Notes: generated from the sequence alone by a model not told the origin. Counted from the stretch's first letter, positions 1-42,051 are shown. The stretch is 42,051 nt of DNA from Candidatus Marinimicrobia bacterium CG08_land_8_20_14_0_20_45_22 (GCA_002774355.1 PEYN01000033.1:1-42051), one strand, 5' to 3'. Numbers and translations: made by a program.

Positions 1-2
1 GG

Positions 3-155
3 ACGTGGGAAGCCGCAACACAGGTCAAGGACGGCTGGCAATTAGGACGCGACACCGGCGGAAAGTGGAACAGCGCGCTGATTTTCGATAAATATCCATG
101 GCGGATTTCCGCGCCGATGTTCGGCAGAGGATTCGCCTCGCAGATCGAGTTTTAA
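3..155 (+). CDS. C-terminal end of an unidentified protein (partial, runs in from the left edge)
   Basis: An open + strand frame enters from the left edge and ends in TAA at 153-155, giving 50 residues. Its codon use is like that of the neighbouring genes. The end is rich in aromatic and glycine residues and closes with A-S-Q-I-E-F. A terminal phenylalanine is common in outer-membrane beta-barrel proteins, but there is too little sequence to name a family. The gene converges on the minus-strand gene ending at 276, with a shared hairpin terminator between them. Confidence 0.55.
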   Translation, partial: TWEAATQVKDGWQLGRDTGGKWNSALIFDKYPWRISAPMFGRGFASQIEF

Positions 156-227
156 GATGAAAGTCGTTTTGAAAGTGGTAAGCGTTACTTAGTCTTTCAC
201 CGATCTGTCCGTTAAATACAGAATATA

Positions 228-255
228 AAAAGGGCGGGAAAAATCCCGCCCTTTT
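228..255. terminator. Bidirectional rho-independent terminator
   Basis: A perfect 12-bp stem (228-239 with 244-255, core GGGCGGGA/TCCCGCCC) encloses an AAAA loop. It is flanked by A-runs on the left and T-runs on the right, so it can end transcription in both directions. It lies between the convergent gene ends at 155 (+) and 276 (-). Confidence 0.9.
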
Positions 256-275
256 CACATACTATCAAAAACGGT

Positions 276-1946
276 TTATTTAACCATCGTCATCCGTTTG
301 ACTTTGGTAACATTGCCATTTTTCACGGCATACAAATAAACACCTGTTGACATCGGGGAACCATTCCGATCCAGACCGTTCCATGTAATCGTATAAGTTC
401 CAACTGACAGTTTCCTATCAACCAGCGTGACGACTTCCTTACCGAGTAGATTGTAAATAGTCAGAGTCACAACCTTCTCACTAGGAACGTCGAAGACGAT
501 GTTCGTCGTGGCATTGAACGGATTCGGATAATTTTGCTGTAAGCGGAAGTTATCCAAATTGGTTATATGATTCGAACCGGGATCAATCACATTGATAGTG
601 ACCGTCGCATCCAGAACGATAATCGGTGCTGTTGCCGAAAACATTCCACCAACCGGAGTACTGGAAGTATACAGCACTTCCTTTTCAGGATCATCATCGA
701 TGTTGGCAATATTTAGTACCGACCAGATTCCATCGGCATCAGTGGCCGAGTAGAGTGAATCGATCATCAACAGTTCATAATTGGCCGGATCGGTAATGTC
801 ACCACCCGTATAAGAAACACAGGTAATCAAACCGTTGGGAGTTGAGGCGCGAGAACCGAAGATAAAATCCAAGTTACCATCATTATCGATGTCACCGGAT
901 GCGCCGCCCCAGGGACCGCGCGAACCACCAGGCCAATACGCCGCGAGATTGAAAATCTCAGTTGGTTTTAAAGTATCGGCGACTTCCTGTAGGAGATAGA
1001 TACCTTTTTTAGTATCATCGCCCCAGTCGTATACGGCGCAGATGATTTCTTTTGTGCCGTCTTTATTGAGATCTACTGTCATCGCCGATTGAACCGGAGA
1101 TCCGCCCGCCAATGGACTCAAAGCCTCGTAACTCCATCCAGTGCCACTGTTATATATATACTTCGAGATTTCTGTCTCAGAGAAGAAATAGGCGTTATTT
1201 CCAACGACAGCAACATCCCACTTATTCTCGGCGGCTGTCGTTATTCCCAGATCAATGCCAGTTACTTCCAAATCCCAGGTCTCAGATCCATCACCGTTAT
1301 CCGGAATATTGCTGACCGAGCAAACCGCTCCATAATAACCACTGGTTTTTCCGGTTCGATCAGCAAAAATAATCTCGGTCGAGCCATCACCATCAACATC
1401 GACTGCCTCGGCATCGATCGGCCGGATGTTGATACTTTGTTCGGTGGTAATTGTCCATGTCGAGTTCGGTTTGTACCCACTGGCGCCATCATCGACGCCC
1501 AAGACATCGCCGGTTCCCTGTTCATAAACCGCGATCCGAACAGGATTGGTTGTATCCGAAAAAGAATTGACTGGCATCCAGGTTAATTCCTGTTTTGAAT
1601 CACCATCCAGATCGGTCACTAAAAGCACCGGCCATGTGTTCTGATAAAAAGGATCCAGTTTGGACTGCCAGACAACGTCCCAGGCAGTGCCATTTTTTTC
1701 CAACTTATAGATTCGGGCGATTACTTCCGTGGCGCCGTCGTTCCAGTTATCATTTACCAGATAGATTTCGGTTTTGCCATCCGCGTCCAGATCGACGCCC
1801 GAAACCATGCTCCCGACCCCGCCGTTGTTTAGCGTGGCTTCGGGAACTGTAATTTCACCACTGCGGGTGAAACCGGTTATCCCGGCATAACTGAATGAAA
1901 ACATCGCCAGGACTAACACACACCAAATCGTAACAACTTTCTTCAT
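276..1946 (-). CDS. Secreted FG-GAP/VCBS-repeat protein with T9SS type A sorting domain
   Basis: This 556-residue protein begins with a signal peptide (MKKVVTIWCVLVLAMFSFSYA). The body has repeated D-x-D-x-D-G calcium-loop motifs typical of FG-GAP/VCBS beta-propellers, for example DLDADGKTEI, DLDGDSKQEL, DVDGDGSTEI and DIDNDGNLDF. The last ~85 residues are a classic T9SS sorting domain: LQQNYPNPFNATT, then a FlgD-like fold with V-x-L-x-I-Y-N and G-x-Y-x-x-x-W-N-G, ending in KRMTMVK. It should cross the outer membrane through the T9SS and end up on the cell surface or released. The start is fixed by AAGGAGGT at 1951-1958. It is the last gene of the minus-strand unit starting with the TonB receptor. 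The ligand or partner of the propeller is unknown. Confidence 0.9.
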   Translation of the reverse strand: MKKVVTIWCVLVLAMFSFSYAGITGFTRSGEITVPEATLNNGGVGSMVSGVDLDADGKTEIYLVNDNWNDGATEVIARIYKLEKNGTAWDVVWQSKLDPFYQNTWPVLLVTDLDGDSKQELTWMPVNSFSDTTNPVRIAVYEQGTGDVLGVDDGASGYKPNSTWTITTEQSINIRPIDAEAVDVDGDGSTEIIFADRTGKTSGYYGAVCSVSNIPDNGDGSETWDLEVTGIDLGITTAAENKWDVAVVGNNAYFFSETEISKYIYNSGTGWSYEALSPLAGGSPVQSAMTVDLNKDGTKEIICAVYDWGDDTKKGIYLLQEVADTLKPTEIFNLAAYWPGGSRGPWGGASGDIDNDGNLDFIFGSRASTPNGLITCVSYTGGDITDPANYELLMIDSLYSATDADGIWSVLNIANIDDDPEKEVLYTSSTPVGGMFSATAPIIVLDATVTINVIDPGSNHITNLDNFRLQQNYPNPFNATTNIVFDVPSEKVVTLTIYNLLGKEVVTLVDRKLSVGTYTITWNGLDRNGSPMSTGVYLYAVKNGNVTKVKRMTMVK

Positions 1947-1989
1947 ACAAACCTCCTTATTTTGTTATCTGTGATACTTACATTTTTAT

Positions 1990-2976
1990 TCAAAAAGAAA
2001 CTCCGAGAGATACTCGATGAGCGCCTTTTAATGCGCCCAGGTCGGAGTAAGCATAATCTGCGCTAATTCCTAAAGCATTTCCCAGCCCAAGCCGAACTCC
2101 GGCGCCAAATGTCAAACCGGCTTCATCCGTATTAATTTTATAACCGCCGCGCAAGCTGAACATCTTCAGAAATGAATATTCAAGACCAAGATTGTATTGC
2201 TCAAGATTATTGTTTGGGTGAATCATGTCCGCCGCGATCATGACTGTATGGTTAGTTTTTTTAAGCAGATTCATGCTGATTCCAAAACGGAAGTTTACCG
2301 GTAAGAAATAGGTTTCGTATTTTTTCTCTTTATCGGCATTCTCTGAATCGCTATAGTCCCAATAAGTTCCACTGAACCGGACTTCCGGAGCGAAGTGCAG
2401 GATTGACATGCCGAGTTTGAGGCCATGAAAATTGGTGCGGTAAATGGTACCTAAATCTATCGCCCATGTAGAATAACCATGGCCATAGTAATCTTCATGT
2501 ACTAACTTCGTAGTCAAACCAACCGAAACGCGATCCGTCAGAAAACGGGCATAGGTCAAACCGATAGCATAATTGGTCAGGTTGAACATCTCACCATTGC
2601 CTTCCGGCATTTCGATTGTGGTAACCTCCATGTCATCCGCCATCAGAAAGACACCGCTGACGGCAAGGGTTCCAATCCGTCCAAGTTTCATCGAATATGC
2701 CATACCGGCGAATGTAATGTCGGCTGGCCATTTATTAATAGCACTGAACAGGTTGCGATCGCTGGCATCCACCAATCCGGCAGGATTCCAGAAGACGGCG
2801 CTGGCATCGTTCGCGACTACTGTAAAGGCTTCGCCCATGCCAGCCGACCGGGCGCCGACACCGATTTCCAGAAATTGGGCCACCACTGTGCCGACCGGAG
2901 CGAATTCTGCGGCAAAACTAACCGGTAAAATCAACAGGATGACTATCAGGAATGCAGGAAGTATATTTTTGCGCAT
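1990..2976 (-). CDS. PorV/PorQ-family outer-membrane protein
   Basis: The mature protein resembles the UPF0164/PorV family. It has the N-terminal signature F-L-E-I-G-V-G-A-R-S-A-G-M-G-E-A, then D-A-S-A-V-F-W-N-P-A-G-L, alternating beta strands and a C-terminal phenylalanine. PorV proteins are FadL-like barrels that pick up T9SS substrates leaving SprA. I start it at 2976 (MRKNILPAFLIVILLILPVSFA, 328 residues) because a purine-rich AGAGAGG lies upstream and the signal peptide begins there. The upstream ATG at 3003 would add 9 residues without a signal-like character. It lies between two likely T9SS substrates, suggesting a role in their export or surface attachment. That role is inference from position. 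Confidence 0.85.
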   Translation of the reverse strand: MRKNILPAFLIVILLILPVSFAAEFAPVGTVVAQFLEIGVGARSAGMGEAFTVVANDASAVFWNPAGLVDASDRNLFSAINKWPADITFAGMAYSMKLGRIGTLAVSGVFLMADDMEVTTIEMPEGNGEMFNLTNYAIGLTYARFLTDRVSVGLTTKLVHEDYYGHGYSTWAIDLGTIYRTNFHGLKLGMSILHFAPEVRFSGTYWDYSDSENADKEKKYETYFLPVNFRFGISMNLLKKTNHTVMIAADMIHPNNNLEQYNLGLEYSFLKMFSLRGGYKINTDEAGLTFGAGVRLGLGNALGISADYAYSDLGALKGAHRVSLGVSF

Positions 2977-3004
2977 TGTTCTATTTTCCTCTCTGATTAG
3001 CATG

Positions 3005-5068
3005 TTAACGAACGATCACAAATTTGCCGACTATCTCGCCTAAAGTCGGTGACTTGACCACATACATGTAAATCCCCGGCGCGGCTTCCTGATTATTGCG
3101 GGTCATCAGATCCCACTCCGCCACACTGGCCGAATTCGGGCTAACTTCCTCGCCGACAACTACGGTCTTGTTGGCTTTCGTTTCTGCCACATAATCTCCG
3201 TCGAGTGTAAAAATTTGAATCGTTGCGTCGGCGGGCAGATTTGTAAATTGTAGCCGATGTTCCCATGCGAATGAATCGCTAGGCGTGCGGTTATTCCAGT
3301 TGGCACTTCCTAAATATGGATTGGGTACAACTTTTACGTTTTTTAGCGTTTGCGTCGATACCGGATTGGCCGGTGCGATAATCTTCATGCTTTTTGAATC
3401 GGTGATATTCGTGTTAATCACACCAAAGGGAATAGGTTCGGAAATATTTTTTGTAAAAGCTTGAACAGAATAATAATAGACCAAACCTTTGGTAATATCA
3501 GTATCAATGTACTGGAATTTTTCACCATCAGCACTGCGTGGCGGGGGCCAGGAAGTGGTTCCGATGGTGTCGGTATAACTCGCCAGAGTATTCCATTCTA
3601 CCGAACCACTACTTGATTTTAGTCCTTTGGAAACCTTATATGTTTGGAAGTTGGAATGCTGTACTGCTGTCGTATCCCAGAGAATTTTAACGCCATTTGT
3701 CACGGGATAACCGGAACTTGAATTTTCATCAATACTTTGGACTAATTCCACGTTTGGAGCGGGTGGCGCGAGAACATTCGGATCCAGACTATAGTTATTA
3801 TCAACGATAAATTGGGCAACATCCATGATCTTGACTAATTTCACCAGACTGTAGACGCCGCCGCTATCAAAATCGCAACCAATACCCAAAGCGGTCGTGA
3901 CCACAACCGAATCACCGGGCGGTAATGAATCCAGCGGCCCGAATGTTAAAATACCACGAAAATCATAGGCATACGGTAGGCCGGTTGTAGGATTGGAGAA
4001 AATGTCTTCAAAAACTGGACTGCTAATCATGCGCAACCAAGTCAGGGCGTCCGATGTTGGATCGTTATAAATCTGGCAGACATGAAAGGAACTCGGCTTC
4101 AGCTCTGGCACGCTTTTCAATACTTTGATACCCATGAAGCCTGGAGTCTGAAGGACACTGTCAGCCCCGGGATTTCCAAAATCGTTTGCCGGACCGTTCT
4201 CGGCCGCATAACTTGGATTGTCGCCATCGAACATGATAATCATGTGGCTATCGGCATCGGCAGATGTCAGGCCATGATCGCGTCCCGCCATACAACTTTT
4301 ATTATCATTCGGGTCAGTCGGATCGGCAAACTTCTCGACCCAGTTCCATTGACTGTTCGACATCGCGTGGTCGTCAATATTACAATATTTCGACTCAGCA
4401 TCCCATTGCGGTAATTTGGATACATCACCGTCAAATCGGATAGTGAAGTAAAAATCCTTCAATCCGCGTGGCGTATCTGGCAACCCATCACCATCACTGT
4501 CAACACCAACATTCTTGATTGTATATTCATAGATAATGAAGTCCGCGGCGTAACTCGCAGACCAGGCATATGTACGCTCCTGAACCTCCAGCCCGAGCGG
4601 AAAATGGATTCCCGAAGCCAGGGGTGCCGAAACATCGTAATATTTGGTGTATGTATCTTCCTCCGAACGGGCAGTGGCGCTGGTATCGACATGCACCGAA
4701 TCCAATGCGGAAAATTCGTGATCGTCGCCCTGCGTGGAGTGAAAAGTACCATCTACGAAAGCTGACAGCCAGAGCGTTCCGCGATATAGGTAAGAATTTC
4801 CAGAACCACCCGGATAATCACCAGAGGGGGTTCGGCCGGTATAGGAGTCGTCACCCATGTAACTATAATTGGAACAACGATTCCAAATGTTGCCGATCTT
4901 ATGCCATTTGTAGTTGTCATTCACAATCGGGCTTTGTGGCGAAAGAGAAATTTTCGACAAGTTAACCGGTTTCTTGGCTTGATCGGCGGCTATCGCCAAG
5001 TTAAAAAGGAACAGAACAATCAATAAAATCTTGATAACGTTTCTCGTCTTTTTAGAATACTGATTCAT
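3005..5068 (-). CDS. Large secreted protein with T9SS-type C-terminal domain
   Basis: The gene encodes 687 residues from ATG 5068, preceded by GGAGG at 5077-5081. The signal peptide follows two basic stretches (KKTRNVIKILLIVLFLFNLAIA). Longer in-frame starts up to 5254 would overlap the upstream receptor gene and are not credible. The middle has a calcium-loop-like DSDGDGLPDT and a fibronectin-III-like segment (WDTTAVQHSNFQTYKVSKG to YYYSVQAF). The C-terminus resembles a type A sorting domain: VVPNPYLG, then L-x-F-x-N-L-P-x-x-A-x-I-x-I-F-T-L-D-G, A-P-G-I-Y-M-Y-V-V and KFVIVR. It sits 31 bp downstream of the TonB receptor. A surface partner of the receptor or a separate extracellular protein are both possible. 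No enzymatic motif was recognised. Confidence 0.85.
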   Translation of the reverse strand: MNQYSKKTRNVIKILLIVLFLFNLAIAADQAKKPVNLSKISLSPQSPIVNDNYKWHKIGNIWNRCSNYSYMGDDSYTGRTPSGDYPGGSGNSYLYRGTLWLSAFVDGTFHSTQGDDHEFSALDSVHVDTSATARSEEDTYTKYYDVSAPLASGIHFPLGLEVQERTYAWSASYAADFIIYEYTIKNVGVDSDGDGLPDTPRGLKDFYFTIRFDGDVSKLPQWDAESKYCNIDDHAMSNSQWNWVEKFADPTDPNDNKSCMAGRDHGLTSADADSHMIIMFDGDNPSYAAENGPANDFGNPGADSVLQTPGFMGIKVLKSVPELKPSSFHVCQIYNDPTSDALTWLRMISSPVFEDIFSNPTTGLPYAYDFRGILTFGPLDSLPPGDSVVVTTALGIGCDFDSGGVYSLVKLVKIMDVAQFIVDNNYSLDPNVLAPPAPNVELVQSIDENSSSGYPVTNGVKILWDTTAVQHSNFQTYKVSKGLKSSSGSVEWNTLASYTDTIGTTSWPPPRSADGEKFQYIDTDITKGLVYYYSVQAFTKNISEPIPFGVINTNITDSKSMKIIAPANPVSTQTLKNVKVVPNPYLGSANWNNRTPSDSFAWEHRLQFTNLPADATIQIFTLDGDYVAETKANKTVVVGEEVSPNSASVAEWDLMTRNNQEAAPGIYMYVVKSPTLGEIVGKFVIVR

Positions 5069-5099
5069 TAAAAAAACCTCCATATTGCTAATGGGAGCA

Positions 5100-7919
5100 T
5101 TAGAATTGCACTTCGATGCCAAAGCGGTATTGCCGCCGATCACTGTAAGCCTGTGGATTGTAAACCAAGCCACCGCCGACCAGTGTTTCATCAAGAACAA
5201 TCGTAGGATCGTCGGTCTGGTCATAATACATGGAACTACCAATCCAATCCACATTCAAGCGGTTGAACAGATTAAACACATCCAGAAAAAAATTCATTTC
5301 GGCTCCCGCCACTGCAATTTGTTTACTCAACCTTAAATCGGTATTGAATGTTGCTGGCAGACGCTTGTCGTTAACCTTTCCGGTACCATACGATGAATAA
5401 GGCAAACCACTGCCATATTTAATTTGGAAATTGGCACGCAAGTTGGTGAAAGGCTTGTAACTACCAAAATGCAGGCCTAAAATCGGACTGCTTGGTGTAC
5501 ATAAAGTCAAATTGGTATTAACCGTATGGGTTTGATCGAAATTTAAATAATTAAGACGACGCTCAGAACTAAAAGCACCCGCTCCAGTACCTGAGGTTGA
5601 GCTGCGTCCCTTAGCCACAGAAAAAGTATAATCCAGCGAGCCGCCCCAGTATTTCCCGATTCTTTTCGTCAATGCAAATTCCAAACCTTTCATATTGCCG
5701 TAATCTGCATTGCCATAAACATTAATTTCAATCCCTTGAAGGTTTTCTCCGATATATTTATACCAGTTCATTAAGTTGGTCACATCTTTATAATAACCGG
5801 TAATTGATCCCTTAATGTTATCACTAAAAAGGTGTTCGACGCCTATTTCATAGGCTACTGTCTTTTCGGGATCAATGTTGGGATTGCCCACATAATTACC
5901 AACTTTGGTCAACGCCTGGAAGTACATGTTGCGATAGAGATAATAGGCGTCCGGGCGCTGAAAATAATGGCCATAGGAAAAATGGATAACATCGCGGTCG
6001 GTAATCGGATGTGAGATCGCTATGCGTGGACTGAACTGCGATTTGGGGCTTGGCTTTTTCGGATTGATTAATTTTGGCAATCCGCTGCTGGTATCCAGTT
6101 CGGAATAAGGATTGTTATAATCAGCCGGATAATTCACACCTTTGCCACCGCCGTTCGGATCGAAATAATCGAAACGCAAGCCAATGAGCGCGATAATTCC
6201 CTGAAACTCTATTTTATCCTGAGCGTAAAGCCCGAAGTCAATCGTTTTTTTATTCCAGATGTCTTCCCGGAAGGTGCCGTAGCCTAGTGTCCAGCTGATA
6301 TTTTCAACTGACATCCGACTATAATCAAATTCGAATCCAGCCTTGATTAAATGATTGTAGGTAGCCTGACTGACGAAGTCGCCTTTAATCGTATTCGTCC
6401 ACGATTTCTGATCGCGGTAGCCCGGATCATCGCCGACTGTCCACCAGTAATTATTCTCCTGATCGCGATAAATCGGATGCGGGCCGTCTTTTGTGTTATC
6501 CCAAATCAAATCCTCCTCGGTATCACCGTCGCTGTCACGGTCATCTACATCCTGTGTGGCATAATGATAATTAGAATAGTAGGATTGCCAGCGTAATTCA
6601 TAGTAAGTGTTAGAGCTGAGCGACTGTGTCCAGACTAAATAAAGGTTGCGACTCTGCTGATGATAATTCCAGAGGTAGTCCTGCATCGGTCCGACATAGT
6701 ACGTTTTAGTAAAATGAGTCGTATCGCCTTCCTGCAATACCAGAGTATCATTTGTTGATTGTCCATTCTGCGACCAATACTTCTGCGGATCATTGACATA
6801 AATGTAGTGCAAGGCTGTGTCACTACCGGTACTTTGGGCACAGTAGTATTCGTTCTTATGATATTCGTCGCCCGGACCGTACATAGATGCCGGTAAATAA
6901 AACTCATCCCAGTCCTTCTTTGAATACAATCCCCCAACAGCCAATTTGGTTTTTGTGGTCGGTTTATAAGTCATTTTACCCTGATAAGACTGGTTGAAAT
7001 ATTTTTCGTTGATGAAATTGCCCTCTTTTCGATCGGTAATTTCAGCCGAAGCCGAAAAATTGGCTTTATTCGTAAAGAGGGGCCCATTTAAACTGAGCTG
7101 ATAAGCATTTTCCAGTTTGTGCAGATATTTGACACCTAACCACTCGTCGCGATTTTCCATCAATAGGTCATTCAGCCCAGATCCGAAATTTGTTGACATA
7201 TAGCGCGCTTTTCCGGATAATTTCTGGCTACCTTCCTTCAAAGCTAGATTCAATACACCTGATTGAACATTGCCATACTCGGCGCTAAATCCACCCAATG
7301 TGACTTCCATTTCCTGAATAGCGGCTTCGGGAACGTCTGCTGTGAATCCGCCCATATTGCCGGAATATTCTCCCGCGGGATCCTTGACCGGCAACCCGTC
7401 AATCACAACCAATACTTCGCCAACACGTCCGCCACGAAAATGGCTTCCGACCGTACCAGCCTGATTTCTTGCAATCTGCTGAAAATTATCGACTGGTTGT
7501 TCGGTCATTTCATCCGCGGTTACCGTATGCCGGGAAGTAAACTCATCTTTTCGCATCAATGGTCGTTCTGCAGTAACGATCACACTTTCTCCAGCTTCTA
7601 AAACAGTAGATTGCATGGAAAAATCTTGTTTTGTTGTCAGATCAATTGATACTGCGACATTCTTGGCTATGACGGGAGTATAGCCGATCATCATGGCCTT
7701 CAAATCATACGTGCCCACCGGAACATTCAATATCGTATAAAAGCCGTCATTGTCGCTGGCGACACCTATCGTCGTACCTTCAATAATGATATTAACACCG
7801 GGCAGTGGTTTCTCCGTTGTGGCATCTTTAACTATACCAGTGATTTTTCCACTTGTACCAGCTAAAACACCTATTGCCATGGTCAAGATTAGGCCGACAA
7901 GTAACAGATATTTTTGCAT
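5100..7919 (-). CDS. TonB-dependent outer-membrane receptor with carboxypeptidase-regulatory-like domain
   Basis: The 939-residue protein has a signal peptide (MQKYLLLVGLILTMAIGVLA). A carboxypeptidase-regulatory-like (CarboxypepD_reg/SusC-type) domain spans about residues 24-110 (GKITGIVKDATTEKPLPGVNI). The plug domain spans about 115-235 and contains VVIDGLPVKDP and the GGFSAEYGNVQSGVLNL element. A long 22-strand-type barrel ends in F-G-I-E-V-Q-F, with a terminal Phe. Such receptors import large ligands by energy from TonB-ExbBD. The start is supported by AGGAGG just upstream. It leads the minus-strand unit. No SusD-like partner follows; instead there is a T9SS-type protein and a PorV-like protein. 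Substrate cannot be read from the sequence. Confidence 0.93.
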   Translation of the reverse strand: MQKYLLLVGLILTMAIGVLAGTSGKITGIVKDATTEKPLPGVNIIIEGTTIGVASDNDGFYTILNVPVGTYDLKAMMIGYTPVIAKNVAVSIDLTTKQDFSMQSTVLEAGESVIVTAERPLMRKDEFTSRHTVTADEMTEQPVDNFQQIARNQAGTVGSHFRGGRVGEVLVVIDGLPVKDPAGEYSGNMGGFTADVPEAAIQEMEVTLGGFSAEYGNVQSGVLNLALKEGSQKLSGKARYMSTNFGSGLNDLLMENRDEWLGVKYLHKLENAYQLSLNGPLFTNKANFSASAEITDRKEGNFINEKYFNQSYQGKMTYKPTTKTKLAVGGLYSKKDWDEFYLPASMYGPGDEYHKNEYYCAQSTGSDTALHYIYVNDPQKYWSQNGQSTNDTLVLQEGDTTHFTKTYYVGPMQDYLWNYHQQSRNLYLVWTQSLSSNTYYELRWQSYYSNYHYATQDVDDRDSDGDTEEDLIWDNTKDGPHPIYRDQENNYWWTVGDDPGYRDQKSWTNTIKGDFVSQATYNHLIKAGFEFDYSRMSVENISWTLGYGTFREDIWNKKTIDFGLYAQDKIEFQGIIALIGLRFDYFDPNGGGKGVNYPADYNNPYSELDTSSGLPKLINPKKPSPKSQFSPRIAISHPITDRDVIHFSYGHYFQRPDAYYLYRNMYFQALTKVGNYVGNPNIDPEKTVAYEIGVEHLFSDNIKGSITGYYKDVTNLMNWYKYIGENLQGIEINVYGNADYGNMKGLEFALTKRIGKYWGGSLDYTFSVAKGRSSTSGTGAGAFSSERRLNYLNFDQTHTVNTNLTLCTPSSPILGLHFGSYKPFTNLRANFQIKYGSGLPYSSYGTGKVNDKRLPATFNTDLRLSKQIAVAGAEMNFFLDVFNLFNRLNVDWIGSSMYYDQTDDPTIVLDETLVGGGLVYNPQAYSDRRQYRFGIEVQF

Positions 7920-7976
7920 TTAGTTCCTCCTAAGCAATATCAATTTGACCTTTGAGCGTGTAAAATAACCACAAAA

Positions 7977-7994
7977 TTTCAATGTTCATTGAAA
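7977..7994. promoter_or_regulatory. Palindrome in the leader of the TonB-receptor unit
   Basis: Arms TTTCAATG and CATTGAAA are perfect inverted repeats separated by TT. The element lies 58-75 bp before the receptor ATG, within the likely untranslated leader. It could be a regulator binding site or a small RNA hairpin. No regulator was recognised. Confidence 0.35.
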
Positions 7995-8132
7995 ATAATT
8001 TTGAATGAGCAAAATAGTATATTATCGAAAAGATACAATTCCCTAAAAACAAATATTCTGAGAACTTCTTTAAGTACTTACTGGGTTTTTTCCCAAACCA
8101 TTTCCTCCCTTGTCAATAAAACTTGTCTGCTT

Positions 8133-8161
8133 AGAATAAAAAATATCCTCGTAAAAGTCAA
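8133..8161 (-). promoter_or_regulatory. Candidate promoter for the TonB-receptor unit
   Basis: On the minus strand TTGACT (8161-8156) is followed after 17 bp by TATTCT (8138-8133). This matches the spacing of three other promoter candidates in the window. It would give a leader of roughly 200 nt before the ATG at 7919. The rest of the 450-bp gap (7920-8369) is AT-rich and holds no gene that I can see. Confidence 0.4.
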
Positions 8162-8369
8162 GGTTTTTTTCAGTAAATAATATCCATTTCAGATTTTATT
8201 TTTACTGATCGGCACCATCTTCAACCGAAAACTCCATTTTCGTGGAAGCAGAGACCTTTTAATAACCGTAATCAACGATCCAAATTTCTTTAATCTATGC
8301 ACTTTTCTATCAGAATTTGGCTATATTTTGTTTATGAAAATTCATTAAAATCGAGGAAATAAAAACCAT

Positions 8370-9467
8370 ATGAAACAATCCTTTTGGGTAATTTGTCTTG
8401 TCATTTCCACATTTGCCGTTGCGCAAGAAATTAATCCCCCAAAAGTTCTGTCAACACAATTTTATGGCAAGGATTTTTACCGGATCGAGGGAACGACAAT
8501 TGCCGATTCTCTCAAAGAAAATAATTTCGACCGTTTGCCCTTGAGTTATCAGAACAAGGTCCGAAAACCCGGCTAGGACCTGTCAAAAAATTCTGCCGGA
8601 CTCTCTATTCGATTTATGTCCAATTCGACATCGATAAAAGTCAGATGGGAATTGCTGAACGATAGGAAAATGAACCACATGGCGGAAACAGGAATCAAAG
8701 GCGTCGATCTGTATGCAAGAGTCGGAAATTACTGGCAATTTGTAAATACCGGAAGACCGACCGTGGTGAAAAACGAGGCATTGATCATTGAAAATATGAC
8801 ACCGGTTATGAGAGAATACCGCCTGTTTTTGCCTTTATACGACGGCGTTTCGGCGTTGGAAATCGGAATCGACTCGCTCAGCAAAATCATCCAGCCACGT
8901 AAGCATAAAACGAAGCCGATAGTTTTCTATGGCACCAGCATCACACAGGGCGGATGCGCCTCGCGTCCCGGAATGGCCTATACAAATATCATTTCGCGAA
9001 AGCTCGATACTGACTGTATCAACTTTGGTTTTAGCGGCAACGGTAGAATGGAAATGCCGCTCGTTGAACTGATCTCGGAAATCGATGCCGCTTTTTATGT
9101 GATCGATTGCATTCCTAATATGACAGCGGATCAAATTCATGAAAATACCAAACCGCTTATTGAGACAATCCGTAAAAAGCGTCCAAACACTCCAATCGTT
9201 TTCATCGAACAAATGATTTATGAAAAAGCGTTTTTCGATTCAACCGTCTTTCAGTTGATTACTCAAAAGAATTCCGCGTTGAAATCTGAAGTAACAATAT
9301 CCATCGAATCGGGACTTACCAATATCTTTTACATTGATAACCAATCTCCTTTGGGAGGCGACCATGAAGCAACCGTCGATGGAATACATTTTACGGATTT
9401 GGGATTTATGCGATTTGCCGATTTTCTGATAGAAAAGTTTAAACAGTTCAGGATCATCACTACATAA
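8370..9467 (+). pseudogene. SGNH/GDSL esterase (GxDLY type) interrupted by an in-frame TAG
   Basis: One frame runs from ATG 8370 to TAA at 9465-9467 with a single TAG at 8574-8576. The first part has a signal peptide (MKQSFWVICLVISTFAVAQ). The frame continues across the TAG as DLSKNSAGLSIRF, then IKVRWELL and GVDLYARVGNYWQF, the N-terminal GxDLY domain. The SGNH hydrolase follows: block I FYGTSITQGG, block II NFGFSGNGRME and block V DGIHFTDLGF with the catalytic Asp and His. In relatives I recall, the stop position is Trp in a V-W-x-L-S motif, so TGG to TAG is the simplest change. An internal ATG at 8616 could start a 283-residue product lacking the signal peptide. TAG is used as an ordinary stop elsewhere here (23912-23914, 25758-25760), which argues against a recoded genetic code. 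Confidence 0.8.
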
Positions 9468-9536
9468 ACGTTTTATATCCAGTGTATATTGTTCGATTAA
9501 CGGTTTATAAAAAATATTTCCTTAAATAAAAAAATC

Positions 9537-9565
9537 TTGACAAATCGGCGCTCGCTGATTAGATT
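9537..9565 (+). promoter_or_regulatory. Promoter of the ABC transporter/GntR unit
   Basis: TTGACA at 9537-9542 is followed after exactly 17 bp by TAGATT at 9560-9565, a good housekeeping-type promoter. Transcription should begin near 9572, about 34 nt before the ATG at 9606. Confidence 0.75.
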
Positions 9566-9568
9566 CTT

Positions 9569-9592
9569 AGTGTGTTAGTTGTTTAATACACT
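9569..9592. promoter_or_regulatory. YtrA-type GntR operator overlapping the transcription start
   Basis: AGTGTG at 9569-9574 and TACACT at 9587-9592 form an inverted repeat with one mismatch and 12 bp between the arms. As I recall, YtrA-subfamily GntR repressors bind AGTGTA-N13-TACACT. The site begins 4 bp after the -10 box and covers the predicted start. The third gene of the unit (11225-11602) is a YtrA-like regulator, so autorepression is the simplest reading. Confidence 0.7.
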
Positions 9593-9605
9593 ATTGGAGG
9601 TCAAC

Positions 9606-10460
9606 ATGATAGAAATCAAGAATCTGAACTTCGCTTACCGGAAAAAGAGCCACCTGTTCGACGATCTGAATCTGAGCGTCGCGCCGGGAAGTATCTGCGG
9701 ATTGTTGGGAAAGAACGGCGCGGGAAAAACCACGCTGTTAAAAATTCTCACCGGCTTGCTGTTTCCCAAAAGTGGCTCCGTTTCGATCTCTGGTCAAAAT
9801 CCATCTGATCGACTTCCAGAGACTTTAAAGGAAATTTACATGGTTCCGGAGGAATTTTTTCTACCAACACTGACCGTTCGGGAATATGCGCGGCTCTACG
9901 CACCATTCTACCCGCGCTTCAACAACGATCGGCTCATGGCACATTTACCCAACTTTGAGTTGCCAGAGAACGACAAACTTTCGTCATTATCTTACGGTCA
10001 GAAGAAAAAATTTCTGATCGCTTTCGGATTGGCAACGGATAGTCATTTGCTCTTGCTGGATGAACCGACAAACGGTCTGGATATTCCGTCGAAAAGTCAA
10101 TTCCGAAAAATCCTCGCCTCTTCACTGACGGACGATCGTACGTTTATCATCTCCACGCATCAGGTTCGAGATATGGGAAATCTCATCGACCCAATCATCA
10201 TCCTCGACAATGGAAAAATCATTTTCCACGAATCCGTCGAATCCGTCAACCGAAAACTTTCCGTGCGCATTCTACCGGAAATTCCCGAAAACGAAACGGT
10301 GCTTTATTCGGAAAAAATGCTCGACAGATTCGTTATCGTTTCGCCGAATTCCGACGGCGAAGAGACCAAGATGGATATCGAACTGTTATTCAACACCGTC
10401 ATCCTGAACCGAGAAAAAATAGAATCGCTTTTTACGAAGGAGTCTAACCATGAAGCCTAA
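9606..10460 (+). CDS. ABC transporter ATP-binding protein (YtrB-like)
   Basis: This 284-residue cytoplasmic ATPase has Walker A GLLGKNGAGKTT (about 32-43), a degenerate signature LSYGQ (128-132), Walker B LLLLDE followed by PTNGLD (148-159), and the switch His in STHQ (185). The start is ATG 9606 with GGAGG at 9596-9600. An in-frame TTG at 9579 lies inside the operator and is rejected. It should power the membrane protein encoded next, whose gene overlaps it by 11 bp. The GntR-ABC layout is like the Bacillus ytr operon, which responds to cell-wall-active antibiotics. Whether this pump has that role is not known. Confidence 0.9.
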   Translation: MIEIKNLNFAYRKKSHLFDDLNLSVAPGSICGLLGKNGAGKTTLLKILTGLLFPKSGSVSISGQNPSDRLPETLKEIYMVPEEFFLPTLTVREYARLYAPFYPRFNNDRLMAHLPNFELPENDKLSSLSYGQKKKFLIAFGLATDSHLLLLDEPTNGLDIPSKSQFRKILASSLTDDRTFIISTHQVRDMGNLIDPIIILDNGKIIFHESVESVNRKLSVRILPEIPENETVLYSEKMLDRFVIVSPNSDGEETKMDIELLFNTVILNREKIESLFTKESNHEA

Positions 10461-11223
10461 CAACACTTTTGACCGAAACCGGTTCTTCATTCTTGTTCGA
10501 AACGATCTGTCCACAGGCTATCGTAATTTACTGATTGCCGGCGGAGCCGTCGCGGGCGCTTTACTCGTGATTTATTTACTCTCCGCATGGGACAACGCCA
10601 ATCCTGATTTTCACCGGACGTTTTTCCCAATGGTCATATTCTTCGGCGGTTATCTGACGACCAGCATGATTTTCAAAGACATTCACGAAAAACAGCGAAA
10701 CTACATTTATCTGACATTGCCAGCGTCAACGCTCGAGAAATTCCTGAGCCGGTTACTATTGACTTCGGTGGGCTTTGTGGCGATCGTTCTGGTACTTTAT
10801 TCTCTGTTTTCTTGGATTGCCGCCGGACTCAGCCAATTGCTCTTTGATCAATCACTCCCGGCGTTCCAGCCATTCACGCACGAAACGCTGATTTCGATTG
10901 GCGTATATTTAGTGACACAATCGGCATTTCTGTTCGCCGCTGTTTATTTCCAAAGCCACGCTTTTTTCAAGACGATACTGTCTATCTTTTCACTTACGAT
11001 TGCGTTTAGCATTTTTACGATGCTTATTGTTCGACTCGTTTTCTGGGAATACTTTAATGGGTTGTTCATGCAGGATTTTAACATCGATCTCCAGTACATG
11101 TTCGGCGACGGCGAGCCGTTTGTCCAAATTATTTCGACCGCGTTAAAAATTCTCTTCTGGTTTGTGATGGCGCCCTTCTTCTGGATTCTTACTTATTTTC
11201 GGTTGAAAGAAGCGGAGGCTTAA
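10450..11223 (+). CDS. ABC transporter membrane protein
   Basis: The 257-residue protein has about six hydrophobic segments, including LLIAGGAVAGALLVIYLLSA near residue 30, TSVGFVAIVLVLYSLFSWI near 100, and ILFWFVMAPFFWILTYF at the end. It follows the ATPase with an 11-bp overlap and is followed after one base by the GntR regulator. It is therefore the likely permease partner. No motif identifies the cargo. Confidence 0.8.
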   Translation: MKPNNTFDRNRFFILVRNDLSTGYRNLLIAGGAVAGALLVIYLLSAWDNANPDFHRTFFPMVIFFGGYLTTSMIFKDIHEKQRNYIYLTLPASTLEKFLSRLLLTSVGFVAIVLVLYSLFSWIAAGLSQLLFDQSLPAFQPFTHETLISIGVYLVTQSAFLFAAVYFQSHAFFKTILSIFSLTIAFSIFTMLIVRLVFWEYFNGLFMQDFNIDLQYMFGDGEPFVQIISTALKILFWFVMAPFFWILTYFRLKEAEA

Positions 11224-11224
11224 A

Positions 11225-11602
11225 ATGGAATTCCAAAAAGACAAGGCGATTTATCTTCAGATCGCGGACTACATTTGCGAGAATATTCTCTCAAAAAAAT
11301 GGGTGGAAAACGACAGAATTCCATCTGTGCGTGAACTTGCGATCGAATTGGAAGTTAATCCCAATACCGTCATGCGAACCGTGACTTTTCTTCAGGAAAA
11401 AGGCATCATTTTCAATCAGCGCGGCATCGGCTATTTTGTCGCCGCCAACAGTTACGAAAATACTCTCAACCTGAAAAAATCGGATTTCATCCAATCCGAC
11501 CTGCCGAGAATCTTCAAAACGATGCGTTTGTTGGGACTCAGTTTAGACGACATCAAACCATACGCAGTTCAACTTGAAAATAAATTAGAGAGGACGTCAT
11601 GA
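11225..11602 (+). CDS. GntR-family transcriptional regulator, YtrA subfamily
   Basis: The 125-residue protein has a GntR winged-helix domain at the N-terminus: YLQIADYICENILSKKW, then RIPSVRELAIELEVNPNTVMRTVTFLQEKGII and a wing with RGIGYFVA. A short ~50-residue helical tail follows, without a large effector domain. This is the size and layout of YtrA-type repressors. It likely represses its own unit through the inverted repeat at 9569-9592. Its last bases overlap the start of the next gene. Confidence 0.88.
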   Translation: MEFQKDKAIYLQIADYICENILSKKWVENDRIPSVRELAIELEVNPNTVMRTVTFLQEKGIIFNQRGIGYFVAANSYENTLNLKKSDFIQSDLPRIFKTMRLLGLSLDDIKPYAVQLENKLERTS

Positions 11603-12303
11603 AAACAAGCAGTAAAATTTTAGTAATCACTTTTTCCCTGATTCTCTTGTTTATCGCTGGCATGATAATCGTTAGCCGTTTCGCTATGGAGCGCGATTAT
11701 TCCGAGACGAGAGACGAGTTTCGATCGGCGGACACAGAATTAATCAAGCACGATCTGAAAGATTTCACCGAAGTCAGCGTTTCCGGTAACTGGGATGTAA
11801 CTATTACTCGCGAGGACACGTTCGAGGTGCGGGTTTTTTATCCAAAAGAAACGAAGAACAAGTTAAATGTTAGCAAACACGGCTCAAAACTCGAACTAAT
11901 TTCTATTGGGAACATGCGCAACCATCACGACCCATTCAAAGCTGAGATTCACATGCCGAAATTGGCGAAAATTCGATCCGAATTGGCGTCAATAGTTCGG
12001 TTTGATGGATTCAAATCCCCGAATCTCGACCTGCAGATTGAAGGCGTCGGATTGATTACCGGCGGCGATAACGTCATCGAAAATCTCGAACTGTCCACAG
12101 ACGGCGCTTCTCAAATTGACCTCAAATTCAGTGCAGTCACCAACGCCAATTTGGATATTAACGGAGCGGGAAAAGTGCGGCTCAATATGGCCGGCGGAAA
12201 ATTGACCGGTTCGGCAAACGGCGCCGGTTCGATAACTTATTCTGGAAGCGTTTCTGAACAGGATGTTCAAACAAATGGAGCCGTTGCAATTCATAAACGT
12301 TAA
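11599..12303 (+). CDS. Exported head-GIN (DUF2807) domain protein
   Basis: This 234-residue protein begins with an uncleaved or cleaved hydrophobic segment (KILVITFSLILLFIAGMIIVS). A beta-helical head-GIN domain follows: FTEVSVSGNWDVTITRE near residue 55, then LELSTDGASQIDLKFSAVTNANLDINGAGKVRLNMAGGKLTGSANGAGSITYSG. Alternating G-x-G-x-I/L repeats define the right-handed parallel beta-helix. DUF2807 proteins are periplasmic or surface proteins of unknown role, common in Bacteroidetes and often next to GntR/ABC genes. It overlaps the regulator gene by 4 bp and is followed by a terminator. Confidence 0.85.
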   Translation: MKTSSKILVITFSLILLFIAGMIIVSRFAMERDYSETRDEFRSADTELIKHDLKDFTEVSVSGNWDVTITREDTFEVRVFYPKETKNKLNVSKHGSKLELISIGNMRNHHDPFKAEIHMPKLAKIRSELASIVRFDGFKSPNLDLQIEGVGLITGGDNVIENLELSTDGASQIDLKFSAVTNANLDINGAGKVRLNMAGGKLTGSANGAGSITYSGSVSEQDVQTNGAVAIHKR

Positions 12304-12327
12304 AAAACCGTACCGGACTTCTTGCCG

Positions 12328-12358
12328 AGAGCCGTGGCAAATTCGCCGCGGCTCTTTT
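12328..12358 (+). terminator. Rho-independent terminator after the ABC/GntR unit
   Basis: AGAGCCGTGGC (12328-12338) pairs with GCCGCGGCTCT (12345-12355) with one wobble pair. The loop is six bases and TTTT follows. It lies 25 bp after the stop of the DUF2807 gene. Confidence 0.85.
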
Positions 12359-12421
12359 GGTTTTAACAGAAAATTTCAATAATAATTCATCCATTTCAGC
12401 TGTCGTCTCGTGTCAATTCGC

Positions 12422-12450
12422 TTGACATTTATGCAAATATTCTCTAACAT
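12422..12450 (+). promoter_or_regulatory. Promoter of rdgB (and possibly the sprA run)
   Basis: TTGACA (12422-12427), 17 bp, TAACAT (12445-12450). The predicted start near 12457 is ~29 nt before the rdgB start codon. Confidence 0.7.
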
Positions 12451-12485
12451 TTTTAGCATTTTTAAATGATAAGGAATGAAGTAGT

Positions 12486-13094
12486 TTGAATATATTAATT
12501 GCATCAAATAATCAGCACAAGATAAAGGAGATTCGGCAGATATTTACACTACCAAATGTGGTGTTGCTGACTTTAGATGAGTTTCCGAACACCCCAATCC
12601 CCGTAGAAAACGGGAACACCCTTTATGAAAACGCATTTAAAAAAGCGTCTATGTTATCAAAATTTACAGGGTTGCCAACGCTTGCGGACGATACGGGACT
12701 TGAAGTCAATGCGTTAGGCGGTCAGCCGGGTGTTCGTTCTGCTCGATATGCCGGCGAAAACGCGACTTATGACGAGAACATCGACAGATTGCTAGCCGAA
12801 ATCGACAAAATTGAGAGTCCTGACCGAAGGGCGCGATTTCGGTGCATCGCGCTGTTCTATCATCCGGATATGACGCTTTCTGAAGAAGGGTACATTGATG
12901 GTATGATTTTATCGCGTCGTCACGGGATTGGCGGATTTGGCTATGATCCAGTTTTTTACGCTCCATCGACCGGGAAGACTTTCGCGGAGATGACTGAGGA
13001 AGAGAAAAACAATCTGAGTCATCGTGGGATGGCATTTCGGAATCTCCACAATTCTCTCAAGGATAAAATTCATCAATTAACCCAAAAATATTGA
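12486..13094 (+). CDS. rdgB: Non-canonical purine NTP pyrophosphatase (RdgB/HAM1)
   Basis: The 202-residue protein hydrolyses dITP, XTP and ITP to monophosphates, keeping deaminated purines out of DNA and RNA. It has the family signatures ASNNQHKIKEI at the N-terminus, LADDTGLEV, ALGGQPGVRSARYAG, and the C-terminal FGYDPVFYAP...FAEM with SHRG. Length is normal for the family. The start codon is TTG at 12486, with AAGGA at 12471-12475 about 10 bp upstream. The encoded MNILIASNN fits the expected N-terminus. It precedes sprA by ~95 bp without a clear terminator, so read-through is possible. Confidence 0.95.
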   Translation: MNILIASNNQHKIKEIRQIFTLPNVVLLTLDEFPNTPIPVENGNTLYENAFKKASMLSKFTGLPTLADDTGLEVNALGGQPGVRSARYAGENATYDENIDRLLAEIDKIESPDRRARFRCIALFYHPDMTLSEEGYIDGMILSRRHGIGGFGYDPVFYAPSTGKTFAEMTEEEKNNLSHRGMAFRNLHNSLKDKIHQLTQKY

Positions 13095-13188
13095 GGTGCC
13101 GCCTAAGCGTTTTTTGTTACTGTTTTCTTTTTGTAGTTCATATTAACTTTTTTAAGGTGGCATCATAGTTTTTTACCGTCGCGCGACA

Positions 13189-16100
13189 TTGTGTTTTCTT
13201 TTGTTGGCAGGATTGACTCGGATAGACGCTCAAACCGCGTCCGAAGATTCGGCTCCGGGTACTTTTTCTATCAAAGTCGATTGGCTGGCGAAACGTTTTG
13301 CCGATATGCGGATGGAAGGAAATCGCGGTCTGTCGCTTATTTCACCGAATTACATTACACTCAACGCCAATATCCTGCAAATCAAATTTCCATCGGCAAA
13401 AATGGAACAGAAACCTGACCTGTCCGGGACAAATCTCTTGTTCACTAATCAGATAACCGGTACGGACATTTTTCTTCCACGCGGCATTTCATTCGACAAT
13501 TATTACCGATTGAAAACCAATTCTGCTCTACACAAACAATTGAACGAACTAATTACCAAAAGCGCCGAAGATTCTAAAAAGGCGCCTGAAACCGAGAAGA
13601 TAGAATTGATCGGCGCCGACATTGCCGGACAGCGCGTCTCACTTCAGGTTTCCGGAAACGTCAACATTAACGGTAAATTGCAAAACCAAAAACAATCTCA
13701 GGTTCGCTCCGGTTATATGGAAGGACAGTCCACGACATTTGTCATCGATCAAAAGCAACAATTGAGTATCGAAGGTAAAATCGGCGACCGAATCAGTATT
13801 CTTGTCGATCAGGACAGCGAGCGCGACTTCGACTTTGAAAACGCGCTGAAAATTGTCTATACCGGACACGAAGACGACATTGTTCAGAAGGTCGAAGCCG
13901 GAAACGTCGCGCTGTCTTTACCGGGAACACAGTTTGTTACCTTTTCCGGCAAGAATAATGGTTTGTTCGGTCTCAAAGCGCTAATGAAACTTGGCCCGAT
14001 CGACCTGACAACTATCGCTTCCGTCGAAAAGGGCAAAAAGGAAAAACTCAGCGTGGACGGCGGCGCGCAAACATCAACCGGATACATCAAAGACTACGAA
14101 TATCGCCGTAACCAGTACTTTTTCCTCGACTTGACTTACCGTGGATCTTTATACAATAGTTTCCAATCAACCGGAATTTTTAGTTTCAATCCCAATCGCG
14201 TCGTCTCCGATCTGGAAGTTTACAAGTCCGTCACCATGGAAACCGCCGGATGTGTCTATGGCGCAGCCTGGGTGAATCCCAACGATACATTGCAGGATGT
14301 GGGTTTAAAAGTAGAGCGCCTGTTTAAACGCCTTGATCTGGGTAAAGATTATTTGGTTGATCTGAATACTGGATTCATTCGACTGGCAACGCAACTTCAG
14401 GAGTCGGAAATCCTTGCTGTTGCTTACCGGGTAATAGATGCAACCAAAACGACTGTTGAATCTTACGGGCAATGGGATCGCGCAATCGCCGACACGAACG
14501 ACATTAAATTGAAGCTCATTAAACCGCAACAACTTCTGCCATCGCATCCATGCTGGGATTTGGAATTCAAAAACGTCTATTTCCTGGGAACGACCGGCAT
14601 CAATGAAGATGGTTTCGACTTGAGCATCGTCTATAATTGGGGTGCGAACGGTGACGTTGACCGCGATGCAACCGATGGAAAAACATTCCTGTATAAATTC
14701 GGACTCGATCGAAAAGACAAAAACGGAAATCCCACGCCCGACAACATCATTGACTCAGACAACGGGGCGGTCATTAATCTGCAATCGGGAGAACTCTGGT
14801 TCCCTTTTCTCCGCCCGTTTCAGTTCAAGGAAAACGATCTGACCGGAGAGCGCAATCCGAACCTGAACGCTTCTTACAATTGTTCTGCAATGTACGATAG
14901 CAACCGGACAAATATCTCGGCCATTAACGAAGATACGAAATTCAAGATCAAGTATAGTTATCAGAACCGAAGCTCGAATATCAGTCTGGGTGCAATGGTC
15001 ATCGAAAACAGTGAGTCCGTAACGCTAAATGGTCAGTCGTTGACACGCGGCGTCGATTACACGATCGATTATTTTTCCGGTTCACTGACCCTGCTCAAGG
15101 CCGAAGCCACAAATCCGGATGCCAAGTTGGACATCAAGTACGAAAAGAACCAATTTTTCCAACTGGACAAGAAAACAATCTTGGGCGCGCGCGCGCAATA
15201 CGATTTCGGCGAAAATTCCTACATTGGCGGCACAGCGCTCTATTTCAGCCAATCGGTAGTCGATGAAAAGGTCGATATCGGTTACGAGCCGATGCAGAAT
15301 TTTGTTTGGGATTTGAACACAAAACTGAGCAAGAATTTAAATTTTCTCACGCGCGCGATCGATTGGTTGCCATTGATTCAGACCAACGAAACATCGAATA
15401 TTTCATTCGAGGGAGAAATCGCTCAGGTTCGCCCGAATCCCAATACCTTAAGCAACGAATCGACAGGCGATCTCAACGGCGTCGGTTTCATCGACGATTT
15501 TGAAGGCAGTAAACGCATCACTTCGCCGCCGATCATGCGCCGATATTGGTCGTTATCGGCAGTCCCAGTAGGAAAAACTGCGAACCAGCGCGGTTTTGCA
15601 TTTTGGTTCAATCCGTACGGCGGCGTTGCGACGACAAGCATCTGGCCAAATAAAGAGGTCAGTACACGCGCGCAGAATAACCTTACAGAAGTTCTTGGAA
15701 TCGCCATGAATCCCGAATGGGCTATCAAAGTCGGCGACGGAATTGAAACGCCCAAAAACGCATGGGGCGGTATCACTTACTATTTCCCAACGAGCTATTA
15801 CGATCAATCCAAGACCAAATACGTCGAAATCTGGGTACGTGGAAAAACTGGACAATTACACTTCGACCTCGGATATATCAGCGAAGATCAGGACGGCAAC
15901 GGACGATTGAATACCGAAGACAAGCCCGAAGCCGGTTTCACTACAGGGAACACCCTCTTGGACGACGGCGAAGATACCGGTCTTGATGGCATTGTAAACG
16001 AGTATGAATTTGTGGTCACTTCGGTTGGCGATACACTTAGACCCGGAGATGACCGTCTAACGAAATACGGTCGCGATCCAGACGACCCGCATTCCGACAA

Positions 16101-19100
16101 CTGGAGCTGGAAAGAAACTTCAACCAATTATCGTCACATTAACGGAACGGAAGGCAACTCCAAAGATGTCAACGGCCTTTATCCGGATACAGAAGATCTA
16201 GACTCTGACTTCCAGCTGAATGAGACAAATGATTATTTTACCGTCGATTTTAATCTGGATGATAGCAAAGACGAACGATACGTCGCCGGACGCACCGAGT
16301 ATTCAAACAATCAAAAGACCGGATGGAAACTTTACCGGATTCCGCTTTCAGAATTTCAGAAGATAAAGCCCAATGCAATAGTTACGTGGCAGACGATCCG
16401 CTCGTGCCGCTTATGGTTCGATGGCTTCAGCGATGAAGATACCGTCTGGATTGCCAAGATCGAAATGGTTGGGAACGAATGGGAAGAGGTTGGCATCGCA
16501 CCGTCCGAAACCGAACCGTACGTCGTCAAGTCGGAATCCTTTTCTGTAAGCGTCGTTAATTCGGAAGATAATCCGGACACATACGAAGCGCCAAGTGGCG
16601 TTCAGGGTGAATACGACCGCATCAATGAAATCCGCATGAAAGAACAATCATTGGTTCTGTGGTTCAACGGAGAAGAAGGCGTCCAGCCGGGCGCGCTATG
16701 CGCTGCAAAAAAAGTCCTTCAGGAAGAAGGAAGTTTTATCACCTACCGTAAAATGAAAGTCTATGTCAACGGTAGCAATCTGCACACACGAAATCATGTT
16801 TACCAGACCGGCGAGGCAACTCCGCTTCAATTTTTCATCAAATTCGGTCGTTTGGATGAAAGATACTCGCCTCACTACTACGAATACCGGCAACCGATAT
16901 ATCCCGGCTGGGATTCGCGAAACAAGATGGAAATCGATCTGGATTTTATCACGCAATTGAAATCCTACAACACGGAAGAATCCTTTCCGGACAACGACCA
17001 GCGCCCCAAACGATTTCGGATTTACTACAATGATTCAGGGGAAATCGTCAAAAGGCATTATCGTGAAGTAAAAGACGGAAAATATACCGGCGTCGAAGTA
17101 ATCATCGTAGGAAATGCCGCGCTCTCCCGTGTCCCCAGAATCGACATCGGAATAAAAAACCAGAAGTATTCTTTAGACGATCTGACCGAATCTGATCCGT
17201 ATTCGCGATACGACAACACGATGTACGGCGAGGTCTGGCTGGATGAACTCCGGTTGTCCGAAGTCCGGCGCGACGCGGGAATCGCCTACCGAACAAAAGC
17301 CTTGCTGAAAATTGCCGACGTGGCTACTCTTGACATTAGCATGGATCGACGCAACGCCGACTTTCACACCGTCGAGCAACGACCATCTCTTATGACAGAT
17401 GCTTTGAACACGACACAAAGTTTTCGCGTTGGCGGTCGGATTTCTCTCGATAAATTTACGCCAAGTTCGTGGGGTGTTCATCTGCCATTAACCGGCACAT
17501 ATTCCCAGAATGTCAGTACGCCCAAATACATACCCGGTCAGGATGTCCTTGTGGGCGACACTCCACCGGATAGCATCCTCAACATTTTGCGTTCGTACAG
17601 CATGAACATCTCTTATGACAAACGCGTTTCAGATTACTGGCTGACCAAGTACACAATCGACCAAATCAAGTGTGGACTCAGCGCCCAGTGGGCTAATAAT
17701 TCCACGGTCACTTACAGGGAAAACAATGCCCAAAATTATAAAGCAAATATGTCCTACCGCGTGCCATTCGGGAAAGAAAACTATTTTAAAATCTTCAAAT
17801 GGATGACGCCAGTCCCGTATCTGGGAAACAAACTCGGCGAGGTGCGCTGGTATTTTACCCCGAGCAATCTCGATTTCTCATTCGACGCCGGCGAAGACAT
17901 TAGAAATACAGTCACCAGGGGTTCCGCTTCCGATACAAATTACACTCACAATCTTGCCATGAACAGCCGCGTTAACCTAAGTTACAAATTCTTCGATAAC
18001 CTGAACCTGACCTACTCCAAAGATATGAAGAACAACATGGATGAGTTAAAGAACGATAAATTGCAAGCGATTCAAAGGCTGAATTTCGGCGTGCCGGTCA
18101 GCGTCCGTGAAAATTATTCCGCTTCATTTTCTCCAAAGATATTCTCGTGGTTTTCGCCCAATATCAATTATACAGCGAATTACAACTGGGCGGAACCGAT
18201 GAGCAGTCCAAATAAAAGTATCGACGTATTAAGTAATCAAAACAGGGTTTCGACGAGTTTTCAACTCGATCTCGCTTCAATTTTAAACTCTGTCTATTCG
18301 CCCGCTAAAAAAGTAGCCAGTCCGCAACAATCTACCAGCAGATCGCCAACTCGCGGACGCTCTGGCGAACGTTTAAATGAAGAACAATCGGAAACACGGG
18401 GAAAGCCCGGACGACAAGGAGAGCCGGGTCAGACGGATCAACACAGGAAACCAGAAAAACAGACACAGACTTTGCAAGCAGACAATAAAAAAGTCATTAA
18501 ACAAGAACCCAACGAACCTAAGCAGATTAAATCGTTGGATACCATTAGTAAATATCTGAAAAAATTGTCCGCCATTCAATTTAGTTATTCGTTCAACCAA
18601 TCCGTGAACAACAAATATCGAACAGGCGGCACGCCGGGAATCGCTTACCGGATGGGTTTTACGCCGGACCCGGGATTGTCTTTGGTGGAATCAGAATACG
18701 GTGGCGTCGGAAAAGATAATACAACGACCGGCATGGACGCGACGATTCGTTCCGGGTTGAACATTTCTCCCAACATCAATACATCACTGTCTTTTGCACA
18801 AAACATTTCGGTTACAAACTCTGCCGGACAAACGGGAAGAAACCTCAGCCGCGACTTTTTCCCAATGGGCAGTAACGGAAAAGGTGGATTTCCGTTCCCG
18901 AACTGGACAGTCGGTTGGAAAAATCTGGAAAAGGTGAAACTACTGAACAAGGTGTTCAAAAAACTTAGTCTCGATCACGGATTTTCCGGGAAAGAGGCGA
19001 TTGTCTGGAAAAATGGTAAGCTAATGAACTCTTCGTATAAAACCTATTTTCAGCCGCTCTTAAGTATCAACATGCAATTTAAGAACGACGTGTCGGCGAC

Positions 19101-19500
19101 CGCCCGCATGACACAAGGAAGCACGATCAATAACCGGGAAGCCACCACGGAAATTATCGATGAGATGAATATTCAAACGACGGTTAATTTCCAGAAAAAG
19201 GGCGGATTCACGATTCCGCTTCCATTCCTGAAAGATAAACGTCTTGAGAACAATATCACATTCGCTCTGACTTATGATTACAACGCATCCAAAACACGCG
19301 CGCGCGCGACAAATGAGGGAAAATATGTAGTCCAATCGGAGAACAATTCCTGGAAAATCGCACCCCGAATCAATTATTCATTTACCAAAAAGGTCACTGG
19401 CGGATTATATTACGAATATGGAGAAAGTTTCAACCGCTCGACCGGAAGACGAACGACCAAGAACGGCGGTTTCGATATCAACATAGCAATCAGAGGTTAA
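13189..19500 (+). CDS. sprA: T9SS outer-membrane translocon protein SprA/Sov
   Basis: This giant protein (2103 residues from TTG 13189) resembles SprA/Sov, the barrel through which T9SS substrates cross the outer membrane. Supporting features are the hallmark GVGFIDDFEGSK near residues 765-776, long beta-strand-rich stretches and the size; Bacteroidetes SprA is usually somewhat longer. Residues ~1705-1790 form an unusual Lys/Arg/Gln-rich, collagen-like insert (GKPGRQGEPG). No ATG/GTG start lies in frame. The frame is open only back to 13156, and SD-like AAGGTGG at 13154-13160 points to ATA 13165. That start would give a signal peptide (VFYRRATLCFLLLAGLTRIDA, then Q), whereas TTG 13189 lacks the basic n-region. 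The stop is 1 bp before the cyclase gene. Confidence 0.9.
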   Translation: MCFLLLAGLTRIDAQTASEDSAPGTFSIKVDWLAKRFADMRMEGNRGLSLISPNYITLNANILQIKFPSAKMEQKPDLSGTNLLFTNQITGTDIFLPRGISFDNYYRLKTNSALHKQLNELITKSAEDSKKAPETEKIELIGADIAGQRVSLQVSGNVNINGKLQNQKQSQVRSGYMEGQSTTFVIDQKQQLSIEGKIGDRISILVDQDSERDFDFENALKIVYTGHEDDIVQKVEAGNVALSLPGTQFVTFSGKNNGLFGLKALMKLGPIDLTTIASVEKGKKEKLSVDGGAQTSTGYIKDYEYRRNQYFFLDLTYRGSLYNSFQSTGIFSFNPNRVVSDLEVYKSVTMETAGCVYGAAWVNPNDTLQDVGLKVERLFKRLDLGKDYLVDLNTGFIRLATQLQESEILAVAYRVIDATKTTVESYGQWDRAIADTNDIKLKLIKPQQLLPSHPCWDLEFKNVYFLGTTGINEDGFDLSIVYNWGANGDVDRDATDGKTFLYKFGLDRKDKNGNPTPDNIIDSDNGAVINLQSGELWFPFLRPFQFKENDLTGERNPNLNASYNCSAMYDSNRTNISAINEDTKFKIKYSYQNRSSNISLGAMVIENSESVTLNGQSLTRGVDYTIDYFSGSLTLLKAEATNPDAKLDIKYEKNQFFQLDKKTILGARAQYDFGENSYIGGTALYFSQSVVDEKVDIGYEPMQNFVWDLNTKLSKNLNFLTRAIDWLPLIQTNETSNISFEGEIAQVRPNPNTLSNESTGDLNGVGFIDDFEGSKRITSPPIMRRYWSLSAVPVGKTANQRGFAFWFNPYGGVATTSIWPNKEVSTRAQNNLTEVLGIAMNPEWAIKVGDGIETPKNAWGGITYYFPTSYYDQSKTKYVEIWVRGKTGQLHFDLGYISEDQDGNGRLNTEDKPEAGFTTGNTLLDDGEDTGLDGIVNEYEFVVTSVGDTLRPGDDRLTKYGRDPDDPHSDNWSWKETSTNYRHINGTEGNSKDVNGLYPDTEDLDSDFQLNETNDYFTVDFNLDDSKDERYVAGRTEYSNNQKTGWKLYRIPLSEFQKIKPNAIVTWQTIRSCRLWFDGFSDEDTVWIAKIEMVGNEWEEVGIAPSETEPYVVKSESFSVSVVNSEDNPDTYEAPSGVQGEYDRINEIRMKEQSLVLWFNGEEGVQPGALCAAKKVLQEEGSFITYRKMKVYVNGSNLHTRNHVYQTGEATPLQFFIKFGRLDERYSPHYYEYRQPIYPGWDSRNKMEIDLDFITQLKSYNTEESFPDNDQRPKRFRIYYNDSGEIVKRHYREVKDGKYTGVEVIIVGNAALSRVPRIDIGIKNQKYSLDDLTESDPYSRYDNTMYGEVWLDELRLSEVRRDAGIAYRTKALLKIADVATLDISMDRRNADFHTVEQRPSLMTDALNTTQSFRVGGRISLDKFTPSSWGVHLPLTGTYSQNVSTPKYIPGQDVLVGDTPPDSILNILRSYSMNISYDKRVSDYWLTKYTIDQIKCGLSAQWANNSTVTYRENNAQNYKANMSYRVPFGKENYFKIFKWMTPVPYLGNKLGEVRWYFTPSNLDFSFDAGEDIRNTVTRGSASDTNYTHNLAMNSRVNLSYKFFDNLNLTYSKDMKNNMDELKNDKLQAIQRLNFGVPVSVRENYSASFSPKIFSWFSPNINYTANYNWAEPMSSPNKSIDVLSNQNRVSTSFQLDLASILNSVYSPAKKVASPQQSTSRSPTRGRSGERLNEEQSETRGKPGRQGEPGQTDQHRKPEKQTQTLQADNKKVIKQEPNEPKQIKSLDTISKYLKKLSAIQFSYSFNQSVNNKYRTGGTPGIAYRMGFTPDPGLSLVESEYGGVGKDNTTTGMDATIRSGLNISPNINTSLSFAQNISVTNSAGQTGRNLSRDFFPMGSNGKGGFPFPNWTVGWKNLEKVKLLNKVFKKLSLDHGFSGKEAIVWKNGKLMNSSYKTYFQPLLSINMQFKNDVSATARMTQGSTINNREATTEIIDEMNIQTTVNFQKKGGFTIPLPFLKDKRLENNITFALTYDYNASKTRARATNEGKYVVQSENNSWKIAPRINYSFTKKVTGGLYYEYGESFNRSTGRRTTKNGGFDINIAIRG

Positions 19501-19501
19501 C

Positions 19502-20422
19502 ATGAAAAAGTTTTATCCCATATTTTTTACCAGCCTGCTTTTGCTCGCCAATTGTTCGACCCATTCATTCAACTTCGATGGAGAAAAAGCATATCGCTAT
19601 CTTCAACAACAATGCGATCTGGGCGTGCGGAACCCTGGTTCGGCTGGACACAGCGCCGCAAAAGAATTCATCACAAAAACCGTCTCGCCGCTCGCTGATA
19701 CAGTTGTGTCTCAACAGTTCGAATCTTACATCGATTCTGAAAAAATCACCTTAAAACTCACCAATATCATTGCAGGATTTTCGACCCAAAAAGGAAATCC
19801 GCTCCTCATTGGCGCGCACTGGGACACTCGACCGCGCGCAGAACACGATCCTAACCCCTTAAACCGCAATTTACCGATTTTGGGCGCAAACGACGGCGCC
19901 AGCGGCGTGGCTGTTTTAATACATCTGGCTGAACTTCTCAAACAAAACCCGCCGCCACGAGCTATTTATTTGGTTTTCTTCGATGGAGAAGATTACGGAT
20001 TTCCCGGAGCACTCGATTATTACTGTCTCGGTTCTGAATATTTCGCAAAAAATCTACCGATTCCTAAGCCAACTGAAGCGATCGTCATCGATATGATTGG
20101 CGACGCCGACCTATCGATTCCCGTCGAGCGTAATTCTTATCGCAGTCATCCGAAACTCATCAAAAAACTCGGAGACATCGCCCGCGCCCGCGGATTCAAT
20201 CAATTCGAGCAACGTTTGGGCGACGAGATTTTCGACGACCATATCATGCTAATCCAACACGCCGGTATTCCATCGGTGGATTTGATCGACTTTGAATATC
20301 CGAACAGATCGACCAATTACTGGCACACTACGCACGACACACCGGACAAATGCAGTCCGAAGAGTCTTCAAGTAGTCGGTCAGGTGCTTTACGACTACAT
20401 TTACGAAAAAAATGAAAAATAA
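19502..20422 (+). CDS. Glutaminyl-peptide cyclotransferase (M28 family), lipoprotein
   Basis: The 306-residue protein turns N-terminal Gln of exported proteins into pyroglutamate. The bacterial QC core is clear: GAHWDTRP (His106), GANDGASGV with zinc ligand Asp131, FFDGEDYG with Glu163, and WHTTHDTPD with zinc ligand His278. The signal peptide ends in the lipobox LLANC, so Cys18 would be lipidated. GAGG stands just before ATG 19502, one base after sprA. In Bacteroidetes many signal-peptidase-I products begin with Gln (the 'Q-rule'), and this cyclase is their modifier. Here predicted SprA (A|Q), PorQ (FA|Q) and the SGNH enzyme (AVA|Q) would be substrates. A general aminopeptidase is less likely given the QC-specific motifs. 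Confidence 0.92.
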   Translation: MKKFYPIFFTSLLLLANCSTHSFNFDGEKAYRYLQQQCDLGVRNPGSAGHSAAKEFITKTVSPLADTVVSQQFESYIDSEKITLKLTNIIAGFSTQKGNPLLIGAHWDTRPRAEHDPNPLNRNLPILGANDGASGVAVLIHLAELLKQNPPPRAIYLVFFDGEDYGFPGALDYYCLGSEYFAKNLPIPKPTEAIVIDMIGDADLSIPVERNSYRSHPKLIKKLGDIARARGFNQFEQRLGDEIFDDHIMLIQHAGIPSVDLIDFEYPNRSTNYWHTTHDTPDKCSPKSLQVVGQVLYDYIYEKNEK

Positions 20423-21275
20423 ACCCAACGTAAAAAACATTCCGGCAAAAAGAACTTGGAAAAAGATCATTTTCGACCGAGATGTCTGCAACGAAGAACT
20501 CTTATTGTCTCTTCTGGAAGCGAACGATCGCGTCGCCACATTGGAATTCGACGATCGGATCGAAGCCATTTTTCCTATCGAAGAACGCGAGCGACTCTTT
20601 GAATCGTTTGAGCCGTTCACCGAAAAACTTCATCTCTCCGGCGCAATCCTGTCCGAAAATGACATCGCGGATGAAAACTGGAGGCTGAATTGGCAGAAAT
20701 ATTATCACCGGGTCGATCTGGAAAACGGCATTAGCATTCGTCCTTATTGGGAGGCGCCAAATTCGGACGCCGAACTAGAAATCGCCATTAAGCCCGGCAT
20801 GGCATTCGGAACCGGCACACATGAAACGACACAATTAACGCTTCTATTCCTGAAAAAATATCTCCGCCCCGGGATGTCCGTTCTTGACGCCGGTTGCGGC
20901 AATGGAATTCTGTCGATCGCCGCCTTAAAAGTCGGCGCCAAATCCGTCGATTGCTGGGACATCGATCCAAATGTCGAAGAAAATTTCCGCGAACAAATGG
21001 TTTTGAATAAAATTTCCGAACATTTCTCGTTTCATATCGGAGAAGCCACCGCACTAAAATCGTACGATTATGATCTGATCCTGAGCAATATCGAGAGGAA
21101 GCCGAATTTGCGCCTTCTGCAATCAGCGACCGAGAATCATTCTCCCGCACTGATCATCTTTGCAGGAATTCTGACAGATGAATATGAGATATTTGCCGAC
21201 GCTGTGCTAAATTACGGTCGGGAAATCGTCGAGACGATGACCCAAAATGAATGGATAGCAATCGTGGTGAAATAA
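20412..21275 (+). CDS. prmA: Ribosomal protein L11 methyltransferase
   Basis: The 287-residue SAM-dependent enzyme trimethylates ribosomal protein L11. The N-terminal substrate domain is followed by WRLNWQKYYHRV, the PrmA signature FGTGTHETTQ, SAM motif I VLDAGCGNGILSIAA, and DLILSNIE in place of the usual D-x-x-x-A-N-I. ATG 20412 overlaps the cyclase gene by 11 bp and the stop abuts the next start codon. PrmA is a housekeeping gene and its place within a secretion run is probably translational convenience. Confidence 0.9.
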   Translation: MKNKPNVKNIPAKRTWKKIIFDRDVCNEELLLSLLEANDRVATLEFDDRIEAIFPIEERERLFESFEPFTEKLHLSGAILSENDIADENWRLNWQKYYHRVDLENGISIRPYWEAPNSDAELEIAIKPGMAFGTGTHETTQLTLLFLKKYLRPGMSVLDAGCGNGILSIAALKVGAKSVDCWDIDPNVEENFREQMVLNKISEHFSFHIGEATALKSYDYDLILSNIERKPNLRLLQSATENHSPALIIFAGILTDEYEIFADAVLNYGREIVETMTQNEWIAIVVK

Positions 21276-22343
21276 GTGAAGTCGTACCGGTTTATTAGTC
21301 TTGTCGTTCTTGCTTTCGGGCTGGCGTCGTGCTTTAAGCCAACGACGGAAACACCCGCGTCCGCCGATCCCGTCATCGACAGTCTCACGGTTCATTATTC
21401 ACAACTGAACAAATCCATTTTCATCGCCGCCGATATTTACGATCCGCAGGGAATCGACGATATCGATTCGGTATCTTTTACGCTTTCACGATTAGCAAGT
21501 GAAGCATCGCAAACCGGCACGCCGATTTTGACCGGGTGTCTATCGGACGACGGTCCGCCGGAAGACATTATCTGCCGGGACGGTCTTTTTTCATTTCTCG
21601 TCGATTCCGCTATATTCGGCAATCGGAATGGCTATTACAAGGTCGATGTCATCGCCTACGATACGGACGGCAACGAAAGCGAGACGGTTTCCCAAAAAAC
21701 GAAAGTCGAACAAAATACAGCGCCGTCAATCTTCATGCTATCCGCGCCAACCAATTTTGAAAAAGGTGACACGCTAAAATTCCGAATCCGAGCGACCGAT
21801 CCACAAGGACCAGACGACATCATCTCTGTTTCATACGGAATTCGGCGTCCTAACGGAGAATATTCCGAAGATTGGACTTGGACACTGCGTGACGACGGGC
21901 TTTGGGGCGACGATCACGCCGATGACGGTATCTATACGGTTTTTCAACCTTCCAGCGCCCAAAGCAAATATCAAGGACTCTTTACGTTTTATTTTTTCGC
22001 AAAAGATGCCAAAGGCGCGCTGAGCGATACGCTAAAAGCCAGCATCACGAATCCCGGCGTCACGATCAATTTTCCGAATCTTCAGGAAAATATTTCCATC
22101 GGCGACACGCTGACAATCCTCTGGGAAAGCGCCTACATTTCATCCTTGCAACTCGCTTATACGCTCAACGCCAGCGCGTCCGATCCGACATTCACCAACA
22201 TCGCCGTCGTCACGGCAACGACCGGAATTTATAAATGGAAAATCCCTTCCGGTCTTCAATCGTCAGACTGCCGGATCAAGGCTTACGACACGTCCAAATC
22301 CAGCCGATACGACATCAGCGATAACTCATTCACGATCCAATAA
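21276..22343 (+). CDS. Lipoprotein with tandem Ig-like/choice-of-anchor-type domains
   Basis: The 355-residue protein starts at GTG 21276 directly after prmA. Its signal peptide ends in the lipobox GLASC (Cys19), so it is an anchored lipoprotein. Two similar domains follow, each with D-P-Q-G-x-D-D-I. The second contains LRDDGLWGDDHADDGIYT, a motif of extracellular choice-of-anchor domains. The last ~85 residues (NPGVTINFPNLQENISIGDTLTILWES) resemble a Kre9/KNH-like beta-sandwich. No enzyme motif was found. Its stop and the next start share a base (TAATG), so its product is probably made in step with the T9SS cargo encoded next. Confidence 0.75.
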   Translation: MKSYRFISLVVLAFGLASCFKPTTETPASADPVIDSLTVHYSQLNKSIFIAADIYDPQGIDDIDSVSFTLSRLASEASQTGTPILTGCLSDDGPPEDIICRDGLFSFLVDSAIFGNRNGYYKVDVIAYDTDGNESETVSQKTKVEQNTAPSIFMLSAPTNFEKGDTLKFRIRATDPQGPDDIISVSYGIRRPNGEYSEDWTWTLRDDGLWGDDHADDGIYTVFQPSSAQSKYQGLFTFYFFAKDAKGALSDTLKASITNPGVTINFPNLQENISIGDTLTILWESAYISSLQLAYTLNASASDPTFTNIAVVTATTGIYKWKIPSGLQSSDCRIKAYDTSKSSRYDISDNSFTIQ

Positions 22344-23914
22344 TGAAAAAATTCGCGTACCCGACACTTTGCCTTTTACTCGTTGCCTCCGCGCTAAATT
22401 CTCAGGCTTTCCGGCTTTCAAAACCTTTACTGACCTCCGACAATCGCACTTATTCCGGATTGGCGGGAAACGCCGTCACGCAAATTGAATCACAAGGCGA
22501 CTCAATTCTGTGGTTTGCAACAGGTGGCGGCCTGAGTCAATCGAACGATTTCGGGCAATCTTTCGTCAGTTATTATCCGATTCCGGACAGTATCCCCAAA
22601 GGCGGGATTTCGTCGATTGCCACACTGGATTCCGTTATTTGGATCGCTGGCATATTCGATTCTACCACTGAAGTTGGTTCCTATCAGACTGGCGCCGGAC
22701 TCGCCTTTTCTAAAGACTTTGGACGGAACTGGATACACGTTAAACAACCCATTGATTCAGCATCAGCATCTTATGAAAGATGGGATGGCTACAGCGTTAA
22801 TTTTTTACCGGTCGTCACGACGATCAGCAATACGACGTGGGACATTTCACTCACGCCAAAATACGTTTACATCGCCAGCTGGGCGGGTGGAATTCGCCGT
22901 AGTTCCGATTTTGGCACATCATGGCAACGCATTCCTCTTCCTTCGGATGATGACGACGTTCTTGAATGCGGCGAGGAAATCACTTTTCAGATCAATCCAA
23001 ACGATCCACCCAAAGGAAATCACAATCACAAAGGATTCAGCGTTCTTGCTTATGGCGACACAATTTGGGTCGGTACGGCGAACGGGATCAACTTGGGAAT
23101 AGCTGAGTCCGATTCCTGTATTCGCTGGCGTAAATACAACGCACAGAATTCGGCGATCTCCGGCAATTTTGTCATCGCTATGGCGCGTCAGGTCTGGAAT
23201 GGGAAAGAGACGCTTTGGGCGGTAACATTAACCGCAGAAAGTTCAGGCGAATATCAGGCGATCAGCAAATCATCCGACGGCGGTCTGACGTGGAGCACGA
23301 CGCTTTCCGGCGAGCGCGGATACAACTTTGCTTTCGACGACTCGATCGTCTATGTTTGCACAGGAAGCGGTCTATTTAAATCCATCGACGGCGAAAATTG
23401 GGCGCTTTACGATCCGGCGCAAGACATCATTCGGCGCGAAACGCTCTATTCTCACGATGTTTATACCGCGCTTGTCGATCGACGCGAATTTCCCGGTTAT
23501 CTCTGGATCGGAACCGCAGACGGCATCGCAAAAACCCGCGACGACGGAATTCATTGGTCGATTTATCGTCAGTCAGCTTCAACTAACTTGAAAAACGAAC
23601 CTCAAGTCTATGCGTTCCCGAATCCATTTTCGCCGACGCATCACAACATTCTGAACGGCGACGGACACGTTCGGATCAAATATCACGTCGATGGCGCGGC
23701 GCAGGTTCGCTTGGAAATTTACGACTTCGCGATGCGCGCAGTTTACAAAAGCGAAAAACAGTCGATAACAGCGGCTGGAGAATATACCGAACCGTGGAAC
23801 GGCAGAAACTCAGACGGCACGCAAGTCGCTAATGGAACTTACTTCTGCAAATTGACACAGGAGTCGCAGGGCAAGGAACAATCTTACTGGACAAAACTGA
23901 TTGTCGTAAAGTAG
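22343..23914 (+). CDS. T9SS cargo with BNR/YCF48-like propeller repeats
   Basis: The 523-residue protein has a signal peptide (MKKFAYPTLCLLLVASALNSQA). The repeated S-x-D-x-G-x-x-W motifs (SQSNDFGQSF, SKDFGRNW, SSDFGTSWQRI, SSDGGLTW, TRDDGIHW) are typical of BNR/YCF48-type beta-propellers. The C-terminal ~85 residues are a T9SS type A sorting domain: YAFPNPFSP, V-R-L-E-I-Y-D-F, W-N-G-R-N-S-D-G, ending in TKLIVVK. It should be secreted and either anchored or released at the surface. It lies between a lipoprotein and two PorV-like genes, all nearly touching. The propeller ligand is unknown. Confidence 0.88.
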   Translation: MKKFAYPTLCLLLVASALNSQAFRLSKPLLTSDNRTYSGLAGNAVTQIESQGDSILWFATGGGLSQSNDFGQSFVSYYPIPDSIPKGGISSIATLDSVIWIAGIFDSTTEVGSYQTGAGLAFSKDFGRNWIHVKQPIDSASASYERWDGYSVNFLPVVTTISNTTWDISLTPKYVYIASWAGGIRRSSDFGTSWQRIPLPSDDDDVLECGEEITFQINPNDPPKGNHNHKGFSVLAYGDTIWVGTANGINLGIAESDSCIRWRKYNAQNSAISGNFVIAMARQVWNGKETLWAVTLTAESSGEYQAISKSSDGGLTWSTTLSGERGYNFAFDDSIVYVCTGSGLFKSIDGENWALYDPAQDIIRRETLYSHDVYTALVDRREFPGYLWIGTADGIAKTRDDGIHWSIYRQSASTNLKNEPQVYAFPNPFSPTHHNILNGDGHVRIKYHVDGAAQVRLEIYDFAMRAVYKSEKQSITAAGEYTEPWNGRNSDGTQVANGTYFCKLTQESQGKEQSYWTKLIVVK

Positions 23915-23919
23915 AACTC

Positions 23920-24837
23920 ATGAAAAAAATCTCCATCCTACTACCGATACTAATGCTTTCCGCAACACTTTTTGCCGAAACGAATGCCGGACTCGCCGGT
24001 TCCTATCTCAGAATGGGACTCGGTGCGCAGGCGATTGCCATGGGAAACAGCGGCGTCGCGCTTTCCGCAAACGGTTTTTCCGCATACTACAATCCCGCGG
24101 GCATTCCATATCTTGACAAAAGACACTTATCGATGACTTACTATTTCCTATCGATGGACAGACAATTGCATTACGTCGGACTCGCAATTCCGCTTAAACC
24201 GACTGCAGGCGTTGCTATTTCGTGGATGCACGGCGGGGTAACCGACATTCAGGGTCGCGATTTTCTTGGAAATCCTGACGAGATATATGAAACCGGCGAA
24301 GACGCCATCATCCTTTCCTTCGCGAATACATTTCACCCAAAATTTTCGGCTGGAATCAACTTCAAAATCCTGAAAAACACGCTGTGCGATATTACCGCCA
24401 CCGGACTCGGTTTCGACCTCGGCCTTCTCTACAAGCCAACCAAGTATGTTACTTTCGGACTTGAATTCAAAGACATCGGTGCGAGTTACACGTGGAATAC
24501 CCAGCGGATCTTCGACGAAGAAGGTGGAAATTATACCGAGACTTTCCCGCAAATCGTCAAACTTGGTTTCGCTATCCAGCAGGGTAGCGATTATCTCGTC
24601 ATCGGGGATCTGGAATATTCTGATAAGGGCGAAATACAAACCCATTTCGGCGGCGAATACAATTTTCAAAAACTCTTCTATCTACGAATGGGAATGAACG
24701 ATTTGACCCCTTGCTTTGGGTTGGGCTTTGCCTACGGATTCATCGCCAATCTTGACACGAAGATGGATTACGCCGTTGCGCTCGGCATGGTTGGCGAAGG
24801 CGCAACACACGTTTTTTCGTGGGAATTTAAATTCTGA
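23920..24837 (+). CDS. PorV/PorQ-family outer-membrane protein (copy 1 of tandem pair)
   Basis: The 305-residue protein has a signal peptide (MKKISILLPILMLSATLFA). The PorV-type signature is SYLRMGLGAQAIAMGNSGVAL with SAYYNPAGIPYL. Barrel-like strands follow and the protein ends in W-E-F-K-F. It starts 5 bp after a T9SS cargo gene, and its TGA shares a base with the next ATG. Family members act as T9SS substrate shuttles in the outer membrane. Dedicated service to the cargo upstream is inferred from position. Confidence 0.87.
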   Translation: MKKISILLPILMLSATLFAETNAGLAGSYLRMGLGAQAIAMGNSGVALSANGFSAYYNPAGIPYLDKRHLSMTYYFLSMDRQLHYVGLAIPLKPTAGVAISWMHGGVTDIQGRDFLGNPDEIYETGEDAIILSFANTFHPKFSAGINFKILKNTLCDITATGLGFDLGLLYKPTKYVTFGLEFKDIGASYTWNTQRIFDEEGGNYTETFPQIVKLGFAIQQGSDYLVIGDLEYSDKGEIQTHFGGEYNFQKLFYLRMGMNDLTPCFGLGFAYGFIANLDTKMDYAVALGMVGEGATHVFSWEFKF

Positions 24838-25760
24838 TGGATATCAATATGAAATCACACAATCTCTTTATAATACTTCTCTCGGCGGTATTGATGACTC
24901 TCCTCGGCTTTCCCATAAAATCATCGGGCGAGACCGACTTGGCTTTTATCAAGATGCCTATTTCCGCGCAGTCTGCCGCCGGGATGGGCGTTTTTACGCA
25001 AATGAGCGGATCGCCGATTGCCATTTTTGAAAATCCCGCCGGCATCCAAAATCTCAGCCCGAAGATTTGCCTATCTCACGGTTTTTGGTTCAGCGATATC
25101 TCATCGGATGCATTCGCTTTTTCGATTCCGGTTCGACAGAGAACCTTCGCCGCGGGCTTCAATTTTGTCCGAATTCCGGGCATTCAGATTCGCGAAACGC
25201 CAACCGAAGACCCGTTGAACGAGATCGAAGCACAGTATTTGACTGTCGGCGCCGGTTATTCTCAGCAAATCCGAAAACGGCTAACCATCGGCGCATCCGT
25301 CAAATATCTCTACGAAAATCTTTACACAGAAACCGGTCATGGATATGCCTTCGACTTCAGCGGCAGATGGCTCGCTCCCAGTTCACTTGACGTATCAATT
25401 CTGATCCAAAACCTTGGCAAAATGAACAAACTCGATAATGAATCGACAACTCTACCGCGCCTTTTAAAAATCGGCATTGTTCGCCCAGACATTTTCATCG
25501 AAGATCCATTCCGTGTTTCGGTCGGGTTAAGTTTGGAAACGAATCTGGACACGAAGGAATCAGGCGCACGCGTCGGAACAGAAATCTGCATTAAAAACCT
25601 CCTGTCGCTTCATGCCGGTTATCAACAGATCGGCTCGCTTAACCGGAAATCGGTTGGCTTCAGCATTCAGGCAAAACGCTTTGAACTTGACTATGCTTTG
25701 CTTTTCTATTCTAAAGACATCGACAACCCATCTATCTTTTCCCTTTCCCGAAGGTTTTAG
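24837..25760 (+). CDS. PorV/PorQ-family outer-membrane protein (copy 2 of tandem pair)
   Basis: The 307-residue protein resembles its neighbour in layout: MPISAQSAAGMGVFTQMS, then ENPAGIQNL, then barrel strands, ending FSLSRRF. The start may be ATG 24837 (overlapping the previous TGA) or ATG 24849, where the signal peptide MKSHNLFIILLSAVLMTLLG begins more typically. Neither has a clear ribosome site, so coupling to the upstream gene is likely. It and the previous gene may be an old duplication, though sequence divergence is large. Confidence 0.84.
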   Translation: MDINMKSHNLFIILLSAVLMTLLGFPIKSSGETDLAFIKMPISAQSAAGMGVFTQMSGSPIAIFENPAGIQNLSPKICLSHGFWFSDISSDAFAFSIPVRQRTFAAGFNFVRIPGIQIRETPTEDPLNEIEAQYLTVGAGYSQQIRKRLTIGASVKYLYENLYTETGHGYAFDFSGRWLAPSSLDVSILIQNLGKMNKLDNESTTLPRLLKIGIVRPDIFIEDPFRVSVGLSLETNLDTKESGARVGTEICIKNLLSLHAGYQQIGSLNRKSVGFSIQAKRFELDYALLFYSKDIDNPSIFSLSRRF

Positions 25761-25801
25761 AAAAATGATACGAAAACATCACGATTCATCAGAAAGAAAG
25801 T

Positions 25802-26488
25802 GTGACTTCTCATCTCGTTAAATTGCTCTTTAAACCCATTCAACGGCTGTTAGTCAAATTCCATCTGCCGATTTCACCTTCCTTAGCCTATTGGAAAGGC
25901 AGTCGATGCATTGATGTCTGCGAAGAAATGGATTATATCCGCCTTGCAACGCTCGATCTAATTGCGTCCGAGATACGCGTTAAAATTCCATCCAATGGAG
26001 CTGTTGCTGAACTTGGCGTTTACCGTGGCGATTTCGCTAAAATGATTAACGAGGCGTTTCCCGACCGATTGTTCTATCTATTCGATACCTTTGAAGGATT
26101 CGACGAGAAAAACGTCCACATAGACCGCACGAACAATTATTCATCCGCTTCACAGGATTTTTCTAACACTTCCGTCGAATTTGTCCTGAAAAAGATGCCG
26201 CATCCGGAGATGTGCATCATTCGCAAAGGATTCTTCCCTAATACTGCAACAAACTTGGATGAGCGGTTCGTGTTTGTCAGTATCGACGCCGATCTCTTCG
26301 AACCGATTTACAATGGACTCACATGGTTCTACCCGCGTCTTTGCAAAGGCGGCTACATTTTCGTCCACGATTATGCCAACGATTCTTACAAAGGCGCCGG
26401 TGAAGCGGTGCGGAAGTTTTGCGCCGCATTTCAACTCGCTTTCGTTCCGATACCCGATCTCTGCGGCACGGCAATTATCGGGAAGTGA
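25802..26488 (+). CDS. TylF/MycF-family O-methyltransferase
   Basis: The 228-residue protein has the SAM site VAELGVYRGDFAKMINEAFP near residue 65 and LFDTFEGFDEKN. The metal-binding region is VSIDADLFEPIYNGLTWFYPRL followed by GGYIFVHDYANDSYKGAGEAV. These match the macrocin-type sugar O-methyltransferases. The start is GTG 25802, 41 bp after the PorV-like gene, following a purine-rich AGAAAGAAAG. It closes the sprA run. The acceptor may be a sugar of a surface glycan, but nothing here names it. Confidence 0.85.
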   Translation: MTSHLVKLLFKPIQRLLVKFHLPISPSLAYWKGSRCIDVCEEMDYIRLATLDLIASEIRVKIPSNGAVAELGVYRGDFAKMINEAFPDRLFYLFDTFEGFDEKNVHIDRTNNYSSASQDFSNTSVEFVLKKMPHPEMCIIRKGFFPNTATNLDERFVFVSIDADLFEPIYNGLTWFYPRLCKGGYIFVHDYANDSYKGAGEAVRKFCAAFQLAFVPIPDLCGTAIIGK

Positions 26489-26671
26489 AACAGGGAGCGT
26501 ATCAACCTGACGAAAACGAATTGCTCATCACCAGCCGATAATCTCAAATCCGTATCCAATGGGTATCCGGTTTCCGATGTTAAAATAAGACAAAAATTGA
26601 TTAAATTTAGCACGTTGTATTTCTTTACCATTGCAAAGAATCGGAGCGTTTTGTCGTCGGGAAATTGTTCG

Positions 26672-26744
26672 AGCCACCCGGCGGGATCGAACCGCCGACC
26701 TGTCGATTACGAATCGACTGCTCTACCATCTGAGCTAGGGTGGC
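26672..26744 (-). tRNA. tRNA-Thr (anticodon CGU)
   Basis: The minus strand folds as a full 73-nt cloverleaf. The 7-bp acceptor stem GCCACCC/GGGTGGC is followed by discriminator U. The D-arm is GCTC-AGATGGTA-GAGC, the anticodon stem GTCGA/TCGAC holds loop TTCGTAA, and the T-arm is GGCGG-TTCGATC-CCGCC. The anticodon CGT reads ACG (Thr). CCA is not encoded. It is antisense to its flanking genes. Confidence 0.95.
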
Positions 26745-26757
26745 AAAAAAGCGGGTA

Positions 26758-26786
26758 AATTTAAAGATTCATATCTCATTTTGCAA
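26758..26786 (-). promoter_or_regulatory. Promoter of tRNA-Thr
   Basis: On the minus strand TTGCAA (26786-26781) is followed after 17 bp by TAAATT (26763-26758). The predicted start lies about 6 nt before the tRNA 5' end at 26744, a typical arrangement. Confidence 0.6.
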
Positions 26787-27104
26787 ACAGGTTGCATTCA
26801 ATTCATCCAGTTCATCTGAAAACGCCGGAAGCCGTCTATCAATCTCCCGCTAAATTGAAGACCGATGCCGCAAAAACATCAGCCGATCGCCGGCGATCGT
26901 GGCGAAAAAATACGAACGCGCTTTATCGGAAAAAGACCGATTAATTGAACGCTTGCGCTCTGGACAAGCTACTTGAAAATATTTTCTTGACAATTAATCG
27001 GATATGTGAGAACTTTGTATTAGAAGCAAGGTAGATGTTGTCAAAAGTTGACAGTAACTATTAACAAACCCAAAAATTGAGAAACCGCAATGGAGCGTAC
27101 CAGA
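26787..27104. other. Intergenic region without a recognised gene
   Basis: This stretch has no convincing coding gene. A short open stretch around 26875-26976 could encode a ~35-residue charged helix but lacks a good start, so it is unproven. TTGACA at 26987-26992 has no good -10 box at 17 bp; a Bacteroidetes-type reading (TTG, 20 bp, GAACTTTG) is possible. An inverted repeat TGTCAA-AAG-TTGACA occupies 27039-27053, 52 bp before the next gene. Confidence 0.5.
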
Positions 27105-27347
27105 ATGGACGAAAATTTTAACTCAATAGGGAAGAAACCGACACCGTTGCCCTTCGACAGCAAGATTAACGAAAAATGCGCAAAGTGCCAAAACGACATC
27201 GTGTATCGCCGGAGCTCCTATTTTGGAATCAAGACCTATTACAAAATCTGCAATTTCTGCGGATATTATCAGGTCATTCCCAAAGAGGTCTGGAAAGAAG
27301 TAATCAACCGTACAAAACCTGTCAAACCTCAGGAACGCGCCGAATAA
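27105..27347 (+). CDS. Small zinc-ribbon protein
   Basis: This 80-residue protein has two Cys pairs, CAKC and CNFC, about 20 residues apart, a layout that binds one zinc ion. The rest is charged, with a basic tail (KPVKPQERAE). I start it at ATG 27105 because GGAG lies 9 bp upstream (27092-27095); ATG 27090 would add five residues. No family name is recognised. It stands alone, 176 bp before the mqnB-like gene. Nucleic-acid or protein binding would be a guess. Confidence 0.65.
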   Translation: MDENFNSIGKKPTPLPFDSKINEKCAKCQNDIVYRRSSYFGIKTYYKICNFCGYYQVIPKEVWKEVINRTKPVKPQERAE

Positions 27348-27523
27348 TTTCTCTCGCGAGTCGACATGGCTTGCGTCGTTTTCCAACAGATTCCGATTTA
27401 TTAATATTACAATTCGTCAGGCGGGTAAGATATCTCACAGGAGTGCATTTATTTTCACGATTTCTCTAAAAAATTGCGTAAATTTTTACCAGTCGTATAA
27501 ACGAATATCTTAAAATTGCATAC

Positions 27524-28165
27524 GTGAAAATTTTATTAGTTTCCGCCACGCGAAAAGAACTTCATCCTGTCAAAAAGGCGATTCGGGCTTCTTTCCCACA
27601 AACCAACGGCATCGAATTCTACTTTCTTTCGGTCGGCATCGGGCTTCGTAACTCCGCTATGGTAATGACGAACAATCTCAGCATCTCGGTCAGATACGAT
27701 CTCGCGATCAACTTCGGACTTGCCGGTTCGCTATCACCTCAACTAAACGTTGGCGATGTTTTCTTCCCAACCTCTTTTCATGCTTTCCAGAATGGGGCGA
27801 TTAAATCGGTCAACCCGATAAACACTTCAAACCGAGTGTCAGATGGATTGCCGGAAACATGGATTCGCGGCGGCTTGTTCTCATCGGAAAAGCCGATCGT
27901 TTCCACCGAACAAAAATCTTCAGTGGTTTCCGCATCCGGCGCTCTTGCCGTTGATATGGAAGCCTTCGCACTCTTAGAATCTTGTCGTCGCGCTGATATT
28001 CCGTTTATATCGTTAAAGATCATTTCCGATCAGGCAGATTCCACGGCGATTTGGACGTTTTTCCGCGAACTAAATAAAAATCTCGCCGTTTTATCGGTCG
28101 AAACCATGCGTTTGATTCGGCACATTTTAAAACAAACGGAGTCGATCTATGGACGATCCGGGTAA
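27524..28165 (+). CDS. mqnB: Futalosine hydrolase-like nucleosidase
   Basis: The 213-residue protein belongs to the PNP/MTAN nucleosidase fold. It begins MKILLVSATRKEL, has the phosphorylase-type loop INFGLAGSLSPQLNVGDV, and carries the ligand-binding VDMEAFAL. The C-terminal KIISDQAD supplies the catalytic Asp region. The short length and N-terminus fit MqnB, which releases hypoxanthine from futalosine in menaquinone synthesis. An MTA/SAH nucleosidase is the alternative. The start is GTG 27524. No other mqn gene is in the window. It overlaps the glycosyltransferase gene by 17 bp. Confidence 0.72.
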   Translation: MKILLVSATRKELHPVKKAIRASFPQTNGIEFYFLSVGIGLRNSAMVMTNNLSISVRYDLAINFGLAGSLSPQLNVGDVFFPTSFHAFQNGAIKSVNPINTSNRVSDGLPETWIRGGLFSSEKPIVSTEQKSSVVSASGALAVDMEAFALLESCRRADIPFISLKIISDQADSTAIWTFFRELNKNLAVLSVETMRLIRHILKQTESIYGRSG

Positions 28166-29006
28166 AGTATCTATTATCATCCCGACTTACAACCGGGCAG
28201 AAGTTCTCGAGCGCGCGCTAATGTCGGTTTTCTCGCAGACATACGAGAATTTCGAAATCATCGTCATCGACGACGGCTCAACGGACAACACCAATGCCGT
28301 TATCTCCAAACACGCCGACAAAATCCGATACTTTTCTAAATTTCATGCAGGCGTTTCTGCGGCGCGAAATCTTGGACTGGAAAAATCTATCGGCACGTGG
28401 GTCTGCTTTTTAGATTCAGACGATTACTGGTTGCCGGAAAAGCTGGAAATGCAGATGGCTTACACCGCAAAAAACCCCGGCATGATGATCGTCCAAACCG
28501 ATGAGAAATGGATCCGAAACGGCATCTTTGTCAATCCCATGAAAAAGCATCAGAAACACGGTGGCTGGATTTTCAAACAGTGCTTACCGCTCTGTATCGT
28601 CAGTCCGTCCGCCGTGATGGTTCACCAGAAAGTCTTCAACGATGTTGGCGTCTTCGACGAGAGTTTTCCAGTCTGCGAAGATTACGATCTGTGGCTGAGA
28701 ATTTCCCTGAAATATCCCATCGGCTTAATTTCGGAAAAACTGATCGTCAAAACCGGTGGACACGCGGATCAGTTGTCCCGCAAGTACTGGGGAATGGATA
28801 GGTATCGCGTCCGCGCTCTGGAGAAAATTCTATTGGTAGAACTGACGGTGGAACAAAAATGGCTCGTCTTACATGAAATTGTCAGAAAACTTACCGTGCT
28901 TGCTAAGGGACGCGAAAAACGCACCGAATCACAAAACATTTACAGCAACAAACTCCTCAAATACGAGAAAATTCTACATGATTTCATTGCCGATCAGCAA
29001 TCTTAA
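28149..29006 (+). CDS. Family 2 glycosyltransferase
   Basis: The 285-residue enzyme has a GT-A fold: VSIIIPTYNRAEVLERAL at the N-terminus, IVIDDGSTDNT, the metal-binding DSDDYW near residue 98, and the acceptor-side CEDYDLWLR near 177-185. It transfers a sugar from a nucleotide donor, probably to a surface glycan. There are no membrane spans. It overlaps mqnB by 17 bp and the next gene by 29 bp. Donor and acceptor cannot be told. Confidence 0.88.
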   Translation: MDDPGKVSIIIPTYNRAEVLERALMSVFSQTYENFEIIVIDDGSTDNTNAVISKHADKIRYFSKFHAGVSAARNLGLEKSIGTWVCFLDSDDYWLPEKLEMQMAYTAKNPGMMIVQTDEKWIRNGIFVNPMKKHQKHGGWIFKQCLPLCIVSPSAVMVHQKVFNDVGVFDESFPVCEDYDLWLRISLKYPIGLISEKLIVKTGGHADQLSRKYWGMDRYRVRALEKILLVELTVEQKWLVLHEIVRKLTVLAKGREKRTESQNIYSNKLLKYEKILHDFIADQQS

Positions 29007-29931
29007 AATCGACAGAATCGACTTTTCCGACCGGATGTTTGATCTATTCTATCCGATAAGAGCGAACGCACAGATTTCAAACAAACCAGATTCCCTTCAA
29101 TTGCCTGCGCTCGTTCAAATTTCACCATCCGGTTACCGGATCATCATCGGAAGAGAGTGGCTCGAATCCCGCAAATCGGACGAATCCGTTCCGGCTTTCA
29201 TTCTTCTAGAAAACGAAATGGTAATCAACGAGCTCCGCATTTCCGCCAATTACGTACGGCTTTTCCGTCCCCTGATTCCAACCGAAGTCGCCGGAATTGT
29301 TCGTGTTTTAATTGCCCAAAAAACTGCGAGAGAAACGATTGCCAAGACGCTTTTTCCGGAAATCGGCTTGTCGCCGAATATTAAACTGATCGACGCTTAC
29401 CTAAATTGCCTAAACCTCGACCCAAACATCGCAGAATGGCTCATTGGGAAAAACGCGCCACAAAAGACATGGTTTGCGCTGTCAACGCTGGATCGAGAAT
29501 TTCAAGCCGAACTAGTTTTGTTGCTCGACAAAACCCGGCCGACGCTCAGCATTTTGGAGGAAATCGTTCGGAACATCCGCGAAACTGCGATTCGTGAAGA
29601 AATGGATACTCCCCAAATCCTCACGAAGATCGGATGGAAGACAGTTCTCGAAAATCCCGATCTGACGGAGTCAGACAAGATTGCCAGCCTTCGGCAAGAT
29701 ATCACACGAATGCGGTTTCCGTTGCTGTCATCACACGCAAGCCGAGCCGAAGCGTTCTGGCAAAAAATCAATGTGCCACCGAACGTCCACATTTCCTATG
29801 ATCCCACATTCGAGAAAAAGGAACTGACGCTTGATGCGATTCTCGCCTCGCCCCAAGACATCAACACGTTGGAGCAATTCTTCAACGACGACAACCGCCG
29901 CAATCTGAACGAACTCCTCGAAAACCTGTAA
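28978..29931 (+). CDS. ParB/Srx-like domain protein paired with a radical-SAM gene
   Basis: The 317-residue protein resembles ParB-type proteins in order of parts. The segment ALVQISPSGYRIIIGREWLESRK and VPAFILLENE (residues ~38-80) is like the ParB N-terminal domain. A helical middle has RLFRPLIPTEVAGIVRVLI and helices like the ParB helix-turn-helix (TARETIAKTLFPEIGLS). LNLDPNIAEWLI is followed by TLDREFQAELVLLL. I start it at ATG 28978; a longer start at 28873 would lie far inside the glycosyltransferase gene. The stop is followed six bases later, in the same frame, by the radical-SAM start. ParB-fold proteins can bind CTP or DNA, but the role here is unknown. Confidence 0.6.
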   Translation: MISLPISNLKIDRIDFSDRMFDLFYPIRANAQISNKPDSLQLPALVQISPSGYRIIIGREWLESRKSDESVPAFILLENEMVINELRISANYVRLFRPLIPTEVAGIVRVLIAQKTARETIAKTLFPEIGLSPNIKLIDAYLNCLNLDPNIAEWLIGKNAPQKTWFALSTLDREFQAELVLLLDKTRPTLSILEEIVRNIRETAIREEMDTPQILTKIGWKTVLENPDLTESDKIASLRQDITRMRFPLLSSHASRAEAFWQKINVPPNVHISYDPTFEKKELTLDAILASPQDINTLEQFFNDDNRRNLNELLENL

Positions 29932-29937
29932 AATATC

Positions 29938-31080
29938 TTGAGTATCATTCGGAAAATATTCGTTTCTGCTTCCGCACAAAATGACGCGTTAACGCGCCAA
30001 ACGCTGAAAGACTTTCCAAATATTATACCAGAAATTTTAGAAGACCGCGACGACCTGTCCAATCGGAATGATTTGCCGGACTCCAAACAGGTTCTATTTC
30101 TCACGCGCTCCAAAGGCGACGTCGTCAAGGATTGCCCCGGAACGTCGAAGGATTATCTGTGCTGTCAGTATCGCGTCATTAATCAGACGCAGAACTGTCC
30201 ATTGAACTGTACCTACTGTATTCTCCGGTTCTATTTGAACTTTCCGGCAACGTTAATCTTCACGAACGTTGAAGACATCCTGCCGGAAGCGGCAACTAAA
30301 ATTCAACGCTACCCAAAGCGCCTGTTCCGAATTGGAACCGGAGAACTTGGCGATAGTTTGGCGCTCAGCGGATCGCGCTATTTCGCCGAACGCGCCGTAA
30401 AATTCTTTGCTAATATGCCGAATGTCCTATTCGAACTTAAATCCAAGACGACGTATATTAACTCAATTATGCCGCTCAATCATGGCGGGAAAACCATTCT
30501 ATCGTGGTCTCTCAATCCCCAGGAAATTATTCGGAAAGAGGAGTCGGCGGCGGCGAATCTCTCCGAACGGCTTTCGGCGGCAAAGCGCGCGCAGGATGCC
30601 GGTTTTCTCATTGGATTTCACTTAGACCCAATCATCAATTTGCCTGATGGCAACCGCCTCTATTCGGAGCTCTGTGAGGCGATTTACGATGCTGTCGATC
30701 CGGCAGGAATCGCATGGATCAGTCTCGGCTCGCTAAGATTTCCGCCATCGATGAAAGATGCGATGATAGAGCGCTATCCGAAATCCGCTCTTCCTTACGG
30801 CGATATGATTCGCGGAATCGATGGGAAACTGCGGTACGTCCGCCCGTTGCGCGTTTCGATGTATCGACCGATCTATCAGAGCCTAATAAGCATCCCGAAT
30901 CCGCCATTCATCTATTTTTGCATGGAAAGTTCAATCGTTTGGATGGAAACGACCGGCTTCACGCCCGAAAACAACAGCCATCTGGACTATCTTTTTGCTG
31001 AAAGTCTGCACCGCCGCTTTCCCGACCGTTATCCAATGAAGCCGGAGCGGGAAGAATATAACCAAGAGTGTATATTTTGA
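29938..31080 (+). CDS. Radical-SAM protein related to spore photoproduct lyase (SplB-like)
   Basis: The 380-residue protein carries the 4Fe-4S motif CPLNCTYC (Cys87, Cys91, Cys94) followed by ILRFYLNFP, as in the spore photoproduct lyase family. Downstream are RIGTGELGDSLAL and FLIGFHLDPII. The region where classical lyases have their hydrogen-donor Cys (Cys141 in Bacillus, from memory) reads GTGELGDS, without Cys. It is therefore unlikely to be a standard lyase, and DNA repair or another radical reaction is open. The start is TTG 29938, the first usable start after an in-frame TAA at 29929. No ribosome site is evident, so it is probably coupled to the ParB-like gene. Confidence 0.82.
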   Translation: MSIIRKIFVSASAQNDALTRQTLKDFPNIIPEILEDRDDLSNRNDLPDSKQVLFLTRSKGDVVKDCPGTSKDYLCCQYRVINQTQNCPLNCTYCILRFYLNFPATLIFTNVEDILPEAATKIQRYPKRLFRIGTGELGDSLALSGSRYFAERAVKFFANMPNVLFELKSKTTYINSIMPLNHGGKTILSWSLNPQEIIRKEESAAANLSERLSAAKRAQDAGFLIGFHLDPIINLPDGNRLYSELCEAIYDAVDPAGIAWISLGSLRFPPSMKDAMIERYPKSALPYGDMIRGIDGKLRYVRPLRVSMYRPIYQSLISIPNPPFIYFCMESSIVWMETTGFTPENNSHLDYLFAESLHRRFPDRYPMKPEREEYNQECIF

Positions 31081-31171
31081 GGATTCTTTCATACCAAAGT
31101 CGACTCACAAATACAGACAATCCAATTCAACCTAATCAAACATAATAACCCCAATTAACTTTATCTATTGT

Positions 31172-31432
31172 TTGTTGACAAATTCACCTCCTCCGCCTAA
31201 TGCAATGATCGGTCACTGGGTGGGTGAAGGCGAAATCGCCGTCAACTGGACGGAACAGCGCAAACTTCATCTGGACATCGTCATTGACGCCCACGGAAAA
31301 GTCACGGGCAAAGTCGGCGACGCGGAAATCATCGACTCGCATTTTGGAAGAAACCACCCGATTGCGCGCCTGTTTGGTAATCCGCCGTAGTGGATGGCGG
31401 TGTTCAACGTGGTGCTGAGTCCAATTGATTAA
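31172..31432 (+). pseudogene. Fragment of an unidentified beta-rich protein
   Basis: A frame from TTG 31172 (or ATG 31205) gives HWVGEGEIAVNW, LHLDIVIDAHGKVTGKVGDAEIID, which looks like one lipocalin-type beta-sheet unit. It stops at TAG 31388-31390, continues in frame for 13 more residues (WMAVFNVVLSPID) and ends at 31430-31432. No signal peptide or ribosome site is present. I read it as a truncated or decayed gene. The rest of the 450-bp gap (31081-31530) holds CAAYCTAAYC-like low-complexity sequence at 31116-31156 and nothing else recognisable. Confidence 0.4.
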
Positions 31433-31530
31433 GTTTTCAGAAGGAAGTTCAACCGATCTTTATTGTCACGTTCTACGAGTAGTGAACGGAAATGCTTGCA
31501 TTTCTCGTCCCGCCGTTTTAGAATCTGTCG

Positions 31531-32664
31531 ATGGTTTTTCGATTACTTTTATCGGTCGTTTTGCTGGCATCGGTTGGCTTCGCGGCGAAACCGTGTCGGG
31601 TGACATTTGTAGTCGAATCGTCGGGATTAAGCGGTTCCGCGTCAGTCTTTATCACCGGCAATCAAAAATTGCTCGGTAACTGGAATCCGGCGAAAGTACG
31701 TCTTCAGCTGCTCGGCAATCATCGTTTTGGCAAAACGTTTACGTTTCCGTCTGGAACATTCGTCAAGTATAAATTCATGAAAGGCGGTTGGGGTCAAGAA
31801 GCGGCTGATGAAAACGGCGGCGCATTTCAGAATTTTCTAATTGATGTTCGTCGGGATACAACGCTTGTCCATCCGATTCGGTACTGGTTGGATGGAAAAG
31901 ATCGTCCGGTGAGCGGTCAGATTACCGGTCGCGTCGAATATTTCCGAAGCGTCGCCGGAAAAGGCATCAATCTGCGTAACATCGTCGTCTGGCTACCGCC
32001 GGATTATGAAAGCGACTCAACCCGGCGTTATGCCGTTCTCTACATGCACGACGGGCAAAATATTATCGATCCGCGCACATCTTCGTTTGGCGTCGATTGG
32101 CAGGCGGACGAAATAGCTGACAGTCTGATCCGCTCCGGTAAAATCGCGCCGTTTATCTTCGTCGGAATTTATAACACGGCTGACCGGACGGCGGAGTACT
32201 CACCGACGCGGAAAGGCTCGGCGTACAGCGATTTTATCATTCGCACCGTCAAGCCGATGATCGACAAAAAGTACCGGACATTGCCGGATCGCGAGCATCC
32301 CACAGTCGCCGGTTCATCGATGGGCGGACTCATTTCGTTCATGCTGGTTTGGGAGCATCCGGAAGTGTTTAGCCAAGCGATCTGCATGTCGCCTGCATTT
32401 AAGATCGACCAAATTGATTACGTGAAAAACGTTCAAAAATATTCCGGCAAGAAGAAACCGATCCGGATTTATATCGACAACGGCGGCGTTGGGTTGGAAA
32501 CGCGCCTTCAGCCGGGAATTGACGACATGCTGACGGCGTTGAGTGAAAAAGGATATATCCAAGACCGTGATTATTTTTGGGTGAAAGATTTAACAGCCGA
32601 ACACAACGAATCGGCGTGGGCAAAACGTTTGCCGAATGCGCTGATTCGGGTGTTCGCGCAGTAA
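31531..32664 (+). CDS. Exported esterase with N-terminal CBM20-like domain (Fes/EsxA type)
   Basis: The 377-residue protein has a signal peptide (MVFRLLLSVVLLASVGFAA). The N-terminal ~100 residues resemble a CBM20/CBM48 starch-binding module: VFITGNQKLLGNWNPAKVRL and YKFMKGGWG. An alpha/beta-hydrolase of the esterase-D/enterochelin-esterase type follows. It shows YAVLYMHDGQN, nucleophile Ser in AGSSMGGL, Asp in YIDNGG and His in TAEHNE. Such proteins cleave acyl esters of sugars or siderophores outside the cytoplasm. The substrate is unknown. No clear ribosome site precedes ATG 31531. Confidence 0.85.
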   Translation: MVFRLLLSVVLLASVGFAAKPCRVTFVVESSGLSGSASVFITGNQKLLGNWNPAKVRLQLLGNHRFGKTFTFPSGTFVKYKFMKGGWGQEAADENGGAFQNFLIDVRRDTTLVHPIRYWLDGKDRPVSGQITGRVEYFRSVAGKGINLRNIVVWLPPDYESDSTRRYAVLYMHDGQNIIDPRTSSFGVDWQADEIADSLIRSGKIAPFIFVGIYNTADRTAEYSPTRKGSAYSDFIIRTVKPMIDKKYRTLPDREHPTVAGSSMGGLISFMLVWEHPEVFSQAICMSPAFKIDQIDYVKNVQKYSGKKKPIRIYIDNGGVGLETRLQPGIDDMLTALSEKGYIQDRDYFWVKDLTAEHNESAWAKRLPNALIRVFAQ

Positions 32665-32697
32665 TTAATATTAACTGATTGTTTTGAAAGGAATGAA

Positions 32698-34092
32698 ATG
32701 AAAAAACGATTGATTTTTACGGTAGTTGTATTGAGCGCCGGAATCATTTTTGCCGGGATAAAACCGGATGGTGAATTGACGTGGGATTTCATCCGTCAGG
32801 TGCAGAAAAGCGTCGGCGCCGACCCGTCAGTTCGCGTCTGGACAAATGCGGTGACCAATTCGAACGTCAAGCAAATGACGCTCAACCGGGAAATCGTCAA
32901 CGGTCACAACGAAACATTCAGCCTGCGAATCAAGACGGAAGGCATCACCGATCAGAAAAGTAGCGGCAGATGCTGGATGTTCGCCGGATTTAACATTCTG
33001 CGCCCCGCAGTCATTAAAAAATATAATCTCGCTAAGTTTGAGTTTTCGGAAAACTATCTGATGTTCTGGGACAAATTCGAGAAAGCAAACGCTTTTCTTG
33101 AAATGATAATCGAAACAGCCAAACGCGACATTGACGATCGCGAGGTTCAGGCGCTTCTGACCGATCCCGTTCCGGATGGCGGCTGGTGGAATTATTACGC
33201 TACATTGATGGAAAAATACGGTTCGGTTCCAAAGGAAATCATGCCCGAAACGATGAACAGCGAGAAGACCGATTATCTTAACAAAACTCTCAATCGCTTG
33301 GCCGTTCGCGTGGCAGTGGATTTGCGTTCAATGAGCGCTCAAGGAAAGAAGATCGAAGAACTCCGGAGATATAAAAACGATGCGCTGAATCAGTTTTATC
33401 GCCTGCTGGTTGTGCATCTCGGAAATCCGCCGGAGCAATTTGTCTGGCGCGTGAAAGATAAGAATGAAAAGCTGATCGAAATGACCTGCACGCCGCAGAG
33501 TTTTTATCAGGAAGCAGTCGCGGTCGATCTGAAATCATACTTCACGCTTTGCGATTATCCGGCAAAGCCCATTAATAAACATTATTCAATCAATTTCTGC
33601 CGGAATATGTACGATCAGCCCGATATGGATTTTGTAAACGTTCCCGTCGAGCGAATGAAAGATTTGGCATTTACCATGATTCAGGACAGCCTGCCGGTTT
33701 ATTTTGCGGCGGACGTCAGTTGGAACATGGACAAAGATCACGGAATCATGGCGGAGAATCTGTTTGACTACGAATCGGTGTTTAATATCAATTTAAAAAT
33801 CGGCAAAAAAGAGCGGTTTCAATATCGCCTTTCCACGCCGAATCATGCGATGGCGTTCATCGGCGCCGATATGCAAAATGGTAAACCAAACAAATGGTTA
33901 GTCGAAAATTCTTGGGGCAAGGATGCCGGAAGTGGCGGACTCTGGGCAATGTATGACAAATGGTTCAATGAGTACGTTTTCGTTGTCATCATTCCAGAGA
34001 AATATTTGCCGGAAGACCTAAAGACGATCCTGAAGACGAAACCGGAGGCGATTCCGGCATGGGATACAATGCGTTCGGCATTTTCAAAGTAA
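32698..34092 (+). CDS. Exported papain-fold peptidase of the bleomycin hydrolase/PepC type (C1B)
   Basis: The 464-residue protein has the C1B active site. QKSSGRCWMFAGFNILR carries catalytic Cys92, NHAMAFIGAD the His and VENSWG the Asn. The usual PepC is cytoplasmic, but this one begins with a clear signal peptide (MKKRLIFTVVVLSAGIIFA), so it should act in the periplasm or outside. Length is normal for the family plus the signal. The start is fixed by AAGGAATGAA before ATG 32698. It likely trims peptides. The metallophosphoesterase gene follows after 10 bp. Confidence 0.9.
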   Translation: MKKRLIFTVVVLSAGIIFAGIKPDGELTWDFIRQVQKSVGADPSVRVWTNAVTNSNVKQMTLNREIVNGHNETFSLRIKTEGITDQKSSGRCWMFAGFNILRPAVIKKYNLAKFEFSENYLMFWDKFEKANAFLEMIIETAKRDIDDREVQALLTDPVPDGGWWNYYATLMEKYGSVPKEIMPETMNSEKTDYLNKTLNRLAVRVAVDLRSMSAQGKKIEELRRYKNDALNQFYRLLVVHLGNPPEQFVWRVKDKNEKLIEMTCTPQSFYQEAVAVDLKSYFTLCDYPAKPINKHYSINFCRNMYDQPDMDFVNVPVERMKDLAFTMIQDSLPVYFAADVSWNMDKDHGIMAENLFDYESVFNINLKIGKKERFQYRLSTPNHAMAFIGADMQNGKPNKWLVENSWGKDAGSGGLWAMYDKWFNEYVFVVIIPEKYLPEDLKTILKTKPEAIPAWDTMRSAFSK

Positions 34093-34102
34093 TTTAATTC
34101 GG

Positions 34103-35260
34103 ATGAGAACAGTTCAATACCTCATCTTCTTTTCTATTGCCCTGACCATTTTAGGTCTCGTCAATTATTATATCGGTATTCGCGGCTGGCAAGCGATTCC
34201 CGAGGGAACTGTCAGCCGCGGCGTTTACAGCGCCGTGATTGTATTTTTGGCGATTTCATACATCGCCGCAAGACTTTTGGAGCGCGCCTGGCAATCTCCA
34301 GTAACAAGCACATTGACGTGGATCGGATCGCTCTGGATGGGCGCGATGATCTATTTTCTGATGATTGTCTTTTTGCTGGATTTGGCGCGATTTTCCAATC
34401 ATTTTCTGCATTTTTATCCAGCGTTTATAACGGCTAATTATACCAAAGCGAAATTCACTACTTTTTTGATATCCTGCGGGATCGTTTTCCTGATCGTTCT
34501 CGTCGGTTTTATCAACACACGAATTCCTAAAGTGACGACGCTCGATCTACGCATTCACAAAAAGGTCGATGGTTTCAAAACGCTGAACATCGCCGCCGCC
34601 AGTGATTTGCATTTGGGAAAGTTGGTAGGAGCCGGGCGTGTCCGTGCGATGACAGATATCATGCGCAGATTAAATCCTGACATCGTACTGTTTTCCGGTG
34701 ATATTCTCGACGAAGACATAGCGTCGGCAGTTTGCAAAAATATTTGTGTCGGTTTGGAAAACGTTCACCCGCGATTCGGATTCTTTACCGTTCCGGGCAA
34801 CCACGAACATTATGGTGGAATAACGCGTGCGCTATCTTATCTGACCGAGCAACATATCACCGTGTTGCAAGATAAAACCGTGAAAATTGGCGACTCGTTC
34901 TACATCGTCGGTAGAGAAGACCCCGGACACGGCGGCAATCCGGAAAACAGGCGAAAGCCTCTAAAAGAACTTCTCACGGGCATTGATTTGACCAAGCCGA
35001 TCATTCTCCTCGATCACCAGCCGCTTCATCTGGAAGAAGCCGCGGAAAACGGAGTCGATCTACAAATTTCCGGACATACGCATCACGGGCAACTCTGGCC
35101 TTTCAACTATATTACGAGTATGACTTACGAGATCAGCCGTGGCTACAAGTTGATAGAAAAAACGCATTTTTACGTATCGTCCGGTTTCGGAACGTGGGGC
35201 CCGCCGATTCGGACAAATAGCCGGCCGGAGATTGTAAATATTCGGTTGACATTTGATTGA
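34103..35260 (+). CDS. Membrane-anchored metallophosphoesterase (YkuE/YaeI-like)
   Basis: The 385-residue protein has about four hydrophobic segments in its first ~150 residues, followed by a calcineurin-like phosphoesterase. Metal motifs in order are ASDLHLG, FSGDILDED, PGNHEHYGG and ISGHTHHGQLW. The layout is that of the YkuE/YaeI group, some of which act on lipid-linked phosphates such as UDP-diacylglucosamine. The active site follows the membrane part. It lies 10 bp after the C1B peptidase gene. The precise substrate is not evident. Confidence 0.87.
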   Translation: MRTVQYLIFFSIALTILGLVNYYIGIRGWQAIPEGTVSRGVYSAVIVFLAISYIAARLLERAWQSPVTSTLTWIGSLWMGAMIYFLMIVFLLDLARFSNHFLHFYPAFITANYTKAKFTTFLISCGIVFLIVLVGFINTRIPKVTTLDLRIHKKVDGFKTLNIAAASDLHLGKLVGAGRVRAMTDIMRRLNPDIVLFSGDILDEDIASAVCKNICVGLENVHPRFGFFTVPGNHEHYGGITRALSYLTEQHITVLQDKTVKIGDSFYIVGREDPGHGGNPENRRKPLKELLTGIDLTKPIILLDHQPLHLEEAAENGVDLQISGHTHHGQLWPFNYITSMTYEISRGYKLIEKTHFYVSSGFGTWGPPIRTNSRPEIVNIRLTFD

Positions 35261-35263
35261 AAA

Positions 35264-35313
35264 GGGTTGGTTGGGTAGGATTAGGTAGATTGGGTTGAAT
35301 AGGTTGATTGAGG
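35264..35313. repeat. GT-rich degenerate short repeat
   Basis: The stretch between two genes repeats variants of GGTTG, GGGTTGAAT and GGTAGATT, with few C residues. A similar pattern in the opposite orientation occurs at 31116-31156. It may be a minisatellite-like spacer; three or more GGG/GG runs could form a quadruplex. Confidence 0.4.
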
Positions 35314-35356
35314 CGGAACACGAAACCCTGAACTCTGAACAAGAAAATAGAAACTT

Positions 35357-36139
35357 ATGAGCGCTGAACTAAAAATTGCCAAACAAGCCGCACGTGAAGC
35401 GGGGCAAATACTAATGAAATATTTCCGTGGAATTTTTTCCGTCAGACAAAAAAGCCCCGACAATCCGGTGACAAATGCAGACATCGAAGCCGACAAATAT
35501 CTTAAGTCGCAATTATTGGGGAGTTTTCCGAATGATGGTTGGCTATCGGAAGAAACGAAAGATCCCGAATCTTCGGTACGACTTTCCAAAGAAAGAGTCT
35601 GGATCGTCGATCCACTGGACGGTACGAAAGAATTCATCGCGGGGCGACCAGAATTTGTTGTCTCAATCGGTCTCGTGAAGAACGGAGATCCGATCCTTGG
35701 CGTGCTTTTCAATCCTGCGACCGACGAAATGTTTTCTGCAGATGAAGACGAGCCTTCCAATCTGAATGGAAGAGTGCTCGCAATTTCCCACGCCAAATTA
35801 CTTTCCGAATCAACACTGATCGTTAGCCGGACGGAAGAACGCAATGGATTGTGGAATCCGTACCGGAAATACTTTAAGAATGCGGTGGTTTGCGGAAGCG
35901 TTGCATATAAACTGGCGTCTTTCGCCGACGGGCGCGCCGATGCGTTTATCAGTTTGAACCCTAAAAATGAGTGGGATGTCTGCGCTGGAGACTATCTGAT
36001 TCGTCGGGCGGGCGGAATAATCACGACGCGAACCGGCAAACCTATCGTTTACAATCAACCGAATCCACACATTCCCAATGGAATCATTGCTTCATTGCCA
36101 AATCTCGCTCCGGCTCTGCTACTGCGGTTCGGAAGATAA
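35357..36139 (+). CDS. cysQ: 3'(2'),5'-bisphosphate nucleotidase (CysQ-like)
   Basis: The 260-residue protein belongs to the lithium-sensitive phosphatase/IMPase fold. It shows NPVTNADIEADKYL, LSEETKD, the metal core WIVDPLDGTKEFIAGRPEFVVSIGL, and the second metal Asp in EWDVCAGDYLIRRAGG. These fit CysQ, which removes the 3'-phosphate of PAP formed in sulfate assimilation; a related inositol phosphatase is the alternative. ATG 35357 is the first good start. It has no sulfate genes next to it. Confidence 0.85.
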   Translation: MSAELKIAKQAAREAGQILMKYFRGIFSVRQKSPDNPVTNADIEADKYLKSQLLGSFPNDGWLSEETKDPESSVRLSKERVWIVDPLDGTKEFIAGRPEFVVSIGLVKNGDPILGVLFNPATDEMFSADEDEPSNLNGRVLAISHAKLLSESTLIVSRTEERNGLWNPYRKYFKNAVVCGSVAYKLASFADGRADAFISLNPKNEWDVCAGDYLIRRAGGIITTRTGKPIVYNQPNPHIPNGIIASLPNLAPALLLRFGR

Positions 36140-36181
36140 AAAGTGCCTGTTTTTCGGTTCATATCTGCTTAGATTTTACCC

Positions 36182-38638
36182 ATGACCGAACCTGAAATCC
36201 AATATGTCGATGTTTCTTTTCCGATTGCTCTGAGGCGGAGTTTTTCTTATCGGATTCCAAAGGAATGGTCAGTCGAACTTTTCCCGGGACAACGCGTCGT
36301 TGCGCCGCTGAAAAAAACCGCCGCTGTTGGCTACATCTTGCGTATTTTTTCAAAGAAACCTGAAGGTTTTGAGACGAAGGAAATCTTAGAGATTATCGAT
36401 TTTCATCCAGTTTTTCCACCTGAACTTTTTTCGTTTCTAAAGAAAGTATCGGAATATTATCTATCGCCATTCGGGAAGGTTCTCTCGGCGGCAATTCCAC
36501 CGGAATATCAAACACAGAAAAGCCGGAAACTGGTTGTCACCCGGAATGTAGAATCAGCAATTCCATCCGAATATGAGGCGCTTTATCGGAAAATTAAGGA
36601 AAAAGGCGAGATTTTACTCTCTGGATTAAAGCGCACGTTTGACAATGAAATCTTGCGAAAAGGCGTCACATCGCTAAAGCGGCTCGGATTGATTACCGAA
36701 TATCCAGTTTTCCACCAACGCCATCAACGCGGTCTGATTGAAAAGAGCATTCAACTCGCGCCGGATTTTTCTGCGACTCTGGAGGTATTGGAGGCGATGC
36801 AAAAAAAGTCGCCGCGCCAATGGGAATTACTGGACACTTTATTGAAACAGAACGGCGAACTAAATGGTAACAATTTGAAATCGTTTTCTCCCGCATGCAT
36901 TCAGGCTCTGGCGGGAAAAGGAATCGTTTCCATCCATCAAACAGACGTTTCACTCGATCAACTTTGGAATGAGTTTACAGAGAAGAAAAAAGATATTTCG
37001 CTGATGCCAGAACAGGAATCGGCTTTTCAAACGATGAAAACGGCTATCGATGCCGGAAAATTTTCACCATTTTTACTCGAAGGCGTCACCGGTAGCGGAA
37101 AGACCGAAGTCTATATCCGGCTTATCGAGTATGCGCTATCTATCGGGAAAAGCGCCATCGTTCTGGTTCCGGAGATTACGCTGACGACGCATCTTGCCGC
37201 CCGGTTTCGCGGCGCGTTTCAGGACAAAATAGCGATCTGGCATAGTCAATTGGGTCAATCGCAACGCGGTTCCGTCTGGCAGGCGATTTTGAGGGGCGAT
37301 TTTCCAGTAGTCATCGGAGCGCGGAGCGCACTGTTTCTTCCTCTGCAAAATCTTGGGTTGATCATCGTTGACGAAGAACAGGATTCGTCATTCAAACAAA
37401 ATGGTCAGGATCCGAAATATCACGCTCGAGATGCGGCAATGCTGAGAGGCGTTGAAAGTAAATCAGTCGTCGTTCTCGGTTCGGCAACGCCCAGCCTCGA
37501 AACCCAGTATAATGCGATTACCGGGAAATTCCAGAAAATCGATCTGCCGAAACGATTTGCGAAATCGCCGACCGCTCTCATTCATGTCATTGATATGAAA
37601 GAAGAATGGCGAACGACCGGCGTTTACAATAATCCGATTTCCGATTTTTTGCTCAATAAAATCAAAGAGAAAATCGCACTCGGCCAACAGGTTCTTCTGA
37701 TGCAAAATCGGCGCGGCTATTCGAATATTTTACTTTGTGCTCAATGTGGCTGGTCGCCAGTCTGCCGGAATTGCGACATTTCAATGACTTATCACATCAA
37801 GAGCAAGCGGATTCAGTGCCATTACTGCAATTTGACCCAGTATCCGCCGAGTTCCTGTCCGCAGTGCGGCGGAACAAAATTTTTATATCCGGGATACGGT
37901 ACGCAAAGAGTCGAAGCGGCGTTGGCGGAAGCGTTTCCCGAATATTCAATTGGTCGGTTGGACATCGATACGGCGCGTGAAAAGGGTTTTTCACTAAATG
38001 TCATGAATCAATTTGAGCAGAACCAGATCTCAATTCTCGTCGGAACGCAGATGATCGCCAAAGGACTCGACTTTCCCAATGTTTCTCTGGTTGGTATTTT
38101 GAACGCAGACATCGGACTGTATTTGCCGGATTTTCGGGCGCGGGAGCGCGTTTTTCAACTGTTGTATCAGGTTTCGGGGCGCGCCGGACGCGGCGATATT
38201 CAAGGCGAGATCGTTTTACAAACGTTCAACTCACAGGATTTTACGATTCAATGCGCCATTCAGCAAAATCTCTCGAAATTTTCTAACTACGAACTCAACG
38301 AGCGAAATCCACTGAACTATCCACCATTCAGTCGGATCGCATTGGTGTCGATTTCCGATCTCAATTCCCAGCGCGCCTCCGATGTAGCCGACAACGTCGC
38401 CGAATTCTTGCAACAGAAGAAAAAACACATTGCACTACTTGGCCCCGCGCCCGCGCCGCTTGGAAAGATTAAAAACCGCTACCGGTATTCGATCATTTTG
38501 AAATCCAGAAAAGAACGCGATCCAAACGGAATCCAACTGCGCGGATTGTTACATTCTCTGATCGTATCGCCGTCATGGGAAGAACTCAACCGTCGGGCAC
38601 GGATCACCATCGATATAGATCCGCTGAATTTGCTTTGA
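36182..38638 (+). CDS. priA: Primosomal protein N' (PriA helicase)
   Basis: The 818-residue DEAH-type helicase restarts stalled replication forks. The N-terminal DNA-binding domain begins YVDVSFPIALRRSFSYRIP with FPGQRVVAPL. The helicase has Walker A EGVTGSGKTEVY, Walker B VDEEQDSSF, and GSATPSLE. The zinc-binding insert contains four Cys pairs (CAQCGWSPVCRNC, CHYCNL, CPQCGG). Downstream are GTQMIAKGLDFP and QVSGRAGR. All motifs are complete, so it should be active. Its TGA shares a base with the ATG of the next gene. Confidence 0.96.
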   Translation: MTEPEIQYVDVSFPIALRRSFSYRIPKEWSVELFPGQRVVAPLKKTAAVGYILRIFSKKPEGFETKEILEIIDFHPVFPPELFSFLKKVSEYYLSPFGKVLSAAIPPEYQTQKSRKLVVTRNVESAIPSEYEALYRKIKEKGEILLSGLKRTFDNEILRKGVTSLKRLGLITEYPVFHQRHQRGLIEKSIQLAPDFSATLEVLEAMQKKSPRQWELLDTLLKQNGELNGNNLKSFSPACIQALAGKGIVSIHQTDVSLDQLWNEFTEKKKDISLMPEQESAFQTMKTAIDAGKFSPFLLEGVTGSGKTEVYIRLIEYALSIGKSAIVLVPEITLTTHLAARFRGAFQDKIAIWHSQLGQSQRGSVWQAILRGDFPVVIGARSALFLPLQNLGLIIVDEEQDSSFKQNGQDPKYHARDAAMLRGVESKSVVVLGSATPSLETQYNAITGKFQKIDLPKRFAKSPTALIHVIDMKEEWRTTGVYNNPISDFLLNKIKEKIALGQQVLLMQNRRGYSNILLCAQCGWSPVCRNCDISMTYHIKSKRIQCHYCNLTQYPPSSCPQCGGTKFLYPGYGTQRVEAALAEAFPEYSIGRLDIDTAREKGFSLNVMNQFEQNQISILVGTQMIAKGLDFPNVSLVGILNADIGLYLPDFRARERVFQLLYQVSGRAGRGDIQGEIVLQTFNSQDFTIQCAIQQNLSKFSNYELNERNPLNYPPFSRIALVSISDLNSQRASDVADNVAEFLQQKKKHIALLGPAPAPLGKIKNRYRYSIILKSRKERDPNGIQLRGLLHSLIVSPSWEELNRRARITIDIDPLNLL

Positions 38639-39528
38639 TGCGACTCGTCGCAACGATCATTTTTCTCGTTACTTTGATGGTGCGCTTTACACTTGCAACC
38701 TCGATTCAGATTTCCCGATCTGAAAAATATGCCGAACTGGGAAAGTTCACGGAAATTACCATCTGTAACGCTCTGCCGAAAATGGAAAAAACTTTTGGTA
38801 AAACAGACCGACCAATTCATTTCATTTTGGCTGGTTCGGATTCCGAATTCATTCGATATACCAGATCTCGACTGCCGGATTGGGTTGGTGCGGCGACGAT
38901 TTTTCCGCCGGGAATCGTCGTGATGAAAACGCCGGACTATGCGCACACGACCCTGCGTCAATACCGGACGACGATTCTGCACGAACTGACGCATGTGATG
39001 CAGGGACAATCCGTTCCACTGAATTTGACGCCGGTCTGGTTTTCGGAAGGACTCGCGGTTTATCTCTCAGAGGAATTTAATTCGCAGAGTCGCGTCATAG
39101 TTTCACTTGCCATGGCGAAAAAACGGTTGATTCCGCTTGCTCAATTGTCGGATTTCCTCCGACTCGGTTCATCAACCGCAGAACTCGCCTACTCCGAAAG
39201 TGGTACACTGATCGAATATCTCGCAGTCGTCTATGGCGAGACATTATTTCAGGAAATTCTTAACGCAATGAAACACGGCAAAGATTTTGAAACCGCCCTT
39301 GCGCTGGCGACAAATATCGAACCGGCGGATTTTGAATTTCATTGGAGAGAATATTTATCTAAAAATTATCAGTGGGTATTTCTGCTGGATATTCAATATA
39401 TTTTATGGGTCGTTATGACGATTCTCGTTGTTTTGGCATGGCTGAGCATTCGGAAAAGAAACAAAACGACCATTAAAAAATGGGATGAACAGGAACAGAA
39501 AGAGCAAATTTATTTGGGGAAAATGTAA
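38638..39528 (+). CDS. Membrane-anchored peptidase MA-like metalloprotease
   Basis: The 296-residue protein has a signal or anchor at the N-terminus (LVATIIFLVTLMVRFTLA). A zinc site HELTHVM lies near residues 117-123, and WFSEGLAVYL supplies the third ligand as in peptidase MA families. A C-terminal membrane segment (YILWVVMTILVVLAWLSI) is followed by a charged tail. I start it at ATG 38638, overlapping the priA stop; a longer start inside priA would spoil the signal. It overlaps the porQ start by 44 bp. Substrate unknown; a role in surface protein processing is a guess. Confidence 0.8.
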   Translation: MRLVATIIFLVTLMVRFTLATSIQISRSEKYAELGKFTEITICNALPKMEKTFGKTDRPIHFILAGSDSEFIRYTRSRLPDWVGAATIFPPGIVVMKTPDYAHTTLRQYRTTILHELTHVMQGQSVPLNLTPVWFSEGLAVYLSEEFNSQSRVIVSLAMAKKRLIPLAQLSDFLRLGSSTAELAYSESGTLIEYLAVVYGETLFQEILNAMKHGKDFETALALATNIEPADFEFHWREYLSKNYQWVFLLDIQYILWVVMTILVVLAWLSIRKRNKTTIKKWDEQEQKEQIYLGKM

Positions 39529-40450
39529 GACCGGCGTTTTTGTGTTCATTTTGACGATCGGCGCTTCGGCAGGATTCGCACAGGCGTTGTTTCAGGGCTT
39601 GAATTTTCCGATCAATTCGCGTTCTTGGGGAATGGGCGCGGCGACATCGAGTTTGAACAACGACGGTTCAGGAATGCAATCCAATCCGGCGACAATATCG
39701 ATGACTGCTAACGGCTGGCAGATCAACTACACGTCGTTCGCCGCCGATATTTCTTATTCGACCGGATACCTGACAACGTCGGCGCCTTTCGGTGGAAATA
39801 TCGCACTGATGAGCCATTTACTCAATTACGGCTCGTTTGTAGAGCGCGATGGGGAAGGAAACGAGACCGGCGATTTTTCGGCTAACGATTTTGATCTGAC
39901 CATTGCTTACGGATGTCAAATGACGCGTCGGTTCAGTCTTGGCATCTCATCAACGTACATTCGATCGGTCATTGGAAGTTTATCGGCAAATGCGCTTCTC
40001 GGTTCTTTTGGCATCATGTACTACGATCGCGAATCGACGCTTTCTATCGGCGCCAGTTACCATCATTTTGGCGTGATGTTGTCCGGTTTTAACGATCAGA
40101 AAGAGACTCCGCCCGCGACGCTCGCTTTGGGAATTTCCAAAAAACTTGCCCATCTGCCAATGATCATTTCTGCAGATGTTTATCGTACAAACAAAGAAAA
40201 AATCGTTGGCAAAATCGGCGGTGAGTTCGTCTTTGGTAACAGATATTTTCTCCGCTGGGGAACTTCGACTCGGCGGTTCGATCTTCAGGGGCGTCAGACA
40301 TTCACGAATTTTCTGGCGGCTTCATCTATTGGCGCCGGAATGATTTGGCGGACTTTTCGGTTTGATTTAGCGTTTGTCAGCCGGGGAGACGCGGGAACGA
40401 TCTCGTCCTTAAGCATTTCTCAACAATTACCTGATGGGAGTAAAAAATGA
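39485..40450 (+). CDS. porQ: T9SS protein PorQ-like, outer membrane
   Basis: The 321-residue protein has a signal peptide ending GASAGFA|Q. It then carries the PorQ-type sequence FQGLNFPINSRSWGMGAATSSL, with SNPATISM, YTSFAADISYSTGY and the distinctive LNYGSFVERDGEGNETGDFSANDF. In Porphyromonas, PorQ belongs to the PorU/PorV/PorQ/PorZ attachment complex that joins T9SS cargo to lipopolysaccharide. The other three such proteins in this window are more PorV-like. The start ATG 39485 lies within the preceding gene, so translation is probably coupled. Confidence 0.75.
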   Translation: MNRNRKSKFIWGKCKTGVFVFILTIGASAGFAQALFQGLNFPINSRSWGMGAATSSLNNDGSGMQSNPATISMTANGWQINYTSFAADISYSTGYLTTSAPFGGNIALMSHLLNYGSFVERDGEGNETGDFSANDFDLTIAYGCQMTRRFSLGISSTYIRSVIGSLSANALLGSFGIMYYDRESTLSIGASYHHFGVMLSGFNDQKETPPATLALGISKKLAHLPMIISADVYRTNKEKIVGKIGGEFVFGNRYFLRWGTSTRRFDLQGRQTFTNFLAASSIGAGMIWRTFRFDLAFVSRGDAGTISSLSISQQLPDGSKK

Positions 40451-40842
40451 AAACTCAAAATGTTCTAAAATCCAGTTTAGCAATTCTCGTTACCAGTTTA
40501 TTTCTGATCACGTCTTGTGACGATTCAACAAAGTATCGTGCCAGCTATTCACATGACATTCAGCCGATTTTCAATACAAAATGCCTGAGTTGTCACGGAA
40601 ATGCCGGGCAAAGCAACCTCGAATTGACTTCTTATGAAAAAACGATGAGCGGTGAAAGTAACCACGGACCGATCGTCGTACCGGGAAACGCAGACGGCAG
40701 TTTATTGTACGAAGCGGTTTCCAAGCCCGACAACGAGCAAAGCAAGATCACCAATCGGATGCCGCTGGGTACTGATCCACTGACCGTCACTCAGATTCAA
40801 CTCATCGAAGACTGGATCATCGAGGGCGCCAAAGACAATTAA
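40447..40842 (+). CDS. Lipoprotein c-type cytochrome
   Basis: The 131-residue protein has a signal peptide with lipobox LITSC. It contains the heme-binding CLSCH near residue 48, preceded by SHDIQPIFNTK, and the distal Met in NRMPLGTDPLT. It ends QLIEDWIIEGAKDN as in many single-heme cytochromes of the Planctomycete-type PSC1 class. It should carry one covalent heme at the outer face of a membrane. It overlaps porQ by 4 bp. Its redox partner is unknown. Confidence 0.85.
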   Translation: MKTQNVLKSSLAILVTSLFLITSCDDSTKYRASYSHDIQPIFNTKCLSCHGNAGQSNLELTSYEKTMSGESNHGPIVVPGNADGSLLYEAVSKPDNEQSKITNRMPLGTDPLTVTQIQLIEDWIIEGAKDN

Positions 40843-40887
40843 AACGCGGTAAAACTCTCTGCTTTTCGGGCAGAGAATTTTACCGCG
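40841..40887. terminator. Long hairpin between convergent genes
   Basis: An 18-bp stem (40845-40862 with 40870-40887, one mismatch) encloses loop TTTTCGG. On the minus strand it is followed by TTTT (40844-40841), so it best terminates the minus-strand lipoprotein gene. The + strand side lacks a T-run, and may be a weaker stop for the cytochrome transcript. Confidence 0.8.
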
Positions 40888-40929
40888 TCGGATGTTTCGG
40901 AGAGCGACCGAAACAGTTTTTACCAATTA

Positions 40930-42034
40930 CTATTTTGTGAACGTGAAAATCGCCACAACGTATTCGGATGATCTCGCATAAGCGGCAAGGTATTCGGATG
41001 ATCCGAATAAGTATCCGACTGTTTCGGCGTTGAAAACTATCGAGAATGAAAGGGTGTTTCCATTAATAGTGTACTGTTGGCCGATTCCGATTTGTTGTGA
41101 TGCTAGCGCCGGATAAAGCAATAAATAACCAGAATTAGTTGTCCACGAATATACTACCGTCGTCGTGTCGAGTACGAGGGAACCCGCTCCGCTTGAAGCG
41201 TCTAATGCAAACGACCAACCCTGCTGAATGAATTGCGATGGAATGGAAATACCATTGACGTTCAAACCGGTGAGATTCCAGGTACCAGTTAAGTTTGCAT
41301 CTTTCGCTCCGATGTCCTTGACGAAAGTCGAAACGTATTCGTAACCTTCCTCATAATACTCTTTAACCGACAGTAATGGCGCTGAAAGAGCGTATTCGAT
41401 TCCTGTCCACATGTCGGAGTCTTCGGTAAGAAGGCTGTTGAGCAAATAATCACCGGATGTCGTCCATGTAAACGGCTGTGATTTGATTTCGGTAGAATCC
41501 ATGAAAAATGCGGTTGCTGCACCGTCTGAATTCATCGTTACAGTCATTGCTGGAACCCGATCGACGTTATTTGTCGTTGACCGAACTCCCACCCATTTAC
41601 CAACCAAATTGACGTTCCGATCACCGGTGTATTTGGCATATTTTTCGACAATGGCTTTACCATCCTCTTCGTGAGAAAGCGTTACGGTATTGTTGCCGAA
41701 TTGGTATGTCGCTGTGAAAACGTCACCGTCACCGGGCGTAACTGTCAGGGCATCGTCTTCTGTGCTCCATGTGAAAGAACCGTTTTCTTCGCTCCGTAAA
41801 TGTGTGCCGGTTCCGTCGTCATTCATCTCAATGATCGCGCCACGCGTTATCTTTGCACCGTCAACGGTTGTTGTAACGAGATGCCATTTCCCGACAAAAG
41901 AATCGTCGGTTACATCGGTCGAGTCGATTGGTTACTCATCTTTCGGACCAAAGAGATCCTCGAGACAGCCGTTCAACATCAGCGCCATTGCCGATAAAAA
42001 GATTATCAGGAATAAAGTTTTCCAAAACCTCTAT
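40930..42034 (-). pseudogene. Lipoprotein with three lipocalin-like repeats, start lost and in-frame TAA
   Basis: The frame to the stop at 40930 encodes at least three repeats beginning VGKWHLV, VGKWVGV and TGTWNL, each followed by a calculated beta-rich unit like lipocalin-type domains. Upstream in the same frame is a signal peptide (FWKTLFLIIFLSAMALMLNGC) with lipobox LNGC (Cys at 41967-41965). Two lesions interrupt it. TAA at 41934-41932 separates GPKDE from PIDSTD. Where the start is expected, 42036-42031 reads CCATAG (minus strand), so no ATG opens the frame. Remaining starts would be ATG 41988 (which ends at the TAA) or ATG 41826 (no signal, 298 residues). It lies at the window end, so assembly error is a real alternative. 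Confidence 0.7.
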
Positions 42035-42051
42035 GGACTATTGTGACACAA

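Follow-up and report, generated by a model that had tools for sequence, protein, structure and literature searches.

Why does a gene for a ParB-like protein lie directly upstream of one for a relative of spore photoproduct lyase (SPL) in a bacterial lineage? Genes labelled 'spore photoproduct lyase' or 'DNA photolyase' turn up in bacteria that are not known to form spores, where, to our knowledge, no function has been assigned to them. The window, i.e. the whole stretch of 42,051 nucleotides that we analysed (PEYN01000033.1:1-42051, GCA_002774355.1), comes from a Neomarinimicrobiota MAG, Candidatus Marinimicrobia bacterium CG08_land_8_20_14_0_20_45_22, whose nearest named relative is JAQUKI010000050 (69% identity). 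The pair forms the end of a packed run of four genes, NUC, GT, ParB-L and SPL-L, with the following features (window coordinates):

27524..28165, + strand: NUC, purine nucleosidase (PNP_UDP_1 superfamily; MTA/SAH-nucleosidase / futalosine-hydrolase / HpnG-like), 213 aa (Pfam PF01048, E=8.5e-18)
28149..29006, + strand: GT, glycosyltransferase family 2, 285 aa (Pfam GT2 PF00535, E=1.9e-34)
28978..29931, + strand: ParB-L, ParB-like protein, 317 aa (AlphaFold2, Foldseek, family profile)
28978..29262, + strand: ParB_N-like domain of ParB-L, residues 1-95 (Pfam ParB_N in relatives; structure elements)
29149..29160, + strand: position of the CTP-binding arginine patch (GERR) in ParB-L, here a degenerate GREW (family alignment)
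29278..29766, + strand: helical region of ParB-L including the equivalent of the ParB HTH, residues 101-263 (AlphaFold2; profile alignment)
29767..29931, + strand: family-specific C-terminal beta-beta-alpha-alpha region of ParB-L, residues 264-317 (AlphaFold2)
29932..29937, + strand: six-base ParB-L/SPL-L junction without Shine-Dalgarno-like sequence (sequence; junction survey)
29938..31080, + strand: SPL-L, radical-SAM enzyme of SPL fold, 380 aa, TTG start (Pfam SPL, Foldseek, family alignment)
30196..30219, + strand: CX3CX2C [4Fe-4S] cluster motif of SPL-L, C87/C91/C94 (invariant in the family)
30334..30345, + strand: GTGE motif of SPL-L, residues 133-136, with E136 at the position of the SPL H-donor Cys140 (HMMER alignment with GtSPL)

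The genes are tightly packed, and GT shares 17 nt with NUC and 29 nt with ParB-L. The limits given for the last two genes in an earlier note on this DNA are correct: ParB-L runs from ATG at 28978 to TAA at 29929-29931 and is followed, after 6 nt and in the same frame, by SPL-L, from TTG at 29938 to 31080. The junction indeed lacks a recognisable ribosome-binding site. The same note gave weight to the shared frame, and here the survey of junctions led us to the opposite view. The gaps between ParB-L and SPL-L were of -4, 0, 4, 5, 6, 7, 8, 11, 14 nt and more, falling between -4 and about +20 nt in most loci; several pairs are in another frame, and in many f1 genomes the ParB-L stop codon is directly followed by ATG. 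Because both gap and frame vary, the common frame is incidental and carries no information on fusion, and we do not count translational frame or readthrough among the features of the locus. The tight packing itself is real and fits coupled translation. Promoters and terminators showed no excess over shuffled sequences in the window, where no parS-like site was found either.

The ParB-like layout that had been suggested for the 317-residue protein proved to be a genuine ParB fold, faint in the single sequence and clear from the family profile and the predicted structure. On its own, the ParB-L of the window matched ParB structures with E=0.46 (phmmer) and had no ParB match in a Pfam search. The profile of its own branch reached ParB weakly (E=0.003), and the cross-phylum profile of the whole family did so with E=2e-22, matching Noc over residues 1-228. 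When the AlphaFold2 model (pLDDT 90) was compared with the PDB in Foldseek, the 25 top matches were all ParB, Noc, KorB or PadC (probabilities of 0.98-1.00), and the ParB_N plus HTH fold of the ParB/Noc clamp superfamily is present (Foldseek probability 1.00; family profile). Pfam ParB_N matches 16 of the 34 family members (best 9e-11) and HTH_ParB matches three; the family profile also aligns with the ParB DNA-binding domain 6s6h (E=1.3e-4). Of the four parts, ParB-L varies most (about 15-40% identity between phyla), and some genomes (G315, G336, G329) have a ParB-L without the ParB_N domain. Its C-terminal region has a conserved D..FE motif, with a conserved R(Y/F)P just upstream of the region.

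The CTP binding or hydrolysis that the earlier note associated with this fold fares differently in the window and elsewhere. The GERR arginine patch is required for CTP binding in ParB (PMC12207404). The family alignment places GREW at this position in the window, so that CTP binding by this copy cannot be taken for granted; most ParB-L outside the phylum keep a G-x-R/K-R patch (GxRR or GxKR), and mostly also an N-x-x-x-R-x-L-N-x-x-E segment. The patch is gone in the sampled members from f1-f4, f7, f12 and f18. ParB-L is probably not the chromosome-partition ParB: the canonical protein, of about 291 aa, is encoded by a separate gene in the same genomes (e.g. G000:C91) and scores about 40 bits.

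SPL-L is of SPL type, as had been proposed. It matches Pfam SPL PF20903 with 71.9 bits (cut-off 27), and Foldseek pairs it with SPL at E=1e-19 (TM 0.72/0.80, 4k9r), the next radical-SAM enzyme being at E=4e-6. It scores only 95.9 bits against the NCBIfam equivalog TIGR04070, whose cut-off is 400. It shares with SplB of B. subtilis or G. thermodenitrificans (PF20903, TIGR04070) the whole fold, the CX3CX2C motif, whose cysteines C87, C91 and C94 are invariant in the family, and the Tyr that contacts SAM (Y96 in Gt, Y93 in SPL-L). SPL-L also keeps ELKTK, GFHFDP, DGK.RY and YxCMES, and has a GGE-like SAM motif. The differences from SplB lie in its partners (GT, NUC and ParB-L) and at the catalytic centre. 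In SPL, the H-donor Cys (C140 in Gt, C141 in Bs) is essential for repair, Tyr Y98/Y99 hands the radical back to SAM, and mutants of this relay use up SAM and release 5'-deoxyadenosine (PMC3742179). At the position of Cys140, SPL-L has Glu136, which is invariant in the SPL-L of the phylum and kept across phyla with the exception of a few outliers. The position of Tyr98 is Ile95 in the window and is variable elsewhere in the family. From these residues, SPL-L is predicted not to be a spore photoproduct lyase. DNA repair of the spore-photoproduct type, one of the roles envisaged at the outset, is thus unlikely because the H-donor Cys is replaced by an invariant Glu.

The proteins encoded by the two upstream genes keep the catalytic motifs of their families. 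The NUC family profile matches structures of MTA/SAH nucleosidases (E=2e-33), and both motifs of the active site, VDMEA and SD(Asp), are kept. NUC falls below the NCBIfam equivalog cut-offs for MTA/SAH nucleosidase (48 vs 73.8 bits), HpnG (81 vs 187) and futalosine hydrolase (57 vs 125), the last two being the closest of these models. The genome of the window has four other PNP-family genes. In GT, the family-2 GT-A motifs DDGS, DxDD (LDSDD) and ED (CEDYD), and a GGHxDQLS-type motif, are conserved among 22 sequences. With these motifs kept and an identity of 39-71% between phyla, GT probably acts on a single, conserved substrate.

We then asked how widely these genes occur together. In the 245 genomes of the Neomarinimicrobiota set (thresholds: ParB-L above 75 bits, where canonical ParB scores about 50 or less, and SPL-L above 300 bits), ParB-L was found in 63, SPL-L in 62, either in 66 and both in 59. 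The two genes are adjacent, with SPL-L downstream, in 43 genomes and non-adjacent in 16. Fisher's test on their co-occurrence gives a p of about 1e-47, an index rather than a probability because the genomes share ancestry. GT is present in 52 of the 59 chosen genomes of the phylum bearing an SPL-family gene; the only GT-positive chosen genomes without such a gene (G022, G072, G233) all have ParB-L.

The pairing extends well beyond the phylum. Among 147 genomes of other phyla retrieved in a search for relatives, 33 bear SPL-L (E<1e-70), and 47 SPL-L-negative ones served for comparison. A ParB-L reaching the family-specific C-terminal half was found in at least 29 of the former and in 4 of the latter, and it lies directly upstream of SPL-L in 16 genomes, with three more weak cases. 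The specific GT (above 280 bits) occurs in 24/33 SPL-L-bearing genomes vs 2/47 others (p=6e-11, a value that ignores shared ancestry), and both exceptions carry ParB-L; in G270, ParB-L adjoins a weaker SPL-L. Several genomes with ParB-L and SPL-L have no GT, or none that reaches the threshold (e.g. G268, G331, G374, G375 and most of genus g26). The neighbour survey bears out, far past chance, that ParB-L and SPL-L belong together. An origin in phages or other mobile elements was rejected: a scan of IMG/VR revealed no SPL-L relative, and searches of plasmids and phages with ParB-L gave only partial, generic ParB similarity.

The same loci show that the system is not limited to two parts, as the earlier note had supposed: GT and NUC also belong to it, and both also accompany other SPL subfamilies, in loci where we found no ParB-L. 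Profile searches on the fetched loci recovered the arrangement NUC-GT-ParB-SPL throughout the taxonomic family and order of this genome, and also in unrelated phyla (L058/L086 in G301; L078/L103 in G258), once with a divergent NUC (L061/L098 in G286). Elsewhere the parts are re-paired. GT and ParB-L are joined while SPL-L is elsewhere (G298, G338, G380, G376), or occur with an SPL-NUC pair (G382); NUC and GT are adjacent with ParB-L and SPL-L at another site (G028, G036, G039, G049); GT-NUC-SPL runs involve other SPL subfamilies (G112, G032, G106, G108); and NUC-SPL pairs stand by themselves (G122, G154, G037). In f7 and f12 genomes, ParB-L and SPL-L are together and GT and NUC elsewhere. In Fusobacterium vincentii (NZ_CP084075.1 1191766-1193637), NUC and SPL are fused in a protein of 624 aa (NUC E=4.5e-11, SPL E=1e-40). 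Natural fusions of ParB-L and SPL-L, for which the earlier note proposed to look, come down to a single weak case, L105 (G359), where a short remnant of ParB-L is attached to SPL-L (E=5e-5). Two other candidates were rejected: a 731-aa 'open frame' in L022 (G049) is really two ORFs with a TAG between them, and a 638-aa frame in G284 has a run of N inside and shows no domain that could be recognised upstream. None of the parts is required everywhere, because several genomes have no GT above threshold and some GT-NUC-SPL families were found without ParB-L. In summary, NUC, GT, ParB-L and SPL-L are inherited together and, in one phylum after another, lie side by side in varying combinations; this re-pairing is the strongest sequence evidence at hand for a joint action of the four.

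What might they do together? We tentatively favour, with slightly less than even confidence, a single conserved bacterial pathway made of NUC, GT, ParB-L and SPL-L, whose likeliest target would be a pyrimidine in nucleic acid. The SPL catalytic fold acts on thymine in DNA, and the target is suggested because of this fold and because that of the adaptor binds DNA. Each turnover of SPL-L would use SAM and give 5'-deoxyadenosine or a 5'-deoxyadenosyl adduct, SAM being consumed because the Cys-Tyr relay that recycles it is missing. NUC would strip adenine from this product: the consumption of SAM without the relay, together with a dedicated, even fused, NUC, suggests that a 5'-deoxyadenosyl product or adduct forms and is then trimmed. 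GT, with its complete GT-A active site, could transfer a sugar onto the product or onto a neighbouring acceptor. With its DNA-clamp fold, ParB-L is the likeliest part for targeting and may serve as an adaptor, guiding the enzymes to where they act, as a CTP-gated DNA clamp where the arginine patch is kept and as a CTP-independent adaptor in the lineage of the window. The outcome would be a modified, possibly glycosylated base, and not the direct repair of spore photoproduct. A DNA base is plausibly the acceptor, given the enzyme fold and the adaptor; caution is called for by the membership of GT in family 2 and by the lost CTP patch. A point against the whole scheme is that NUC may merely clear 5'-deoxyadenosine. 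We regard as unlikely the most specific version of the scheme, in which a chromosomal system of many phyla uses a ParB-type clamp to bring an SPL-type enzyme to DNA, where a pyrimidine is deoxyadenosylated or activated, trimmed of its adenine and capped with a sugar. If true, bacteria from many phyla would carry a base decorated with a sugar. The module would also put the ParB fold to a use other than chromosome partition, nucleoid occlusion and gene silencing.

The same enzymes could instead serve the biosynthesis of a small molecule or lipid, which we consider somewhat unlikely. SPL-L would then add a 5'-deoxyadenosyl group, NUC remove the adenine and GT glycosylate the product, while ParB-L acts as a regulator or nucleotide-binding scaffold. 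The proximity of NUC to HpnG and futalosine hydrolase fits this reading, as the known partners of its nucleosidase family are adenosyl-adding radical-SAM enzymes; so do the NUC-SPL fusion, the loss of the CTP patch in the lineage of the window, and the usual acceptors of GT2 enzymes, which are lipids or polysaccharides. Yet hopanoids are ruled out, since squalene-hopene cyclase is present in 1 of the 36 module genomes and absent from the other 35. Furthermore, we know of no substrate of the SPL fold other than DNA and of no precedent for a ParB fold in adenosyl-adding biosynthetic pathways.

Two further accounts give the upstream genes a smaller role. A direct repair in which ParB-L loads SPL-L to reverse a thymine lesion, be it spore photoproduct or another, with NUC and GT as accessories, would agree with the SPL fold along the full length of SPL-L and with the DNA-binding fold of ParB-L, and SplB-like genes are found elsewhere in SOS-linked operons (PMC3765255). 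We nevertheless judge it quite improbable, because the essential H-donor Cys is a Glu, the relay Tyr is not conserved, the conserved GT and NUC have no role in direct reversal, and no other repair gene was noticed among the recurrent neighbours. It is very doubtful that ParB-L and SPL-L are the only functional pair, with GT an unrelated envelope gene and NUC a clean-up enzyme for 5'-deoxyadenosine. This compound does inhibit radical-SAM enzymes, and the arrangement in f7 and f12 genomes is in line with such a pair, but GT tracks SPL-L across phyla and stays with ParB-L or NUC even where SPL-L is elsewhere. A dedicated NUC is also not obviously needed for mere clean-up because of the four other PNP-family genes in the genome.

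Taken singly, the parts fall into known superfamilies; the assembled set matches none of the known systems that we tested, its novelty being judged by the open-access literature in PMC. There, we found no paper that links SPL to ParB, to a glycosyltransferase cluster or to a partnering nucleosidase, in agreement with the earlier suggestion of an undescribed system. The CTP-dependent DNA clamps ParB, Noc and KorB resemble ParB-L in fold, domain order and HTH region and, for most ParB-L outside the phylum, in the GxRR patch and the N-x-x-x-R-x-L-N-x-x-E segment. ParB-L differs from them in being a second ParB-type gene, in its radical-SAM partner, in its family-specific C-terminal half and, in the branch of the window, in the loss of the patch. 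The pairs HpnH-HpnG(-HpnI) of hopanoid and MqnE-MqnB of futalosine synthesis also combine a radical-SAM enzyme with a PNP/MTAN-superfamily nucleosidase, HpnI being likewise a glycosyltransferase, whereas the radical-SAM enzyme of the module is of SPL type and NUC does not reach the cut-offs for HpnG and futalosine hydrolase. By analogy, the adduct-then-trim logic of these pairs provides a lead on that of the module. In PMC3765255, SplB-like enzymes are also encoded in conserved operons outside sporulation, those of the SOS response and mutagenesis; the passages concerned give SRAP/ImuB-C, DUF4130 and further repair proteins as partners, and do not name GT2, ParB-L or NUC. A large SPL subfamily without the Cys that defines repair is now tied to recurring partners (NUC, GT and ParB-L), and these two traits lead us to predict a different reaction for SPL-L.

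Some ParB-like proteins are only 172-196 aa long and lack the N-terminal ParB_N domain (loci L101, L075, and L077, from genomes G315, G329, and G336), and the existence of these forms suggests that the indispensable region of the protein is its C-terminal half. A further variant, in genome G359, is a 479-aa ORF that joins a short remnant resembling the ParB-like C-terminus to the SPL-fold radical-SAM enzyme; the glycosyltransferase gene lies immediately upstream.

Locus L105, 1015-2451, minus strand: ParB-like remnant/SPL-fold ORF

The nucleosidase is also found naturally fused to an SPL-family radical-SAM domain, in a single 624-aa protein of Fusobacterium vincentii, encoded on a 2.1 Mb record labelled as a plasmid yet chromosome-sized. 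The fusion gene carries no annotation in the feature table consulted.

Locus L053, 3095-4966 (NZ_CP084075.1, 1191766-1193637): nucleosidase-SPL fusion gene

In other Neomarinimicrobiota families, the same glycosyltransferase and/or a nucleosidase is paired with different SPL subfamilies, with the signatures GSGQSSDSLAL and FSGYDCDSLAL (L162-L170; genomes G112, G032, G106, G108, G041, G169, G122, G154, and G037), apparently in the absence of the ParB-like protein. The glycosyltransferase-adjacent nucleosidase of G036 (C1, 33151-33729) was matched as two separate pieces, which may reflect a frameshift or a weak mid-gene alignment.

Two window genes lie upstream of the module, the second directly adjoining the nucleosidase gene and without a family match.

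24837-25760: PorV/PorQ-family outer-membrane protein, type IX secretion-type (NF033709, 98 bits against a cut-off of 90)
27090-27347: 85-aa zinc-ribbon-like ORF with two CxxC pairs
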